This document shows, piece by piece, positions 1 through 64,000 of a DNA stretch of 64,000 nt (positions are counted from its first letter, which is position 1; each line of letters opens with the position of its first letter). This DNA comes from Flavobacteriales bacterium (GTDB lineage: Bacteria > Bacteroidota > Bacteroidia > Flavobacteriales_D > UBA2798): positions 1 through 64,000 of the forward strand of contig JAIBBF010000011.1 of assembly GCA_019694795.1 (NCBI GenBank), given 5' to 3'. The notes beneath the pieces are model-generated. The model did not search any database. It saw only the letters and a list, made by a program, of their open reading frames with translations, and was not told where the DNA came from. The position numbers and the translations under genes were made by a program.

Positions 1-747
1 GCAGAAGTGATGGAATTAGGTGCTCGTCACCCCCTCTCCATTGTGCGAAAAGAAATCGACGCGATTTTTTCCCGTCTCGGATTTATTGTGGCTGATGGTC
101 CAGAAATTGAAGACGACTGGCACAATTTCGGCGCATTGAATTTTCCGGAAAATCACCCTGCACGCGATATGCAGGACACCTTTTTCATTGAAAGCGGAGA
201 ACGCAATATTGCTTTACGCACTCATACCTCCTCCATCCAGGTGCGCATAATGGAGAGCACCAAACCTCCGATCCGAATGATTATGCCCGGAAGAGTTTAC
301 CGGAATGAAGCCATTTCGGCACGTGCACATTGCTTCTTTCATCAGGTGGAAGGATTGTATATCGACGAGAATGTTTCGTTTGCAGATTTAAAGCAGACGC
401 TCTTATATTTTGCACAGGAAATGTTCGGAGAAAAAACAAAAATCCGTTTGCGTCCTTCTTATTTCCCTTTTACTGAACCCAGCGCAGAGATGGATGTTTC
501 CTGTTCATTATGCAATGGCGATGGATGTAATGTTTGTAAATATTCCGGCTGGTTAGAAATTATGGGTTGCGGAATGGTAGATCCTGCCGTCCTGGAAAAT
601 TGCGGAATTGACTCGAAAAAATACAGTGGATTTGCATTTGGAATGGGAGTTGAGCGTATTGCTCAGTTAAAATACCAGGTAAAAGATTTACGACTCTATT
701 CGGAGAATGATGTCCGCTTTTTAGACCAGTTTAAATCGGCGCATTGA
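1..747 (+). CDS. pheS: Phenylalanine--tRNA ligase alpha subunit (5' truncated by window edge)
   Basis: This is the catalytic alpha subunit of the alpha2-beta2 enzyme that charges tRNA-Phe in the cytoplasm. The frame is open to base 1 (codons GCA GAA GTG ATG), so the N-terminal coiled-coil tRNA-binding arm, roughly the first 90-100 residues of a usual 340, lies outside the window. What remains is the class II core. It includes the motif 2 region around [20 protein letters not shown], a Cys-rich loop [17 protein letters not shown] followed by LEIMGCGMV, and motif 3, [11 protein letters not shown], near the end. The stop codon TGA overlaps the next gene's ATG, so the two are probably cotranscribed. 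pheT is not in the window. Confidence 0.96.
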
Positions 748-1079
748 TGCAGTATCTTTTCTTTAAAGGAAAAACTTTAGGATCATTTTCTCCCGATGAA
801 ATGGATCCGCCATTCGGTAGCGGAATGTTTCATGCAATAGATAGTGAAGACCTGCCGGTGATTGATGCGCAAAGCTACCTTGAATTCACGCACAAAGAAT
901 TTGAACTTTCGGAAAGCGGAAAAGCCTATGCCGAATTTGAACGATGCCTGGAATGCGATTACGGCGATTTTTATTTTTCCAACCAGTGGCAAATCGGCGA
1001 AACACCCGAAAATGCCTATACCATCCTGCAACCGATGTTAAGTCGCGAAGGTTTATTGGTTTTTCAGATGGAAGAATAA
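747..1079 (+). CDS. Conserved hypothetical protein, 110 residues, coupled to pheS
   Basis: I do not recognise this small acidic protein. It has no signal peptide or membrane segment and is probably cytoplasmic. I chose ATG at 747 because it overlaps the pheS stop as TGATG, a usual coupling arrangement; a TTG three bases earlier is less likely. The sequence is rich in Phe, Tyr and Glu, with a central CLECDYGDFYF stretch and no catalytic signature that I can name. The codon use resembles the neighbours and the translation is continuous, so I take it as a real gene. Its position says only that it is expressed with pheS. Confidence 0.72.
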   Translation: MQYLFFKGKTLGSFSPDEMDPPFGSGMFHAIDSEDLPVIDAQSYLEFTHKEFELSESGKAYAEFERCLECDYGDFYFSNQWQIGETPENAYTILQPMLSREGLLVFQMEE

Positions 1080-1140
1080 TTTTTTCTACGCCTTTGAACC
1101 CGGAACGGATCTGCGTGTACAGATTCGAAAACCAAAGGCC

Positions 1141-2208
1141 ATGTCTTCACTTTTTATCCCTGAACCCTGCCACGAAAACTGGGGGAAAATGAATCCAACC
1201 GAACAAGGACGCTTCTGTGCGGTGTGCACTAAAGAAGTAATGGATTTTACCCGCAAAAACGAAGCGGAAATTCTCCAGCATCTAAAAGAAGCCGACGGCA
1301 AAACCTGCGGACGATTTTTACCTGAACAACTGGATCTGAAACTAACACCGCATAACCAAACCTCCAAAAAAGAAACCCGTATTAAACGATGGGCCATTTC
1401 GTTGCTGGCTATTGGCGGACTCTTCTCCCTCCAAAAAGAAGCACAAGCTCAGAAGATGGGAAAAGTTGCCATTAAAGGCGAAGTAAAAGCAATAGAAACG
1501 CATAATACCAATACACAAACAAGTGTGGTTTACGGACAAGTTCTGAATATGGACAACAAAGGCGTATCCGGTGCCTATGTTTCTGTGTATTCCGGAACAG
1601 AACTCATTGCAGAAACAAAAACCATGGCCAACGGAACATTCAGAATTGAGTTGCTTCCCGGAAAAATTATCAATGGAAAAATTTCTGTACACGCATCGCA
1701 TATCAACCGCTATCGTTCTTTAGAAGATATTACCATCACCAAAGAAAGCACCCGCCTGTCGATCCGGCTGGAAGAGACTTATGCTATAATGGGTGATGTG
1801 GCCTATGTGGAACCGGAACAAGTGATTAAAGAAACTACGATCGACAGTTTAGCTGCCGATACTCTTTCTACATTGCCTGTGGTGTGCGAATCCACTCCTG
1901 AACGTATTCAGGAAGAAGAAAAAATTCAGGAAGAAATCCGTTCCTTTTCCATTGAGGAAAGCACTAAAATTCACTTCACCCAACTATACCCTAATCCGGG
2001 ATCTTCTTATCTCAATATTCAACTTGAGCAGGAAAACACATCATTGGTGGAAGTATATAATCTCGAAGGAAAACTGATGTTATCCGCTCAGTATTCCAGT
2101 TCATTCATTACCATAGATACCCCGGGATTTAGTCCGGGCACCTATATCATCCGAATTGTTTCTGATGGAAAAACAGATTTGCATAAATGGATAAAAATGG
2201 CCGATTGA
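1141..2208 (+). CDS. T9SS-sorted protein with cysteine-rich N-terminal domain and carboxypeptidase-like regulatory domain
   Basis: Residues about 1-65 form a small domain with C10, C26-x2-C29 and C56, built around PCHENWGKMNPTEQGRFC and CGRF, which looks like a metal- or cofactor-binding knuckle. Residues about 83-103 are a hydrophobic segment ending in AQAQ, resembling a signal peptide, but placed after an unusually long 82-residue N-region. Residues about 125-215 resemble a carboxypeptidase regulatory-like (Ig-type) fold (VYGQVLNMDNKGVSGAYV). The last 80 residues are a T9SS type A sorting domain (LYPNPGSSYLNIQL, then SPGTYIIRIVSDG). The N-terminal domain recurs in Bacteroidota as I recall, but I know of no function for it. 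A strong terminator follows. Confidence 0.85.
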   Translation: MSSLFIPEPCHENWGKMNPTEQGRFCAVCTKEVMDFTRKNEAEILQHLKEADGKTCGRFLPEQLDLKLTPHNQTSKKETRIKRWAISLLAIGGLFSLQKEAQAQKMGKVAIKGEVKAIETHNTNTQTSVVYGQVLNMDNKGVSGAYVSVYSGTELIAETKTMANGTFRIELLPGKIINGKISVHASHINRYRSLEDITITKESTRLSIRLEETYAIMGDVAYVEPEQVIKETTIDSLAADTLSTLPVVCESTPERIQEEEKIQEEIRSFSIEESTKIHFTQLYPNPGSSYLNIQLEQENTSLVEVYNLEGKLMLSAQYSSSFITIDTPGFSPGTYIIRIVSDGKTDLHKWIKMAD

Positions 2209-2266
2209 TGCTTTTCGGAATTCTTCATTTTTACAACTGATTTTCCAATTTCCTGTTCCTTCCGAA

Positions 2267-2320
2267 GGGGGAAGCGATGTGTTTGTAGTGCACGCAACCA
2301 TTGCTTCTCCCGTTTTTTTT
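2267..2320 (+). terminator. Strong intrinsic terminator after the T9SS-sorted protein gene
   Basis: Arms at 2267-2279 and 2299-2311 pair over 13 positions, including two G-T wobbles. A 19-base loop separates them, and eight T residues follow at 2313-2320. It lies 59 bases after the stop of the preceding plus-strand gene. A second small hairpin, TCACCC-TGC-GGGTGA, follows at about 2321-2335. Confidence 0.85.
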
Positions 2321-2448
2321 ATCACCCTGCGGGTGACAAAACCATTTTCTTTTTTCTGCGTACAAGCCATTCCGGCCGATTATCTAAATTAAATTTGAAA
2401 GCTTGTTTAGGTGCTAAAGCCGCTCATTTTCAATCCGTCCGAAGCACA

Positions 2449-2477
2449 TTGGGGGATTTAATTTTGATGTATATTTG
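2449..2477 (+). promoter_or_regulatory. Bacteroidota-type promoter for HMG-CoA reductase
   Basis: A TATATTTG box at 2470-2477 matches the Bacteroidota -7 consensus TAnnTTTG. It has a TTG at 2449-2451 in the -33 position, spacer 18. The ATG follows 17 bases after the box. Confidence 0.6.
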
Positions 2478-2494
2478 TTATAAATCTTTTCGTT

Positions 2495-3772
2495 ATGAGC
2501 GCTTCGTTGGAGAAAGCAAAAAAGAACATTGAAAAACTCGTTCGCAATAATAAACTTGGTAAACTTTCTGATGATGTAAAGAATAGAATCATGCTTAATC
2601 GTGATGATTCTTTACAAAGTGATGAGCAGGTGTGCAACGCAGGTCAGATTCGCAGAATGGAATTGGTATCTGACAGCACCGGAAAAAATTATGCTGTATT
2701 ACGTTCCAATGGCGGATTGAAAGATCTTGCCCACATGCAGGGAAATATTGAAAATTACATTGGAATGACCATGATTCCAACCGGAGTAATTGGTCCTGTT
2801 AGTGTATTAGGAAGTGAAGCAAGCGGTGAATTTTTTGTCCCCATGGCCACGAGTCAGGGTTCGCTTGTGGCGGCATACAACCGTGGAGCTAAAGCTTGTC
2901 GTTTGGCAGGAGGAATTACATCGGTTTGTGTTTCCGAAGGTGTGCAGCGCTGTCCGGTATTTAAATTCAACGACCTGTCTGAGGTGATGAATTTTTTGCA
3001 TTGGGTATTGCAACAAGAAGTTATTTTCAGAAAAATATCTGCAGAAGAAAGTCGCTTTGCCGAATTATCGGAAATGAAAGCGCACGTTGAAGGGAATCAC
3101 GTTATCCTCACTTTTGAATTCAACACCGGTGATGCGGCCGGACAAAACATCATCACTTTTTGTGCCGATGCCATTTGTAAATACATTGAAGAAAAATCGC
3201 CGGTTACGCCGAAAGAATGGTTTGTAGAAGGGAATTTCAGCGGAGAGAAAAAAGCGACGATCAATTCTTTTGTTGGAGTACGCGGTAAAAAAGTTTCTGC
3301 AGAAGTCCTCTTACCAAAGTCCATTGTGACTTCCGTTTTAAAAACCACTCCTGAACGTTTAGAAGAATATTGGAGAACCTCAACGCTTGGTGTTATTCAA
3401 AGCGGCGCCATTGGTGCGCAGGGACATGTTGCGAATGGACTAGCAGCTATTTTTATGGCTTGTGGTCAGGACGTAGCCTGTGTTTCTGAAGCCAGTGTAG
3501 GAATTACCCGAATGGAACGCACGCAGGAAGGCGACATTTACGCATCGGTTACTTTACCTAACCTTATTGTGGGAACCGTAGGTGGCGGAACACATTTACC
3601 CAGTCAACGTGAATGCCTTGAAATGATGGATTGTCTGGGTGCGGGTAAATCACGAAAATTTGCAGAGATCATCACCGCGGTGGTGTTAGGAGGCGAATTG
3701 AGTATTTCCGCTGCATTATCTGCCGGTCATTATGCCAAAGCGCATAAAGAATTGGGAAGAAAAAAAATCTGA
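2495..3772 (+). CDS. Hydroxymethylglutaryl-CoA reductase, class I type
   Basis: The enzyme reduces HMG-CoA to mevalonate with NADPH, the committed step of the mevalonate pathway to isopentenyl diphosphate. Visible landmarks are the catalytic Glu in ENYIG (E86), the cofactor-binding motif GDAAGQN (about 212-218), the catalytic Lys segment GEKKATIN (about 250-257) followed by RGKKV, the catalytic Asp in ACGQD, the loop GTVGGGTHLP, and the catalytic His in SAGHYAKAH near the C-terminus. Length, 425 residues, fits the soluble catalytic part of class I enzymes; there is no membrane anchor. It stands alone, with its own promoter. Downstream pathway genes in this window are idi (12.0 kb), crtB/crtI and a polyprenyl synthase (44.9 kb). 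Confidence 0.93.
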   Translation: MSASLEKAKKNIEKLVRNNKLGKLSDDVKNRIMLNRDDSLQSDEQVCNAGQIRRMELVSDSTGKNYAVLRSNGGLKDLAHMQGNIENYIGMTMIPTGVIGPVSVLGSEASGEFFVPMATSQGSLVAAYNRGAKACRLAGGITSVCVSEGVQRCPVFKFNDLSEVMNFLHWVLQQEVIFRKISAEESRFAELSEMKAHVEGNHVILTFEFNTGDAAGQNIITFCADAICKYIEEKSPVTPKEWFVEGNFSGEKKATINSFVGVRGKKVSAEVLLPKSIVTSVLKTTPERLEEYWRTSTLGVIQSGAIGAQGHVANGLAAIFMACGQDVACVSEASVGITRMERTQEGDIYASVTLPNLIVGTVGGGTHLPSQRECLEMMDCLGAGKSRKFAEIITAVVLGGELSISAALSAGHYAKAHKELGRKKI

Positions 3773-4129
3773 TTATTTCATCATTTCGCGAATCTTCCGA
3801 AGAAGCAATTCCGATTCAACGGGTTTGGTCATAACAAAACAATTCGGGATATCGGAAATATCCTGATTGGTTTTGATGTAACTGTTTCCTGTTGTAAAAA
3901 CAATGGGACCATTCCATGATTTTCGCAATAAGCGCGCAAAACCGATTCCGTCTGCTCCACCCTTAAGCTGAACATCCAATATAATGGCATCAGGTGTTTC
4001 ATTTTTCATGATTTCAATGGCATCATCCGGATGAGTGACGGTGGCAATAACCTGCACGCCTGATTTGGAAAAATGAATGGAATACACTTTTGCGATCAGG
4101 AGCTCATCTTCTACAATAAGGACTTTCAT
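3773..4129 (-). CDS. Single-domain response regulator (CheY-like receiver)
   Basis: A 118-residue protein that is a receiver domain and nothing else. The acidic pocket is E7-D8, the phosphoacceptor is D52 in IILDVQL, the conserved Thr/Ser region is FTTGNS (about 78-83), and the conserved Lys is K102 in MTKPVE. There is no output domain, so it should act through protein-protein contacts, as CheY/Spo0F-like proteins do. No histidine kinase is next to it, so the partner is unknown. Its stop abuts the stop of the convergent HMG-CoA reductase gene with no spacer. Upstream (4130-4364) I see no good promoter match on this strand. Confidence 0.92.
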   Translation of the reverse strand: MKVLIVEDELLIAKVYSIHFSKSGVQVIATVTHPDDAIEIMKNETPDAIILDVQLKGGADGIGFARLLRKSWNGPIVFTTGNSYIKTNQDISDIPNCFVMTKPVESELLLRKIREMMK

Positions 4130-4340
4130 AAAGTAGAGAATGAGGTGATTATTATTCCATTAAGTTGTTCGCCGAATAATCGATTATCGCGCAAAAGCCC
4201 AATAGCTATAGGTGTTGGCCTGGTTTTCATATTCTGAATATATTAAAAAAATTGAAAATTTCCAAAATTGGGAAAGAGGAATTCGCGATAAATTATTTAG
4301 TCGGCTAACTATCAATGGTTTTCTAATGCGATGAATCTCT

Positions 4341-4348
4341 TATATTTG
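4341..4348 (+). promoter_or_regulatory. Probable -7 box of the PfkB-family kinase gene
   Basis: TATATTTG matches TAnnTTTG exactly and ends 16 bases before the ATG. No clear TTTG is seen at -33, so confidence is moderate. Confidence 0.45.
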
Positions 4349-4364
4349 CAAAAAAAATTAAACC

Positions 4365-5291
4365 ATGAGTCTTTTAATTGTAGGAACTGTTGCCTTTGAC
4401 GCCATTGAAACGCCTTTCGGAAAAACAGATAAAATTGTTGGCGGAGCGGCTACTTATATTTCTCTTGCTGCTTCATATTTCAACAAAAAAAATCAATTGA
4501 TAAGTGTTGTTGGCGACGACTACGATATGGGAATGCTGGATAAATTAAAATCAAAAGGCATCGACATTGAGGGACTGCAAATTAAAAAAGGCGAAAAATC
4601 TTTTTTCTGGGCCGGTAAATACCATTACGATTTAAACTCGCGTGATACTCTCGATACGCAATTAAATGTGCTCGCCACTTTTGATCCTGTAGTTCCGGAA
4701 GCTTATAAGAACGCAGAATTTCTGATGCTTGGAAATCTTGATCCGAAAGTCCAAATGCGCGTGATAGAGCAATTACCTCAGCGTCCGAAACTGGTGGTGC
4801 TCGACACCATGAATTTCTGGATGGACATTGCAATGGATGCACTGCGTGAGGTGATGAAAAAAGTAGATGTAATTACCATTAACGACGAAGAAGCGCGCCA
4901 ACTTTCCGGTGAATATTCATTGGTAAAAGCTGCACGTAAAATTCTTACGATGGGTCCGCGCTATGTGGTAATTAAAAAAGGTGAACACGGAGCCTTGTTG
5001 TTCGATAAGGAACACATGTTCTTTGCTCCTGCTTTACCATTAGAAGAAGTTATGGATCCAACCGGAGCGGGTGATACATTTGCTGGTGGATTTATCGGAT
5101 TTATTGCACACACGAAAGATATTTCATTCGAAAACATGAAACGTGCGATTATCATCGGATCATCGCTGGCTTCCTTTACCGTTGAGAAATTCGGAACGGA
5201 ACGTATTGCCGATTTAAAAGAAGAAGAAATCGATGCCCGTATTCAAAGCTTTGTTGAATTGGTCGATTTCAATATTGAGTTTGTTGAGTGA
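4365..5291 (+). CDS. PfkB family carbohydrate/nucleoside kinase
   Basis: A ribokinase-superfamily kinase of 308 residues, the usual length. The N-terminal substrate-binding half carries the di-Gly motif VGGAATYISLAA (about 24-36). The C-terminal half has the ATP/anion-hole signature DPTGAGDTFAGGF (about 228-240), whose Asp is the catalytic base. The middle region, FLMLGNLDP to LDTMNFWM, is distinctive of a Bacteroidota subgroup usually annotated only as sugar kinase. The substrate cannot be told from sequence: adenosine, ribose or another sugar are all possible. It is monocistronic as far as I can see, with a -7 box 16 bases upstream. Confidence 0.88.
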   Translation: MSLLIVGTVAFDAIETPFGKTDKIVGGAATYISLAASYFNKKNQLISVVGDDYDMGMLDKLKSKGIDIEGLQIKKGEKSFFWAGKYHYDLNSRDTLDTQLNVLATFDPVVPEAYKNAEFLMLGNLDPKVQMRVIEQLPQRPKLVVLDTMNFWMDIAMDALREVMKKVDVITINDEEARQLSGEYSLVKAARKILTMGPRYVVIKKGEHGALLFDKEHMFFAPALPLEEVMDPTGAGDTFAGGFIGFIAHTKDISFENMKRAIIIGSSLASFTVEKFGTERIADLKEEEIDARIQSFVELVDFNIEFVE

Positions 5292-5332
5292 TTCTTCTTT
5301 AATCTATCACTTAAAACTGAAGAACACTGCGA

Positions 5333-6178
5333 TTACAATCCGATTACAGTAACTGTTAATGTCCCCTGTAATTGCGGAGCGCTTCCTGAACTTACATTGG
5401 CAGTAGAAGCTCCGGTACCGGTTGGATAAACCGCTTTCACCTGAAAGGTGTGTGCACCCGCAGATAAGGTGAGGACTCTATCCATGGACCAGTTCTCAAT
5501 CACCTGTGCAAGTCCTGTAGTATTCGCTGCAACGATTCTGCGTTCGGTTTGAATGGTTCCATTCACTGCGATTCCAACATCAACAATTGAATACGCATTA
5601 CCTGTTGCTGTACATTGAATTCCTCCATCGGTATGCACAATCACTTTTGCATTTGCAGGAATAGTGATGTTAAGCGATAAGCCCGGAATGAGGGTATACG
5701 TTGTTACTCCACTTGTAACGGAAAGTTGTCCTGTTCCTGTAGCCTGATATGCATTCTGACCCAAACTACTCACGCTCGCCGCCGATTGTGCGTGCAGTGC
5801 ATAAGGAACCGATAACAATTGAGTGGTTCCCATTAACTGATACGCTGTACCACCGCTGGCATCCATTTCTACTTTAATGAAAAAATTATTTCCTGCCCAT
5901 TGGATGGTAGAAAAGGTTCCGCTAATTACTGTTCCTAATCCGATTTTTAGATTAGCTAATCCAAAATCATTGGTTGTTACATTATGACTTTCGGAATACA
6001 CGGTTGTTCCCACTACACTGCCTTGTAAAATAGAAATTCTGAAGGACACGTTTTGTTGGCCCAATACATTTCCGCTTAAATCACGCGCCACGGCCTGATA
6101 GGAAAATGATTGCGGAGCTTGTGCCTGAGTGAACAAAAACTGAATAGAGAAGGCTAAAACTGCTAATGCTTTTTTCAT
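5333..6178 (-). CDS. Exported protein of unknown function, last gene of a secretion-cargo operon
   Basis: A signal peptide is clear (MKKALAVLAFSIQFLFTQAQA, cut near residue 20). Residues about 21-130 contain a Bacteroidota surface-protein module starting PQSFSYQAVARDLSGNVLG and ending LLSVPYALHAQSA. This module is common at the N-terminus of tail-fibre-like or adhesin proteins, often before a trimerising or variable region. The C-terminal half (about 150-281) is beta-rich with a jelly-roll or TNF-like look (GGIQCTATGNAYSIVDVGIAVNG). There is no T9SS sorting domain, unlike the two genes upstream. The gap to the preceding gene is 3 bases, so it should be cotranscribed. Function unknown. Confidence 0.8.
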   Translation of the reverse strand: MKKALAVLAFSIQFLFTQAQAPQSFSYQAVARDLSGNVLGQQNVSFRISILQGSVVGTTVYSESHNVTTNDFGLANLKIGLGTVISGTFSTIQWAGNNFFIKVEMDASGGTAYQLMGTTQLLSVPYALHAQSAASVSSLGQNAYQATGTGQLSVTSGVTTYTLIPGLSLNITIPANAKVIVHTDGGIQCTATGNAYSIVDVGIAVNGTIQTERRIVAANTTGLAQVIENWSMDRVLTLSAGAHTFQVKAVYPTGTGASTANVSSGSAPQLQGTLTVTVIGL

Positions 6179-6181
6179 GGT

Positions 6182-6655
6182 TTATTGTTTGATCAATGTA
6201 AAATGTTGTTTGAATTCATTGTTTCTTATTTCCAATAAATAAATTCCGGAAGGATAGGAATTCATGTCGATTTGAAAACTTGAGGCTATGTTATACCCGG
6301 TAGAATAAATCTGTTTTCCATCAATGGTAAATAACTGACATTCCAATAAAGAATACGTTTGTGTTGAACTGAGTTTTACCATTCCGGTTGTTGGATTTGG
6401 AAATGCACTCCAGGAAAATTGCTGACTCTGCTCTTCTACCGAATTGGCGTTTAAATCGGACTGATGAAAGCCTTGCGTTAAGATTGCAGATGCGCTGCCC
6501 ACGGTTTCGATAACCGTTTCGCCGAGGGTCCAGCTGATTTGTGCAGTGGCTGAAGAAAAATGATCCCCTGCCGAAGCAATAACCGTTGGAGTTATACTTT
6601 GGGAATAACCTGTTGCAAGGGAAATAAAAAACAGAATTGTAAAAACTTTTCTCAT
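6182..6655 (-). CDS. Small T9SS type A sorted exported protein
   Basis: A 157-residue protein with a signal peptide (MRKVFTILFFISLATGYS), a roughly 50-residue module with SWTLGETVIETVGS and ILTQGFHQ, and a type A C-terminal sorting domain (FPNPTTGMVKLSS, then YPSGIYLLEIRNN). The middle module is a recurrent unit in short Bacteroidota exported proteins and has no assigned role that I know. The start codon overlaps the stop of the 786-residue upstream protein by 4 bases (ATGA), so translation is likely coupled. It may be a surface accessory of that protein; this is inference from the operon only. Confidence 0.85.
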   Translation of the reverse strand: MRKVFTILFFISLATGYSQSITPTVIASAGDHFSSATAQISWTLGETVIETVGSASAILTQGFHQSDLNANSVEEQSQQFSWSAFPNPTTGMVKLSSTQTYSLLECQLFTIDGKQIYSTGYNIASSFQIDMNSYPSGIYLLEIRNNEFKQHFTLIKQ

Positions 6656-9012
6656 TTGTTTCTCATAATATGAAAGTATCCGGAATAATCCTGATCGCCG
6701 GCATGGAGCACAAAATAATAAACTCCGTCGGGGTGACCATCACCTGTCCAGTCATTTTGATAATTATTTTTTTCGTAGAGTGTTTGTCCCCACCGGTTCA
6801 TAATAACCAATGTATTTCCATTATAGAATTCAAGATACGGAAATACCAGTGCATCATTTATTCCATCACCATTGGGTGAAATAACATTAGGTGGTACAAT
6901 GGTTAAAGGCAGTACATTGATTAAGCGGCAAAGTGTATCTACACAAGCATTGCTGGTTGCCGTTCCTAAGCAAATGAGATATTCGCCCGGAGTGGTGTAG
7001 ATGTGTTGCGGATCAGAAAGGCTTTCTGTGGTTCCGTCGCCAAGATTCCAGTAATAACCAAGCAATGTTCCCGGTGTTTGAATCTGGGGATGAAAAGTGG
7101 TGTTCTGCGTAATGAAAACAGGATCGGGATCACTGGTAAAATTGATGTTCAAATTTGGTTCAACGGTAACCGGAATAAGAATGGTATCGCTGGTACAACC
7201 GTTCATGGTTACAAATGCCGAATAATTACTGGTATGAAGTATAGTATCGGTATTGCTCAGCAAACTGTCTGTAATATTTCCGGTACCTGAAATTCCATTT
7301 CCAAACCAATTGATTGTTGCACCGGGCAAGCAGGCGTTTAATGCGAGGTTCACATCTGCGCCGTTGCAAATGGCGAGACTATCCGGTGTAGCGGTGACTT
7401 GCGCAACCGGTTTAATGGTAAGTGATAAAGACGGCCAGCCACTCACTGAATTTCCGCAGGCATCAGTCACCGTTGGTGATGGAACCGCCAAGGAAGTTGC
7501 CGGATCGCAATAGTTGGGACAATTCGGAAGATCGAGGGTGAGATGTTCAATTTCATTTACGGGACTACAACCTACCGGCACACCCGCAGTTGAAGTTGTT
7601 CCACTCCAAGGATGCGAAAACGTAAACGGCGGAACACCATAACGCGCATAAATGGTAGCGGTGGTTTGACAAGTATTGGCACAAAGTGTAGCAGGATTGA
7701 GGTACACCTGTGATGTATAACTTTCTACTGTGTTGCCTTCGATATAAGCAGAAAAAGGCCAAAGGGTGGATGGTGTATAGTAGAGATAGGTTGTATTGCA
7801 ACTGCTACCGTTGGAACTGCGCGACAAATGCATTCGCAGATAGAATGTGTATTGATTACAGGTTTGCGGATAACAACACATCAAAGGACTTTTCATATTA
7901 AAATCTTCGAGGTAAGCCGTACCCGGTGTATTTCCCGTTGGGGGTTGAACGGTGAAAATGGTGGACTGATTACAACTGGTGCTAAAATACATGGAACCAT
8001 CTCCCATCACGGTAGTGGTAAAAGGATCGGCATAATAACTGGAAGTAACACTGAGGTTGTTAACCGTAATTGCTGCAGGAACCGTTATTAAAATACTATC
8101 CACATTATAATTGGGCGCGAAACAAGAGGGCATGTAAAAATTCGGATAGGTAGTGGTTGGTCCCACCACCAGCGGATCGATGGTAATGGGAAACTGACGC
8201 GCAGGATCGTGCATCCACTGATCGTTGACGATCAATTGAAGCTGAACCCGATTGCCGCGTTGCACAAAACGATATTCCCCAACGGTCCAGTTATTCGCTG
8301 CATCATAACAAAACACGGTATTGAGGTGCAAAATTTCTTTACCGGCAGAATTGATCATTTGTAAATGACCCGCCACTCCTTTTGCGCGCTGTTCACTTAA
8401 TTCTTCCGCTGCAGAAATAACAAAGGGTTCATCCGCTGTATATTCTTCTTCAATAATTAAATCTCCCTGAGGAACGGCGGATGCATTTTTAAAAATGTAA
8501 TTGTATTTAACTGCGCCCTGACGAAACAAAATAAACTTGTCCACACCATTCACCACATTGTGAAAAATGGCTGTATCGCCATGAACATTGGCAGAACCGG
8601 AAGAGAGGGATTGTCCGTTAATTTTTACAGCCGAAGAAAAAACAATTTGTTTTTCATTATAGCGAAACGACAATTCTCCTTTGGTATTGACAAATGCAGG
8701 CAGCGGTTGTTCGCTGACAGACCATCCTTCCTTTTCCTGTTTTAATTCGATATTAACGGGGATTAATTTTCCCTCCGGTGAATAATAATTCACCAGCTCT
8801 TTCGAAAAATAACTTACGTAAGTACCATCCGCTTTGCGAAAAGCAGAAGAATGTAATCCACGTTCCGAAACGATTTCATTCCATTGCTGTTTTCGCAAGC
8901 GATAGGGCAAGGATTCGATGGTTCCTGATTGAACAGGAGAGGAGATTTGAGCAAATAAAGATCCCGAGCAGAATAAGCCCGATAGAATCATAGCAACAAG
9001 GCGCTGTTTCAT
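6652..9012 (-). CDS. T9SS type B (gliding-associated C-terminal domain) surface protein with PKD domain
   Basis: A 786-residue exported protein with a signal peptide (MKQRLVAMILSGLFCSGSLFA). Residues about 20-270 form a beta-rich domain that I do not recognise (SERGLHSSAFRKADGTYVSY, then QFPITIDPLV). A long Cys-rich region follows. A PKD-like domain lies at about 620-690 (GYYWNLGDGTTESLSDPQHIY), and the last 85 residues are the gliding-motility C-terminal domain, NVISPNGDGIND to NRWGQTLYEKN to DGVYYFVL, the type B secretion signal. It is likely delivered to the cell surface or released. It is the first gene of a three-gene operon with its own promoter. Confidence 0.88.
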   Translation of the reverse strand: MKQRLVAMILSGLFCSGSLFAQISSPVQSGTIESLPYRLRKQQWNEIVSERGLHSSAFRKADGTYVSYFSKELVNYYSPEGKLIPVNIELKQEKEGWSVSEQPLPAFVNTKGELSFRYNEKQIVFSSAVKINGQSLSSGSANVHGDTAIFHNVVNGVDKFILFRQGAVKYNYIFKNASAVPQGDLIIEEEYTADEPFVISAAEELSEQRAKGVAGHLQMINSAGKEILHLNTVFCYDAANNWTVGEYRFVQRGNRVQLQLIVNDQWMHDPARQFPITIDPLVVGPTTTYPNFYMPSCFAPNYNVDSILITVPAAITVNNLSVTSSYYADPFTTTVMGDGSMYFSTSCNQSTIFTVQPPTGNTPGTAYLEDFNMKSPLMCCYPQTCNQYTFYLRMHLSRSSNGSSCNTTYLYYTPSTLWPFSAYIEGNTVESYTSQVYLNPATLCANTCQTTATIYARYGVPPFTFSHPWSGTTSTAGVPVGCSPVNEIEHLTLDLPNCPNYCDPATSLAVPSPTVTDACGNSVSGWPSLSLTIKPVAQVTATPDSLAICNGADVNLALNACLPGATINWFGNGISGTGNITDSLLSNTDTILHTSNYSAFVTMNGCTSDTILIPVTVEPNLNINFTSDPDPVFITQNTTFHPQIQTPGTLLGYYWNLGDGTTESLSDPQHIYTTPGEYLICLGTATSNACVDTLCRLINVLPLTIVPPNVISPNGDGINDALVFPYLEFYNGNTLVIMNRWGQTLYEKNNYQNDWTGDGHPDGVYYFVLHAGDQDYSGYFHIMRNK

Positions 9013-9038
9013 GTTCTTTTGGCAATAGGAGAAGCTAT

Positions 9039-9069
9039 CAATGATACCTAAAAAAAGGGAGAAATCAAA
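9039..9069 (-). promoter_or_regulatory. Promoter of the exported-protein operon
   Basis: On the minus strand TTTG (9069-9066), a 19-base spacer, then TATCATTG (9046-9039), one mismatch from TAnnTTTG. The predicted transcript starts about 20 bases before the ATG at 9012. Confidence 0.6.
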
Positions 9070-9173
9070 GGAAAGAGGGTTGAAAATTCGGGTCTAATTA
9101 TCAAGCAGGTAGTGGCCGGGAATGGAGGTAATATTCACCTTAAACAAAATCGGGACGCTGTTGTTTACCCTTT

Positions 9174-10490
9174 ATGAGTTCATCCATCAGCATTTTCTGG
9201 CACCGGCGTGATTTAAGAACAGAGGATCTTCGTCCCCTCTCCGAAGCGCTGCAAAAAGAAAAAAACGTACTTCCCTTATTTATTTTCGACACGAATATTC
9301 TGAACCGACTGGAGAATAAAAAGGATGCCCGTGTAGAATTCATTCACCGGAAATTAAAGGAAATAAAAACGACCTATCAGGAACACGGCTCAGACCTATT
9401 GATAAAAATTGGAGAGCCCTTAAAAATCTGGAAAGAAATCCTGAATGAATACAAGGTGGAAGCAGTATATGCGGGGAGGGATTATGAACCCTATGCATTG
9501 GAACGCGACAAAGCAGTTTATGAATTTTTGCAAACAAAAAACATTCGCTTTTACGGCTTCAGAGACCATGTGATTTTTGAAAAGAGTGATATTGTTAAGG
9601 ACGATGGAAAACCATATACTGTTTTTACTCCTTATTCGAAAAAATGGAAAAGTAAATTGCAGGACAGCGATCTTGCTTTGCAATCCTGCACCCCGCACTT
9701 TAAAAAACTATATTCCACTTCTCCCCTATACTTTCCATCCTTAAAGGAATTGGGATTTGAAGAAGCAGGCATTCCTTTTCCTGAGGAAAAATGCAGTGAT
9801 GAGATCATCAAAAAATATCATGAAACCAGAGATATTCCTTCGCTGCATGGCACTTCACGATTAAGTCTGCATTTGCGGTTCGGTACCATTTCGGTTCGTC
9901 AACTTACCCGTGCCGCCTTAAAGTTGAACGAAAAATACCTGAACGAATTAATCTGGCGGGAGTTCTACCAAATGATTCTATATCATTTTCCCCATACGAT
10001 AGAAAAATCATTTAAACCCGCGTTCGATAATATTCAATGGGAAAATAATGAAGCCCATTTTGAAGCCTGGTGTCAGGGAAAAACCGGATATCCGCTGGTG
10101 GATGCGGGTATGCGCGAATTGAATGCAACAGGTTGGATGCACAATCGTACCCGCATGGTGGTGGCATCGTTTCTCACCAAACATTTGCTGATTGACTGGC
10201 GTTGGGGCGAAGCCTATTTTAAAGAAAAATTACTGGATTATGAATGTGCCTCCAACATAGGCGGCTGGCAATGGGCATGCGGATCAGGAACCGATGCGGC
10301 ACCCTATTTCAGAGTGTTTAATCCCACTACACAGCAAGAAAATTTTGATCCTGATAAAATCTATATTAAAAAGTGGATTCCGGAATATGGCACTAAAAAA
10401 TATCCCGACCCCATAATTGATCACACCTTCGCGCGCGATCGTATTCTAAAACGCTTTAAGTTTGCGCTGGACGAAAAAAAAGCTGTATGA
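9174..10490 (+). CDS. phrB: Deoxyribodipyrimidine photolyase (class I CPD type)
   Basis: A flavoprotein that repairs UV-induced pyrimidine dimers using blue light. The N-terminal Rossmann-like antenna domain begins ISIFWHRRDLRTEDL. The C-terminal FAD-binding domain has GTSRLSLHLRFGTIS, LIWREFYQMI, GYPLVDAGMREL, GWMHNRTRM and the strongly conserved block DYECASNIGGWQWACGSG with DAAPYFRVFNP. The Trp residues of the electron-transfer chain appear present (WQWA and upstream positions). Length, 438 residues, is slightly short of the E. coli enzyme. The next gene overlaps it by 4 bases. It faces the carotenoid and pterin operon across a nearly zero gap, which fits a light-stress locus. Confidence 0.93.
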   Translation: MSSSISIFWHRRDLRTEDLRPLSEALQKEKNVLPLFIFDTNILNRLENKKDARVEFIHRKLKEIKTTYQEHGSDLLIKIGEPLKIWKEILNEYKVEAVYAGRDYEPYALERDKAVYEFLQTKNIRFYGFRDHVIFEKSDIVKDDGKPYTVFTPYSKKWKSKLQDSDLALQSCTPHFKKLYSTSPLYFPSLKELGFEEAGIPFPEEKCSDEIIKKYHETRDIPSLHGTSRLSLHLRFGTISVRQLTRAALKLNEKYLNELIWREFYQMILYHFPHTIEKSFKPAFDNIQWENNEAHFEAWCQGKTGYPLVDAGMRELNATGWMHNRTRMVVASFLTKHLLIDWRWGEAYFKEKLLDYECASNIGGWQWACGSGTDAAPYFRVFNPTTQQENFDPDKIYIKKWIPEYGTKKYPDPIIDHTFARDRILKRFKFALDEKKAV

Positions 10491-10936
10491 AAACCGGAGA
10501 TTTAATTCCAGATTTATCCCTCAGCAACGAACAGGGGGAATTGATTTCACTACGAAAATTTATCGGGTTAAAATCGATGGTAGTTTACTTCTATCCGAAA
10601 GACGATACCACCGGCTGCACCCGTGAGGCTTGTGCCTTTCGCGATCATTATGAAGATTTCACTGAAGCCGGAGCAGAAGTGATCGGAATTTCTGCCGATG
10701 ATGAAAAATCGCATCAACACTTTGCAGCAAAAAATAAATTGCCTTTTAATCTACTTAGCGATCCCGATAAAAAAGCCCAACAAGCTTTTGGTGTGAAGCG
10801 AGGTTTATTGGGATTGGTTTCAGGAAGGGAAACCTTTGTATTTAACCGGGAGGGGAAACTCATTCACCAATTCAGTTCACTCATTCGCTTTGAACAACAC
10901 GTGAAAGAGGCGTTGAAAGCGATAAAGGGGGAGTAA
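10487..10936 (+). CDS. bcp: Thioredoxin-dependent peroxiredoxin, BCP/PrxQ type
   Basis: Reduces hydrogen peroxide and organic hydroperoxides using thioredoxin. The active site is YFYPKDDTTGCTREACAFRD, with peroxidatic C44 and resolving C49 five residues later, the classical atypical 2-Cys PrxQ spacing. Length, 149 residues, is normal. There is no signal peptide, so it should be cytoplasmic. ATG overlaps the photolyase stop by 4 bases, so the two form an operon that pairs repair of light damage with peroxide removal. Its stop is 4 bases from the stop of folE on the other strand. Confidence 0.93.
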   Translation: MKTGDLIPDLSLSNEQGELISLRKFIGLKSMVVYFYPKDDTTGCTREACAFRDHYEDFTEAGAEVIGISADDEKSHQHFAAKNKLPFNLLSDPDKKAQQAFGVKRGLLGLVSGRETFVFNREGKLIHQFSSLIRFEQHVKEALKAIKGE

Positions 10937-10940
10937 AGGG

Positions 10941-11633
10941 TTAACCCATCTTCACATAAGAAAAAAATTCTCTGCGGGTTTCTTCGTTTAAAAACTGACC
11001 ATGATAACTGGAGGTAACCGTTGAAGAATTTACATCTTCTATTCCGCGTACAGAAACACACATGTGTTTTGCGTCAATAATCACCGCTACGTCTTCTGTT
11101 TTTAACACGCGTTTTAATTCCTCCGCAATCTGAATGGTGAGGCGTTCCTGTACTTGCGGACGCTTAGCAAAGTATTGGACAATGCGGTTAATTTTCGATA
11201 ATCCGATTACATTTCCATTGCTGATATAAGCCACATGCGCTCTTCCGAAAATGGGGACAAAATGATGCTCGCAAAAGGAATGAAGCGTAATGTCCTTTTC
11301 CACCAACATTTCCTTGTAATGGTATTTATTCTCAAATAAAGCAATCTTTGGTTTGTTGGCGGGATTCAATCCACTGAATACTTCCTCCACATACATCTTG
11401 GCAACACGATGCGGTGTTCCTTTTAAACTATCGTCGTTTAGGTCGAGACCAAGCGTCTCCATGATCTCGGAAAAGTGATAGGCGATTTTTGAGATTTTTT
11501 CAGCATCGGATAATTCAAATGCGTCTTTTCTCATGGGTGTTTCCACACCAGTGAAAAGGTGTTCGTTTCCTTCTTCTTCCCAGATGCGGATTTTATTGTC
11601 CGCTATATTCAACACTGTTTCTGTCGGTTTCAT
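10941..11633 (-). CDS. folE: GTP cyclohydrolase I
   Basis: Converts GTP to 7,8-dihydroneopterin triphosphate, the entry to folate and other pterins. Zinc ligands are visible as C121 and H124 in SFCEHHFVP and C192 in KHMCVSVRG. The signature VIGLSKINRIVQYFAKRPQVQE is also present. This makes it a canonical zinc-dependent type IA enzyme of 230 residues. I chose ATG at 11633; a TTG at 11666 would extend it by 11 atypical residues. The start lies 41 bases inside the end of the upstream PTPS homologue, so the genes are translationally close. It is the last gene of the operon that begins with the ECF sigma factor. Confidence 0.93.
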   Translation of the reverse strand: MKPTETVLNIADNKIRIWEEEGNEHLFTGVETPMRKDAFELSDAEKISKIAYHFSEIMETLGLDLNDDSLKGTPHRVAKMYVEEVFSGLNPANKPKIALFENKYHYKEMLVEKDITLHSFCEHHFVPIFGRAHVAYISNGNVIGLSKINRIVQYFAKRPQVQERLTIQIAEELKRVLKTEDVAVIIDAKHMCVSVRGIEDVNSSTVTSSYHGQFLNEETRREFFSYVKMG

Positions 11634-12003
11634 GCAATACAATTTTGAGTTGCATAGAACTAACAATGTGTGGACGTAAAATGTTCCAGATAACTACTGC
11701 AATATTTTCGGCGGTGGGATTTAAATGCGCAAATTCCGGAACGTCGAGATTTAAATTCTTGTGATCGAAACGTTCTTCAATTAATTTCTCCATTAAATCA
11801 CCCAAAATTTTGGTGTCCATAACATAACCCGTTTCCGGATCTATTGGACCCGTTACGTGAACAAAAAGAGAATAATTATGCCCGTGGTAATTCGGACGAT
11901 TGCATTTACCGAAAATCTGATTGTTTTTTTCTTCTGTCCACTCCGGATTATGCAAGCGATGAGCAGAATTAAAGGATGATTTACGGATGACGGTAGCAAT
12001 CAT
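11593..12003 (-). CDS. 6-pyruvoyl-tetrahydropterin synthase / 6-carboxytetrahydropterin synthase homologue
   Basis: Acts on dihydroneopterin triphosphate, the product of FolE encoded next to it. Zinc ligands are H15 (SAHRL) and H40 and H42 (YHGHNY), and the catalytic Cys is C34 in GKCNRPNYHGH. The six-residue step from C34 to the first His of HGH matches the eukaryotic PTPS pattern (CNNPNGHGH). QueD, which makes the queuosine precursor, has a shorter step, C-x3-HGH. A tetrahydrobiopterin-like product is therefore possible, but automatic annotation would probably say QueD. The start overlaps the idi stop by 4 bases. Confidence 0.85.
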   Translation of the reverse strand: MIATVIRKSSFNSAHRLHNPEWTEEKNNQIFGKCNRPNYHGHNYSLFVHVTGPIDPETGYVMDTKILGDLMEKLIEERFDHKNLNLDVPEFAHLNPTAENIAVVIWNILRPHIVSSMQLKIVLHETDRNSVEYSGQ

Positions 12004-12551
12004 GATGCGCGTTTGTTTTTAATTTTTTTATCGTAATAGTCCATTAACTCATCAAAGCAAATTCTGAACCAGGCTGTATATCTATTCGGAAATTCTTCCA
12101 GATCAGATTTTAATTCATGCAACGAAATCCATTTGTAATCGGAAACCTCTTCCGGATTAATGGAAGGTTGCTGGTTATAGGAGCCAATGAATACATGATC
12201 GAATTCATGTTCCGTTAATTCATTTTCGAATTTTGCTTTGTAGATAAATGAAAAAGCCGGATCGATGTCGCACTGAATTCCCATTTCTTCTTTGAGTCTG
12301 CGTAAAGCCGCATCCTGTACAGACTCTCCCGGACGAGGATGAGAGCAGCAGGTATTGGTCCACAATCCCCCTGAATGATACTTACTCAATGCTCTTTTTT
12401 GAAGCAGCAATTCGTTCTGATCATTAAACAGGAAAACAGAAAATGCACGATGCAATACGCCCTGACGGTGCGCTTCCATTTTTTCCATGGTGCCGATCTG
12501 ATGATCATTGGTATCTACCAATACAACGTGTTCCTGATGAATGGGATTCAT
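12000..12551 (-). CDS. idi: Isopentenyl-diphosphate delta-isomerase, type 1 (Nudix fold)
   Basis: Interconverts IPP and DMAPP, required when IPP comes from mevalonate. Landmarks are HRAFSVFLF, the active-site Cys in WTNTCCSHPRPGES (C69), the Nudix-like helix LRRLKEEMGI, and the acidic metal/catalytic site TEHEFDHVF (E116). Length of 183 residues equals the usual size. It lies between an unknown exported protein gene and the PTPS homologue in the carotenoid operon, so its role here is probably supply of DMAPP for geranylgeranyl diphosphate and then phytoene. Confidence 0.95.
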   Translation of the reverse strand: MNPIHQEHVVLVDTNDHQIGTMEKMEAHRQGVLHRAFSVFLFNDQNELLLQKRALSKYHSGGLWTNTCCSHPRPGESVQDAALRRLKEEMGIQCDIDPAFSFIYKAKFENELTEHEFDHVFIGSYNQQPSINPEEVSDYKWISLHELKSDLEEFPNRYTAWFRICFDELMDYYDKKIKNKRAS

Positions 12552-12558
12552 GTTCCGG

Positions 12559-13071
12559 TTATTGGAGTGACTTTTTCTCCGCTTCAGTGAGGTGTTTGGA
12601 CTGCAGCAAATATTTTTTCACCTGGTTAATATAATACGAATCATTGGTTTTTTCGCGGAAAGAAGACCAATTGTTTAAAATGAGCTTTTTGTCGCTCTCT
12701 AATTCCGATGAATATCCGAGAAAAGAAGGACATTCTGCCTGAACGGTAAATCGTATAAAGCGCAATTCGGTATCGGATTGTTTTTCTTTAATGGCACTTT
12801 CTATGAGCGATTTTCCTTCGTTAAAGCGTTTCAGTTTTTCGAAAGGATTATAACTTTGATCGGCCGTCATGGTAATAGCCGCACCTTTATAAGCCCGTAA
12901 ACGAAAATCGGATTTGGCATCGTTATCTGAAATAGATTGTATGATTTTATCCACCACGGAATTATTCGTGGATGCCTGAAAATACCATTTCCGCACTTCT
13001 GTAATTGTGGGTGAAGCAATGATTGAATTCGCGGCGACAATAAAAAGAAGAAAGAGTAATTGTTTCCTCAT
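12559..13071 (-). CDS. Exported hypothetical protein within the carotenoid operon
   Basis: A 170-residue protein with a signal peptide (MRKQLLFLLFIVAANSIIA). The mature part is helical and charged, with no Cys pairs that would suggest a cofactor (KIIQSISDNDAKSDFRLRAYKGAA, then LTEAEKKSLQ), and resembles the helix-pair look of small TPR-like proteins. I do not recognise the family. Its ATG overlaps the stop of crtB by 4 bases and idi follows after 7 bases, so it is firmly inside the carotenoid operon. A periplasmic role linked to pigment or membrane stress is only a guess. Confidence 0.75.
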   Translation of the reverse strand: MRKQLLFLLFIVAANSIIASPTITEVRKWYFQASTNNSVVDKIIQSISDNDAKSDFRLRAYKGAAITMTADQSYNPFEKLKRFNEGKSLIESAIKEKQSDTELRFIRFTVQAECPSFLGYSSELESDKKLILNNWSSFREKTNDSYYINQVKKYLLQSKHLTEAEKKSLQ

Positions 13072-13910
13072 ATCAGATTAAAACTGTGGCGTACAAAAGA
13101 TGAAAGAAACAAACTGTATTTTTTTCCATTGGGAATACGCACACGCTCATTCATGATTTTATTAGCCGGCAATGATTTTATTTTTGTGAACAAGCGATAA
13201 TAATACACATAGGCCACATATACCCCAAAACGGGCATCTTTGGGTAACTGAAGAATTCCGGTGTAGCCTTCATGAAAATCTTTTTCAATATCCTTTTCAA
13301 TCTGCTTTTTGGTTGCTTCGTTGAATTGCGACATGTCCACTCCCGGAAAATAAATTCTTCCGAGGGCGTTGACATCTTCATTGATATCGCGCAAAAAATT
13401 TATTTTCTGAAAAGCCGATCCCAGTTTCATGGCAAAAGGTTCAAGCTTGTTGTAAAGCGCATCGTTTCCTTCTACAAAAACACGAAGACACATACAACCG
13501 ACTACCTCAGCAGATCCAAGAATGTATTTTTCATAACCATGCTGATCGTAGCTGTTTTTATTTAAATCCATTTCCATGCTATCGAGAAACGTATCAATAA
13601 GGTGCATCGGAATCCGGTATTTATTTACCACTTCCTGAAAGGCATTCAGAATGGGATTGAGTGAAATTTTATCTTCAATCGCTTCATAGGTATCCTTTCT
13701 GAATTTTTGCAACAAGTGTTCCTTGTCATATTCATGAAAGGTGTCCACAATCTCATCTGCAAACCGTACAAATCCATATACGGCATAAATCGGATTTCTG
13801 AACCGGGAGTTCAAAAAGCGGATTCCCATCGAAAAGGAAGTGCTGTAAGATCTCGTTGTCATTTTTGAACAACGCACCGAAACTTCATCGAATAAATTTT
13901 TTCCTGCCAT
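13068..13910 (-). CDS. crtB: Phytoene synthase
   Basis: Condenses two geranylgeranyl diphosphates to phytoene, the first carotenoid-specific step. The two Asp-rich metal-binding motifs are ADEIVD and NFLRDINED, and the substrate-side motif is RSYSTSFSMG. ATG at 13910 is chosen because it starts directly after the crtI stop and gives the normal N-terminus (MAGKNLFDE). An upstream TTG would intrude into crtI. The length is 280 residues. The crtI-crtB order, without spacing, is common in Bacteroidota. No lycopene cyclase or ketolase is in the window, so the end product cannot be deduced. Confidence 0.94.
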   Translation of the reverse strand: MAGKNLFDEVSVRCSKMTTRSYSTSFSMGIRFLNSRFRNPIYAVYGFVRFADEIVDTFHEYDKEHLLQKFRKDTYEAIEDKISLNPILNAFQEVVNKYRIPMHLIDTFLDSMEMDLNKNSYDQHGYEKYILGSAEVVGCMCLRVFVEGNDALYNKLEPFAMKLGSAFQKINFLRDINEDVNALGRIYFPGVDMSQFNEATKKQIEKDIEKDFHEGYTGILQLPKDARFGVYVAYVYYYRLFTKIKSLPANKIMNERVRIPNGKKYSLFLSSFVRHSFNLI

Positions 13911-13911
13911 G

Positions 13912-15396
13912 TTAGATTGTATTTGGAATACCAGTTTCTTTTGCAATTAATCGTGCAGCTACTTGTCCGCTTATTAATGTGGGCGGCACTCCCGGACCGG
14001 GAACGGTAAGCTGTCCGGTAAAATATAAATTGGAAATTTTTTTGCTTTTCATTCGTGGTTTTAAAACTGCTGTTTGCTTCAGCGTATTGGCTAATCCGTA
14101 TGCATTGCCTTTAAACGCATTATAATCATGAATAAAATCCTTGTGCGCATACGATCGTTTTAAAACAATGTGTTCACGGATAGTTTGATTGGTCAGTTTT
14201 TCAAAACGATCGATCACCAGATTAAAATATTTTTCACGGATTTCTTCATTGTCTTCCAATCCGGGCGCAACGGGAATTAAAATGAAAAATGCTTCATGTC
14301 CCTCCGGTGCTACCGAGGGATCGGAGACGGATGGACAACTGGTATAAAACAATGGTTTTTCCGGCCATTGCGGATGATCGTAAATTTCTTTGGCGTGCTG
14401 ACCAAAATCTTCATCGAAAAACAAAGTATGATGAAGCATTCCCTTCAGCTTTTTATTTAACCCCAAATAAAAAATTAATGAAGAAGGGGCCATTACGCGT
14501 TTATCCCAATAACGGGCGGAATAATTTCTGTCCTTTTTATCCAGCACTTCCTGATCGAGGTGATGATAATCTGCACTTCCAACAATGACATCTGCTTTAT
14601 AAATTCCATTGTTGGTGTGAACGGCAGTAATTTTTCCGTTGTTGGTTTCGAGCTTTTCTACGGTTGTATTCAATAAAATTTCTACACCCATTTCTTTAGC
14701 TATGCGTTCCATCCCTTCAACAATTTTTCCCATTCCTCCCACCGGATACCAGGTACCCAATGCCATATCGGCATAATTCATTAATGAATAGAGCGCCGGT
14801 GTTTTTTCGGGCTTGGCTCCTAAAAACAAAACCGGAAATTCGAGCAACTGAAGTAAACGCGGATGAGAAAAATAACTGCGTATATAGGAAGAAAACGATT
14901 TTAATAAATGCATCTTCATTAGTCCACCCAACACTCTGCGGTCTGCAAATTCCATGAGTGATAAACCGGGACGATACACCAGGTCGTTAATTCCTACTTC
15001 ATATTTATACTGCGCGTCTTTTAAAAATTTTCTCAATTTTTCTCCGCTTCCTTTTTCGTACGATTCAAACATCGCTTCGAGTTCCTTCATGTCGGAAGGC
15101 ACATCCATATAATCACCCGGTGAAAAATAAATGCGGTAAGAGGGACTCAATCGTTCAAGTTGAAAATAGTCGGATGGTTTTTTTCCGAACAATGAAAAAT
15201 ATCGTTCAAACACATCGGGCATCCAATACCACGATGGTCCCATATCGAATGTAAATCCATCTTTACGGAACACGCGTGCACGTCCGCCTGCCGATTCGTT
15301 TTTTTCAATCAGCGTAACTTTCATGCCTTGCTTTGCCAAACACGACGCGGTGGAAAGTCCGGCAAAACCTGCTCCAATAACAATGGCTGTTTTCAT
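13912..15396 (-). CDS. crtI: Phytoene desaturase
   Basis: An FAD-dependent enzyme that introduces double bases into phytoene to give lycopene or a related polyene. The N-terminal dinucleotide-binding fold reads AIVIGAGFAGLSTASCLA with ESAGGRARVF shortly after. The C-terminal CrtI signature is NLYFTGQLTVPGPGVPPTLISG. The length of 494 residues matches CrtI enzymes rather than plant-type PDS. It is the second gene of the operon, 10 bases after the ECF sigma gene and one base before crtB. Desaturation number (neurosporene or lycopene) cannot be judged from sequence. Confidence 0.95.
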   Translation of the reverse strand: MKTAIVIGAGFAGLSTASCLAKQGMKVTLIEKNESAGGRARVFRKDGFTFDMGPSWYWMPDVFERYFSLFGKKPSDYFQLERLSPSYRIYFSPGDYMDVPSDMKELEAMFESYEKGSGEKLRKFLKDAQYKYEVGINDLVYRPGLSLMEFADRRVLGGLMKMHLLKSFSSYIRSYFSHPRLLQLLEFPVLFLGAKPEKTPALYSLMNYADMALGTWYPVGGMGKIVEGMERIAKEMGVEILLNTTVEKLETNNGKITAVHTNNGIYKADVIVGSADYHHLDQEVLDKKDRNYSARYWDKRVMAPSSLIFYLGLNKKLKGMLHHTLFFDEDFGQHAKEIYDHPQWPEKPLFYTSCPSVSDPSVAPEGHEAFFILIPVAPGLEDNEEIREKYFNLVIDRFEKLTNQTIREHIVLKRSYAHKDFIHDYNAFKGNAYGLANTLKQTAVLKPRMKSKKISNLYFTGQLTVPGPGVPPTLISGQVAARLIAKETGIPNTI

Positions 15397-15406
15397 TCTG
15401 ATTTTA

Positions 15407-15916
15407 TCAATTAAAACGGTAATCGGTAAACTTTTCCATCAGTATTTGACGGGCAAGAAATATTCTGCTTTTTACCGTACCAATGGGAATTCCCATCTTA
15501 TCGGCGATGTCTTTGTATTTATATCCGGCCAGATGCATATTGAATGGAACTTTATATTCATCAGCCAATTCATCAATGCCTTTTAAAATTTCTTTCTCCG
15601 TTAATACAGAGTCGGGAGAAATCGATCCCTTGGTTTGTGGAATATTGACATAATGTAAGTCTTTTGTTCCGTCCACAATCGTGTTCGATTTTTTTCTTCT
15701 TCTGTAATTATTAATAAAGGTGTTTTTCATGATGGTGAATAACCATGCACCGAGATTGGTACTATCGGCAAACTTTTCACGATAAGTGAAGGCCTTTAAT
15801 ACAGTATCCTGAAGTAAATCCTTCGCGTCCTCCTGATCGGAAGTCAGACTAATGGCAAACGCTTTTAATCGCGGTCTCATCATTAGCACATGCTGATTGA
15901 ATTCAATGGCAGTCAT
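15407..15916 (-). CDS. ECF-type RNA polymerase sigma factor at the head of the carotenoid operon
   Basis: Directs RNA polymerase to a specific promoter set. Region 2 reads DLLQDTVLKAFTYREKF and LGAWLFTIMKNTFINNYRR (about residues 33-77). Region 4 is GYKYKDIADKMGIPIGTVKSRIFLARQIL (about 127-155), a clear helix-turn-helix. Region 3 is absent, as in ECF factors. I see no anti-sigma gene beside it. Such sigma genes directly upstream of crtI and crtB recur in Bacteroidota, and in Myxococcus the ECF factor CarQ drives light-induced carotenogenesis. Light or oxidative control is therefore a reasonable inference, not shown here. Confidence 0.92.
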   Translation of the reverse strand: MTAIEFNQHVLMMRPRLKAFAISLTSDQEDAKDLLQDTVLKAFTYREKFADSTNLGAWLFTIMKNTFINNYRRRKKSNTIVDGTKDLHYVNIPQTKGSISPDSVLTEKEILKGIDELADEYKVPFNMHLAGYKYKDIADKMGIPIGTVKSRIFLARQILMEKFTDYRFN

Positions 15917-15938
15917 ACTCTTTTGTTTTTTTGTTGAA

Positions 15939-15968
15939 CAAATCTATGAAAAGATTAAACAAAACCAA
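15939..15968 (-). promoter_or_regulatory. Promoter of the ECF sigma-carotenoid operon
   Basis: On the minus strand TTGG (TTG at 15968-15966), a 19-base spacer, then TAGATTTG (15946-15939), an exact TAnnTTTG match. The ATG lies 22 bases downstream with a purine-rich AAAAGAG before it. This looks like a housekeeping promoter, so at least basal expression would not need the ECF factor itself. Confidence 0.6.
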
Positions 15969-15990
15969 GCATTTTGTTTAACTATTTTCA

Positions 15991-16066
15991 TCACATTGTG
16001 AAACAATAAGTGTTATTTGCTTGATTTTCAACAATAGTAATACTACCAGACGCCGGCTTTTAAAGC
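15991..16066. promoter_or_regulatory. Cluster of short palindromes between the divergent ECF sigma and CotH-like genes
   Basis: Four short inverted repeats lie close together: TCACA-T-TGTGA (15991-16001), overlapping ATTGT-GAA-ACAAT (15995-16007), then TAGTA-A-TACTA (16035-16045) and GCTTT-T-AAAGC (16056-16066). The first pair is centred about 65-70 bases before the predicted start of the carotenoid operon. They may be operators, but short palindromes also occur by chance in AT-rich spacers. Confidence 0.3.
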
Positions 16067-16141
16067 TTAAACAAAAGCAGGTAAACGGATTTAGGGCTTG
16101 GGCCTAACTTATCCTTAACTTTCGGCACACAAGAACGCAAC

Positions 16142-18226
16142 ATGAGAATCGCTTTATTGGCAGCTCTTGCATTTACGGCTGCAAGTGGAATAGCACAAAC
16201 CTTTAACGGAAGCGGGGGATTAATTCCTGATAACAATACTGCCACCGATTTTATCATTAATGTAGGCGGACTATCCCCTTCAACCCTTGACCAATCTCAT
16301 GGGCTTGTTGGTGTTTGCATCACTATTACACATACCTGGGATTCGGATTTAGATGCCAAGTTAATTGCACCGGATGGAACGGTGATGACCTTGTTTTCGG
16401 GCGTTGGTGGCGACGGTGATAATTTTACTTCTACCTGTTTCGATCAGAATGCTGCTTCATCCATCAATACCGGTAGTGCACCATTTACGGGAAATTTTAA
16501 ACCACAGTCCAATTTAGGAAATGCGAATAATGGTCAAAACGGAAATGGAAACTGGATTTTAAGAATCACCGATCAGTGGGCGCAGGACCAGGGTAATCTT
16601 TTAAACTGGAGTATCACCTTTGGAAATAATGCACCTATTCCATTTGCATTTTCCAGCACCAATATTCCATTGGTGATATTAAATACCGGAGGTAACACCA
16701 TTCCCGACGAACCAAAAATTAACGGAACCATGAAAGTCATCGATTATGGTCCCGTACTTCGTAATCACCCCAGTGATATCGCCAATATTTACGATGGAAA
16801 CATCGGAATAGAAATGAGAGGTGCTTATTCGCAATCTTTACCGCAAAAACCTTATAATGTAGAACTGCGCGATAACATTGGAGCAAAACTCGACAGCGTA
16901 ATTTTAGGAATGCCGGCCGAGCACGACTGGCATTTGATTGCAAACTACAACGACAAAAGTTTTTTGCGCAATGCACTTGCCTATAAACTTTTTGCAGAAG
17001 CAGGAAATTATGCAACCCGTTTTCAGTTTTGTGAAGTCCTCCTCAACAACGAATACCAGGGAATTTACATGTATACCGAAACCATTAAGCGCGATGCAAA
17101 CCGGGTGGACATTGCAAAACTCGACACCAATGAAAATGCAGGTCGTGATTTAACGGGTGGATACATTATTAAAAATGATTACTGGGATAATTCCAATTCA
17201 TGGTTACTCAATTATCATCCTATCGATCATCCATCCTACGATGTTCACCTCGTTTACCATTATCCAAAACCCGATGTAATTACACCGCAGCAAAAAACCT
17301 ACATCGCTACTTTTATTAATGATTTCGAGACGAAATTATATGATGTCAATTTTCAGGATACCAGTAACAATTATTTGCAGTACGCCGATTTAACTTCCTT
17401 TCTCGATTATCTTATCATTAATGAATTAGCCAGAAATAACGACGGGTTTAAAAAAAGTTCTTATTTCCATAAGGACAAAGATCCGGTAAGCGGATGGAAT
17501 AAACTATTTGCAGGTCCGGTGTGGGATTTCGACTGGGCATGGAAAAACATCTGGGGCTGCAGTATTTTCGAAGCGACCGACGGATCCGGTTGGGCACATC
17601 ATATTAATGATTGTGGTCCGGATGTAAATTCTCCCGGTTGGTATGTGCGTATGATGAGCGACACCAATTTTCAAAATTCGCTGCGTTGCCGTTATGAAAA
17701 TTTACGCCACTCCATTTTAGACACCACCTATCTTTTTAATTATATCGATTCGATGTCAAACGTATTGGACGAATCGCAACAACGCCATTATGAATATTGG
17801 GGACACATGGGTCTAAACACCGGCGCTCCCGAAGTGGAATCGCCATCGGTGAGTTACAGCGAAGAAGTGTTGCGTTTAAAAAACTGGATCCGGTTGCGCA
17901 TTGAATGGCTCGATAATAATATTCCGGGAAATACAGTAGCTTGTTCCTGGACGTCCACGCCTGAATTAACCCTGGAAAAAACATTTCGGATGTTCCCTAA
18001 TCCCGCCAACGAATTTGTGGTCATTGAAATCAATGAAAATGCTTCCTCCATCGATGGATTTGTATTGCGCGACATGCAGGGCAAAATGCTGCTTCAAATT
18101 CCAAATACAGGCGCAAAAAATCATATCCTTCAAACCTCCGGATTATCTTCCGGAATTTATCTGCTGGAATCAGTAAACAGAGACGGAATTACCAATGGTT
18201 ATTCCAAATTAATTGTTGCGCACTAA
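16142..18226 (+). CDS. T9SS-sorted CotH-like kinase with N-terminal P-domain
   Basis: A 694-residue exported protein with a signal peptide (MRIALLAALAFTAASGIAQ). Residues about 25-165 are a proprotein-convertase P-domain (GVCITITHTWDSDLDAKLIAPDG, then NWILRITDQWAQDQGNLLNW). Residues about 180-600 match the CotH kinase-like fold: NDKSFLRNALAYKLF, GIYMYTETI and the metal-binding Asp pair in GPVWDFDWAWKN. The final 80 residues are a type A sorting domain (FRMFPNPANEFVVIEI, then LSSGIYLLESV). CotH proteins phosphorylate other proteins on the spore coat in Bacillus, so a surface kinase is possible, with substrates unknown. It stops one base before a convergent gene. Confidence 0.88.
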   Translation: MRIALLAALAFTAASGIAQTFNGSGGLIPDNNTATDFIINVGGLSPSTLDQSHGLVGVCITITHTWDSDLDAKLIAPDGTVMTLFSGVGGDGDNFTSTCFDQNAASSINTGSAPFTGNFKPQSNLGNANNGQNGNGNWILRITDQWAQDQGNLLNWSITFGNNAPIPFAFSSTNIPLVILNTGGNTIPDEPKINGTMKVIDYGPVLRNHPSDIANIYDGNIGIEMRGAYSQSLPQKPYNVELRDNIGAKLDSVILGMPAEHDWHLIANYNDKSFLRNALAYKLFAEAGNYATRFQFCEVLLNNEYQGIYMYTETIKRDANRVDIAKLDTNENAGRDLTGGYIIKNDYWDNSNSWLLNYHPIDHPSYDVHLVYHYPKPDVITPQQKTYIATFINDFETKLYDVNFQDTSNNYLQYADLTSFLDYLIINELARNNDGFKKSSYFHKDKDPVSGWNKLFAGPVWDFDWAWKNIWGCSIFEATDGSGWAHHINDCGPDVNSPGWYVRMMSDTNFQNSLRCRYENLRHSILDTTYLFNYIDSMSNVLDESQQRHYEYWGHMGLNTGAPEVESPSVSYSEEVLRLKNWIRLRIEWLDNNIPGNTVACSWTSTPELTLEKTFRMFPNPANEFVVIEINENASSIDGFVLRDMQGKMLLQIPNTGAKNHILQTSGLSSGIYLLESVNRDGITNGYSKLIVAH

Positions 18227-18227
18227 A

Positions 18228-19874
18228 TTACCGCAAGCCTTCGAAAAAGTGAGGGAATGATTGTACATCGTGAATGTAGGTCAACTCACTTTTCGCTTTA
18301 AAGGCATATACTTCTAAAAAGGCTTTTAATTCTGAAGCAGAACTTTTTTCAATATAACCTGTGGCATCCGCTAAAACGGCAATGGCAGCAACGGAATGAT
18401 GGGGTGAATATTTTCTCGCGCATTTCGCTTCTATTTTTTCCAGCGCATTTTTTAGTGCGAGCGAACGGTTTCCCTGATAATTTTTATTGATAAATGCAGT
18501 TACTTTATCGCCACATTTATCAGGAGAAATAAATTTTCTGTCGCTCCGTGCAGGATGTACCCAACGCATACTCGAATGGGCTAATTGCAACAATATTTTT
18601 TCGGAGCTACGGTATCCTTTTTTGCTTGTGATTTTTTTGAATTCGCTTTCTGCCAGCTTAAACAAAGAGCTTTGTTCGGGACGAAATCCCAATCGGTAAT
18701 AAAACCAAAAGCTGCCGGATTGAATTCCATCCGGATTGTCGAGTCCGATTTGATATGGATCCACCGTAAATGTATCGGCGCGGAAATGCAGGGCATATAA
18801 ACGCAGCAACTGACAAACCACATTGGCAGATTCGCCTCCACGGAATGGAGGAAAAATATTTACGCCAAATCCCGATTCTTTATTCAGCAACCAACCTCCT
18901 CCGTAAGCACAGGGAACACCATTTTTAAACAGCATGTATCCTGCATACGATTGCAAACTCATTTTCATTTCCGGTTGCATATAATATAACGCAATGCTGA
19001 TTCCTCTTCCCATATCAAACAACTCGGTCTCCTGCACCTGCGCATAAGTAATGGGATCGGTCTCCCGTTGCAAACCGGCCAGTGTTCCCTTTCCTAAATC
19101 AATCAATTTCTCTTTATCACTTCGTGAAAGTGAAATCTTTTTAGGCACGCCTTGTGCGAGTGCAGTGCTAATATCCATTCGTTTCAAAATGCCGTCGCTA
19201 TGAATAAATCGTTTACTCTTTGGTGCCCGGGCTCCAAACATGGTGGGTGCATCGGATTTTGTTTTCCAGGATGTATAGGTTTTAAACTCCGAAAAAATAA
19301 ATTCTTTGGCAGCCAGCGGAAGGGATAAACGACGGGTCTCCTGCACTACGTGACGCAATAATTGGTGTTTGCTTTTTTTACTTCCTGTTATTTCTTCCGA
19401 CCAAACATCCCATTCTGATTTTGAAGCATTCATCACTTCCTGCTCCATCGGATTTAAATTGAAATTTAAAAGTCCCGCAATAAACGCTTCGTTTTGTCCT
19501 TCGGAATACCATGCCGCCTGTTCGCCAAATTTTTCGATCAGCCATTCATTATGAACTAATGAAAAATTAGCGCAGATTTCTGATCCGGGAATTCCGGAAT
19601 TATAATAAAGCTGTTCTTTGTGCTTTTTACCAAACTGCTCTACCTGAGCAATAATTTCTTTCAATCGTTTCTCTGCTAAATCAAACAATTCGCGTGTTGC
19701 AGGATAGGCTAGTGTAAACAAACATAATTCAGCATAATGAATCATTTCTTTACCATGTTCCATTTTGCGGGGCGATAGCTCTTTAAACAACTGAAGACAT
19801 TTTATAATATCCTCTTTCGTAAAGGAACGTTGGATTTGTTCCAGTTTTTTTAATGCTGCGCGGTGACTAGCCAT
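18228..19874 (-). CDS. Uncharacterised 548-residue protein, possible GNAT-like C-terminal part
   Basis: No signal peptide or membrane segment; probably cytoplasmic. Residues about 1-230 are helical and charged. Residues about 290-420 contain GRGISIALYYMQPEM, YAGYMLFKNGVPCAYGGGWL, FPPFRGGESANVVCQLLRLY and SGSFWFYYRLGFRP. These have the feel of an acyltransferase (GNAT-type) fold with an acetyl-CoA loop and a final YYRLGF strand, but that is inference. I have seen this block in proteins called only hypothetical. A Lys/Arg-rich region follows. It stands alone with an ATG preceded by an AT-rich spacer. No enzymatic role is claimed. Confidence 0.8.
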   Translation of the reverse strand: MASHRAALKKLEQIQRSFTKEDIIKCLQLFKELSPRKMEHGKEMIHYAELCLFTLAYPATRELFDLAEKRLKEIIAQVEQFGKKHKEQLYYNSGIPGSEICANFSLVHNEWLIEKFGEQAAWYSEGQNEAFIAGLLNFNLNPMEQEVMNASKSEWDVWSEEITGSKKSKHQLLRHVVQETRRLSLPLAAKEFIFSEFKTYTSWKTKSDAPTMFGARAPKSKRFIHSDGILKRMDISTALAQGVPKKISLSRSDKEKLIDLGKGTLAGLQRETDPITYAQVQETELFDMGRGISIALYYMQPEMKMSLQSYAGYMLFKNGVPCAYGGGWLLNKESGFGVNIFPPFRGGESANVVCQLLRLYALHFRADTFTVDPYQIGLDNPDGIQSGSFWFYYRLGFRPEQSSLFKLAESEFKKITSKKGYRSSEKILLQLAHSSMRWVHPARSDRKFISPDKCGDKVTAFINKNYQGNRSLALKNALEKIEAKCARKYSPHHSVAAIAVLADATGYIEKSSASELKAFLEVYAFKAKSELTYIHDVQSFPHFFEGLR

Positions 19875-19988
19875 AATTTCCCTTTTTTGAAAAATAACAA
19901 AAAGCCAGCTTGGTTGAGCTGAATTTCTGATTTTGATTTAGAAATCGTTTTATTACGTCCGATTTAACTGTATTTTTCGAGTCGCAAA

Positions 19989-21371
19989 ATGACATTCGAC
20001 AGAAGAAAATATAATCCGGTAAGGGCCTGGTCGGCAAAAGGAAAATTTCTAACCGCTACCGTGCGGGCTTTATTTGGACTGCGAAGGCTTTTTGGTGCAA
20101 AAGACTGGGAAAGTGTTTGGCCGGAACACCACGAAGATCCCTTGCACATGAAGAAAGCGGAGCAGCTTTATTTCGGACATAAATATTATTACCGCGCCAT
20201 TACCTCAGCAGAAAAAGAACTGAATACCGAAACGCGATTCCATTTGTCGGACGCTGTTTTTAAAAAGGACTCCTCCTTCCTTCCCGATTCGGAAATTACC
20301 TTAAGTGCAGGTGGAGATTTAATGCCTTATGCTTCCATTCATCCGGATCATTGTGCCGGACTCTGGGATGAAATCGGAAATGATTTTTTTGGAAGCGATC
20401 TTGTAACAGCCAATTTGGAAACGCCACTCGATAGAAGTAAAAAAGCATCCTTTGTTCCTGAAGTGATGCTTAACCATATGTATTTTAATGCCAATGAGGA
20501 CATGTTTAATGTGTTCAACGGAAATCTGAAATACAAATCGTACAATGTGTTGTCGGTTGCCAATAATCATTCGCTGGATATGGGAGTTGAAGGACTTCGT
20601 TCCACTATGCAATTTTTAGATGAAAAAGGAATTTCGTTTTGTGGGGCGAGAGAACAAGAAGGAGATGTGTTCAGCATACCCATCATCGAAAAAAAAGGAA
20701 TTAAAGTAGGGTTTTTAGCCGCTACCTTTTCGTTGAATGCGGAACAACTTCCTCCGGATAAAACGTGGATGTGTGATCACCTTGCCTTGAACCTTCCTCA
20801 TCCGGATATTTCGCGACTGGTTCAACAAGCAAAATGGGCCCGCGAGCAAGGTGCTGACTTTTTGGTTGCGCATTTACATATGGGTTGCGCTTACCAGCCT
20901 TATCCTTCCATGCATTCTGTGAACAACATCAAACAAATTATAGAAGAAACGGGAATAGATCTGGTGCTTGGTGGTCACCCTCACAATGCTCAACCTTCGG
21001 AACTGATCCATGTTACCGATCCATTCAGTGGAGAAAAGAAAGAAAGTTTTGTGGTTTATTCCATGGGCGATTTTGTAGCCTACGATATTTTTAAATGGTG
21101 TCACCTCCCCTTAACCTTTCGTTTTTCCATAGGTAAAAAAGGGAATCGAACCAAAATTACGGCTATAGAAAGCCGATTGCTCTACTTGCATGCTTCCATT
21201 GAAAAAGGAAAAATTCGTCACTTAAAATTCAGAGATTTTCAATCCTGCTTTAAAGCTGAAACACGAAATGCGTTTGATGCCGAAACACGAAAAGAATTAG
21301 AGGAATTAAAATGGTTTGCGGATCGTTATTTATATCGCGGTAACCTGGAGAATTATCCCTTTACTTCGTAA
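19989..21371 (+). CDS. CapA family (poly-gamma-glutamate capsule type) metallophosphatase-like protein
   Basis: The CapA/PGA_cap domain spans about residues 100-380: ITLSAGGDLMPYASIH, LVTANLETPLD, LSVANNHSLDMGVEGL, VAHLHMGCAYQPYPS and VLGGHPHNAQPSELI. These are the metal-binding blocks of the calcineurin-like superfamily. The first 100 residues are an extra basic and aromatic segment with no signal peptide or membrane anchor. This is unlike Bacillus CapA, which is membrane bound, so the product may not be polyglutamate. No capB or capC homologue is nearby. The 3' end overlaps the LysE gene on the other strand by 11 bases. Confidence 0.88.
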   Translation: MTFDRRKYNPVRAWSAKGKFLTATVRALFGLRRLFGAKDWESVWPEHHEDPLHMKKAEQLYFGHKYYYRAITSAEKELNTETRFHLSDAVFKKDSSFLPDSEITLSAGGDLMPYASIHPDHCAGLWDEIGNDFFGSDLVTANLETPLDRSKKASFVPEVMLNHMYFNANEDMFNVFNGNLKYKSYNVLSVANNHSLDMGVEGLRSTMQFLDEKGISFCGAREQEGDVFSIPIIEKKGIKVGFLAATFSLNAEQLPPDKTWMCDHLALNLPHPDISRLVQQAKWAREQGADFLVAHLHMGCAYQPYPSMHSVNNIKQIIEETGIDLVLGGHPHNAQPSELIHVTDPFSGEKKESFVVYSMGDFVAYDIFKWCHLPLTFRFSIGKKGNRTKITAIESRLLYLHASIEKGKIRHLKFRDFQSCFKAETRNAFDAETRKELEELKWFADRYLYRGNLENYPFTS

Positions 21372-21975
21372 AAAAAGGTAAAATCAGGTAGAGCGCAAAT
21401 CCGATGAAAATCACACCGACAATCCGGTCGATGATGGTTAAAAAACGATCGGTAATAAATCGTTTCAACTTAGAGGCTCCTAAAGCAATTAATGTCTCCA
21501 TACCGAATATGGCGCTCAATGCACCGGAATAAAAAAATACACTTTCTGTAAGCGAATATCCGGCCACCTGAGTGATGTGCGTAGAAATAGCGGTCCAGCC
21601 AATAAAATTCCCGGGGTTTAATCCGTTGAGTAAAAATCCCATTCCCGCAAAATGCCAAAACCGACCTCCATTGGTTTCGGGAAATGCCGCCTTCTTCCGT
21701 GAGCGGAAATTATTTAATCCGTAGAGCAACAAAAATATTCCTCCGGCAATCCGGACATAGTTTTCTGTTGTTCCTCCTTCGGGAATATAAGCGGCTCCAG
21801 AACGTGTTATTAATATAAGCATGGTATCGGAAACAATCACCCCCATGGAGATATAAATCCCACTACGAAATCCGTTGTCGATCGAGTTCTGGATCAATGC
21901 AAAAAAAACGGTACCGAGCATGACGCTCATCACCATTCCGGTGCTTAATCCATAAAAAATCGGTTCCAAACTCAT
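21361..21975 (-). CDS. LysE/RhtB family amino-acid exporter
   Basis: A membrane protein of about 204 residues with six hydrophobic segments (GLSTGMVMSVMLGTVFFALI, MGVIVSDTMLILI, IAGGIFLLLYGL, AGMGFLLNGLNPGNFIGWTAI, VFFYSGALSAIFGMETLIAL, IVGVIFIGFALYLIL). The topology and the NGLNPGNFIGW block are typical of LysE-type exporters, where a Pro-rich NP loop follows the first long loop. Substrate unknown. ATG at 21975 is chosen because GAGAAAAG precedes it; an upstream TTG would add 11 basic residues. It is divergent from the sterol desaturase-type gene, with which it shares an 84-base spacer. Confidence 0.88.
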   Translation of the reverse strand: MSLEPIFYGLSTGMVMSVMLGTVFFALIQNSIDNGFRSGIYISMGVIVSDTMLILITRSGAAYIPEGGTTENYVRIAGGIFLLLYGLNNFRSRKKAAFPETNGGRFWHFAGMGFLLNGLNPGNFIGWTAISTHITQVAGYSLTESVFFYSGALSAIFGMETLIALGASKLKRFITDRFLTIIDRIVGVIFIGFALYLILPFFTK

Positions 21976-21983
21976 TCTTTTCT

Positions 21984-21991
21984 CAAATCTA
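21984..21991 (-). promoter_or_regulatory. -7 box just upstream of the LysE exporter gene
   Basis: TAGATTTG on the minus strand, exact TAnnTTTG, ending 8 bases before the ATG at 21975. The GAGAAAAG purine run overlaps the predicted start, so the transcript would be leaderless or nearly so. Confidence 0.45.
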
Positions 21992-22047
21992 CGGATTAAT
22001 CCCTGCAATTTCTCTTATCCTTTAAGAAACCTTTAGTTCACATTAAC

Positions 22048-22055
22048 TAAATTTG
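22048..22055 (+). promoter_or_regulatory. -7 box just upstream of the membrane hydroxylase gene
   Basis: TAAATTTG, exact TAnnTTTG, ending 4 bases before the ATG at 22060, with no room for a ribosome binding site. No convincing -33 element is seen. Confidence 0.45.
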
Positions 22056-22059
22056 CTCC

Positions 22060-22935
22060 ATGGAAAATTTTCTGGAAACAGTCCTCTTTCTCATTACCAC
22101 GCCACTGTTTGTCATCTTTATCGGATTAGAAATGTATGTGTCCAATAAAGAGCGCAACCACCGTTATTCCGTTGCGGGATTTTGGGAAAACATGTATTTG
22201 ATGATTGTAAATACAGGACTCGATTTATTAATGCGTTTGTTTGCCATTTATTTTTTTACGGAAATTTTAACTTATCGCGCCGTTGAATGGAATGAGGGAA
22301 TTGCTTATTGGATTTTACTTTTTCTATTTGAAGATATCACTTTCTGGACCATTCACTATGTGGATCATTATGTCCGCCTGTTCTGGGCCGTTCACATTAC
22401 CCATCACAATTCGGAGGAATATAATTTAACGGTTGGACTCCGCTCTTCCTTGTTTGAGCCGCTCTATCGTTTTATTTATTTTATTCCCATGGTGATTCTC
22501 GGTTTTAAAGTGGAGCACATCTTCTTTGCTTATTCGGTAACTCAGCTTTATGGTGTTTTTCTGCATACTCAATACGTAAAAAATTATGGCTGGTTCGATC
22601 TTATTCTGATTTCTCCTTCACAACATCGCGTGCATCATGGATCCAATGTTCGTTATCTCGATAAAAACATGGGGATGTTTTTAAACATCTGGGATAAACT
22701 ATTTGGCACCTATGAAAAGGAAAGCGAAGCGGTAGTCTATGGCATTACCAAAAACATCCATTCTCACGATCCGCGCGTGGTGGTTTTTCATGAGTTTAAA
22801 AACATAGCTGAGGATGTAAAAAAAGCTCCGGGTTTAAAAGCGAAATTCATGTATATATTTGGACCTCCGGGTTGGAGTCACGATGGATCCCGCAAAACCT
22901 CAACGCAACTGCGAAAAGATGCGGGACTGGAATAA
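22060..22935 (+). CDS. Sterol desaturase / fatty acid hydroxylase family membrane protein
   Basis: An integral membrane di-iron oxygenase of 291 residues. The His boxes are HYVDH (HX3H) and HITHH (HX2HH) near residue 110-125 and HRVHH (HX2HH) near 190. Several hydrophobic segments surround them (VLFLITTPLFVIFIGLEMYV, FIYFIPMVILGF). The family hydroxylates or desaturates sterols, fatty acids, sphingoid bases or carotenoids. Since a carotenoid operon lies 6 kb away, carotenoid hydroxylation is one option, but nothing here proves it. The C-terminal part (IWDKLFGTYEKE) is typical of bacterial members with unknown substrates. A short 54-base gap separates it from the antiporter gene. Confidence 0.9.
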   Translation: MENFLETVLFLITTPLFVIFIGLEMYVSNKERNHRYSVAGFWENMYLMIVNTGLDLLMRLFAIYFFTEILTYRAVEWNEGIAYWILLFLFEDITFWTIHYVDHYVRLFWAVHITHHNSEEYNLTVGLRSSLFEPLYRFIYFIPMVILGFKVEHIFFAYSVTQLYGVFLHTQYVKNYGWFDLILISPSQHRVHHGSNVRYLDKNMGMFLNIWDKLFGTYEKESEAVVYGITKNIHSHDPRVVVFHEFKNIAEDVKKAPGLKAKFMYIFGPPGWSHDGSRKTSTQLRKDAGLE

Positions 22936-22989
22936 TGTCCGTTTGTAGCGTTTTTCTGTTATTTTTACTCCACCAAACCGGAACATTCC

Positions 22990-24222
22990 ATGAGCACCGA
23001 AATTATCATAACGATTTGCGTATTGCTGCTCATCGCCTATGTTTTCGATTTGAGTGCTTCTAAAACAAAAATTCCTTCCGTTATTTTATTGCTTGGTCTC
23101 GGCTGGCTGGTTCGCCGGGGAACGGAACTTTTTCATCTTCGGATGCCCGACCTTAATTCACTTTTACCCATTCTGGGAACCATCGGATTAATTATGATTG
23201 TTCTGGAAGGTTCAATGGAATTAAAAATAGACCGAAGTAAAAAGAAAATTGTCATTAATACTTTCCTTCTTTCGCTTATCCCGCTCCTATTGCTATCGTT
23301 TTTGATGTCGTACGGATTTTACCTGGCTTATCATGTAGATTTCAATAATGCGCTTTTAAATATTATTCCGCTCACCATCATCAGCAGTGCTATTGCAATA
23401 CCCTCGGTAAAAAAATCGCGCCCATATATCCGCGAGTTCATTACTTATGAAAGTAGTCTTTCTGACATTCTCGGAATTTTGTTTTTCAATTTTATGTTGG
23501 CCAATGAAGTGATCGACGGAAGTTCGTTTTTACATTTTGGACTTGATCTGATCATCATCTTTTTAATTTCATTGGTTGGCACCATTGGATTGGCTATGAT
23601 GTTAAACCGGATTGATCATCACATCAAGTATACGCCCATCATTTTATTGATCATTTTAACCTACGCCATCACCAAGGTGTATCATTTACCAGGACTAATT
23701 TTTATTCTCGTATTCGGAATTTTCCTGAGCAACCTTAATCTTTTGCAACGATTCAAAATCATACAGCGATTTCGTTTTAATGAAATTGAAGATGAAGTGT
23801 ATGCCTTTCATGAAATCACAACAGAAGCCGCATTTCTGATTCGCTCCTTGTTCTTCCTTCTGTTTGGATATCTCATCGAAACGCAGTCGCTGCTCAACAT
23901 TGAAACATTAGGCTGGTCGCTGGCGATTGTTGGCGTTATTTTTATCGTTCGCTTATTCCTCCTGTTTGCATTCCGACAACCCCTTATGCCCACCCTGTTT
24001 ATTGCGCCAAGGGGATTGATTACGATTTTACTTTTTTATTCCATCCCCGATGCCCGCAAAATTACAGGCGTAAACGATTCGCTGATTATTCAGGTTATTG
24101 TGCTTTCTGCGTTGTTAATGATTATCGGATTTATGTTTACCTCGGGAGAAAAAGAACTGAAAAACCCGGTCGCAGAAATTCAAGAGGAGAGTCCTGAAAG
24201 CAGCAGCAATGAAGAAATGTGA
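22990..24222 (+). CDS. Cation:proton antiporter (CPA family)
   Basis: A 410-residue polytopic protein with about 12 membrane segments, beginning IITICVLLLIAYVFDLSA. The segments run through LPILGTIGLIMIVLEGSME, a conserved core in CPA1 and CPA2 proteins where an acidic residue sits in the membrane, to the last, LIIQVIVLSALLMIIGFMF. The charged tail (KELKNPVAEIQEESPESSS) should be cytoplasmic. There are no TrkA-N or universal-stress domains. The ion (Na+ or K+) is not decidable. It is 54 bases after the hydroxylase gene. The stop codon overlaps a CRP-type palindrome serving the next gene. Confidence 0.88.
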   Translation: MSTEIIITICVLLLIAYVFDLSASKTKIPSVILLLGLGWLVRRGTELFHLRMPDLNSLLPILGTIGLIMIVLEGSMELKIDRSKKKIVINTFLLSLIPLLLLSFLMSYGFYLAYHVDFNNALLNIIPLTIISSAIAIPSVKKSRPYIREFITYESSLSDILGILFFNFMLANEVIDGSSFLHFGLDLIIIFLISLVGTIGLAMMLNRIDHHIKYTPIILLIILTYAITKVYHLPGLIFILVFGIFLSNLNLLQRFKIIQRFRFNEIEDEVYAFHEITTEAAFLIRSLFFLLFGYLIETQSLLNIETLGWSLAIVGVIFIVRLFLLFAFRQPLMPTLFIAPRGLITILLFYSIPDARKITGVNDSLIIQVIVLSALLMIIGFMFTSGEKELKNPVAEIQEESPESSSNEEM

Positions 24223-24235
24223 CTTAAATCACATT
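24216..24235 (+). promoter_or_regulatory. Perfect CRP/FNR-type palindrome upstream of the multicopper oxidase
   Basis: AATGTGA, six bases, then TCACATT: the seven-base arms are exact inverted repeats and include the classical CRP consensus TGTGA-N6-TCACA. It overlaps the stop codon of the antiporter. A weak -7 box, TAAGTTTA, at 24255-24262 puts the palindrome centre (24225.5) about 40 bases before the predicted start, the class II activator position. Confidence 0.6.
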
Positions 24236-24273
24236 AGCAGATTTTGATTCTTATTAAGTTTAAAGAAAAAAAC

Positions 24274-25971
24274 ATGCGTTATTTTCTGGCTGGAATCATT
24301 CTTTTAAATTCCATATTTTCCTTTTCACAAAATGCTCTTTTTATACCGGATACGATTTCGGGAACTTCATTTTCGCTTCAACTTCAACAAGGAAGCACTA
24401 ATTTTTATAGCGGAATCACCACCTCCACCATGGGAGTAAACGGCAATCTACTTGGCCCAACTTTATTTATGAATCAACATGATTTCGTAAGTATCCAGGT
24501 AGAAAATCAAATAGGCGACACCACAACGATTCACTGGCATGGAATGCATGTTTCGCCAAGTAACGACGGGGGACCACACACCGTGATATTACCTGGTCAA
24601 ACCTGGAATCCTCAATTCACTGTTTTAGATAAAGCATCTACCTATTGGTATCATCCGCATCTTCATATGCGAACCAATGAACATGTTCAAAAAGGAATAG
24701 CGGGATTAATCATTGTAAGAGACCAGGAAGAAGCAGCTTTGTTGTTACCTCGTAAATATGGAATTGACGATTTCCCAATGGTAATTCAAACCAAAGCATT
24801 TGATGTTAATGGAGAAATCGTTACAACGCAAACCGCACTGGACACTTCTTTAATGATTAATGGAACGGTTGATCCGTATCTGGATGTTCCTGCTCAGGTG
24901 GTAAGATTCAGGGTTTTAAATGGCTCCTCCGAGCGAGTATATTATTTAGGCTTGAGTAACAATCAAAGCTTTTACCAAATCGGATCAGACGGAGGATTAT
25001 TATCCTCCCCCGTTGCATTAAGCCGATTACAATTAGCACCAGGAGAACGCGCAGAAATATTAATTGATTTCAGTGCATTAAATGGTCAAAATATTTCTCT
25101 GATCAGTTATGGTGCCGAACTCCCGAATGCTATTTATGGTGCTGCTCAACCAGGCATGGGCGGTGGACAAGTAATTCCCAATTACACGTCTAATCCTCTA
25201 AACGGTTCAAACTTCAGCTTAATCGAATATCACGTTGGATCACCAACGTCAAATCCAATTTCTACCATTCCAACCAGTCTGGTTACCCATAGCCCCTGGC
25301 AGGAAGCAAATGCTCAAGCCACAAGATCATTAACATTTACACCGGTGACCATGGGCCCTGGTGCAATTAATGGTCCCTTTTTAATCAATAACATGGCTTT
25401 CGATATGATGATGATCAATTATTATATTCCTTTTGAAAATATCGAAGTCTGGTCCTTAACCAATCAATCTCCCATTGCGCACCCATTCCATATTCATGAT
25501 GTGCAGTTTTATATTCTGGATATAAACGGCGTACCCCCTTCGCCATCATTACAAGGAAGGAAAGATGTAGTATTAGTTCCGGCAGGAAATACAACGGTTC
25601 GTTTTATTACCCGTTTCGAAGACCATTTTAATGATACCCTTCCCTATATGTATCATTGTCACATGTTAACTCATGAAGACATGGGAATGATGGGACAGTT
25701 TATTGTAAATGGCCCAACCGCTATCCAGGAAAATGAAAAACCTGCAGCAACAATAATTTATCAATCCAGTCTCTCTTCCATCCTTATAGAAACGCCCTCA
25801 ATTTTAAATAATGAAATTTTAGAAATTTTTGATGTGAGCGGTAAAAAAATCAGTCAACACTTTTATTCAGGAAACAGATTGCAAGTTGATGTTTCATCAT
25901 TTTCCGATGGGATTTATTTTATCCACTTTAAATCGGATGTGTACAAAAATGAAAAGTTTATTAAATGGTAA
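24274..25971 (+). CDS. Multicopper oxidase with T9SS sorting domain
   Basis: A laccase/CueO-type enzyme that oxidises substrates by passing electrons through one type 1 and a trinuclear copper site to oxygen. Copper ligands are seen in HWHGMHV, WYHPHLHM, HPFHIHDVQ and YHCHMLTHEDMGMMG, the His-Cys-His and axial Met block. Signal peptide: MRYFLAGIILLNSIFSFSQ. Residues about 490-565 add a T9SS type A sorting domain (LEIFDVSGKKISQ, then FSDGIYFIHFKSD). The enzyme would then be exported beyond the outer membrane rather than stay periplasmic. The ATG at 24274 has the AAAGAAAAAAAC purine run; a TTG start ten codons earlier is unlikely. It abuts the convergent thioesterase gene with no spacer. Confidence 0.92.
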   Translation: MRYFLAGIILLNSIFSFSQNALFIPDTISGTSFSLQLQQGSTNFYSGITTSTMGVNGNLLGPTLFMNQHDFVSIQVENQIGDTTTIHWHGMHVSPSNDGGPHTVILPGQTWNPQFTVLDKASTYWYHPHLHMRTNEHVQKGIAGLIIVRDQEEAALLLPRKYGIDDFPMVIQTKAFDVNGEIVTTQTALDTSLMINGTVDPYLDVPAQVVRFRVLNGSSERVYYLGLSNNQSFYQIGSDGGLLSSPVALSRLQLAPGERAEILIDFSALNGQNISLISYGAELPNAIYGAAQPGMGGGQVIPNYTSNPLNGSNFSLIEYHVGSPTSNPISTIPTSLVTHSPWQEANAQATRSLTFTPVTMGPGAINGPFLINNMAFDMMMINYYIPFENIEVWSLTNQSPIAHPFHIHDVQFYILDINGVPPSPSLQGRKDVVLVPAGNTTVRFITRFEDHFNDTLPYMYHCHMLTHEDMGMMGQFIVNGPTAIQENEKPAATIIYQSSLSSILIETPSILNNEILEIFDVSGKKISQHFYSGNRLQVDVSSFSDGIYFIHFKSDVYKNEKFIKW

Positions 25972-26391
25972 TTATAAACTGGCTATTCTAATTTTTGAGC
26001 GGACAAATTCTCCGCTTCCGGTTGCGACTAATTTATTTTCTTCATTTCTGATTTCACTCTCCGCATAAAACACATTGTTTTCTTCGCGCAGAAAAGTCCC
26101 TCTTGCAAAAAGTTTTCCGCCACTTACCGGTCGTAATAATTTTACCTCGAACCGCGTGGTTAGAATAAAAAATTCTTCTTCACGTGAAGAACAGGCAAAA
26201 TAAGCTGAGTCGTCGAGCAACTTAAAATACATAGCGCCGTGCATGGCCATTCCTGCATGAAAGTGGGAAGGCTGTACTTCAAATTCGATGGTGCAGCTGT
26301 TTTCGCTTACAGTAATTTTTTGGAGAAGGGATTGATTAATGGGGCCACCATAATAAATCTGTTCCAGCTTCCGGTAGTGATGTTCATGCAT
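25972..26391 (-). CDS. PaaI-like thioesterase (hotdog fold)
   Basis: A 139-residue hotdog-fold protein. The helix and loop reading HAGMAMHGAMYFKLLDDSAYFAC match the PaaI/4HBT active-site segment, where a small residue and an acidic residue sit in HG...D. The strand sequence FILTTRFEVKLLRPVSGGKLFARGTFLR is the usual long beta-strand pair. It probably hydrolyses a thioester such as an acyl-CoA; the substrate is unknown. I chose ATG at 26391 because upstream codons lie in the terminator of the preceding gene. Having no space for a ribosome binding site after the T tract, it may depend on read-through or an internal promoter. Confidence 0.85.
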   Translation of the reverse strand: MHEHHYRKLEQIYYGGPINQSLLQKITVSENSCTIEFEVQPSHFHAGMAMHGAMYFKLLDDSAYFACSSREEEFFILTTRFEVKLLRPVSGGKLFARGTFLREENNVFYAESEIRNEENKLVATGSGEFVRSKIRIASL

Positions 26392-26422
26392 AAAAAAAAC
26401 GGTCACCTTGTGGATGACCGTT
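26392..26422 (-). terminator. Intrinsic terminator of the YceI-like lipoprotein operon
   Basis: Arms AACGGTCA (26398-26405) and TGACCGTT (26415-26422) are perfect over 8 bases with a 9-base loop. On the minus strand the hairpin is followed by a run of T (26397-26392). The thioesterase ATG begins at the next base. Confidence 0.8.
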
Positions 26423-26442
26423 CAATAATAACAGATTTTATT

Positions 26443-27108
26443 TTATTCTGCGCATGTTTTATGCAATGTGGTAGAAATAATAATGGTAACATCCGGCCAA
26501 ACCTTCGTAATACCATCTGTTCCGGTATGGTTCTTTTTACACGCTTCGGTAATCGCTTTAACCGATTCTTGTCCATTCCAATCCTCCAGATTAATATCGG
26601 CTTTCAGCGTAACTTTTTCACCTTCCCAGGTAGCAGGAACTTCAACATCTTTTTCAATTTCGTTCATCTTGATGCTGATGGTAAACATTGATCCATCTGC
26701 ATTGATGCTTTTTACACTTCCTGTGATTTCGGAAGTCGATTTCATTTTGCCGAATACAAACTTTACAATTTTTTCATTTCTGCCTTTATCGTTTGTCTCT
26801 GTACTTGCGGTATAAATTTTAAATGCGGCATTTTTAAACACATTTTGCATAGTGTCCGCATCACCGGTACCGGTGACCTCGGTAGAATCGAAGCGACCTT
26901 TTACGCCCGCTTTTTCGGTGAATTTATAGGCAATCCATTCAACACGGGTAGAATCGTGCTGATAAGAATAAGTACAAACCGGCGCTTTGGGTTCTTCTAC
27001 TTTTGCTGTAGAGTCGGCCGATTTTTCTTCTTTTTTTTCTTCTCCTCCGCCGCAGGAAACCATCGCCAGGGAAGAGATTGTAAGTAATGAGAACAGAATT
27101 TTTTTCAT
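26443..27108 (-). CDS. YceI-like lipoprotein
   Basis: A lipoprotein signal with lipobox LAMVSC makes it a likely outer-membrane or periplasmic lipoprotein, with residues 20-40 a Lys/Glu-rich linker. The mature domain, from about residue 50, begins STRVEWIAYKFTEKAGVKGRF. It continues with strands FKIYTASTETNDKGRNEKIV and KVTLKADINLEDWN, which fit the YceI-type lipocalin-like fold that binds isoprenoid or fatty-acid chains in other proteins. It follows the biotin carrier gene after 9 bases and the operon ends at the adjacent terminator. Function unknown. Confidence 0.85.
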   Translation of the reverse strand: MKKILFSLLTISSLAMVSCGGGEEKKEEKSADSTAKVEEPKAPVCTYSYQHDSTRVEWIAYKFTEKAGVKGRFDSTEVTGTGDADTMQNVFKNAAFKIYTASTETNDKGRNEKIVKFVFGKMKSTSEITGSVKSINADGSMFTISIKMNEIEKDVEVPATWEGEKVTLKADINLEDWNGQESVKAITEACKKNHTGTDGITKVWPDVTIIISTTLHKTCAE

Positions 27109-27117
27109 AATGATTTT

Positions 27118-27618
27118 TTATTCAAAGGTGATTAGGACCTGATTTTTTTCTACGGCAGTACCTTTCGTAACAACAATGGATTTTACGACTGCATCACCGG
27201 GTGATTTGAGTACGTTCTCCATTTTCATTGCTTCTAAAACAAGTAAAGCCTGATCTTTGTTCACGCTATCGCCGGGTTTAACCATTACATCCAATACCAT
27301 TCCAGGCATTGGAGCTTTCATTTCTTTTACGGCTTTGGCGGTAACGTTCATTCCGAGAGAGGACAATAACTCATCGTATTTGTCGCGCAACTCAAGATTG
27401 TATTTATTCCCGTTCACCAATACCTGCATCGTTTTGGTTTGCGGATCGTGCTTTATCACATCCACCGTGTAAGAATGGCCATCCTTTAACAGATGAAACG
27501 TTCCTTCCTTTACGGGTTTCAGATCTATAAACGAAGTATTGCCATTGATTTCAACACTTTCGTCCCCGGGGTTTGTAACAACAAACTCCTGCTTTCCATT
27601 TACTTTAACTTTTATCAC
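27118..27618 (-). CDS. Biotin carboxyl carrier protein of an acyl-CoA carboxylase (GTG start)
   Basis: Residues about 95-166 are a biotinyl domain; the biotinylated lysine is K132 in LLVLEAMKMENV. Residues 1-90 resemble the BT-like domain found before biotinyl domains in propionyl- or methylcrotonyl-CoA carboxylases of Bacteroidota. The start is GTG at 27618; no ATG is near. Normally such a protein is encoded with biotin carboxylase and carboxyltransferase genes, but none is adjacent, so this is an orphan subunit, or its partners lie elsewhere. Upstream is a plausible promoter; downstream is the YceI-like lipoprotein gene, cotranscribed. Confidence 0.85.
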   Translation of the reverse strand: MIKVKVNGKQEFVVTNPGDESVEINGNTSFIDLKPVKEGTFHLLKDGHSYTVDVIKHDPQTKTMQVLVNGNKYNLELRDKYDELLSSLGMNVTAKAVKEMKAPMPGMVLDVMVKPGDSVNKDQALLVLEAMKMENVLKSPGDAVVKSIVVTKGTAVEKNQVLITFE

Positions 27619-27643
27619 AACCGTTGGTAATTCAAAAACAACG

Positions 27644-27673
27644 CTAAACTACGAATTTGGCCACATATACAAA
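27644..27673 (-). promoter_or_regulatory. Promoter of the biotin carrier and lipoprotein operon
   Basis: On the minus strand TTTG (27673-27670), an 18-base spacer, then TAGTTTAG (27651-27644), one mismatch from TAnnTTTG. The transcript would start about 20 bases before the GTG at 27618. Confidence 0.5.
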
Positions 27674-27728
27674 GGACTTCGTCAGAATCCCTCTTTTTCA
27701 GCATATTTGATGAGCGAAAATCCACGAT

Positions 27729-30413
27729 ATGAAACATGTAATTACGGCCGGCCTGAGCGCCCTGTTATTAATGAGTGCCTGTAAAACAGGATCCAAAGAA
27801 ACAAGTAAGCAAACCGGAGGCAAAGATCCGGTATCGAACATTGCCCCTACGGCCAATAACCAGAAGAAAGACGGCGACCCCGAACCGCACCGTCCGCGTT
27901 ACAATCCTTCGGCCACCCGCGAAAACGATATTATTCATACCAAACTCGAGGTAAAATTTGATTTCAGCAAAGCCCATTTGCTCGGAAAAGCCACCATCGA
28001 TGCGCGTCCCTATTTCTATCCCACCTCCATTCTGGAACTCGATGCGAAAAATTTCGACATCCATAAAGTCCAGATCCTCAACGGCGGAAACGCTAAGGAT
28101 CTCACCTATGAATACGATGGTCTGAAATTGAAAATTAAACTCGACCGCGAGTATAAAAACACCGAGATCTATCAGGTAATGATCGATTATACCGCTAAAC
28201 CGAACGAAAGAGAAACCGGAGGAAGCGCTGCCATATCGAGTGATAAAGGATTGTATTTTATTAATCCCGATGGTAAGGACGGCAACAAGCATGTTGAAAT
28301 CTGGACGCAAGGAGAAACGGAAGCAAACTCGTGTTGGTTTCCGACTTTCGATAAGCCCAATGAAAAAATGACACATGAAATTTACATCACCATTCGTGAT
28401 GATTTTAAAACGCTTTCGAATGGATTATTGGTTGAATCGAAAAAAAATTCCGACGGCACACGCACCGATCATTGGAAGATGTCGAAACCCCATGCTCCCT
28501 ATCTCGTTATGATGGCCATTGGTGATTTTGCTGTAGTAAAAGACAAATGGAAAAAACAAAACGGCCAGGAAATGGAAGTTTCCTATTACGTGGAAAAAGA
28601 ATACGAACAATACGCCCGCGATATTTTTGGAAAAACTCCGAAAATGATTGAGTATTTCTCCAAGCGTTTAGGTGTGGAATATCCATGGGAAAAATATGCG
28701 CAAATTGTAGTCCGCGATTATGTATCAGGTGCAATGGAAAATACAACGGCAACTATACATGGCGACTTTTTATATCAAACCAAACGTGAGCTTTTAGACG
28801 GACACAATGAATCCATCATTGCGCACGAATTATTTCACCACTGGTTCGGCGATTTAGTTACCTGCGAATCCTGGGCGAATCTTCCCCTGAACGAATCATT
28901 TGCAAATTACAGTCAGTTCTTATGGGACGAGTACGAACATGGCGCTGATGAAGCAGATCACTATGCCTTTGTAGAAATGAACGGATATATTTTATCTACC
29001 AAACAAGGTGGTTATGCCGATATGATTCGTTTTAATTATTCCGACAAAGAAGAAATGTTTGATGGTCACTCCTACAATAAAGGCGGACGTATTTTACACA
29101 TGCTGCGTAACGTTGTTGGAGATGATGCATTCTTTGAATCGATCCGCGTTTACCTTACGGATAATCAATTTCAACCTGCCGAGATGCATCAATTGCGTTT
29201 GGCTTTTGAAAAAGTTACCGGCGAAGACATGAACTGGTTTTTCAATCAGTGGTTTTATGCAAAAGGACATCCTCTTTTAAAATTCACGCAGAAGTATGAG
29301 GAGTCGAAAGGCAGAGTTGCGGTAATGATAGAGCAAAAACAAAACTTTCAGGAAGTTCCTTTGTATTTACTTCCCATTGATATCGATGTTTATACTTCAA
29401 CCGGAAAATTCACTCATAGTGTAAAAGCAGAGAACAGAATTGATACTTTTTATATCAACGTAAACGAAAAACCATTGCTGGTAAATGTCGACTCCCGCAA
29501 AATTCTCCTCTGCGAAAAAGAAGACGTTAAACCGCTTGAACAATGGATTTACCAATATTATAATGGTCCGAAATACCTCGACCGCAGAGAGGCCATTGAA
29601 GAATGCGGAAAAAGCAGCGATGAAAAAGCGCACAAAGTTTTAGTGGATGCCTTAAACGATAAATCGCCTTTCCTTCGCGAATTGGCTATGAAAAATTTAA
29701 AGCGCGCCATGAAAACGCAAAAGGATGCTATTCATGATAAGCTTGCCGGTATATCTAAAAACGATCCGAAACCAAGCGTTCGTGCTACTGCGATTCGTCA
29801 ACTTTCTAAAAACTTTAGCGACGATAAAAGCTTAACTGATATTTACGAAATGGCGGTTAAGGATTCTTCCTATAATGTTTTATCTGCGGGATTGGAAGCT
29901 ATTTCTCATGTGGATGAAAAACGTGCCATGGAATTATCGAAACAATTTGAAAAGGAAAAGAATAATGATGTCCGCATGACCGTTGCAGAAATTTATGCAG
30001 AACATGGTGGTGTGGCAGAACATGAATTCTTCCTTGAGAACCTTCGCAACATGAGCGGTTTTTCGAAATACGAATTCCTGACCATTTACAGCAATTACTT
30101 AAAACGTCAGCCTGATGCAGAAATCGAAAAAGGATTAAAAATCTTTGAAGAAACTGCAAGAAATGGAAGTCCATGGTGGCTCAAGTTTTCCGGTTACCAA
30201 CAATTATCTTCTTTCCAGGGCTATTACAGCAAAGTTGAATTAGAAATGACAACGAATGCAGAAAGCCTGAGAAAAGAAGGAAAAAACATGGAGGCAGATC
30301 AGGCACAAAGTGAGGCTGTAAAAGCGAAAAACAAGAGTGAAGAAATTGCCAAAATGATTAATGATTTAAAGGCCAAGGAAACCGATAAAAACATTCTTCA
30401 ATTCATTAAATAA
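27729..30413 (+). CDS. M1 family metallo-aminopeptidase lipoprotein with HEAT-like C-terminal region
   Basis: A zinc aminopeptidase that removes N-terminal residues from peptides. A lipobox (LLLMSAC) predicts a lipoprotein anchored in an outer or inner membrane. The exopeptidase motif GAMEN lies near residue 335 and the zinc site is HELFH (H366, H370) with E389 nineteen residues on, the standard M1 spacing. Residues about 60-270 form the beta-sandwich N-domain. From about 620 to 790 the sequence is helical with HEAT-like repeats (SSDEKAHKVLVDALND, then KPSVRATAIRQLSKNF). The length of 894 residues is typical. A bidirectional terminator separates it from the next operon. Confidence 0.93.
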   Translation: MKHVITAGLSALLLMSACKTGSKETSKQTGGKDPVSNIAPTANNQKKDGDPEPHRPRYNPSATRENDIIHTKLEVKFDFSKAHLLGKATIDARPYFYPTSILELDAKNFDIHKVQILNGGNAKDLTYEYDGLKLKIKLDREYKNTEIYQVMIDYTAKPNERETGGSAAISSDKGLYFINPDGKDGNKHVEIWTQGETEANSCWFPTFDKPNEKMTHEIYITIRDDFKTLSNGLLVESKKNSDGTRTDHWKMSKPHAPYLVMMAIGDFAVVKDKWKKQNGQEMEVSYYVEKEYEQYARDIFGKTPKMIEYFSKRLGVEYPWEKYAQIVVRDYVSGAMENTTATIHGDFLYQTKRELLDGHNESIIAHELFHHWFGDLVTCESWANLPLNESFANYSQFLWDEYEHGADEADHYAFVEMNGYILSTKQGGYADMIRFNYSDKEEMFDGHSYNKGGRILHMLRNVVGDDAFFESIRVYLTDNQFQPAEMHQLRLAFEKVTGEDMNWFFNQWFYAKGHPLLKFTQKYEESKGRVAVMIEQKQNFQEVPLYLLPIDIDVYTSTGKFTHSVKAENRIDTFYINVNEKPLLVNVDSRKILLCEKEDVKPLEQWIYQYYNGPKYLDRREAIEECGKSSDEKAHKVLVDALNDKSPFLRELAMKNLKRAMKTQKDAIHDKLAGISKNDPKPSVRATAIRQLSKNFSDDKSLTDIYEMAVKDSSYNVLSAGLEAISHVDEKRAMELSKQFEKEKNNDVRMTVAEIYAEHGGVAEHEFFLENLRNMSGFSKYEFLTIYSNYLKRQPDAEIEKGLKIFEETARNGSPWWLKFSGYQQLSSFQGYYSKVELEMTTNAESLRKEGKNMEADQAQSEAVKAKNKSEEIAKMINDLKAKETDKNILQFIK

Positions 30414-30418
30414 AAAAG

Positions 30419-30445
30419 AAAGCCCCGAAGTACCGGGGCTTTTTT
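30419..30445. terminator. Bidirectional intrinsic terminator between convergent genes
   Basis: Arms AAAGCCCCG (30419-30427) and CGGGGCTTT (30434-30442) pair perfectly over 9 bases, with six T after the hairpin on the plus strand and a run of A before it. It can end both the aminopeptidase transcript and the purN operon transcript. Confidence 0.9.
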
Positions 30446-30890
30446 ATTCTACCTGTGTAATCGGAAGATTTGTCCACGCCGATAAATCGCGCTGCAGATT
30501 TTCATTTCCTTCCAATAATACTAAGCGATTACTGTTTAGTTGTAGTGCAAGGACTTTTGTTTTTGCTTTGTGCTCATAATACAACAGCGCCACGATTTCC
30601 TCTTTAAAAATGATTTCCGTATTCTGTTTGTAGCGGGTAATTTTCAACTCGCCATTATTCATTTCAATTTCGATAATCAGCGAAAATTTTTTACGCACCC
30701 AGTAGGCTAGTCCACCTAATACCACCAGCAATAAAGCGGAAAACAAGGCATTGCTTAAAGCAGATTGTTGATTGGAGAAGGCCACTATCGTGAACCAAAT
30801 AGCAAAAGCAGAACACAACACAAATAATAATAAGGTCATTCGGTTGCGTTTTTTTTGCAGTTCTATATTATGGGGAAACGAATGCCTCAT
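30444..30890 (-). CDS. Small membrane protein of unknown function, end of the purN operon
   Basis: A 148-residue protein. After a basic N-terminus, two hydrophobic segments are clear (LLLFVLCSAFAIWFTIVAF and ALFSALLLVVLGGLAYWV). The remaining C-terminal part is soluble with alternating beta strands (FSLIIEIEMNNGELKITRY, then VLALQLNSNRLVLLEGNE). It resembles a PH-like domain, which is a guess. Its ATG overlaps the rnhA stop by 4 bases, so it is the last gene of a four-gene operon. The stop abuts the bidirectional terminator. Confidence 0.75.
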   Translation of the reverse strand: MRHSFPHNIELQKKRNRMTLLLFVLCSAFAIWFTIVAFSNQQSALSNALFSALLLVVLGGLAYWVRKKFSLIIEIEMNNGELKITRYKQNTEIIFKEEIVALLYYEHKAKTKVLALQLNSNRLVLLEGNENLQRDLSAWTNLPITQVE

Positions 30891-31366
30891 TCGTCGAACA
30901 TGGATTTATCCTGTGCATTTTCATATCCTTCATCCACCAATAAAATAGGCAGGTCGGCTGCTGCAACCGCCATTTGGTCGCATCGTTCGTTATCCTTATG
31001 TCCGTTATGTCCTTTAATCCATTTGAACTTCACTTTGTGACGTTGATAGGCAGGGATAAATCGTCGCCACAGATCTGCATTTTTAGTTTTTTCAAATCCT
31101 TTTTTCTGCCAGTTCCATAACCATCCCTGTTCAACCGAATCCACCACATACTTCGAATCGGAAAACACCGTGACTTCATCTTGCGTTCCTTTCAGCATTT
31201 CCAGTGCAACAATTACAGCCATTAATTCCATCCGGTTATTCGTGGTTAAACGATAACCTTTTGCAACTTCTTTATGGTGACCACGCTCGGAGCGCAATAC
31301 AATTCCGTATCCTCCTCTTCCGGGATTTCCTTTCGCGGCACCATCGGTATATATGTGAACTTTCAT
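30887..31366 (-). CDS. rnhA: Ribonuclease HI
   Basis: Cuts the RNA strand of RNA-DNA hybrids. The catalytic carboxylates are D8 in IYTDGA, E46 in NNRMEL, D69 in FSDSKYV and D129 in NERCDQ, with H119 in WIKGHNG as the general-acid/base loop. The basic-protrusion region around WLWNWQKKGF is present as in E. coli RNase HI. Length, 159 residues, is normal. Its ATG overlaps the marC stop by 4 bases and its stop overlaps the next gene by 4 bases. Expression should follow the purN promoter. Confidence 0.95.
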   Translation of the reverse strand: MKVHIYTDGAAKGNPGRGGYGIVLRSERGHHKEVAKGYRLTTNNRMELMAVIVALEMLKGTQDEVTVFSDSKYVVDSVEQGWLWNWQKKGFEKTKNADLWRRFIPAYQRHKVKFKWIKGHNGHKDNERCDQMAVAAADLPILLVDEGYENAQDKSMFDE

Positions 31367-31953
31367 GCGTGAAGTAATCCTTGAATATTTGAACTGAATA
31401 ATTTAACCGCCAGTGCGAGACAAATAATTCCGAACACCTTGCGAAGTACAATTAATCCTCCGGGTCCCAATAAACGCTCAATGCGATCGGTCATCCGCAA
31501 CACCACATATACAAACAAACTATTGAGTACAATCGCTACAATAATATTTACCGCTTCAAATTCTGAACGTAAAGATAAAATGGTGGTCATGGTTCCTGCA
31601 CCGGCAATTAATGGAAAAGCAAGCGGAACAATGGATGCTACTTTTGGTGTTTCTTCTTCGCGGAACAAGCGTACACCTAAAATCATTTCGAGTGCCATAA
31701 AAAACAAAACAAAGGCTCCGGCAACTGCAAAAGAATTGACATTGATACCAATGATATGAAGAATGGATTCACCCAAAAACAAAAAGGCAACCATGATAAT
31801 TAAAGAAACGAAGGTTGCTTTTGCAGGATGAATTTCTCCGGCCTTGCGCTTTATTTCAATGATAATGGGGACCGAACCAATAATATCAATCACCGCGAAC
31901 AAAACCATAGAGGCTGTTGCAATTTCGGAGAGATTAAAATTCAGGTTTAACAT
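31363..31953 (-). CDS. MarC family integral membrane protein
   Basis: A 196-residue polytopic protein with about six hydrophobic segments: ATASMVLFAVIDIIGSVPII, ATFVSLIIMVAFLFLG, SFAVAGAFVLFFMALEMIL, IVPLAFPLIAGAGTMTTIL, VNIIVAIVLNSLFVYVVL and GIICLALAVKLFS. The PLAFPLIAGAGTMTT block is diagnostic for the MarC/UPF0056 family. MarC has been shown not to be an antibiotic-resistance determinant, so its molecular function remains unclear. The start overlaps the end of purN by 7 bases. Confidence 0.92.
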   Translation of the reverse strand: MLNLNFNLSEIATASMVLFAVIDIIGSVPIIIEIKRKAGEIHPAKATFVSLIIMVAFLFLGESILHIIGINVNSFAVAGAFVLFFMALEMILGVRLFREEETPKVASIVPLAFPLIAGAGTMTTILSLRSEFEAVNIIVAIVLNSLFVYVVLRMTDRIERLLGPGGLIVLRKVFGIICLALAVKLFSSNIQGLLHA

Positions 31954-32519
31954 TGCGCTACAAATTTTTCTACCACTAAAGGAAAATGCAGATGTTCCAA
32001 ATCATGAATTTTTATCGCCAGACTTTCTGCCGTATCCTGGTCATTAATGGAACACTTCGCCTGAAAAAGAATATCTCCTTCATCGTAATGTTCTGTCACC
32101 CGGTGAATACTTATTCCACTTTCTTTTTCTCCGGCAGCAATAACTGCTTCGTGTACACGCATTCCATACATGCCTTTGCCACCGAATTTTGGTAATAAAG
32201 CAGGATGAACATTCAGCATGCGTTTTCCAAAATCGCGGATAAGTGCCTGAGGTATCATTCTCAAAAACCCGGCAAGCACTATGAGATCGATTTGTTGACT
32301 TTTTAACTCCGCAGCAATCATTTCTCCCTGATCGCGGAATGCAGCATTATCATAAATCAATACATTGACCTGATGTTGCTTTGCTTTTTGAACGGCACCA
32401 CAATCAGGTACATTACTCACGAGCAATTCCACTCTCGCCACATCACTCTGTGAAAAATGCTGGATGAGACGTTCCGCATTGGAACCAGTACCTGAAGCAA
32501 AAATGGCAATCTTTTTCAT
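31947..32519 (-). CDS. purN: Phosphoribosylglycinamide formyltransferase
   Basis: Transfers a formyl group from 10-formyltetrahydrofolate to GAR in de novo purine synthesis. Motifs: ASGTGSNAERL for phosphate binding, the block FLRMIPQALI, the catalytic NVHPALLPKFGGKGMYG and the Asp in HYDEGDILFQAK. Length, 190 residues, is typical. It is the first gene of an operon with marC, rnhA and a small membrane protein gene. A promoter box is present upstream, in the spacer shared with the divergent nitroreductase gene. Confidence 0.95.
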   Translation of the reverse strand: MKKIAIFASGTGSNAERLIQHFSQSDVARVELLVSNVPDCGAVQKAKQHQVNVLIYDNAAFRDQGEMIAAELKSQQIDLIVLAGFLRMIPQALIRDFGKRMLNVHPALLPKFGGKGMYGMRVHEAVIAAGEKESGISIHRVTEHYDEGDILFQAKCSINDQDTAESLAIKIHDLEHLHFPLVVEKFVAQC

Positions 32520-32534
32520 TATGATAATTCAAGG

Positions 32535-32565
32535 CAAATTTAGAAATTAAGCCACCAATAGCCAA
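32535..32565 (-). promoter_or_regulatory. Promoter of the purN operon
   Basis: On the minus strand TTGG (TTG at 32565-32563), a 20-base spacer, then TAAATTTG (32542-32535), an exact TAnnTTTG match. The ATG at 32519 lies 15 bases after it. Confidence 0.55.
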
Positions 32566-32570
32566 GCGCC

Positions 32571-33236
32571 ATGACAAAGTATCCGTTTATTCCTTATGCC
32601 CAGCTGCATTTTAATCCCGAAGAACAAGCCGAAAGGGTAGATTCTTATTTGGAACTCATGCAAAAAAGAAGAAGTGTACGCCATTTTTCGGATAAGGAAG
32701 TCCCACGAAGCATCATTGAAAAAATAATTCAAACTGCCGGTACCGCACCCAGTGGAGCGAATAAGCAACCGTGGACATTTTGCATAATCGAAAACGCAGA
32801 ATTAAAGAAGCAGATTCGCGAAATGGCAGAGGAAGAAGAAAAGGCCAGTTATTCGGGAAGAATGAGTGAGGAATGGTTGAGGGACCTGGAACCGCTGGGA
32901 ACGGATTGGGAAAAACCATTTATTACCACAGCACCTTATATCATTGTTGTTTTTAAAAAAGTATATGATTTGGTTGATTCGGAAAAAAGGAACAATTATT
33001 ACGTGAATGAATCGGTCGGTTTGGCTTGTGGCTTTTTATTGAGCGCCATTCATAATGCGGGACTCGTCTCTCTGACACATACCCCAAGTCCGATGAATTT
33101 CTTAAGCAAAGCGTTAAATCGCCCCGAAAACGAACGTCCCTTTCTTCTTATTCCCATAGGTTATCCCGCTGAAGAGGCAATGGTTCCGGACATCAAGCGC
33201 AAGAATTTAAATGAGATTGCAGTTTTTTACTCCTGA
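32571..33236 (+). CDS. Nitroreductase family flavoprotein of the iodotyrosine deiodinase type
   Basis: An FMN enzyme of 221 residues. The N-terminal FMN motif is KRRSVRHFSDKEVP and the second is GTAPSGANKQPWTF, both typical of the iodotyrosine deiodinase (IYD) branch. The three residues that hold the halotyrosine zwitterion in IYD appear in register: E90 and Y94 in EEKASYSGRM, and K115 in TDWEKPF, 21 residues after the Tyr, as in human IYD (E157, Y161, K182, from memory). The active lid region is therefore present, so reductive dehalogenation of halotyrosines is a real possibility; a generic nitroreductase would lack this set. It is divergent from purN. Confidence 0.85.
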   Translation: MTKYPFIPYAQLHFNPEEQAERVDSYLELMQKRRSVRHFSDKEVPRSIIEKIIQTAGTAPSGANKQPWTFCIIENAELKKQIREMAEEEEKASYSGRMSEEWLRDLEPLGTDWEKPFITTAPYIIVVFKKVYDLVDSEKRNNYYVNESVGLACGFLLSAIHNAGLVSLTHTPSPMNFLSKALNRPENERPFLLIPIGYPAEEAMVPDIKRKNLNEIAVFYS

Positions 33237-33278
33237 TGTATGGAATTTCTCTTTTTACTGCATCTTATTTAAAAAAAC

Positions 33279-36200
33279 ATGAAACGATTGCTCCTTTTGT
33301 TAAGTGGACTTGCAGGATTTGCCATGCTTTGGCCCGATGAAGATCCCGCACTGAATCATTTAGAAAACATTCTCAGCAAATGGAGAAGCGCTTATCCGGA
33401 TGAGCGAATTTATGTGCAATGCGATAAATCCATGTACAATCCGGGCGACGCTGTTTGGTTTACAGCATTTGTTCGCAATGGCGAAAATTTATCGCAGCAA
33501 AGCAGCAGTCAGACTTTAACCCTTAAATTAATCAACGCATCTGGCAATTCCATCGCAGAAAAAATTTTTCACCTTAAAAACGGAATCGTAAGCGGGAATT
33601 TCGATCTGCCCAAAAATTTCCCCGGCGGGAATTATTATTTAGAATGCAGCACACCGATCAGCGAAATCCTTTGGGATAAACCTGCCTACAAAAAAGCGTT
33701 TAACGTATATACACAAGAGAGTCCCGAATTACTAATCACCGCCCGCTTCAAAGAAAAAATGTATTCACCGGGTGATGAGGTACAGCTGGAAATTGAAATC
33801 CGCACTCCGGAAAATGAAATTGCTTCGGGAGCAACCATTGACTATTCGATTCTTCAGGGTGAAGAAGAATTACTTTCGTCCCGTTTAAATGCAAATGATT
33901 CAGGAAAAGCTGTTGTGCAATTCCATATCCCGGATACCATTTCAAAAAACAATCTCCACAGTTATATAAGGGTTACCCATCAGAATAAAAAAGAAGGATT
34001 AGGAAGAGCAATCCCCTTAAACATTAATCTTCCTCACATTGAATTTTATCCTGAAAGCGGATATCTCATTCCCAATTCGCCAACTGTAGTGGCTTTTTAT
34101 GCGCAAAATGAAAATGGAATTCCGCTTAACGTTTCCGGCACCATAAAAGATGAAAACAATCAGCTTATCACTTATCTGCAAACCTTCCATCATGGAATGG
34201 GAAAATTTCATTTTACACCAATAGCCGGCAAACGATATTACGCTTTTATAAGAAACGGAAATCGTCTCGAAAAATTTCCATTACCGGAAATCAGAGACAG
34301 AGGTGTGGTGCTAAATCTGAAAGAAAACAACAAGGATTTTCTAAAATTCGTCCTTCATTCGAAGGAAGAAGATGCGTTGCTTCTAACTGCACAATCGAGA
34401 GGTAAAATAGTTTATTCAACCCGATTATCTGCACAAGCCCAACAGGAAGTACGTATTCCTGTTGGCGATTTACCCATGGGAATTGTCCAAATTACCGTTT
34501 TTAATTCTCAAAAAACGCCACTGGCAGAACGACTGTGTTTTATTCATCCTGAAAAACAAATGCGCATCAGCTTCGAGCAAATCAATGAGGAATATGGTCC
34601 ACGCGAAAAAATTAATTTTAAAATTAAAGCAGAGGACTCCAAAGGAAATCCCGTTTCGGGCGATGTAGCGCTTTCGGTGAGTGATGAAAAAGCCTGGGTG
34701 TACAATGACGACCGCAGTGGAAATATTCTCACCGAACTTTTGGTGGAATGTGAATTGAACGGAGAAATTGAAGAACCTGAATTTTATCTCGACACAAAAA
34801 ATCCGGAATCTGAACTGGCAATGGATCTTTTAATGCTTACAAGAGGTTACCGGCGGTTCGACTGGAAAACTGCATTAAAATCGAAAATCCCCGACAAGAG
34901 CATTATCGAAGCTGAAAAAACGATTGCGGGCACTGTCTATAATTTTGAAACAAACTTGCCAGAACCTCGCGCCAAAATAAAAATATTGGAAACGGGACAA
35001 AAATTCCGCTGTGATGAAAATGGAAAATTCTCGATCGAAAATCTCGATTTAAGCAGCAGAAAAACCTTGTATGTTCAACAAAAAGGAAGAACCGTTTCTT
35101 ACGTCGTTCATCGTCCGGATACCAACTTATCCATTTACTACTCCGAAAACAAATCGAGTTTTAATAGTTATGTATCGAGCGATAATACCAAAAGCTTAAA
35201 GGGTGTGGTTATGGATGGAGAAACCGGAGAACTGCTTCCTTTTGTAAATATTGTTATCCGTAAAGATGGAAAAACAATAACCGGATGCTCGAGCGATTTG
35301 GATGGGAAATTTGCAATGAACACCATTCCCGATGGATTTTATGATGTGTTGGTTGCTTACGTTGGTTATGAAAAATATGAAATTAAAAACATACAAATAA
35401 GTCAGGGAAAATGCATCAATTTGAACATTACTTTAAATGGACAGATCTATCTGGAAGAAGTAGTAATTGTAAACGAAAGCAAAAAATCTAAAAAGCCCAA
35501 ACGAGAAAATAAAAAAGAAATTGCTTATAATTCAAACGTCACTCTGGATGAAGTAACGATAGTTAATTATTCCGTTCCATTAATAAACGCAGATCAAACC
35601 AATGCTATAGAAATTAACAGGAAGGATATTATTCATTCAGCAGCCGCACGAAAAAATTTTGCAAGCAATGTGGTCCTCTCCTACCTCAGCGATAATATCG
35701 ATCCCAATCAAAACGGAGTATTAACCATTCGTGGTGCGCGCGAAGATGCCACTGTATTTTATATCGATGGCGTAAAAATCAGGGGCGAAGCAAATGTTCC
35801 CGCTTCATCCATTGAATCTATCGTTGTTTATACCGGCGGAATTCCCGCTAATTATGGTGATGTAACCGGTGGGGTAATTGACATCCGAACGCATTCTTAT
35901 CGCTCAATGTCTAATTCCTATTATTCCAACGATAATACGCACCGCACCATTCTGCAACCGGGAGAAATCATTTACGCCACTGAGCGAAAATTTCCGGAAA
36001 TCAACCACCATCATTCGGAGCAATTTGAAACAATGGTGGATGACCGTACAACGTTGTATTGGAATGGAAGAATTCAATTAAACGAAAAAGGAGAAGCGGA
36101 AGTGTCGTTTTATGCCGGTGACCTTAGTGGTCCGTTCCGAATTACCGCCGAAGGAATTTCGTCCGGCAATGAAGTGGGAAGAACGGAAAAAGTGATCATG

Positions 36201-38060
36201 GTTCAACCGGATATTAAGCTCGCAACCCCTATTCCTTCTACACTCACCTCCGGTGATGAATTAGTGCTTGAATCCACCATTCATAATAACAGTAAAAAAG
36301 AAATAAAAGGCCGGTTATTTTTGACCCTTCCCCTAACATGGAAAATGCTTATGGCCGATAGCAGTGAATACAGCATTGCGCCCGGCGAGAAAAAAACGAT
36401 AAGCAATAAAGTCAGAGTAAATGGAAATAATCAGGACTTTTCATTAGCATTTCATTTTAAAGGGAATAAAAACTATTGCTCAGAGCGACAAAAAATAACG
36501 ATTGTACCTCACGGTTTCCCCAAAACAATCATGCTGAGTTCTGAAACAGAACAGGAAATCGAATTTAATCTGGATGCAAATGAACTTCGGTCTATGGATT
36601 TAGCCTTGACCTTTTATCCGGATCCTGCTGCCAATTTTGCCGAAGGTGTAAAATCAATGATTCGCGAACCGCATGGATGTTTTGAGCAAGTTTCCTCCTC
36701 TACTTATCCCAATATTCTTGCAGTAAACTACCTGCAACAACAAAACGATTTAAAGCGGGATGAATATAATATTGCGATGAATTATATTAAAAGCGGATAT
36801 CAGCAGCTGGTAAAATACCAAACATCAGAAAAGGGATTTTCATTATACGGTCAATTACCAACGAGTCCCTACCTCACCGCTTATGGAATAATGGAATTCA
36901 CTGCCATGAAAAAAGTTTATGGCGGCGTAAATGAAGTAATGCTCCAACAAGCCAAAGATTGGTTGTTGTTGCAAAAAGATAATAAAGGTGGATTTCATTC
37001 TTCTTCCGAAGATCATTTTTATCACGTTCAAAGCGCTTACATCATCCGTGCGCTTGTTCTATCCGGAGAGTTTTCGCTGGTGCCTGAAATTATCGCTCAA
37101 TATAAATATGCGTTAAAGAAAAAAGATGCTTATTTGTCGGCCTTAATGATTGATGTCCTGTTTAAAGCAGGAAGAAAAGAAGAAGCCGACGAGCTCATTC
37201 AATCACTTTCTTCGCAACAAAAAGAAAATGGATCATTCAGCTGCGAAAAAACGATTACTTATTCCTACGGAAATCAAAAAGAAATTGAGTCGACCGCTTT
37301 AATGCTTATCGCTTTAATAAATGATGTAAAATCGAATTCCACATCCATTCACCGCTGCTTTCAGTTTCTGATGAAATCGAAAAATTCATTTGGAGGATGG
37401 GGCAGTACGCAGTCGACGGTTCTCGCTTTGGAGGCCATCAATTTATATTACGAAAAATTTCCTTTAAAAAATGATCCGGAAGAAGTAACGGTTAGCATTA
37501 ATGGAAAAGAAACATTTAAAAAAGTGTTGAATCCAGGTAATAAAGAATCGTATGCTTTTCATTTACCGGTCGCTGCTTTAAAAGTAGGGAAGAATCATAT
37601 TAAGGTCAGCAGTAAACAACAGTTTGTTCCGTGGACATTAAACGCATCTTATTTTGTTTCATCCCCCGAAAATCATCAAAACGCTTTGTCCTTATCCTTA
37701 CAATGGAATAAAAAAGAATTTCAAAGCGGAGAAATGGTGCGGGCCTTAATGAAAATCAATAACTCAAAAAATGAACAGATTCATAATCCCCTCGTTGAAC
37801 TTTCTATTCCCGCATGTTTCCGTTATGATCCGCAACAATTACGAGAATTAGAAAAACAAAAGATCATTGAACGTTATGAGGCAAGGGGAAATCAACTCGT
37901 CTTTTATTTTAAAGCGATTTCTCCAAATGGAACCCTGGAGTTTCCCATTACGCTCACCGCTACCCAAAAAGGTCTTTTCAGAAGTCCTGCTTCACGTGTA
38001 TTTCCTTATTATTCTACCGATGTATTCTGGACACAAGCCGGCGAATTCGAAATAAAATAG
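33279..38060 (+). CDS. Alpha-2-macroglobulin-type protein with embedded carboxypeptidase-like and TonB-plug domains
   Basis: A 1593-residue exported protein. After a hydrophobic N-terminus (about 3-18), macroglobulin domains begin ERIYVQCDKSMYNPGDAVWF, the MG2-type opening. Residues about 639-730 are a carboxypeptidase regulatory-like domain (MDGETGELLPFVNIVIR, then GFYDVLVAYVGYEKYEI). About 785-880 is a TonB plug-like domain (LTIRGAREDATVFYIDGVKI, then GGIPANYGDVTGGVIDIR). No beta-barrel follows; instead the alpha-2-macroglobulin core resumes at about 925 (DDRTTLYWNGRIQLNEKGEA). The thioester motif is HGCFEQ, C1134 and Q1137, followed by the alpha-alpha toroid (thioester domain). It may trap proteases and is presumably surface or periplasmic. 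Confidence 0.88.
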   Translation: MKRLLLLLSGLAGFAMLWPDEDPALNHLENILSKWRSAYPDERIYVQCDKSMYNPGDAVWFTAFVRNGENLSQQSSSQTLTLKLINASGNSIAEKIFHLKNGIVSGNFDLPKNFPGGNYYLECSTPISEILWDKPAYKKAFNVYTQESPELLITARFKEKMYSPGDEVQLEIEIRTPENEIASGATIDYSILQGEEELLSSRLNANDSGKAVVQFHIPDTISKNNLHSYIRVTHQNKKEGLGRAIPLNINLPHIEFYPESGYLIPNSPTVVAFYAQNENGIPLNVSGTIKDENNQLITYLQTFHHGMGKFHFTPIAGKRYYAFIRNGNRLEKFPLPEIRDRGVVLNLKENNKDFLKFVLHSKEEDALLLTAQSRGKIVYSTRLSAQAQQEVRIPVGDLPMGIVQITVFNSQKTPLAERLCFIHPEKQMRISFEQINEEYGPREKINFKIKAEDSKGNPVSGDVALSVSDEKAWVYNDDRSGNILTELLVECELNGEIEEPEFYLDTKNPESELAMDLLMLTRGYRRFDWKTALKSKIPDKSIIEAEKTIAGTVYNFETNLPEPRAKIKILETGQKFRCDENGKFSIENLDLSSRKTLYVQQKGRTVSYVVHRPDTNLSIYYSENKSSFNSYVSSDNTKSLKGVVMDGETGELLPFVNIVIRKDGKTITGCSSDLDGKFAMNTIPDGFYDVLVAYVGYEKYEIKNIQISQGKCINLNITLNGQIYLEEVVIVNESKKSKKPKRENKKEIAYNSNVTLDEVTIVNYSVPLINADQTNAIEINRKDIIHSAAARKNFASNVVLSYLSDNIDPNQNGVLTIRGAREDATVFYIDGVKIRGEANVPASSIESIVVYTGGIPANYGDVTGGVIDIRTHSYRSMSNSYYSNDNTHRTILQPGEIIYATERKFPEINHHHSEQFETMVDDRTTLYWNGRIQLNEKGEAEVSFYAGDLSGPFRITAEGISSGNEVGRTEKVIMVQPDIKLATPIPSTLTSGDELVLESTIHNNSKKEIKGRLFLTLPLTWKMLMADSSEYSIAPGEKKTISNKVRVNGNNQDFSLAFHFKGNKNYCSERQKITIVPHGFPKTIMLSSETEQEIEFNLDANELRSMDLALTFYPDPAANFAEGVKSMIREPHGCFEQVSSSTYPNILAVNYLQQQNDLKRDEYNIAMNYIKSGYQQLVKYQTSEKGFSLYGQLPTSPYLTAYGIMEFTAMKKVYGGVNEVMLQQAKDWLLLQKDNKGGFHSSSEDHFYHVQSAYIIRALVLSGEFSLVPEIIAQYKYALKKKDAYLSALMIDVLFKAGRKEEADELIQSLSSQQKENGSFSCEKTITYSYGNQKEIESTALMLIALINDVKSNSTSIHRCFQFLMKSKNSFGGWGSTQSTVLALEAINLYYEKFPLKNDPEEVTVSINGKETFKKVLNPGNKESYAFHLPVAALKVGKNHIKVSSKQQFVPWTLNASYFVSSPENHQNALSLSLQWNKKEFQSGEMVRALMKINNSKNEQIHNPLVELSIPACFRYDPQQLRELEKQKIIERYEARGNQLVFYFKAISPNGTLEFPITLTATQKGLFRSPASRVFPYYSTDVFWTQAGEFEIK

Positions 38061-38391
38061 GCACGCCTTTTGATTTAGGTTGAAGATCTGCGATGGAATT
38101 TTATTCCATTTGGTTTGTCGTTTATTAAACGGTGTAGGTCGAAGCCTTCGGTTCGCTTTTGCATTTTGCGTTTCTGATTTCATTGTTAAATAGTATGCCA
38201 TGCATAACAATATTGTTTGGCAAAATGTGGTGCATTACAAAATTTTATTCTGCACGCATACCTTTTTTCAAAAGATAAAAAAGGTTTTCTAAAATTAGGA
38301 AACGGTTGCTAAACCCGAGTTTTCGGTCGTCGTTAAACAGAACAAGTCATCGTTCTTTTAAACCGAACCTAAAAAAGAAAGGAAGGTCGTC
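38061..38391. other. 331-base spacer with several inverted repeats, before the SprB-repeat protein gene
   Basis: No gene is visible on either strand. It holds a series of hairpins: ATGGAAT-TTT-ATTCCAT (38093-38109), CGTTT-ATT-AAACG (38119-38131), CGAA-GCC-TTCG (about 38140-38150), the perfect 12-base palindrome AACAATATTGTT (38206-38217), and ACCTTTTTT-N8-AAAAAAGGT with 9-base arms (38260-38285). The first may serve as a weak terminator for the macroglobulin gene. The short word GGTCGTC occurs twice near the 3' end, once right before the ATG. A long leader or small RNA is possible but unproven. Confidence 0.45.
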
Positions 38392-41300
38392 ATGAAATCA
38401 TCTCTCCTCCATTTCATTGCGCGATTTTTTGGATTAGTTGCTTTTTTACTTGTAACAAAAGCGGCTTATTCTTCACACGCACAGAGTGCCGACATCACAT
38501 ATACCTGTGTTGGCGGAAACACGTACAACGTACGTTTATCCTTCTACCGCGACTGCGCCGGGGTTGCTGCTCCAAATACAGTGACCATCAATATTGCGTC
38601 GGCCAGTTGTAATGAAAATTTTAATATCACCATGAACCGTATTGCAAACACCGGAAATGATGTTACACCCATTTGTCCGGGTATTACCACAAATTGCGAT
38701 GGCGGATCGTATCCCGGTGTTCAGGAATGGATCTATGAAGGACCCGTAACCTTACCTGCACAATGCACCGATTGGGTTTTAAGCTTCACATTGTGCTGTA
38801 GAAACAATGCCATCTCTACCATTAATAATCCGGGTGGAGAAAATATTTATGTTGAAGCGCATTTGGATAATGCACAGTTTCCCTGCAACAATTCGGCACA
38901 ATTTTCCAATAAGCCGGTTCCTTTTATTTGTGTGAATCAAACCTATTGCTTCAATCACGGAGCAGTGGATCCCGACGGAGATTCATTGGTGTATGAATTG
39001 GTTCCTCCTGCAACAGGACCCGGAACTAACGTGACTTATTTTGCGGGCTATTCTGCCAATCAACCTTTATTAAGTATTCCCGGAGTTACCATTAATCAGC
39101 AAACCGGAGATATATGCATGACACCAAGCATGCTTGAAGTAACCGTAATGGCGGTAAAAGTTTCTGAATTCAGAAATGGTGAATTTGTGGGAAGTGTGGT
39201 GCGCGATATTCAGGTACGTGTTATTGCATGTTCAAATTCAAATCCATCAGTAAGCGGAATAAATGGAAGTAATAATTACAGCACCAGCATTTGTGCAGGA
39301 AACACACTTACATTTAATGTACAAGCATCAGATCCGGATGCAGGTCAACTGTTAACACTTACCTGGAACAATGCCATACCGGGTGCAACATTTACCAGCG
39401 CAACAGGAACAAATCCGGTAGGAACATTTACATGGACTCCCACCGCAAATCAGATTTCAACCAATCCATATTGCTTCACCGTAAGTGTAAGCGATGATAA
39501 TTGTCCCTTGAACGGATCTCAAACCTATTCGTTCTGCATTACCGTAAATGGATTTACACTTACCACCAATAGTACAAATGCCAATTGCGGCGCATCGAAT
39601 GGTACAGTGAGTGCAAGTGTGAGTGGTACGGTTGGACAAGTAAATTATGTTTGGTCGAGTGGACAAAATACGCCAAATGTAAATGGACTATCTGCCGGAA
39701 ACTATACTGTTACAGTAAGCGATGGAAGTGGTTGCGCTATTTCTTCTACTGCAGTAGTTGGCCAGGGCGCTGTGCCGGGAAATATTCAAATGCAATCGAC
39801 CAATGTGAGTTGCTTTGGAGGCAATGATGGAACAGCAACAGTAAATGTAAATGGCGGTCAGCAACCTTACACCTATTTATGGTCGAACGGAGCAACGAGC
39901 ACCAGCATTAATAATTTGTCGGCTGGAAATTATTCCGTAACCGTAACCACGGCCAATGGATGTACAACTACCGGAACAATAAGCATTACTCAACCCAATG
40001 CACCACTCAACATCACCTTAAGTGCAACAGCAGTTTCATGCAATGGCGGAAATAACGGAACAGCAACCGTTGTTGCAACAGGTGGAACTTCTCCTTATAA
40101 CTATCAATGGAGTAATCAATCGGCCAACGCAAGCATCAATTCATTAACTGCAGGAAATTATTCGGTAACTGTAATGGATGCAGGAGGATGTACACAAACA
40201 GCCAACATCAATGTAGATCAACCACAAGCCATCAGTTTAATTCAAAGTAATACAACACCTGTTTCCTGCTTCGGCGGAAATAACGGAAGTGCCTCGGTAA
40301 GTATCAGTGGTGGAACAAGTCCATATTCGTATCAATGGAACAACGGGGTAAATTCACTCGGTGCAAATGCCAATAATCTTACAGCCGGAAATTATACGGT
40401 AACTGTTACGGATGGAAATAATTGTCAGCAGTCCTTCAACCTCGCCGTAACACAACCACAACCCCTCACCGCAACAATTGGAAATTCCTCCAATGTAAGT
40501 TGCAACGGTTCCAACGATGGTAGCGCAACATCAATGGCAAATGGCGGAACTGCTCCGTATGTTTATCAATGGAACACCGTACCTGCACAAAACACACCAG
40601 GCGCTGCAGGATTAGCAATGGGATCTTATACTGTAATGGTAACCGATGCACATAACTGTACAGCAAGTGCCAGCGTAAACATTTCACAACCAACACCTCT
40701 TACACTAACTTCTGCGGGATCAGCAACAATTTGTCCTGGTATAGTTACCACCATCAGCGCCAATGCAAATGGTGGAAGCGGAAATTATTTGTATCACTGG
40801 AACAATGGTAACAACACCGCATCTTCGCAACAGGTTTCTCCAACGGCAACAACAACCTACTCCGTGTATGCAACAGATGCTAACGGTTGTATTTCTCCAA
40901 CGGAAAATATTACCATTACGGTGAACGATATTAATATGATCAGTTTTGGAATTACGTTAACACCTTCCATTTGCGAAGGACAAGCCGCTGTTGTTCTTGC
41001 AGAAATTGCAGGTGGAATCGGAAACTATTCCATTACCTGGAATAACGGATTACCGGCAAGTGTTGGTCCGCACACGATTTATCCAACCAACTCCGGATAC
41101 TACACTGCCACCATTACTGATATTTGTAATAACCAACGTACCGAATCGGCATGGATTGATGTACATCCATTACCACAGGTGCAGTTAACGCCACAAAATG
41201 CAGATGAATGTGGAGAAGCAAGTTTAACCTTGTTCAATGATTTCTCCAATGATCCTGGATCGGATTACAATTGGAATTTCGGAGATGGGGCGACTTCTTC

Positions 41301-41946
41301 ACAGGAAGTTCCAACACATATCTATCATCAAAGCGGAACGTATGTAGTAACGCTTACCGTAACCAATACGTTCTCTTGTGTAAATTCCGACAGCACCGCT
41401 GTAGTCATTAATGTTCGTCCACGTTCTACAGCAGAATTTTCGATGAACGATAATGATATTTCCATCTTCGATCCGGAAGCGCAATTCATCAATAACAGTG
41501 TACAGGCAAGTACTGCACATTGGGATTTTGGAGATGGAAGCAGTTCCAGTCTTTATTCTCCTAACCACACGTATGCCACCACAGGAACATACACCGTAAC
41601 ATTAATTGCGAATAACAATTTCAACTGTCCCGATACCATTTCTCACATTCTCATTGTGAGTCCCGAATTCACCTACTACGTCCCCAACGCATTTACACCC
41701 GATGGCGACGGAAGAAACGATGTGTTTTTCGGAAAAGGGGAGAACATCGATGAATTTGAAATGCTCATTTTCAATCGCTGGGGAGAGTTAGTGTTCAGCA
41801 CGCAAAGCAAGGACGCAGCATGGGATGGAACATACAGAGGAAGCGAAGAGCCCAAACAAGATGTGTACGTGTACAAAATAAAAATTAAAGACAGCGTAAA
41901 AGGTGATTATCACTTTTATGAGGGACACGTTGCCATTGTGAAGTAA
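38392..41946 (+). CDS. SprB-repeat T9SS type B surface adhesin
   Basis: A 1184-residue exported protein. The signal peptide is long (first 31 residues, through LVAFLLVTKAAYS). Residues about 32-280 are a Cys-rich N-terminal module common in Bacteroidota (GGNTYNVRLSFYRDCAGVA). An Ig/cadherin-like part follows (SGINGSNNYSTSICAGNT). Five SprB-type repeats come next (about 389-772), then Ig-like and two PKD-type domains (NWNFGDGATSSQEVPTHIY and HWDFGDGSSSSLYSPNHTY). The end is the gliding-associated C-terminal domain (VPNAFTPDGDGRNDVFF, then FNRWGELVF), the type B secretion signal. It is probably a cell-surface adhesin, perhaps carried by gliding machinery, though no gld or spr gene is in the window. 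Confidence 0.92.
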   Translation: MKSSLLHFIARFFGLVAFLLVTKAAYSSHAQSADITYTCVGGNTYNVRLSFYRDCAGVAAPNTVTINIASASCNENFNITMNRIANTGNDVTPICPGITTNCDGGSYPGVQEWIYEGPVTLPAQCTDWVLSFTLCCRNNAISTINNPGGENIYVEAHLDNAQFPCNNSAQFSNKPVPFICVNQTYCFNHGAVDPDGDSLVYELVPPATGPGTNVTYFAGYSANQPLLSIPGVTINQQTGDICMTPSMLEVTVMAVKVSEFRNGEFVGSVVRDIQVRVIACSNSNPSVSGINGSNNYSTSICAGNTLTFNVQASDPDAGQLLTLTWNNAIPGATFTSATGTNPVGTFTWTPTANQISTNPYCFTVSVSDDNCPLNGSQTYSFCITVNGFTLTTNSTNANCGASNGTVSASVSGTVGQVNYVWSSGQNTPNVNGLSAGNYTVTVSDGSGCAISSTAVVGQGAVPGNIQMQSTNVSCFGGNDGTATVNVNGGQQPYTYLWSNGATSTSINNLSAGNYSVTVTTANGCTTTGTISITQPNAPLNITLSATAVSCNGGNNGTATVVATGGTSPYNYQWSNQSANASINSLTAGNYSVTVMDAGGCTQTANINVDQPQAISLIQSNTTPVSCFGGNNGSASVSISGGTSPYSYQWNNGVNSLGANANNLTAGNYTVTVTDGNNCQQSFNLAVTQPQPLTATIGNSSNVSCNGSNDGSATSMANGGTAPYVYQWNTVPAQNTPGAAGLAMGSYTVMVTDAHNCTASASVNISQPTPLTLTSAGSATICPGIVTTISANANGGSGNYLYHWNNGNNTASSQQVSPTATTTYSVYATDANGCISPTENITITVNDINMISFGITLTPSICEGQAAVVLAEIAGGIGNYSITWNNGLPASVGPHTIYPTNSGYYTATITDICNNQRTESAWIDVHPLPQVQLTPQNADECGEASLTLFNDFSNDPGSDYNWNFGDGATSSQEVPTHIYHQSGTYVVTLTVTNTFSCVNSDSTAVVINVRPRSTAEFSMNDNDISIFDPEAQFINNSVQASTAHWDFGDGSSSSLYSPNHTYATTGTYTVTLIANNNFNCPDTISHILIVSPEFTYYVPNAFTPDGDGRNDVFFGKGENIDEFEMLIFNRWGELVFSTQSKDAAWDGTYRGSEEPKQDVYVYKIKIKDSVKGDYHFYEGHVAIVK
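39556..40710 (+). repeat. Five tandem SprB-type repeats, about 75-80 residues each
   Basis: Protein-level repeats within the adhesin, each of the pattern VSCxGGNxGTATVxxxGGxxPYxYxW, then NLSAGNYSVTVTDxxGCxxT and a QP step. The starts of the repeats can be followed through NCGASNG, SCFGGNDG, SCNGGNNG, SCFGGNNG and SCNGSNDG. The bases have diverged at many third positions, but runs such as CCGGAAATTAT and GGTGGAAC recur. Confidence 0.75.
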
Positions 41947-41972
41947 GCAAGAGGACCAACCATAAGAAGAGG

Positions 41973-42015
41973 AGTGGCCGGTAACAGAGCAATCTTTATC
42001 GGTCACTTTTTATTT
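41973..42015 (+). terminator. Intrinsic terminator of the SprB-repeat protein gene
   Basis: Arms 41973-41984 and 41996-42007 pair over 12 positions with two G-T wobbles, a loop of 11 bases and a T-rich tail TTTTTATTT. It lies 26 bases after the stop. Confidence 0.8.
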
Positions 42016-42046
42016 AGAATTACTATTTTTAGCTAATTCCATTTTT

Positions 42047-44908
42047 ATGCGCCAACTCACCTACCTCTTTCTGTTTCTTTCTGTGTCGACCATTGCACAA
42101 ACTAAAAAAGGAAACACTAATGCATTATTCACTCCGGCTTCCGAACGGGAACAAGCCATGAAACAACATCTGGAAATGGAAAAAAATTCCCTTTTCGATG
42201 GAATAGCATTCAGAAGTGTTGGTCCCTCCATTATGAGCGGACGCGTAGTAGATATCGAAGTAGATCCTTCGGATGCCACTCACTTTTTTGTTGCCTATGC
42301 TACCGGGGGATTATGGGAAACCAAAAACAACGGAACATCTTTCGAATGTTTGAGTGATAAAAACTGGATGTTTGGAATTGGAGATATTGCCATCGATTGG
42401 AAAAGCGGAAGAATTTATTTGGGAACAGGCGAAAACAATTCCTCACGCTCCTCTTATTCCGGAACGGGTTTATATATTAGCGATGATCACGGAAAAACAT
42501 GGAATTATTCCGGTTTAAATGAGAGTCACCATATCGGCCGTATTCTTCTTCACCCGGGTGATGCCAATACAATTTGGGTTTCGGTACTTGGACATTTATT
42601 TACTCCGAATAAAGAACGCGGCGTTTACAAATCGACCGACGGAGGGAAAAGCTGGAAGCAAACTTTGTTTATCGACGAGAACACCGGCGTGATTGACATG
42701 GCGGTAAATCCGCAAAACCCGAATGAACTTTATGCCAGCGCATGGCATCGTGAACGCAGGGCCTGGAATTTTGTTGAATCGGGTGCCAGCAGCGGGATTT
42801 ACAAAAGTAGCGATGGCGGAGAAAACTGGAAAAAAATCACCAATGAAGGAAGTGGATTTCCCACAGGCGAAGGAGTAGGAAGAATTGGAATTTCCATTTG
42901 CAAATCGAAACCCGAAACCATTTATGCGCTACTCGATAACCAGGCACATCGTGTTACCGATAAAAAAGAAGTGGACAAAGAAAAATTGAGCAAGGATGAA
43001 TTAAAAAAAATGTCAAAAGACGAATTCCTTTTGCTCAATGATAAAAAAATTAACACGTTTTTGCGGGAAAACGGATTTCCAAAATCAATAACGGTTGAGC
43101 TGGTAAAAGAAAAAATAAAAAAGAATGAAATTGCTCCTTCTGCACTGGCCGAATACCTGGAAGATGCGAATTCACTATTGTTCGACACACCGGTAATTGG
43201 AGCAGAAATTTACAGGTCGGACGACGGAGGAAAAAGCTGGAGAAAAACGCACAATGGATATATTGATGATCTGGTGTATACCTATGGTTATTATTTCGGA
43301 CAAATTCTTGCGGATGAAAAAAATCCCGATAAGTTTTATGTTGCGGCGTTTGTCATTATCACTTCCGAAGACGGAGGAAAAACATTAAAAAGTATAAACC
43401 GCGACAATGTGCATGTAGACCATCACGCCATTTGGAGTGACCCGAACAAAGCGGGCCATCTCATTAACGGAAACGATGGCGGAATTAACATCAGTTACGA
43501 TAACGGAGAACACTGGATAAAATGCAATCAGCCTTCGGTGGGTCAATTTTATACCGTAAATGTGGATATGGACAAACCCTATAACATTTATGGCGGATTG
43601 CAGGACAATGGTGTATGGACCGCTTCATCGCAACATTATGAAAATGTATCCTGGCATCAGGAAGGTGTTTATGGATGGAAAAACATTATGGGAGGAGATG
43701 GAATGCAGGTGATGATTGATCCACGCGACAACAACACCGTATATACGGGATACCAATACGGAAATTATTTTCGCATCAATAAAACAAGCGGAGAAAGTTT
43801 TTACATGACACCCAAACACCAATTGGGAGAGCGTCCTCTACGCTGGAACTGGCAAGCTCCAATCTGGTTATCGGAACATTCTGCAGACGTGGTATACATG
43901 GGCGCCAATAAAATGTATCGTTCGCTTAAACAAGGAGAAGATTTTGTGTGCATATCGCCCGATTTAACCAAAGGCGGAAAACCCGGTGATGTTGCATTCG
44001 GAACGATTACTGCCATTCATGAATCGCCTTTAAAATTTGGATTGCTCTATGCAGGAACCGACGATGGAAATATTTGGGTAAGTAAAGATGCCGGTACCAA
44101 TTGGAAAAATATCAGCTCAACATTACCTGCCGATTTTAATATTCGAAAAATTCAGGCATCGCGATTTAAAGAAGGAAGAGTTTATGTTTGCTTAAACGGT
44201 CACACCCGCGATTTATTTGCCAGCATGATTTATGTTTCGGAGGATTACGGAACAAGCTGGAAAAAAATCGGAAATAATTTACCGGCTGAACCCATTAATG
44301 TAATTAAGGAAGATGTAGAAAATGAAAATTTAATTTTTGTCGGCAGCGACCACGGATTGTATGCAAGTCTCGACCGGGGAGAACAATTTTATTTAATGAC
44401 AAACGGCCTTCCAAAAGTTCCCGTCCACGATTTGGTCATTCACCCCCGCGATCACGACATCATCATTGCCACACATGGAAGATCCGTTTATGTTGCATCC
44501 ATTGAAGAATTACAATCTGCCAACATCGAAATTTTAGCTTCTGCTCTACATGTATTTCCTGCAGAAAAAATTCGTTTCAGCAAACGTTGGGGAAGTAAAT
44601 CTTCGTATTGGGATGAAGCCTGGAAACCTTCCACCACTCTACGTTGCTGGGTAAAAGAAAAAGGGAAATACACGTTGAATGTCCAAACAGAAAATGGTAC
44701 TTCGTTGTTTACTCAGGAACTGGAATTAGAAAAAGGATTCAACGCCATTCCTTATTCCTTAGAATGTAATCTGAAGGATCTCGATGAAAAATTATTCTTT
44801 ACAGGCGAAAATAAACAACGCTATCTGACTGCAGGAAAATATATACTTCAGCTAAAAAGCAATTCGGCAGAATCGAAAACCGAACTGGAAATTGAAGAGA
44901 AAAAATAA
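42047..44908 (+). CDS. Exported VPS10/BNR-repeat propeller protein
   Basis: A 953-residue exported protein with a signal peptide (MRQLTYLFLFLSVSTIAQ). It is built from repeated BNR/Asp-box-like units in a beta-propeller: VYKSTDGGKSWKQT, IYKSSDGGENWKKI, IYRSDDGGKSWRKT and IWVSKDAGTNWKNI, about ten in all. The family is annotated as sortilin/VPS10-like or as a glycosyl hydrolase, but no catalytic role has been shown here. About residues 306-380 interrupt the propeller with a Lys/Glu-rich helical insert (DKEKLSKDELKKMSKDEF). There is no T9SS sorting domain. The last third (about 850-953) is a separate beta-rich region. It stops 2 bases before the convergent polyprenyl synthase gene. Confidence 0.88.
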   Translation: MRQLTYLFLFLSVSTIAQTKKGNTNALFTPASEREQAMKQHLEMEKNSLFDGIAFRSVGPSIMSGRVVDIEVDPSDATHFFVAYATGGLWETKNNGTSFECLSDKNWMFGIGDIAIDWKSGRIYLGTGENNSSRSSYSGTGLYISDDHGKTWNYSGLNESHHIGRILLHPGDANTIWVSVLGHLFTPNKERGVYKSTDGGKSWKQTLFIDENTGVIDMAVNPQNPNELYASAWHRERRAWNFVESGASSGIYKSSDGGENWKKITNEGSGFPTGEGVGRIGISICKSKPETIYALLDNQAHRVTDKKEVDKEKLSKDELKKMSKDEFLLLNDKKINTFLRENGFPKSITVELVKEKIKKNEIAPSALAEYLEDANSLLFDTPVIGAEIYRSDDGGKSWRKTHNGYIDDLVYTYGYYFGQILADEKNPDKFYVAAFVIITSEDGGKTLKSINRDNVHVDHHAIWSDPNKAGHLINGNDGGINISYDNGEHWIKCNQPSVGQFYTVNVDMDKPYNIYGGLQDNGVWTASSQHYENVSWHQEGVYGWKNIMGGDGMQVMIDPRDNNTVYTGYQYGNYFRINKTSGESFYMTPKHQLGERPLRWNWQAPIWLSEHSADVVYMGANKMYRSLKQGEDFVCISPDLTKGGKPGDVAFGTITAIHESPLKFGLLYAGTDDGNIWVSKDAGTNWKNISSTLPADFNIRKIQASRFKEGRVYVCLNGHTRDLFASMIYVSEDYGTSWKKIGNNLPAEPINVIKEDVENENLIFVGSDHGLYASLDRGEQFYLMTNGLPKVPVHDLVIHPRDHDIIIATHGRSVYVASIEELQSANIEILASALHVFPAEKIRFSKRWGSKSSYWDEAWKPSTTLRCWVKEKGKYTLNVQTENGTSLFTQELELEKGFNAIPYSLECNLKDLDEKLFFTGENKQRYLTAGKYILQLKSNSAESKTELEIEEKK

Positions 44909-44910
44909 AC

Positions 44911-45885
44911 TTATTTTTCGCGGTTAACCGTATATAAAACCAAACCCTCTAATGCTCTTCTCGATTCAGAATCGGGGAGAGTGTTTAATGCATTCAGGGC
45001 TTTGTCCTTGTACTCATTCATGCGTTGTGTTGCATATTGCACGCCTTTGCTCTGCAAAACAAAATCGATCACCTCAGCAACTTTACGTGGATTTTCATTG
45101 TGGTTTTTTACAATGTTTATCATATCACGACGTTGCGATTTTTCGGCATTGTTTAAAGCATAGATCAGAGGAAGCGTCATTTTCTTTTCTTTGATATCGA
45201 TTCCGGTTGGTTTACCGATATTATCTCCACTACCAAAATCAAAAATATCATCCTTAATCTGAAAAGCCATTCCTACGTCTTCACCAAATTGTTTCATCAA
45301 TGCCACGGTAGACTCATCCGCACCCGAAGCGGCGGCTCCGCAGGCACAACAGGCGGCAACCAGACTGGCGGTTTTCTGGCGAATGATTTCGTAATAAATA
45401 TCTTCGGTAATATTCAGTTTTCTTGCTTTCTCAATTTGCAGCAATTCGCCCTCACTCATTTCACGAACGGCATCCGAAACAAGTTGCAGCAAACGAAACT
45501 GCCCCTGATCAATCGATAACAACAATCCTTTCGATAATAAATAGTCGCCCACTAAAACGGCGATTTTATTTTTCCATAAAGCATTCAGCGAAAAGAAACC
45601 GCGACGTTCATTCGAATCGTCCACCACATCATCGTGCACCAATGTAGCCGTATGCAAAAGTTCAATTAACGAAGCGGCTGTATAAGCCGGATCTTTCATT
45701 CCGCCACAAGCTTTTGCGGAAAGAAAAACAAACATCGGCCGCATCTGTTTCCCTTTGCGGCGAACAATGTAGTGCGTGATTTTATCGAGTAGAACCGTAC
45801 GGCTTTTCATGGCTTCCCTGAAACGGATTTCAAACTCATCCATCTCAGCAGCAATCGGTGCCTGTATGTCTTTAATACTCATCAT
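44911..45885 (-). CDS. Long-chain polyprenyl diphosphate synthase
   Basis: Elongates farnesyl or geranylgeranyl diphosphate with IPP. The first Asp-rich motif is LVHDDVVDDSNERRG and the second is QIKDDIFDFG; the residues before the first motif (LIELLHTATL) set chain length, with small side chains as in long-chain synthases. Length, 324 residues, is normal. It most likely makes the side chain of menaquinone (the Bacteroidota quinone), and shares the IPP supply with the carotenoid pathway. Two alternative ATG codons lie at the start (45885 and 45882). It follows the exported protein gene by 65 bases. Confidence 0.92.
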   Translation of the reverse strand: MMSIKDIQAPIAAEMDEFEIRFREAMKSRTVLLDKITHYIVRRKGKQMRPMFVFLSAKACGGMKDPAYTAASLIELLHTATLVHDDVVDDSNERRGFFSLNALWKNKIAVLVGDYLLSKGLLLSIDQGQFRLLQLVSDAVREMSEGELLQIEKARKLNITEDIYYEIIRQKTASLVAACCACGAAASGADESTVALMKQFGEDVGMAFQIKDDIFDFGSGDNIGKPTGIDIKEKKMTLPLIYALNNAEKSQRRDMINIVKNHNENPRKVAEVIDFVLQSKGVQYATQRMNEYKDKALNALNTLPDSESRRALEGLVLYTVNREK

Positions 45886-45950
45886 CGGGACACGAATATA
45901 CGAAGGGGAATCATCGGATTTGCAAAAAATGAAAATTCCTGTTCAAGCCT

Positions 45951-47564
45951 TTATTTCGGTATGGTAATGCTTCCGAATTTATACATGGAACCTTTCTGAC
46001 TAAAAATCACCAGGTGATCCGGAGAGCTCTGGAAATGAAGCTTGGGACGCAGCACCATTTGTACATCTTTCTGCGCAAATAAAGGAGCATAGTGCACCTG
46101 ACCATCATTACTAAGCGCAACAAAAACAGCAACGCTTTTAGAAGGGCGCGTCATGATATACGGCTCCTCCCCGCTTTTCCGAAGGGCTGGCGTATTGCGC
46201 GGATTATCGTTAAACAAAAGATAAACTCCACGTTCATTGGAGGCAATGGCATAAGAAGAATAATACCCGCCATCGTTCGACGACATCTGACGTTTCGGTA
46301 TTTTTCTCGCCCATTCAATTTCACCATCCTTACTCACACGAACAATGATGATGTCGTTATAATAATACTGATAATTATAATTGGAACGATTGTAAGGAGA
46401 ATAACCCCATGGTCCGTAAGTAGGACCGTAAAACCCTCCGTACATGTAAGGATCGTTATAATTATAACTGATTTGCATGTAATACTGTTCAGCAACCAGA
46501 ATTGCGCTGCCGTCTTGCTGAACAATAAGATGATCGAAATAAAAATCTGACAATTCCTTTCCTTTTTTTATTTTCTTTTCCGGAATAAATTCCATCATAA
46601 AACTTTTTTCGAAAGGTTTAAGATTCGATTGCACCACCTTGCGGGTGATAGGATCCATGCGCAAATAAAACGTTCCTGCAATGGAATAACTGGCGGAGTT
46701 GCTGTAAAATCCGGCAATAACCAAACTACCATCCGGACCCATATCAAACGTAAGAGCAGAAATATATTTTTCACCGAGTGATATTTCGAATTCCTTGAGT
46801 CGGTTTTCGTTGGGATAAAATGAAAGCAGGTTGTACGAATGATTTACAAATGAATTCGAGTTGTTTTCACCTTTATTCCGTTCATAGTTCAACGCCGTGA
46901 TCATATGTACATTTCCATTCTGATCAATCAGATGGTGACTCACCTTAAAACTTCTTTCCTTATACGGAAGCTCCAACTCGCGGCTCCAAATTAAATCCAT
47001 GGAAGGATTCAGAACTTTGTAAGAAAATTTTTCATTGGCATATTTTTCGAAGGGATGATTATGTAAAACCAGCAATGATTTTCCGTTATACGACTCAACC
47101 AACGTAAATTCACCACCACGATTCATGTCCAGTTCATCAATCAACTTCAATTCCCCTACCGAATCTTTCTCCATAAAAATTTCTGCCGCATACAATCTTC
47201 CGTTTCTGCCTAGCTTAATGTATCCCTCAAAAAAAATCCAGAGACGATTATCAATCACCATTAAATCAGAAAACAAAACACCAGATGAAGAAACAGCTTT
47301 CATTTTCCATTCAAAAATTTCCATCCGGTGATTCAGATTCATGTTGCTCTGCGAAAAACGTTCGATAATTAAATCGGGTACGCCTTGCTTTTTGGAGGTG
47401 TTCTCTTTGTATACAAACACCGAAAGGGAATCGCTTAACATCCCTGCAATGCGGGTACGTTTTTCAAATTTGTAATCGGAACCCCAATTCACGGAAGGTT
47501 GAATCTGGGCAATAGAAATAAGGCTGTATAAAAAAAAGAATGATGCTATGTAAATGCCTTTCAT
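45951..47564 (-). CDS. Exported protein of unknown function following rlmN
   Basis: A 537-residue protein with a signal peptide (MKGIYIASFFFLYSLISIAQ). The mature part is rich in aromatic residues, with blade-like strands separated by polar turns (LLVLHNHPFEKYANEKFSY, then GSLVIAGFYSNSASYSIAGT), suggesting a beta-propeller. A Tyr/Gly-rich stretch, about residues 375-400 (NDPYMYGGFYGPTYGPWGYS), stands out as a low-complexity loop. I do not recognise the family. I chose ATG at 47564, which overlaps the rlmN stop; a GTG one codon upstream is less likely. No T9SS sorting domain is visible. Confidence 0.78.
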   Translation of the reverse strand: MKGIYIASFFFLYSLISIAQIQPSVNWGSDYKFEKRTRIAGMLSDSLSVFVYKENTSKKQGVPDLIIERFSQSNMNLNHRMEIFEWKMKAVSSSGVLFSDLMVIDNRLWIFFEGYIKLGRNGRLYAAEIFMEKDSVGELKLIDELDMNRGGEFTLVESYNGKSLLVLHNHPFEKYANEKFSYKVLNPSMDLIWSRELELPYKERSFKVSHHLIDQNGNVHMITALNYERNKGENNSNSFVNHSYNLLSFYPNENRLKEFEISLGEKYISALTFDMGPDGSLVIAGFYSNSASYSIAGTFYLRMDPITRKVVQSNLKPFEKSFMMEFIPEKKIKKGKELSDFYFDHLIVQQDGSAILVAEQYYMQISYNYNDPYMYGGFYGPTYGPWGYSPYNRSNYNYQYYYNDIIIVRVSKDGEIEWARKIPKRQMSSNDGGYYSSYAIASNERGVYLLFNDNPRNTPALRKSGEEPYIMTRPSKSVAVFVALSNDGQVHYAPLFAQKDVQMVLRPKLHFQSSPDHLVIFSQKGSMYKFGSITIPK

Positions 47565-48622
47565 CACTTGAGGGCAGCTTTGTTTTTATTGGCTAATTGT
47601 CCGCAAGCCGCATCAATATCTTTTCCGCGGGAGCGGCGTACATTTACTATGATGTTTTTCGATTCCAGGTAACGCGCAAAAGCATCCACTTTACTTGCAT
47701 CCGCCTGTTGGTATTCGCCATCGTCGATGGGATTATATTCAATGATGTTTACCTTACAGGGAACATGTTTACAAAATTCTGCCAGTTCGCGGGCGTCCTG
47801 TATCTCGTCATTAAAATTTTTAAAAATGATGTATTCGAACGTGACCCTGGTTCCCGTTTTAGAATAAAAATACGTCAAGGCCTCTGCTAATGATTCAAGC
47901 GAATTCTGCTCATTAATGGGCATGATCTTATTCCGCTTTTCATCATTGGCAGCATGCAGCGATAAAGCAAGATTAAACTTTACCCCGTCATCTGCCAGCT
48001 TCATGATCATTTTTGCAATTCCCGCCGTAGAAACTGTAATGCGCTGGGGCGACATTCCGAGTCCTTCCGGCGAACAAATAAATTCGACCGACTGCAGTGT
48101 GTTTTTATAATTCAACAAGGGTTCTCCCATGCCCATGTAAACGATATTGGACAAAGGAATTCCATAGGTATTTTCTGCTTCATGACGTAATGTAACCACC
48201 TGGTCGAAGATTTCGGAGGCATCCAGATTACGCATGCGCTTTAATTTTCCGGTGGCGCAGAATGCACAGGTTAAGGAACAACCCACTTGCGAAGAGATAC
48301 ACGCCGTCATACGATTTGTAGTTGGAATTAAAACCCCTTCTACCACATTGCCATCATATAAGGTGAAAGCACATTTTATCGTTTTGTCGGAACTCACTTG
48401 TCGGTCGGCCAGCGAAATATTTCTGATTTCGAATTCCGCTTTTAATTTCTCCCGTAACTCTTTCGAAAGATTGGTCATGGAATCGAAATCATGTGTAGCT
48501 TTTTTCCACAACCATTCATACACCTGCTTCGCACGAAACGATTTCTCACCCATTGCTTCGAAACGGGATTTTAACTCTTCGAACGAAAGAGATCGAATAT
48601 CTGTTTTGGTGCTTACATTCAT
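47564..48622 (-). CDS. rlmN: 23S rRNA (adenine2503-C2)-methyltransferase RlmN
   Basis: A radical-SAM enzyme that methylates A2503 in 23S rRNA and also A37 in some tRNAs. The 4Fe-4S motif is CSLTCAFC (CX3CX2C) in CISSQVGCSLTCAFCATGK, and the resolving Cys is in DIDAACGQLANK at the C-terminus. The block IVYMGMGEPLLNY is characteristic. Starting at ATG 48622 it has 352 residues. A GTG five codons earlier lies inside the -7 promoter box, so it is rejected. The stop overlaps the next gene's ATG. Confidence 0.94.
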   Translation of the reverse strand: MNVSTKTDIRSLSFEELKSRFEAMGEKSFRAKQVYEWLWKKATHDFDSMTNLSKELREKLKAEFEIRNISLADRQVSSDKTIKCAFTLYDGNVVEGVLIPTTNRMTACISSQVGCSLTCAFCATGKLKRMRNLDASEIFDQVVTLRHEAENTYGIPLSNIVYMGMGEPLLNYKNTLQSVEFICSPEGLGMSPQRITVSTAGIAKMIMKLADDGVKFNLALSLHAANDEKRNKIMPINEQNSLESLAEALTYFYSKTGTRVTFEYIIFKNFNDEIQDARELAEFCKHVPCKVNIIEYNPIDDGEYQQADASKVDAFARYLESKNIIVNVRRSRGKDIDAACGQLANKNKAALK

Positions 48623-48626
48623 AGTA

Positions 48627-48634
48627 CAAAGATA
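48627..48634 (-). promoter_or_regulatory. -7 box directly before rlmN
   Basis: TATCTTTG on the minus strand, an exact TAnnTTTG match, ending only 4 bases before the rlmN ATG. It leaves no room for a ribosome binding site, so a leaderless transcript is likely if the box is used. The -33 match is weak. Confidence 0.45.
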
Positions 48635-48648
48635 CACTATTCCCTACT

Positions 48649-48687
48649 CAAAAGAAAAGTCCCTGCTGCATTATACAACAGGGACTT
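48649..48687 (-). terminator. Intrinsic terminator of the RND efflux operon
   Basis: Arms AAGTCCCTG (48657-48665) and CAGGGACTT (48679-48687) are perfect over 9 bases. On the minus strand the hairpin is followed by TTTTCTTTTG. It lies 26 bases downstream of the permease stop codon. Confidence 0.8.
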
Positions 48688-48713
48688 CCCCTAAACCAAA
48701 CGAAAGCCTTCCA

Positions 48714-51700
48714 TCAATAGGTTTTCAATAATTTCCATTTTGTTCTCTTGTAAATTTTCACCTTGGTGCGGTAGAAAAGCAAGAAGACAATAGGAACAAT
48801 TACAAGCGTTAAGAACGTAGCAAAAGAAAGACCGAAAATTACGGTCCAGCTTAAAGGACCAAAGAACATCACATTATCGCCGCCAATAAAGAATTGCGGG
48901 TTGTATTCTGAATACAGCGTAACGAAATTGATATTGATTCCCATCGCCAGAGGAATTAATCCCAATAAGGTGGTAATGGCAGTTAATAATACAGGACGCA
49001 ACCTTGTTCCTCCTGCTTCGGCAATGGCTTTGATGACTTCATCCATTGGCAGATTTTCATCTTCCGGCGTTTTCAACTCTTCTCTCCGGCGGTTAATTAA
49101 CAACACGGTGTAATCGATTAACACAATCGCATTGTTTACTACTACCCCTGCAAGCGAAATAATACCAATCATGGTCATAATAATTACGAAATCCATTTGG
49201 AAAATCACCAGACCAAGAAGTACTCCAATTAAACTCAGAATTACGGAGGTCATGATAATCGCCGGGGAACTGATGGAGTTAAATTGCGCCACAATAATGA
49301 GGAACACCAGGAACACTGCAATTAAAAGTGCATTCGACAAGAAGGCCATTTCTTTTGCCTGATCTTCTTGCTGACCGGTAAATTTCCAGCTAACATTATT
49401 TCCGACTTTATACCCTTTTAGTTTTTCTTTCAGATTATTTACCACTTCATTCGGATTAAAGCCTTCCGAAACATTCGAGAAAACCGTAACAACCTTATCG
49501 AGGTTTTTATGTTTTACCGAAGAGTAACTCGATTTTTTAACCGGATCTTTAATTACGGTACGGATAGGAATTTGAACAAGTTGTCCACTCAACATATCCC
49601 TGAATGTAATTTTCTGATCAAGTAATGCATCGAGATGGTGACGTTCTGCATCGTTGTAACGAAGATTGATATCATAATCTTCATCACCAATTTTATAGGT
49701 GGAAATATCCTTACCAAAAAGTGCAGTACGAATGGCCATGGCAATTTGTGCAGTACTTAAATCCATTCTTCGCGCAATTTCACGATCCACTTCAATTGGC
49801 AATTCAGGTTTACCGGTTTCAACATCAAGTTTTAACTCATCGACACCTTCAACTTTTTGACCAGCAAGAAAATCTTTCATTTTTTCTGCTTCAACAATCA
49901 ATGAATCGTAATCATCACCTACTAGCTCAATATTGATTGGTGGTTGTTGTGGTGGACCCGCCGCATCTTTACCTACTACAATACGTACATCAGCCGGAAA
50001 TCTTCCATCAAGGGCTTTATCCATTTCCTTCATAATGTCGGACGTTTTATGTCCTTTTCTATAAGGCGCTTCTGCAAATGAAATGGTAATCCTTGCCTTA
50101 TTAGGTGTATTCCCCATGGCAGGACCCTCCATAGGATCGGAAGTCCCCTCACCAACTTGTGCAATCATAGATGAAACTAAACGGAAGGTATCCTTCACCA
50201 CAGTGTCTCCCAATTGTTTATCGGAAACCATGTATACATCTTTATACTTCGACAAAGTAGAATCGAGAATTGCTTCCGCTTGTAGTGTAATTTCATTGGT
50301 GCGAGAAATATCTGTTCCCACCGGCATTTCAATAAACACATTTACATAGGCGGGTTCGTTTTCGGGGAAGAATAACACTTTAGGTGTAAATAATCCAACC
50401 ATAAAGAACGACACAAACAACATCGCTACGGTGCTAAAGAAAATCAAGCGTGGACGTTTAACAAGTGCCATCAAAAGGAAGTTTTTATAAAAACGCTCCA
50501 GGGCAGGTAATAATTTATTCTGCATTAAATCCGTTGCGGGATCCAACAAGAAATGATTCAGCAATACCATCACCGCATAGGTGAATAATAAATTACCGAG
50601 TGTAAGTTTTCCTGCTATTGCCAACAGAAGTCCCAAACCAAAAGTGATGGCCACATTGCGCATTTGCTTGGTGAAATTCGGACGAGTTTCTTCTGTCTTC
50701 ATCAACATAATAGCAAGCGCAGGATTCACGACTAATGCAACAAACAATGAAGAACTTAATACAATCATTAATGTGATGGGCAGGTACTGCATAAATTCTC
50801 CCATGAGTCCGGGCCACATTGCCAATGGAATGAATGCTGCTACAGTTGTTGCCGTAGAAGAAATAATCGGCAAAGCAATCTCACCGACACCATATTTCAC
50901 AGCATCGTACATTTTATAGCCCTCTCCGGAGAGACGATAAATATTTTCGATTACAACAATACCGTTATCCACCAGCATTCCCAATGCCAATACCAGTGAA
51001 AACAAAACCATGATGTTGAGTGTAATTCCCATTACACTTAAAATCAGGAAGGATAAAAACATGGATAAAGGAATAGCAACACCCACAAATATCGCAGAGC
51101 GCAAACCAAGGAACAATTGAAGAACCAGCACCACCAGAATTACTCCGAAAATAATACTGTTCTCCAGATTCGAAACCTGATCCCGCGTTTTAAAACTCTG
51201 ATCATTCGTATAAGTAATGGATACATCCGAAGGAATTCGTCCCAATGCTTTTGCATCACTCACTGTTCTGAAAATTTTATCACTCGCATCAAGCAAATTG
51301 GTTCCCGAACGTTTAATCACGTCAAGCATAACCACCGGTTGACGGTTCTGACGTGCATAGGAACTGGTGTCCTCATCGCCGAAACTTACTTTCGCTACAT
51401 CGCGCAAACGGATAATATTAAAGTGATCGCGTTTTACAATGATGTTGCGAATTTGTTCAAGGTTTCCGAATTCACCTTCAATACGTACATTTCGTGCAAC
51501 TCCACCCATTTTTACTTCACCGGCCGACATCGTCATGTTCTCGGATGAAATGGCTTGTTCAATATCGCCGAAGCTCACCATTCGCGATTCTGCTTCATAT
51601 TTATCGATCTCTACACGTACTTCCTTTTTCTGAACACCACGGATTTCAACTTTAGAAATCTCATCGATTTTTTCAATTTCTTCTTCGAGGTATTCGCCAA

Positions 51701-52220
51701 TTTCATTCAACTCATCCACCGAATAATTTCCGGACAAGTTGATATTCATAATCGGGAATTCAGAAAAATTCATTTCAAACACATTCGGTTCAGCAGGTAG
51801 ATCAGTTGGAAAATCCTTATCACCACGTGCTTTATCTACAGCGTCTTTTACTTTGCGTAATCCCTGTTCCGGAGTAACATCAAAATTGAATTCTACAATG
51901 GTTGTTGAATAACCGAAAATACAGGTTGATTTAATTTTATCTACACCCGTAATGGTATTTAATTCCTTTTCAATTTTACGGGTGATTTTATCTTCAATCA
52001 CTTTCGGTCCCGCACCCGGATAAGCTACTCCAACATAAATTGTTGGAATATTCATTTCCGGAAATGCTTCTTTAGGCATACCCACATAAGCGCTTAATCC
52101 TGCAAAAACAATCATTACCGTAATGAGTAATACAGTTTTTACATTATCAATGGCCCAATTGGTAATGCCGAAACTCTTGAGGAGAAATCTCTCCTTTTCT
52201 TCTGGTTGTTGGCTTGACAT
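48714..52220 (-). CDS. RND efflux permease, HAE-1/AcrB family
   Basis: The proton-driven inner-membrane pump of a tripartite efflux system. A 1168-residue protein with the usual duplication. The first half has an N-terminal segment TVLLITVMIVFAGLSAYV, the periplasmic porter loop (MPKEAFPEMNIPTIYVG), and a TM4-like segment with acidic core residues (ALGMLVDNGIVVIENIYR). The second half repeats this (ISLAGVVVNNAIVLIDY). Between the halves are about two extra hydrophobic segments (NVAITFGLGLLLAIAGKLTL and FTYAVMVLLNHFLL), which account for a length above the usual 1040. Substrates unknown; metals are less likely given the lack of Met-rich clusters. It is 21 bases after the adaptor gene. Confidence 0.93.
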   Translation of the reverse strand: MSSQQPEEKERFLLKSFGITNWAIDNVKTVLLITVMIVFAGLSAYVGMPKEAFPEMNIPTIYVGVAYPGAGPKVIEDKITRKIEKELNTITGVDKIKSTCIFGYSTTIVEFNFDVTPEQGLRKVKDAVDKARGDKDFPTDLPAEPNVFEMNFSEFPIMNINLSGNYSVDELNEIGEYLEEEIEKIDEISKVEIRGVQKKEVRVEIDKYEAESRMVSFGDIEQAISSENMTMSAGEVKMGGVARNVRIEGEFGNLEQIRNIIVKRDHFNIIRLRDVAKVSFGDEDTSSYARQNRQPVVMLDVIKRSGTNLLDASDKIFRTVSDAKALGRIPSDVSITYTNDQSFKTRDQVSNLENSIIFGVILVVLVLQLFLGLRSAIFVGVAIPLSMFLSFLILSVMGITLNIMVLFSLVLALGMLVDNGIVVIENIYRLSGEGYKMYDAVKYGVGEIALPIISSTATTVAAFIPLAMWPGLMGEFMQYLPITLMIVLSSSLFVALVVNPALAIMLMKTEETRPNFTKQMRNVAITFGLGLLLAIAGKLTLGNLLFTYAVMVLLNHFLLDPATDLMQNKLLPALERFYKNFLLMALVKRPRLIFFSTVAMLFVSFFMVGLFTPKVLFFPENEPAYVNVFIEMPVGTDISRTNEITLQAEAILDSTLSKYKDVYMVSDKQLGDTVVKDTFRLVSSMIAQVGEGTSDPMEGPAMGNTPNKARITISFAEAPYRKGHKTSDIMKEMDKALDGRFPADVRIVVGKDAAGPPQQPPINIELVGDDYDSLIVEAEKMKDFLAGQKVEGVDELKLDVETGKPELPIEVDREIARRMDLSTAQIAMAIRTALFGKDISTYKIGDEDYDINLRYNDAERHHLDALLDQKITFRDMLSGQLVQIPIRTVIKDPVKKSSYSSVKHKNLDKVVTVFSNVSEGFNPNEVVNNLKEKLKGYKVGNNVSWKFTGQQEDQAKEMAFLSNALLIAVFLVFLIIVAQFNSISSPAIIMTSVILSLIGVLLGLVIFQMDFVIIMTMIGIISLAGVVVNNAIVLIDYTVLLINRRREELKTPEDENLPMDEVIKAIAEAGGTRLRPVLLTAITTLLGLIPLAMGININFVTLYSEYNPQFFIGGDNVMFFGPLSWTVIFGLSFATFLTLVIVPIVFLLFYRTKVKIYKRTKWKLLKTY

Positions 52221-52241
52221 ATTCTAGTTTTTTTGGACCAA

Positions 52242-53318
52242 TTATTTTTTAATTTTTACTTCCATTCCCTGCTTCACACCGCGTGCTCCTTCTACCACCA
52301 CTTTATCACCATCCGCAACACGATCACGGGCTGTTTCTAAGGGATAAATAACCGTTCTGAAATCATCGGATGGACCTGTTTCAACATCTACCTTTTTTAC
52401 GATGTTTTTCTTGTCCTCATTGCGTACTACATAAACATAGTTAACACCGGCCGACGATTGCAACACAGACCCTGTAGGAACTGTAATAACACTGTCGATC
52501 ACTTCGTGTTTAATACGTAAAACAGTGACCATATTCGGCAACAACATTTCATTGTTGTTATCTACGTCAACCTGAATTTTAAACGTACGGTTGCTGGGAT
52601 TAATGAATTTACCGGTACGAACAATGGGTGCATTTTTTATTACGGTGTCGATAGAACGAATGTAAACGTCCACCAATTTATTTTTACTGACCGATTTCAA
52701 ATAGGATTCCATTACATCCGCTTCGATGTGAACCTTGTTCAAATTAATTAAACGAATAACCGCCATGCCGGGAGCAGCCATTTCTCCAACTTTCGGAAAA
52801 ATATCATCCACAACTCCGTCAAATGGAGCCGTAATAACACTCATGCTACGTTGTGCTTCCAGTGTTTGTAAGGTTTGCTCCAAACGTTCTTTATTGTTTT
52901 TCGCTTGTTGGTATTGCAACTCGGAACCAATGTTTTGATCATGCAGATTTTTCTGCTTTTCAAAAACAAAATTGGCGAGCTCTAAACTTTTCTTTACTTC
53001 TTCGATGTTTTTTGAAATCACATCGGAGTCGAGAATGACTAAAGTTTGACCGGCACCAACTTTCTGTCCCTTTTCTACTACAATCTGACGGATGAGTCCG
53101 CCGGTTTCTGCAGTAACGTTGGCAATTTTATCGGCCTGTACAGTACCTTGAATTTCGATGTAATGCTGAAAATCGCCGTGCGCAGCGGTTTCGGTGGTAA
53201 CAATCGGGAGATTATTTGCAAGACTATCTTTCTTATCTCCTTCTTGTTTTTCTTCTTTTGTGCCGCAGGACTGCAATGCTGTTGTTGCAATTAGGGCTGC
53301 AATAAAAATGCGTTTCAT
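52242..53318 (-). CDS. RND efflux periplasmic adaptor (membrane fusion protein), lipoprotein
   Basis: Bridges the permease and the TolC-type channel. The signal is lipoprotein-like (MKRIFIAALIATTALQSC, lipobox LQSC). The lipoyl half-domains are GTVQADKIANVTAETGGLIRQI and APFDGVVDDIFPKVGEM, with an alpha-helical hairpin between them (VKKSLELANFVFEKQKN). The start chosen is ATG at 53318, after an AGAAAAATG-like run; an upstream GTG would add 24 residues before the signal peptide. Length, 358 residues, is normal. It lies 22 bases after the tolC stop. Confidence 0.93.
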   Translation of the reverse strand: MKRIFIAALIATTALQSCGTKEEKQEGDKKDSLANNLPIVTTETAAHGDFQHYIEIQGTVQADKIANVTAETGGLIRQIVVEKGQKVGAGQTLVILDSDVISKNIEEVKKSLELANFVFEKQKNLHDQNIGSELQYQQAKNNKERLEQTLQTLEAQRSMSVITAPFDGVVDDIFPKVGEMAAPGMAVIRLINLNKVHIEADVMESYLKSVSKNKLVDVYIRSIDTVIKNAPIVRTGKFINPSNRTFKIQVDVDNNNEMLLPNMVTVLRIKHEVIDSVITVPTGSVLQSSAGVNYVYVVRNEDKKNIVKKVDVETGPSDDFRTVIYPLETARDRVADGDKVVVEGARGVKQGMEVKIKK

Positions 53319-53340
53319 TTTTCTTCTGGTTATGGGTTGG

Positions 53341-54693
53341 TTATTTGGTCGTGCTTGGTTGTGTTTTAGAGTTGATCTTATCGAGACCAACTTTTGCGCT
53401 TAATAAATTAAACAGCGCCGAAATATAATTTGCCTGCTGAGTGAGGTATTGGTTTTGAGCAGTGGTTAGCTCCATACTTGATGCAAGTCCCTGCTTATAT
53501 TTTATCAGCGTTTTATTCTGAATGCTTTCTGCAAGCGCAAGTGATTCTTTCTGTAATTTAAATGCATCTAATGATGTTACATATTCTGTTCTTGCGAGGT
53601 AGGATTGTATTTTTAATGCCTGATCGATTTCCTGCAAATTGATTTCCGATTTTTCCATTTCAATACGGGTCTGTGCAACTTTAGCATTGCGCATTCCGGA
53701 GCTGAAAATGGGAATCTGCATTTGAACACCCCAAAAAGTGGCTGGATACCATGGTTTATCCTTGAAAAAATCGAAGTCGTTACGGAAAGCCTGGTACTGG
53801 TGTGTAAAAAATGCATTTAATGAAGGATAATACTTCATTTTTTCATTTTGCATATTGAGTTCGTTCAACTTCACCTGGGTGGCCAGCATTTGATAATCGA
53901 CATTTCCCGACGGATCAAATCCTTCTAATGAAATCTGCTCTAATCCCACCGAACCGATGATTGCGTCGGTGTTCTCTCCAATAACCAATTCCTGTTCTAA
54001 AGGCATCCCCATTTGCAACTTCAAACTCATGATGGATGCATCCTTCATCAATTTGGCGCGCGATAATGCATTTTTAAGATTGGTAACCGTAAGTTGAATC
54101 TGATCCACATCTTGCGATTCAGTTAAACCGTTCTGAAAAACTGCTTTGGTTTCATTCAGCAATTTTTCCATCAGCGCAACTGTATTTTCTAATGTCTTTA
54201 CATTTTCATCTGCTACAACAGCCGTGTAATAGGCTTTTGAAATTTCTGCCTGTGCTTCACGTTGTGTGCGCTCCACATTTAAACGAGAAAGATTGGCCAG
54301 ATTCTTGGTGGCTTGTAATCCCACTAAATAAGAACCGTCGAAAAGCAATTGCGATGCTGTTACAGATCCGGTGACATTATAATCTGTACCGAATTTTAAT
54401 CCGATTAACTGATCGGCAGGTGCTGAGGGATTGAATGCATTGGCGGGGACAACCGTTGTAGGAAGATTCAGGTAATTCATGAACTGACCACTCGCATTGA
54501 TTTGCGGTAATCCGATGGCAAGAACTTCGCGAACTTTCTTTTCCGATTTTTCCATGTCGGCCTGACTCATCTTTACAGAATAATTGTTTTTCATTCCGTA
54601 ATCGAGCGCATCTTTTAAAGTCATGCTTTGTTGTCCGTATGCCGACAATGCAAATACACAACTCAGGGTCAGAATAAATTTGCTGGGTTTCAT
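53341..54693 (-). CDS. TolC family outer membrane efflux channel
   Basis: The outer membrane component of the efflux system. Signal peptide MKPSKFILTLSCVFALSAYG. The protein is duplicated, with two helical-hairpin units (SMTLKDALDYGMKNNYSVKMSQADMEK, and SLDAFKLQKESLALAESIQNK) and beta-barrel strands near YNVTGSVTASQLLFDGSYLVGL. Length is 450 residues. Its ATG overlaps the tetR stop (TAATG), so transcription starts upstream of tetR. It is followed by the adaptor and permease. Confidence 0.93.
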   Translation of the reverse strand: MKPSKFILTLSCVFALSAYGQQSMTLKDALDYGMKNNYSVKMSQADMEKSEKKVREVLAIGLPQINASGQFMNYLNLPTTVVPANAFNPSAPADQLIGLKFGTDYNVTGSVTASQLLFDGSYLVGLQATKNLANLSRLNVERTQREAQAEISKAYYTAVVADENVKTLENTVALMEKLLNETKAVFQNGLTESQDVDQIQLTVTNLKNALSRAKLMKDASIMSLKLQMGMPLEQELVIGENTDAIIGSVGLEQISLEGFDPSGNVDYQMLATQVKLNELNMQNEKMKYYPSLNAFFTHQYQAFRNDFDFFKDKPWYPATFWGVQMQIPIFSSGMRNAKVAQTRIEMEKSEINLQEIDQALKIQSYLARTEYVTSLDAFKLQKESLALAESIQNKTLIKYKQGLASSMELTTAQNQYLTQQANYISALFNLLSAKVGLDKINSKTQPSTTK

Positions 54694-55325
54694 TAGTGGG
54701 AGAGCTTTATGATTTGGTCGTTTTTGAGTTTCTGTTTTAATAATTCAATTCCTTTTTCATTGGCAATTCCGTGAATATGATAGGTCATCATTTCGCGAAA
54801 CACATCACCAAAGTGAAATAAAGAAGGAGGGAATAATTCACCGTCGAATACAATATCAATTCTTGAAATATGAATGCGGGTCATGATTTCCGGATTGAGG
54901 TCTTTCCGGTAATATCCCTCCCGAATTCCTCGTTTGAGATTTGCCAGTACGGTGCGGTATGCGGTGTTCTTTTTGTAATTGCTGAACACTTCCCATGCCT
55001 CCGGATAATATTTTTCAAGATCGAAGTGAATAGAAGGATGCACGGCACTCACCTTTTCACCAATGTGATGTGTAATGCGCAATAACTCCTCAATGGCAGA
55101 ATCACTTTCAGCAGCAAATTTTTCCACCATTTCATGATCCGAGTCGCACTCAAATTGCAGGACTTTCGTAACGAGATCTGCTTTATCGGTAACATACTTA
55201 TAAAGCGTCTTTTTCGAAATCTTCAATTCGCGCGAAACATCGTCCATTGTCATGCTCTTAATTCCATAACGCATAAAAATGCGCAGAACCTGTTCAAGCA
55301 TTTCTTTGTCCATTTTTTCCATCAT
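54693..55325 (-). CDS. TetR family transcriptional regulator of the efflux operon
   Basis: The N-terminal helix-turn-helix is about residues 5-50 (MLEQVLRIFMRYGIKSMTMD, then VSRELKISKKTLYKYVTDK), typical of TetR proteins. The C-terminal domain (about 55-210) is helical and variable, so the ligand is unknown. I chose the start ATG at 55325; a GTG nine codons upstream overlaps the promoter box. Its promoter carries an inverted repeat over the -33 element, so the regulator probably represses its own operon, tetR-tolC-adaptor-permease. Confidence 0.9.
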   Translation of the reverse strand: MMEKMDKEMLEQVLRIFMRYGIKSMTMDDVSRELKISKKTLYKYVTDKADLVTKVLQFECDSDHEMVEKFAAESDSAIEELLRITHHIGEKVSAVHPSIHFDLEKYYPEAWEVFSNYKKNTAYRTVLANLKRGIREGYYRKDLNPEIMTRIHISRIDIVFDGELFPPSLFHFGDVFREMMTYHIHGIANEKGIELLKQKLKNDQIIKLSH

Positions 55326-55351
55326 CTCTGTTCTGTTTTTTATTCCGGCCA

Positions 55352-55384
55352 CAAATGTATAAACACAGAAACATAAGAAACAAA
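55352..55384 (-). promoter_or_regulatory. Promoter of the efflux operon
   Basis: On the minus strand TTTG (55384-55381), a 21-base spacer and TACATTTG (55359-55352), an exact TAnnTTTG match. The tetR ATG at 55325 lies 26 bases downstream. Confidence 0.6.
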
Positions 55385-55403
55385 TTTTATGTGTAAATGT
55401 TTC
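55368..55403. promoter_or_regulatory. Candidate TetR operator over the -33 element
   Basis: Nested inverted repeats: ACATAA-N10-TTATGT (55371-55392) inside GAAACAT-N22-ATGTTTC (55368-55403). Their centre falls on the -33 TTTG of the efflux promoter, the place where a repressor would block polymerase. Confidence 0.4.
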
Positions 55404-55587
55404 CAGTGTTTTTTCGGTTTCCTACAAAATCCTGTTTATCAACGTTTTAATATATATGAATTTTACAGTATATTCTTTAGACGAAGAAGTCGGGGCAATA
55501 TTTTAAGGTTCCGGCACATTTTTACAAAACAAGTAGAAAAGCCTGAGGGAGAATTTTCGTTTTTTTGCAGTCCAAATACATTCAACC

Positions 55588-57021
55588 GTGAAAAGAACCA
55601 AAATCAAGGACCTGCTTCAAATGGAGCCGGGCAATCAGGAAGTTGTTGCTAAGGGATGGGTTAAAACCTTCCGTAACAATCAGTTTTTATCGCTTAATGA
55701 TGGTTCTACCTTGAATAATATTCAAGCCGTTATTGATTTTGAAAATACTCCGGAGTCGGAATTAAAGCGGTTAACCACCGGTGCTGCTGTTTCGGTTAAA
55801 GGGATGTTGATTGCTTCACAGGGTAAGGGTCAAAAAGTAGAATTAAAAGTTTCTTCTTTTGAAATTCTTGGTGATAGTGATGCAGAAAAATTTCCGCTTC
55901 AACCTAAAAAACATTCGCTCGAATTTCTCCGTGAAATTGCACACCTGCGTTTTCGCACCAATACCTTTAGTGCAGTATTCCGTGTTCGTCACGCTTTAGC
56001 ATTCGCCATTCACAAATTTTTTAATGATAAAGGATTTGTCTATTTGCACACTCCGGTGATAACAGCTTCCGATGCAGAAGGTGCCGGAGAAATGTTTCGT
56101 ATTTCTACCCTGGATCCAAAAAATCCGCCACTCACCGAAAACGGTGATATCGATTTTACGCAGGATTTTTTCGGTCGACAAGCCAACCTCACAGTATCGG
56201 GTCAACTCGAAGCTGAACTCGGGGCCATGGCTTTAAGTGAGGTGTATACCTTCGGACCCACCTTCCGTGCAGAAAATTCCAACACCACGCGTCACCTCGC
56301 CGAATTCTGGATGATTGAACCTGAAGTTGCATTCAATGATTTAAACGATAACATGGACTTAGCAGAAGACCTGCTGAAATATGTGATTCGCTATGCGATG
56401 GAACATTGTGCCGAAGACCTTGAGTTTTTGCGTACGCGTTTGCTGGAAGAAGAAAAACAAAAACCACAGAACGAACGTTCGGAAATGGACCTGGTACAAA
56501 AACTGAATTTCTGTCTCGAAAACAATTTCGAACGACTCACCTACACCGAGGCGATTCAGATTTTGATGGATAGTCCGAATAACAAAAAGAAAAAATTCCA
56601 GTATCCCGTAAGCGGATGGGGAACCGATTTGCAGAGTGAACACGAACGTTACCTGGTAGAAAAACATTTTAAAAAACCGGTTATACTCACCGATTATCCC
56701 AAACACATCAAGGCCTTTTATATGCGCATGAATGAGGATGGAAAAACGGTTCGTGCCATGGATATTTTATTCCCGGGTATTGGAGAAATTGTTGGTGGAT
56801 CACAACGTGAAGAGCGTCTTTCTATACTGGAAGAACGCATGAAAGAAATGCATATTCCCACCGAAGAAATGTATTGGTACCTCGATACCCGCCGGTTCGG
56901 AACTGTTCCGCATGCAGGATTTGGATTGGGATTTGAACGTTTGGTATTGTTTGTAACGGGAATGACGAATATTCGCGATGTAATACCTTTTCCCCGTACA
57001 CCCAAGAACTGCGAGTTTTAA
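55588..57021 (+). CDS. asnS: Asparagine--tRNA ligase (GTG start)
   Basis: Charges tRNA-Asn. The N-terminal OB-fold anticodon-binding domain is visible (about 17-105: [21 protein letters not shown]). The catalytic class II core has [19 protein letters not shown] and motif 2 (about 225-245: [20 protein letters not shown]). Motif 3 reads [16 protein letters not shown]. It ends with [10 protein letters not shown], typical of AsnRS/AspRS. Length, 477 residues. The start is GTG at 55588; no closer ATG exists. It is divergent from the efflux operon. Confidence 0.94.
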
Positions 57022-57071
57022 TCTTAAATTTTCTACTGATGATTTTCATCTTTCTTATGGGATGAATTCAT

Positions 57072-57079
57072 TATATTTA
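57072..57079 (+). promoter_or_regulatory. Possible -7 box directly before rpoN
   Basis: TATATTTA differs from TAnnTTTG only in the last base and ends 4 bases before the rpoN ATG at 57084. If used, the rpoN transcript would have no room for a ribosome binding site. Confidence 0.35.
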
Positions 57080-57083
57080 CATC

Positions 57084-58541
57084 ATGCTCAAGCAGTCCTT
57101 ACAACAAAAACTCCTACAAAAGCTATCTCCGCAACAGATTCAGCTCATGAAATTGTTGCAGGTACCAACCGCTGAGCTGGAGCAACGGATTAAGGAAGAA
57201 GTCGAAATCAATCCCGCTCTGGAAGAAGGGGCATCGGATGATGAGAAGGAGCGTGATGATGATTTTTCTGAAAACGATGAATACGGTGATGATGATGAAA
57301 GCAGAAATGATTTCGACATCAACGATTATCTCGACGACGATATGCCCTCGTATAAAACACAGGCCAACAATCGCGGTGCGGATGACGATGACGATAAGTT
57401 CATGCCCATTTCATCCGGAGATTCCTTTCAGGAAGTATTGATCAGCCAGGTAAGCTTGCGTCTGCTTAACGAAAAGCAAAAACAAATTGCGACTTATATT
57501 ATTGGTAATCTCGACGACTCCGGTTATTTGCGTCGCGAAACCGAAAACATTGTGGATGATTTAGCCTTTTCCTTAAATATTTCCTCCACACAAGAAGAAG
57601 TAGAAAAAATATTAGCCGTAATTCAGGAATTAGATCCTCCGGGTATTGGAGCACGCACATTGCAGGAATGTTTATTGTTGCAATTGCACAGAAAGGAAAT
57701 CGACAGTCTCGCCGTTGAAAATGCCATTGATATTTTACACGAATGTTTCGATGAATTTACGCGCAAGCATTACGATAAGATTCAGAAAAAACTGAATCTC
57801 GATGACGAACAACTGAAAGCCGCCATTGATGAAATCATTCACCTGAATCCGAAACCTGGAAATTCCGCCAAAGATTCTTCAAAAGGAAATGTACAAGCCA
57901 TCATTCCCGATTTTCTTTTGAATGAAGAAAACGGAAAACTTGAACTGACATTAAACTCGCGCAATGCTCCGCAACTTCGCATATCGAAAGATTACGAAGA
58001 AATGCTGCGTGCCTATGCCGAAAATAAAAACGATAAAAAGAATAAAGACGCCGTTCAATTTGTACGCCAACGCATCGACGCCGCCAAATGGTTTATCGAT
58101 GCGATTCGTCAACGCCAGCAAACCCTGTTAATGGTCATGAATGCCATTATGGAATACCAGAAAGAATATTTTCTGAGTGGCGACGAAACACAATTGCGTC
58201 CCATGATTCTGAAAGACATTGCCGATATGGTGGGCATGGATATTTCTACGGTATCACGTGTGGCCAACAGTAAATATGTGCAAACGCATTTTGGTACTTT
58301 TCTTTTAAAAACATTCTTCAGCGAATCCCTGAGCACCGATTCCGGTGAAGAGGTTTCGACCCGTGAAGTGAAAAAAATTCTGGAAGAAAGCATCGGTGGA
58401 GAAAACAAAAGAAAACCACTTACCGACGATGAACTGGCGGCCTTACTCAAAGAAAAAGGATACAACATTGCACGCAGAACAGTGGCTAAATACAGAGAGC
58501 AATTGAATATTCCCGTTGCACGACTAAGGAAAGAACTATAA
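57084..58541 (+). CDS. rpoN: RNA polymerase sigma-54 factor
   Basis: The alternative sigma factor that needs AAA+ activators. The N-terminal Region I activator-interacting helices read QKLLQKLSPQQIQLMKLLQVP, followed by an acidic Region II (about 50-115). The core-binding domain (about 115-300) includes DLDDSG-like NLDDSGYLRRE and GARTLQECLLLQL. The HTH region is RPMILKDIADMVGMDISTVSRVANSK. The RpoN box is ARRTVAKYREQLNIP near the C-terminus. Length, 485 residues, is normal. No sigma-54 activator is in the window. Confidence 0.94.
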   Translation: MLKQSLQQKLLQKLSPQQIQLMKLLQVPTAELEQRIKEEVEINPALEEGASDDEKERDDDFSENDEYGDDDESRNDFDINDYLDDDMPSYKTQANNRGADDDDDKFMPISSGDSFQEVLISQVSLRLLNEKQKQIATYIIGNLDDSGYLRRETENIVDDLAFSLNISSTQEEVEKILAVIQELDPPGIGARTLQECLLLQLHRKEIDSLAVENAIDILHECFDEFTRKHYDKIQKKLNLDDEQLKAAIDEIIHLNPKPGNSAKDSSKGNVQAIIPDFLLNEENGKLELTLNSRNAPQLRISKDYEEMLRAYAENKNDKKNKDAVQFVRQRIDAAKWFIDAIRQRQQTLLMVMNAIMEYQKEYFLSGDETQLRPMILKDIADMVGMDISTVSRVANSKYVQTHFGTFLLKTFFSESLSTDSGEEVSTREVKKILEESIGGENKRKPLTDDELAALLKEKGYNIARRTVAKYREQLNIPVARLRKEL

Positions 58542-58543
58542 CC

Positions 58544-59170
58544 ATGTCGCGCCCCTACGCTCTTGCCATTTCTATTTTATTTCATCCGGTGTTTATGCCG
58601 ATTATTGCATTGTTTCTGATTTTTACTTCAGATTCCTACCTCAGCAATAACACCTCCGATGAAGCAAAAAACATTTTATATCTCTTTGTTTTTATTCTCA
58701 CCATTGTGATGCCGGGATTAAGCACTTTTATTTTGGTGAGAAATAAAATGGTATCGCACATTACGCTGCCGCTGCAAAAAGACAGAACCGCTCCTTATGC
58801 GATTACTATTTTTTATTATATTCTTCTCTATTACCTATTGCGAAAAATTCCCAATATTCCCGGTCCCATGCTCAGCGTGGTGTTGGGATCCATTGCAATG
58901 TTGCTGATTATTTTGGTAATTAATCCGCGTTTTCAAATCAGCGCACACATGGCCGGCATAGCGGGATTGTGCGGAATTTACATCGGACTCTCCACCTCAG
59001 ATATAATACTCGGCGATCTGTTCATCACCTGCCTTTTAATTATTGCTGCAGGATTTGTAGGAACAGCACGATTAAGCTTAGGCGCGCATCGTCCCTCCGA
59101 AATATATTCCGGCGCTCTCCTCGGATTTCTCTGCGAGTACCTGGTGATTCGGTATCACCTGTTTTTATAA
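58544..59170 (+). CDS. PAP2-like membrane phosphatase-related protein
   Basis: A 208-residue polytopic protein with about six membrane segments (ALAISILFHPVFMPIIALFL, YLFVFILTIVMPGLSTF). The phosphatase-like residues are KDRTAPY (motif 1, K and R), SAHMAGIAG (motif 2, SAH in place of SGH) and RLSLGAHRPSEIYSGALLG (motif 3, R, H and the SGALLG run). These match the PAP2 signature in layout, so it may dephosphorylate a lipid or undecaprenyl diphosphate. It follows rpoN after 2 bases and is probably cotranscribed. It stops 2 bases before a convergent CHAT gene. Confidence 0.82.
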   Translation: MSRPYALAISILFHPVFMPIIALFLIFTSDSYLSNNTSDEAKNILYLFVFILTIVMPGLSTFILVRNKMVSHITLPLQKDRTAPYAITIFYYILLYYLLRKIPNIPGPMLSVVLGSIAMLLIILVINPRFQISAHMAGIAGLCGIYIGLSTSDIILGDLFITCLLIIAAGFVGTARLSLGAHRPSEIYSGALLGFLCEYLVIRYHLFL

Positions 59171-59172
59171 AA

Positions 59173-62100
59173 TCATTCCAGCAAGACAAAGGCGGACCAG
59201 TAATACGGATCGTATTTTAAACGCATTTTCTTTTGGGTGACATCAAATGCTTTCCGGATATCGTTAGAACGGATTAACTGCGTGTAGAACTCCGACATAA
59301 ATTCTGCAGTTTCTTTATCGGGCACCTGCCATAAACTCATCAATAAAAATTGCGCTCCGGCCATTTTAAAGGCGCGTTGCAAACCAAAAACACCTTCGCT
59401 GGTCTTTATGTCGCCCAGCGCTGTTTCGCAGGCAGAAAGCACCACTAATTTGGTTTTACGTAAATCGAGATTAGAAACTTCGAGCGCGGTTAAAACTCCA
59501 TCCTCACCTTCGGCGAATGGATCTCTGCTCCACACATCATTTGCTCCGGCCAAAACAATTCCGCTGCGCATTAAGGGATTTTTATTGCTCACAAAACTTA
59601 ATCCGGCGTAAGAAGATTGTCCACGAAAAACAATGGTTGAATCGATTTCAATCGCGCTTTCAATCACCTCTTTTTTTACAAGATCCGGATCGGGATAGAA
59701 AAATCCGTGAGTAGAAATATGAATAAATGAAGAATTGGAAATATTTAACTTCAGGTTTTCTTCCGTTGCTTCTTTCGAGGAAAAATAGAGATAATTGCGT
59801 TTGTTCTTTTTTAATACAGCAGCAATATCCGCTGTTTCTTTTTGCGTGCCCGGAAGATATTTCCAGATTTCATGCTCTTTATCGTTGGCATTAAACTCTA
59901 CCCCTCCTACAATAAACATACTTTCATGCTGATCATATTCAGGTAGTGTGCGGTTCACCAATTTTCCGGAACTGCTCAATTGATGCATTTGATAGAGGTC
60001 GCACAAATACACGTTTTGCGATTGAGCAATGGATGAAAACGAAACCTTATGCAATAATCCGCTGGGCGAATAATAAATCTTTTTAACCCCCTTTAACGAT
60101 TTCTCCAATGGTCGCCAGATTTTATCATACAACTCCGTTTTCGTTTCATTTCGTTTTCCGTAAACGGAATTGACGTAGTTTAAATTGTTTCCGGGATATA
60201 CCCCAAGAATGGACTTTAAATCATCTTCTGTACATAATGAAATTAACTCCGGATGAATGCTCTCGGGACGAATCAGCAAGGCCACATAAATGGTTTCGCG
60301 ATTTTTATCGATCGATTTTTTAAAGTGAACAAACTCAATGGCACATTCTCCTTTTTTGAGGGTGGACCGAACCTGTTTCCAGTCGAGCTTTCTGAGTTTT
60401 TCCACGTCCTCAAAGGAACCGGATTGTTTAATCAGATTTCGCTCAAGTTCTTCTGCCCTTGCTTCCATCTCTTTTGTTTCATTCCCCTTTGCCGATGCAG
60501 CTGCAATTTTTGTTTTCAATTCCACCAACTGGTTGTAGTATCGGATTAGACTTGTATCCGACCCGTTAAGAATGGTCTGCCGTAAATAAGTACTCGATTT
60601 TAAGGACAATCCTTTCGACGTTATCACCATGTTGTACATGGTGTCGGTAAGCAAAGGATATTTTTGGTGATAACGCGTAGTGAAATCGTAATACAGATTA
60701 TATTCCTTTTCGAGCGACATAAAAAATTCTTCACGCTCCTTTTCCGATAAGGTAAAATAACTTGTCTCCAATTCTTTATTCAAGGTATTCCGGATTATCG
60801 ATAAATAATAGAGCGACGAATCCAGCTTTTCGCTTCGCACAAAACCACTGTATAAAGCTCTTGCTGCAAAGCGGGTTTTCTCGGGTGAACCAATTCCCCG
60901 TGTTGCATTCATCGATAAGCGTCCATATTCCAAAGCACGTGTCAAACTATCCATTTCAATATAATTCGAGGCGATGTTACCATAATTGGTAATGGTGTTG
61001 GGAGTAAATCCTAAATCCAGATATACGTGCAATGCCCGCAAATTATAATCAATGCTTTTTTGATATTCGTGATTGTTATAATACACATTGGCCAAATTGG
61101 AAAGGTTGTTTGCTTCATTTCCTTTAAATCCCAATTTCCGGCATAGCACCAAAGCCTGATTGTAATAGTTTTCTGCCTGATCAAAATTATCCAGTAAAAA
61201 ATAAGCATTGCCGATATTCCCCAACACATACACTTCCGATTCTTCACTCTTCGCTGCCCGGGCATAGGTTAATGCCTTTAATTGATATTCGAGTGCTTTA
61301 TTATAATTTCCGTTTCCCTGATAAACCAATCCGATATTGGTAAGACTACTGCTGATGTCTTTCGTTTTTTCGAGTTGCTCGTTTAGTTTTAAGGACATCA
61401 AATGATACTCGAGCGCAAGCGGAGCATTACCGAGGTATTGATAATCTAAACCCAGATTTCCCAATGGACTCGCCTGACCGGGAAGATTATTTAATTCCTT
61501 TTGGATAGCCAGGGCCTGCAAATTATATTTCACGGCAAGTGTATAATTTCCCATCATATTCATCACGATGGCCATGTTCCCTAAATTATTGGCAATACCA
61601 ATGCGGTTATTGATCGATTCACTCAGTTGAAGCGCCTGTTCCGTAAACTGACGGCACAATTCAAGATTTCCAAGTTTGCGGTGAATGATACCGAGATTCC
61701 CTAAGTGACGTAATTGACCCGAAACATTATTGATGGAGCGATCCATCTCCAATGCCTTTTCATACGTTTGAATGGCCTTCTGAAAATCGCCCAGGCCATC
61801 TTCTGCCAAACCAATATTTCCGATTAAAATAGCACTGCGACTAATATCATTTCTTTTGGTAGCAAGCACTAATCCTTCTTCGAACGATGCTTTGGCCAAT
61901 GAATCTTTTTCAAAATCGAGATAGGCTAATCCAAGGGCATTGCATTGAAAAATAATTCCGACCTCATCATTAATTTCTTTACAAACAGCGAGTGCCAGTT
62001 TAAAATTTACAATGGCCTCTGCATATTTTCCCAATGAACGATTTAAATGTCCTTTATCAGCCAAAACACGGGAACGCGTTTTTTTACAGATAAAAGAGCT

Positions 62101-62469
62101 GCAATCATTCAACAAGTCCAGCGCCTGATTATAGTTTTGAAATGCATTTTCTGTCTGGAAAACGCTAGCATACAAATAACCTCTGCGATACACCGCACGC
62201 GCCATTCCGATTTTCCATTTCGACTTCTGTGCAATTTCAAAAGCACGGTTAGAGCAATAGAGCGCCGTATCGGGCATGCTCCGGGTCAATTGATTGCATA
62301 AATCGATATACGCATTTACGGCCAGCGTATCATTGGCGAACGATGGTTTTTTCAGGTTGGAATAATCCTTTACGATAGAAAATAAGGAATCGGTATACTG
62401 ACTTTGTCCCTTACTACCTGAAAAAATAATAAGGAAGAAAATGGATAAAATAAATCGATAATTCATCAT
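59173..62469 (-). CDS. TPR-CHAT protein, exported
   Basis: A 1098-residue protein with a signal peptide (MNYRFILSIFFLIIFSGSKG). Residues about 60-560 are a long array of about a dozen tetratricopeptide repeats with the pattern GNLGLxYxxLGNxxxALEY (for example GNIGLAEDGLGDFQKAIQTYE). A coiled linker follows (KTKIAAASAKGNETKEMEARAEELERNL). The C-terminal part, about 810-1098, is a CHAT (caspase HetF associated with TPRs) domain: the catalytic His is H921 in HISTHGFFYPD and the catalytic Cys is C1014 in LSACETALGDIK. It ends WSAFVLLE. CHAT proteins are proteases; in bacteria they act as effectors or in surface processing. It lies 23 bases after a second CHAT gene, so the two form an operon. Confidence 0.9.
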   Translation of the reverse strand: MMNYRFILSIFFLIIFSGSKGQSQYTDSLFSIVKDYSNLKKPSFANDTLAVNAYIDLCNQLTRSMPDTALYCSNRAFEIAQKSKWKIGMARAVYRRGYLYASVFQTENAFQNYNQALDLLNDCSSFICKKTRSRVLADKGHLNRSLGKYAEAIVNFKLALAVCKEINDEVGIIFQCNALGLAYLDFEKDSLAKASFEEGLVLATKRNDISRSAILIGNIGLAEDGLGDFQKAIQTYEKALEMDRSINNVSGQLRHLGNLGIIHRKLGNLELCRQFTEQALQLSESINNRIGIANNLGNMAIVMNMMGNYTLAVKYNLQALAIQKELNNLPGQASPLGNLGLDYQYLGNAPLALEYHLMSLKLNEQLEKTKDISSSLTNIGLVYQGNGNYNKALEYQLKALTYARAAKSEESEVYVLGNIGNAYFLLDNFDQAENYYNQALVLCRKLGFKGNEANNLSNLANVYYNNHEYQKSIDYNLRALHVYLDLGFTPNTITNYGNIASNYIEMDSLTRALEYGRLSMNATRGIGSPEKTRFAARALYSGFVRSEKLDSSLYYLSIIRNTLNKELETSYFTLSEKEREEFFMSLEKEYNLYYDFTTRYHQKYPLLTDTMYNMVITSKGLSLKSSTYLRQTILNGSDTSLIRYYNQLVELKTKIAAASAKGNETKEMEARAEELERNLIKQSGSFEDVEKLRKLDWKQVRSTLKKGECAIEFVHFKKSIDKNRETIYVALLIRPESIHPELISLCTEDDLKSILGVYPGNNLNYVNSVYGKRNETKTELYDKIWRPLEKSLKGVKKIYYSPSGLLHKVSFSSIAQSQNVYLCDLYQMHQLSSSGKLVNRTLPEYDQHESMFIVGGVEFNANDKEHEIWKYLPGTQKETADIAAVLKKNKRNYLYFSSKEATEENLKLNISNSSFIHISTHGFFYPDPDLVKKEVIESAIEIDSTIVFRGQSSYAGLSFVSNKNPLMRSGIVLAGANDVWSRDPFAEGEDGVLTALEVSNLDLRKTKLVVLSACETALGDIKTSEGVFGLQRAFKMAGAQFLLMSLWQVPDKETAEFMSEFYTQLIRSNDIRKAFDVTQKKMRLKYDPYYWSAFVLLE

Positions 62470-62492
62470 ATAAATTGCGTTGTTATAAGCGC

Positions 62493-64000
62493 TTAATAAA
62501 GTAATACAAATGCCGCCCAGAAATAGGGATCGTATTTCTGTTGCATTTTATGTTGTGTTTTATTGAAGGCATCCTGGATGTTTTTACTCTTGAGCAAATT
62601 CGCATAAAACAACTCCATGAACTCTGCCGTTTCTTTATCCGGGACTTCCCATAAACTTAACATCATGTACTGAACGCCTGCCATTTTAAACGCACGTTGC
62701 AATCCATACACACCATCTTTTCCGCGTATATCACCTAAGCCGGTTTCGCAGGCCGACAATACCACCAATTGCGCTTTTCGCAAATCGAGTGAAGAAATTT
62801 CAAGCGCGGTTAACACCCCATCCTCTTCACCCGGAGCTAGTTCTTCCTGCCACACTTTATTGGCACCGGCTAATACAATGCCCGAACGCATCAGTGGATT
62901 TGCATTCAACATAAATTTAAACTCCGCATTCGCTTTGGCTCCGCGAAAAGAAAGATCTTCTTGCACTTCCGTTTCTGCCTTTTGCTCTGCATAATACATG
63001 GCCGGATCCGGAAAGAAAAATCCATGAGTGGCCAAATGGATAAGGGAGGATTGTGTCGATAAGGATTTAAATACGGATTCATCGGCCCGGGTGGAATCGT
63101 AATAATCTACCGGAAACTTTTTACTGCGAAAAATACGGGTCAACGATTCCGCTTCTGCTTTAGTTCCGGGTAAGTAATTCCACACGGCATTAGAAGATGT
63201 ACTCATTCCGTAATCAATTCCACCATATAGCAAGGCCTTTCCTTTACTTAAGGATGGATCTGCATGTTGTTTAATGGTGGTTGTATTGGAAACGCAGCGT
63301 AATTGGTATTTTTTAGACAACCAGATTCCAGATGGATCACGCAAAGCGGCGAATGAAACTTTATGGAGGAGTCCTTCCGGAGAATAAAAAATGGTTTGCG
63401 AATGATGCAAATGCTGTTCAAGTGGTTTCCAGATTAAATCATACAATGCATTTGTTCCTGATCGTTGAGTTCCATATACCCCTTTAACCCGATCGAAATC
63501 TGCACCTCCAGTATTTAATGCCTCCATCAATTGTTGTTCATTGCAGAGTTGAACCATTTCCGGAAATTTTGCATCGTGCCGAATGATCAGCGCCATATAC
63601 TGATCCTGCTCCTGGTCCAGATAACGGTCCCGGTAACTCATAAATTCAATCGCCACTTCACCGGGTGATAAGCGTTTTTGAACCTGTTGCCATTGGTATT
63701 GATCGCGATTATCAAATTCCATAAATGCTGCTGATAGTTGAACCAATTCCTTCTCGAGTTGATTCACTTCTTCTTCGGCTTTAGCCGTGTTTTCATTGTT
63801 GTTGTATTGTTCCGCCATGGCACTTCGTTTATCCAGCCATTGCGCATATTTTAGTTTTAATGTATCGTTATCCGAGCTGTTAATGGCATGCGATAATGCA
63901 CTGGTGCTTCGCAGCATCATTCCTTTATTTCGCGTTAAGGCCGAATAAACGCGTCCGATCAATTGTGGTTCTTGTTCCTTGCGAAAAAAAGCGTAGGAAT
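62493..64000 (-). CDS. Second CHAT protein, N-terminus beyond the window edge
   Basis: The frame is open to the last base, so only the C-terminal 500 or so residues are seen and the upstream part, probably TPRs, lies beyond 64000. The visible part begins with a coiled linker (WLDKRSAMAEQYNNNENTA) and a CHAT domain: GLLHKVSFAAL, catalytic His in HLATHGFFFPDPA, catalytic Cys in LSACETGLGDIRGKDGV and the end FWAAFVLLY. It closely matches the CHAT domain of the next gene downstream (RAFKMAGxQ, LSLWxVPDKETAEFM and YDPYxW are shared), so the pair arose by tandem duplication. No promoter is seen here because the start is outside. Confidence 0.88.
   Translation of the reverse strand, partial: SYAFFRKEQEPQLIGRVYSALTRNKGMMLRSTSALSHAINSSDNDTLKLKYAQWLDKRSAMAEQYNNNENTAKAEEEVNQLEKELVQLSAAFMEFDNRDQYQWQQVQKRLSPGEVAIEFMSYRDRYLDQEQDQYMALIIRHDAKFPEMVQLCNEQQLMEALNTGGADFDRVKGVYGTQRSGTNALYDLIWKPLEQHLHHSQTIFYSPEGLLHKVSFAALRDPSGIWLSKKYQLRCVSNTTTIKQHADPSLSKGKALLYGGIDYGMSTSSNAVWNYLPGTKAEAESLTRIFRSKKFPVDYYDSTRADESVFKSLSTQSSLIHLATHGFFFPDPAMYYAEQKAETEVQEDLSFRGAKANAEFKFMLNANPLMRSGIVLAGANKVWQEELAPGEEDGVLTALEISSLDLRKAQLVVLSACETGLGDIRGKDGVYGLQRAFKMAGVQYMMLSLWEVPDKETAEFMELFYANLLKSKNIQDAFNKTQHKMQQKYDPYFWAAFVLLY

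Follow-up and report, generated by a model that had tools for sequence, protein, structure and literature searches.

A receptor plug in the bait region of a bacterial alpha-2-macroglobulin, and related proteins that may supply the plug in trans to a SusC-type barrel

Why should a protease trap carry the plug of a TonB-dependent receptor? This question is raised by a gene in the window, by which we mean the whole 64,000-nucleotide stretch of Flavobacteriales DNA analysed here. A sequence-only reading had described its product as an alpha-2-macroglobulin (A2M) with an embedded plug, which might dock the trap onto a TonB-dependent or SusC-type receptor or receive a signal from TonB, for the capture of proteases or nutrients.

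Combining open-reading-frame analysis with Pfam searches, we found the A2M-plug protein to be encoded by one unbroken ORF on the plus strand (33279..38060; 1593 aa, stop included), on which all features given below lie in the same orientation. It begins with a hydrophobic signal segment read from the sequence (residues 1-19, 33279..33335), in which no Cys and thus no lipobox was seen by eye. The MG2 domain (residues 43-123, 33405..33647; PF01835, E 7.5e-16), the A2M domain (residues 925-1013, 36051..36317; PF00207, E 1.5e-8), the thioester domain (TED, residues 1121-1390, 36639..37448; PF07678, E 3e-28) and a receptor-binding-like C-terminal MG domain (A2M_recep, residues 1505-1583, 37791..38027; PF07677, E 2.1e-6) follow each other in the order expected for an A2M, all above the Pfam cut-offs. 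The thioester motif GCFEQ occupies residues 1133-1137 (36675..36689), with C1134 and Q1137 as previously claimed, such that the protein is a full A2M with an intact thioester. The protein is exported and probably resides in the periplasm. The adjoining genes encode a nitroreductase and a SprB-repeat protein, and a pbpC neighbour is not present. The latter protein (38392-41946) contains SprB repeats, PKD and a type IX secretion signal.

The plug lies within a larger module placed between a bait-region-domain-like segment (residues 372-470, 34392..34688; PF07703, E 0.0032, a weak match below the cut-off) and the A2M domain. Immediately before the insert, alignment with relatives reveals the family motif LMLTRGYRRF (residues 518-527, 34830..34859). 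Two carboxypeptidase-regulatory-like domains follow: the first at approximately residues 549-621 (34923..35141; a second CarbopepD_reg stretch, with strands in the AF2 model), the other, CarbopepD_reg_2, at residues 640-730 (35196..35468; PF13715, E 2.2e-21). A TonB-box-like motif, YLEEVVIV, can be read at residues 724-731 (35448..35471), and another leads into the plug start as TLDEVTIVNYSVPLI (residues 755-769, 35541..35585), at the position where the order's TonB-dependent receptors have LDEVEVVEYSVPLI-like stretches. The plug domain itself spans approximately residues 765-874 (35571..35900), and no barrel match was found within the protein, so that the plug stands without its own beta-barrel. 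Pfam bears out the previously described order of macroglobulin domains, carboxypeptidase-like domain, barrel-less plug, macroglobulin core and thioester domain; the first of the two carboxypeptidase-like domains and the bait-region position had been overlooked. The bait region is thus replaced by a folded module of two carboxypeptidase-like domains, a TonB-box-like motif and a plug. Its location in the bait slot ties the plug to trap triggering, and the TonB-box-like motifs make a signal from TonB possible.

The Pfam Plug profile (PF07715) matches residues 805-866 with an E-value of 1.1e-5 and passes the curated cut-off, scoring 26.3 bits where 23.9 are required; the match is partial and modest, covering profile positions 38-107 of 107. 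When the insert was searched by itself the E-value was 5.4e-6. Over residues 750-880 the protein shares 38-47% identity with plugs of the order's ordinary TonB-dependent receptors (~1250 aa), with E-values down to 2.1e-27 to 2.6e-30 if the carboxypeptidase-like domain is included, and such receptor-plug matches turned up in almost all genomes sampled from the order. Passing the cut-off and resembling receptor plugs, the segment has better support as a plug than as a chance match or an Ig domain. It belongs to a type other than that of SusC; its N-terminal half has diverged, and the core plug motifs are retained together with the TonB-box-like motifs. In a weak tree the plugs of the order's receptors are closer to it than those of other A2Ms, a placement that would fit its capture from a receptor of local origin. 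Plasmid sequences searched with the window plug gave no matches.

An AF2 model of residues 400-1593 adopts the native A2M fold at high confidence, with both carboxypeptidase-like domains well predicted. It matches A2M-family proteins, native forms scoring above activated ones, and 5a42 and 4u48 are matched in both sequence and fold. The plug segment is modelled at low confidence (pLDDT ~30-70), so that the model is silent on where the plug sits with respect to the thioester.

Using the C-terminal part of the protein as query, we detected clear homologues in 65 of the 395 class genomes (64 when that of the window is left out) and no close homologue elsewhere in the order sampled (best other E 5e-20); a phylum-wide sample contained four homologues. 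The thioester is conserved among the relatives examined: GCFEQ occurs in 98 of 101 full-length rows, including all 18 plug carriers counted there, and the three exceptions are distant outgroup rows. The bait slot of the same 101 rows is hypervariable and holds charged linkers, TonB C-terminal-like domains, repeats or plugs, a lysine- and glutamate-rich linker being the filling in most. Profiles flagged a plug in 18 rows, a TonB C-terminal-like domain in four and both in two, where the TonB calls rest on sequence patterns and a profile from one such sequence, with no Pfam hit. Counting plugs recognised by profile or eye in a split ORF (L307) and in a protein missed by the profile (L318) there are about 20 carriers. 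TonB C-terminal-like domains occupy the slot in L173, L180, L182 and L183, in L180 in tandem with a plug, while in L304 (1948-8052) the bait region is enlarged by many PAEYxTVTxxV-type repeats.

The bait region of most members is closed by a YYRARxF-like motif (89 of 101 by a loose pattern), whose counterpart in the window protein is ATERKF (35976..35993). By analogy with the alpha'NT element, which threads the channel in native A2M (PMC9352918), we infer that the family motif is related to it and that ATERKF is a possible alpha'NT element. On the A2M tree the plug requires at least five label changes, a figure that pools gains and losses. The survey of Bacteroidota suggested by the sequence-only reading shows that plug-bearing A2Ms recur in isolates and metagenome-assembled genomes (MAGs) of several families; the architecture was not reported in the open-access literature searched, subscription papers being outside this scope.

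If the plug docks on a receptor, a barrel should be at hand. Among the flanking ORFs scanned we found no partner barrel near the window gene, and the genome (99.9% complete) yielded no SusC-like barrel at E 1e-20. A single receptor of the type of the window plug is encoded there (contig C54, 1247 aa), and it retains a plug of its own. None of the other complete TonB-dependent receptors that we inspected was plug-less, each having a plug match either in Pfam (in one case below the cut-off) or with a profile; two further barrels, on contigs C5 and C109, are cut by contig ends. Co-occurrence with a partner barrel was thus not found at the window locus or in its genome, and nothing supported nutrient capture. 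The same genome encodes a second, distant A2M with GCIEQ (L072, G000 contig C45). It also encodes a stand-alone 244-aa carboxypeptidase-plug protein beside an ECF sigma gene (L325:7756-8487, G000 contig C3); similar plug ORFs of 240-300 aa occur in many genomes of the order.

A different situation was met in relatives. The plugs of A2Ms are of two types, and carriers of the SusC type lie in a single region of the A2M tree, of which they form a part, with members from Cytophagales, Marinilabiliales and Flavobacteriaceae (among them Xanthocytophaga flavus, Nafulsella turpanensis, Plebeiobacterium sediminum, Aureibaculum flavum and Psychroserpens). At all ten SusC-type loci initially inspected the adjacent gene encodes a SusC-like protein of 919-994 aa with a signal and a barrel, and in nine of the ten a carboxypeptidase-like domain was recognised. 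The plug is absent from these ten barrels: no Pfam Plug hit was obtained at E up to 1, nor any significant match of a plug profile with the filters off. At locus L263 the full SusC model of NCBIfam (TIGR04056) is split between the two genes, the barrel gene taking 190-980 and the A2M gene 70-205. For the L263 barrel, AF2 gives a confident model from about residue 199 onwards; the region corresponding to the SusC plug is disordered at 92-170 and mostly of low confidence up to 196, and the best Foldseek matches of the model are solved SusC structures. The barrel gene lies upstream of the A2M gene at nine loci, with gaps of 3-5 nt in six, one overlap, one gap of 42 nt and one of up to 286 nt; in L318 it lies downstream by 195 nt.

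Searching 149 genomes of the family of G283 with the barrel profile (A2) added seven barrels without an ordinary plug, each 2-4 nt from a plug-bearing A2M gene. This gives a total of 17 split loci with 16 complete barrels and one cut by a contig end. Among 345 genomes of the class the sole match to the whole barrel profile was the already known G080 pair. Nearly all other matches in the class start past the plug position within longer ORFs of ordinary SusC size, the few exceptions reaching contig or ORF limits, and the close ordinary SusCs retain their plug. In the available flanks no plug-less barrel was seen beside plug carriers of the other type or beside 81 A2Ms without a detected plug outside the SusC-type clade; since flank lengths are unequal, the absence is less certain at short loci. 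An exact test of 10/10 against 0/90 gave p 6e-14, a value that ignores relatedness.

The distances of A2M and barrel correlate (Mantel r 0.84, p 0.0005); for the plug alone against the barrel no significant correlation was obtained (r 0.18). In every pair the identity of the plug was equal to or higher than that of the preceding stretch, in most clearly higher. The plug tree, which included only six ordinary SusCs, had little support. The adjacent plug-less barrels and the division of the SusC profile between two genes strongly suggest that A2Ms of the SusC-type clade supply the plug in trans to the neighbouring plug-less barrel. To our knowledge, this split SusC–A2M system is undescribed. The proposed docking on a SusC-type receptor thus finds strong support from gene order and content in the sister clade (17 loci), while no partner was found for the window protein.

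How might such a protein act? The two ends of a receptor plug point to the periplasm, which makes seating in trans topologically possible. From the periplasm, the A2M plug would enter an outer-membrane barrel, and its two ends would run back to the A2M body. In this arrangement the trap would hang under the barrel, and TonB would pull directly on the bait loop. A protease that enters through the barrel, or that meets a pulled-out, loosely folded plug, would cut the loop; the cut bait would retract, the trap would close and the thioester would bind the protease. In agreement with this order of events, human A2M is triggered by cleavage, i.e. loss of bait continuity, and retraction rather than by tension; the finding that longer bait regions lower the yield of native human A2M counts against the proposal (PMC9352918). 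We give an even chance to this picture of a thioester trap in which the bait serves at the same time as a TonB-linked plug and which guards the doorway into which the plug is seated. Slightly short of even we place the overall reading that Bacteroidota have split a transporter such that its plug, as the bait of a trap, is given in trans to a plug-less barrel and arms the doorway, with the window protein doing the same at a putative partner. The lacking partner barrel, the other plug type and the low-confidence plug model count against docking of the window protein, whose plug may seat in some barrel or serve mainly as a TonB-linked folded bait.

Alternatively, the bait slot may merely tolerate insertions, and the window plug would then act only as folded bait or decoy, having lost contact with any barrel and with TonB. 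The hypervariable content of the slot, the result of the partner search and the weakly modelled plug would all agree with such a decoy, as would many short, TED-less homologues that carry a plug, no adjacent plug-less barrel being present at the nine such loci inspected. The conserved core plug and TonB-box-like motifs argue in the opposite direction, as does the joint presence of SusC-clade plug and plug-less barrel in every case examined. Overall, we regard a decoy as quite possible, if doubtful. An improbable explanation is an envelope sensor that relays TonB or protease events at the bait loop to gene regulation. It draws on four Saprospiraceae MAG loci (L287, L302, L304 and L307), where the plug-bearing A2M is extended at its N-terminus by a segment containing a membrane helix and is preceded by an ECF sigma factor-like gene (in L302 and L307 Pfam confirms the sigma-70 regions), as well as on the stand-alone carboxypeptidase-plug gene adjoining a sigma gene in the window's genome. 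These four A2Ms are possibly transmembrane regulators with an A2M sensor; their extension has no Pfam match, which leaves anti-sigma a by-eye reading, and the window protein has neither such an extension nor a sigma gene seen beside it. That an Ig or carboxypeptidase domain was misread as a plug, or that the ORF is an assembly chimera, is hardly credible despite the partial Pfam match, given the curated cut-off passed and the matching receptor plugs throughout the order, and is refuted by the same architecture in independent genomes.

If the plug works in trans, part of a nutrient transporter has been rebuilt into a trap resembling innate immunity, nature has distributed a SusC-family plug and its barrel over two proteins, and the force of TonB would be exerted straight on a bait region. 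The split system would then offer a concrete, testable function for bacterial A2Ms, which have no known natural targets, and a reason why some Bacteroidota proteins contain receptor plugs without a barrel.

With bacterial type I A2Ms (E. coli ECAM/YfhM, Salmonella SaA2M) the window protein shares the MG domains, the A2M domain, the TED with CxEQ and the C-terminal MG domain. It differs in its bait, where a plug module takes the place of a disordered loop, and has no visible lipobox and no recognised ECAM-type N-terminal MG extension. Since the ECAM subfamily consists of lipoprotein A2Ms beside pbpC, the window protein lies outside it on both counts. The TED-less MG2-plug proteins of Bacteroidota (770-960 aa) share its N-terminal half, and a plug lies at the same place in most of the examples scanned; they end soon after the A2M start and lack the thioester domain. 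We know of no convertase system for a bacterial plug-bearing A2M. Complement C3/C4/C5 belong to the same superfamily and likewise carry a folded domain, the anaphylatoxin, at the equivalent place, whereas here the inserted domain is a plug and the host is bacterial. In complement this domain (ANA) is placed before alpha'NT (PMC9352918). With TonB-dependent transporters the window protein has the plug (PF07715) in common but not the beta-barrel. The closest likeness to SusC/RagA transporters (TIGR04056) is found in its relatives, in which the A2M carries a SusC plug and the adjacent gene encodes a SusC barrel; unlike in SusC/RagA, plug and barrel reside on separate genes, the barrel being plug-less and the plug lying inside a protease trap.
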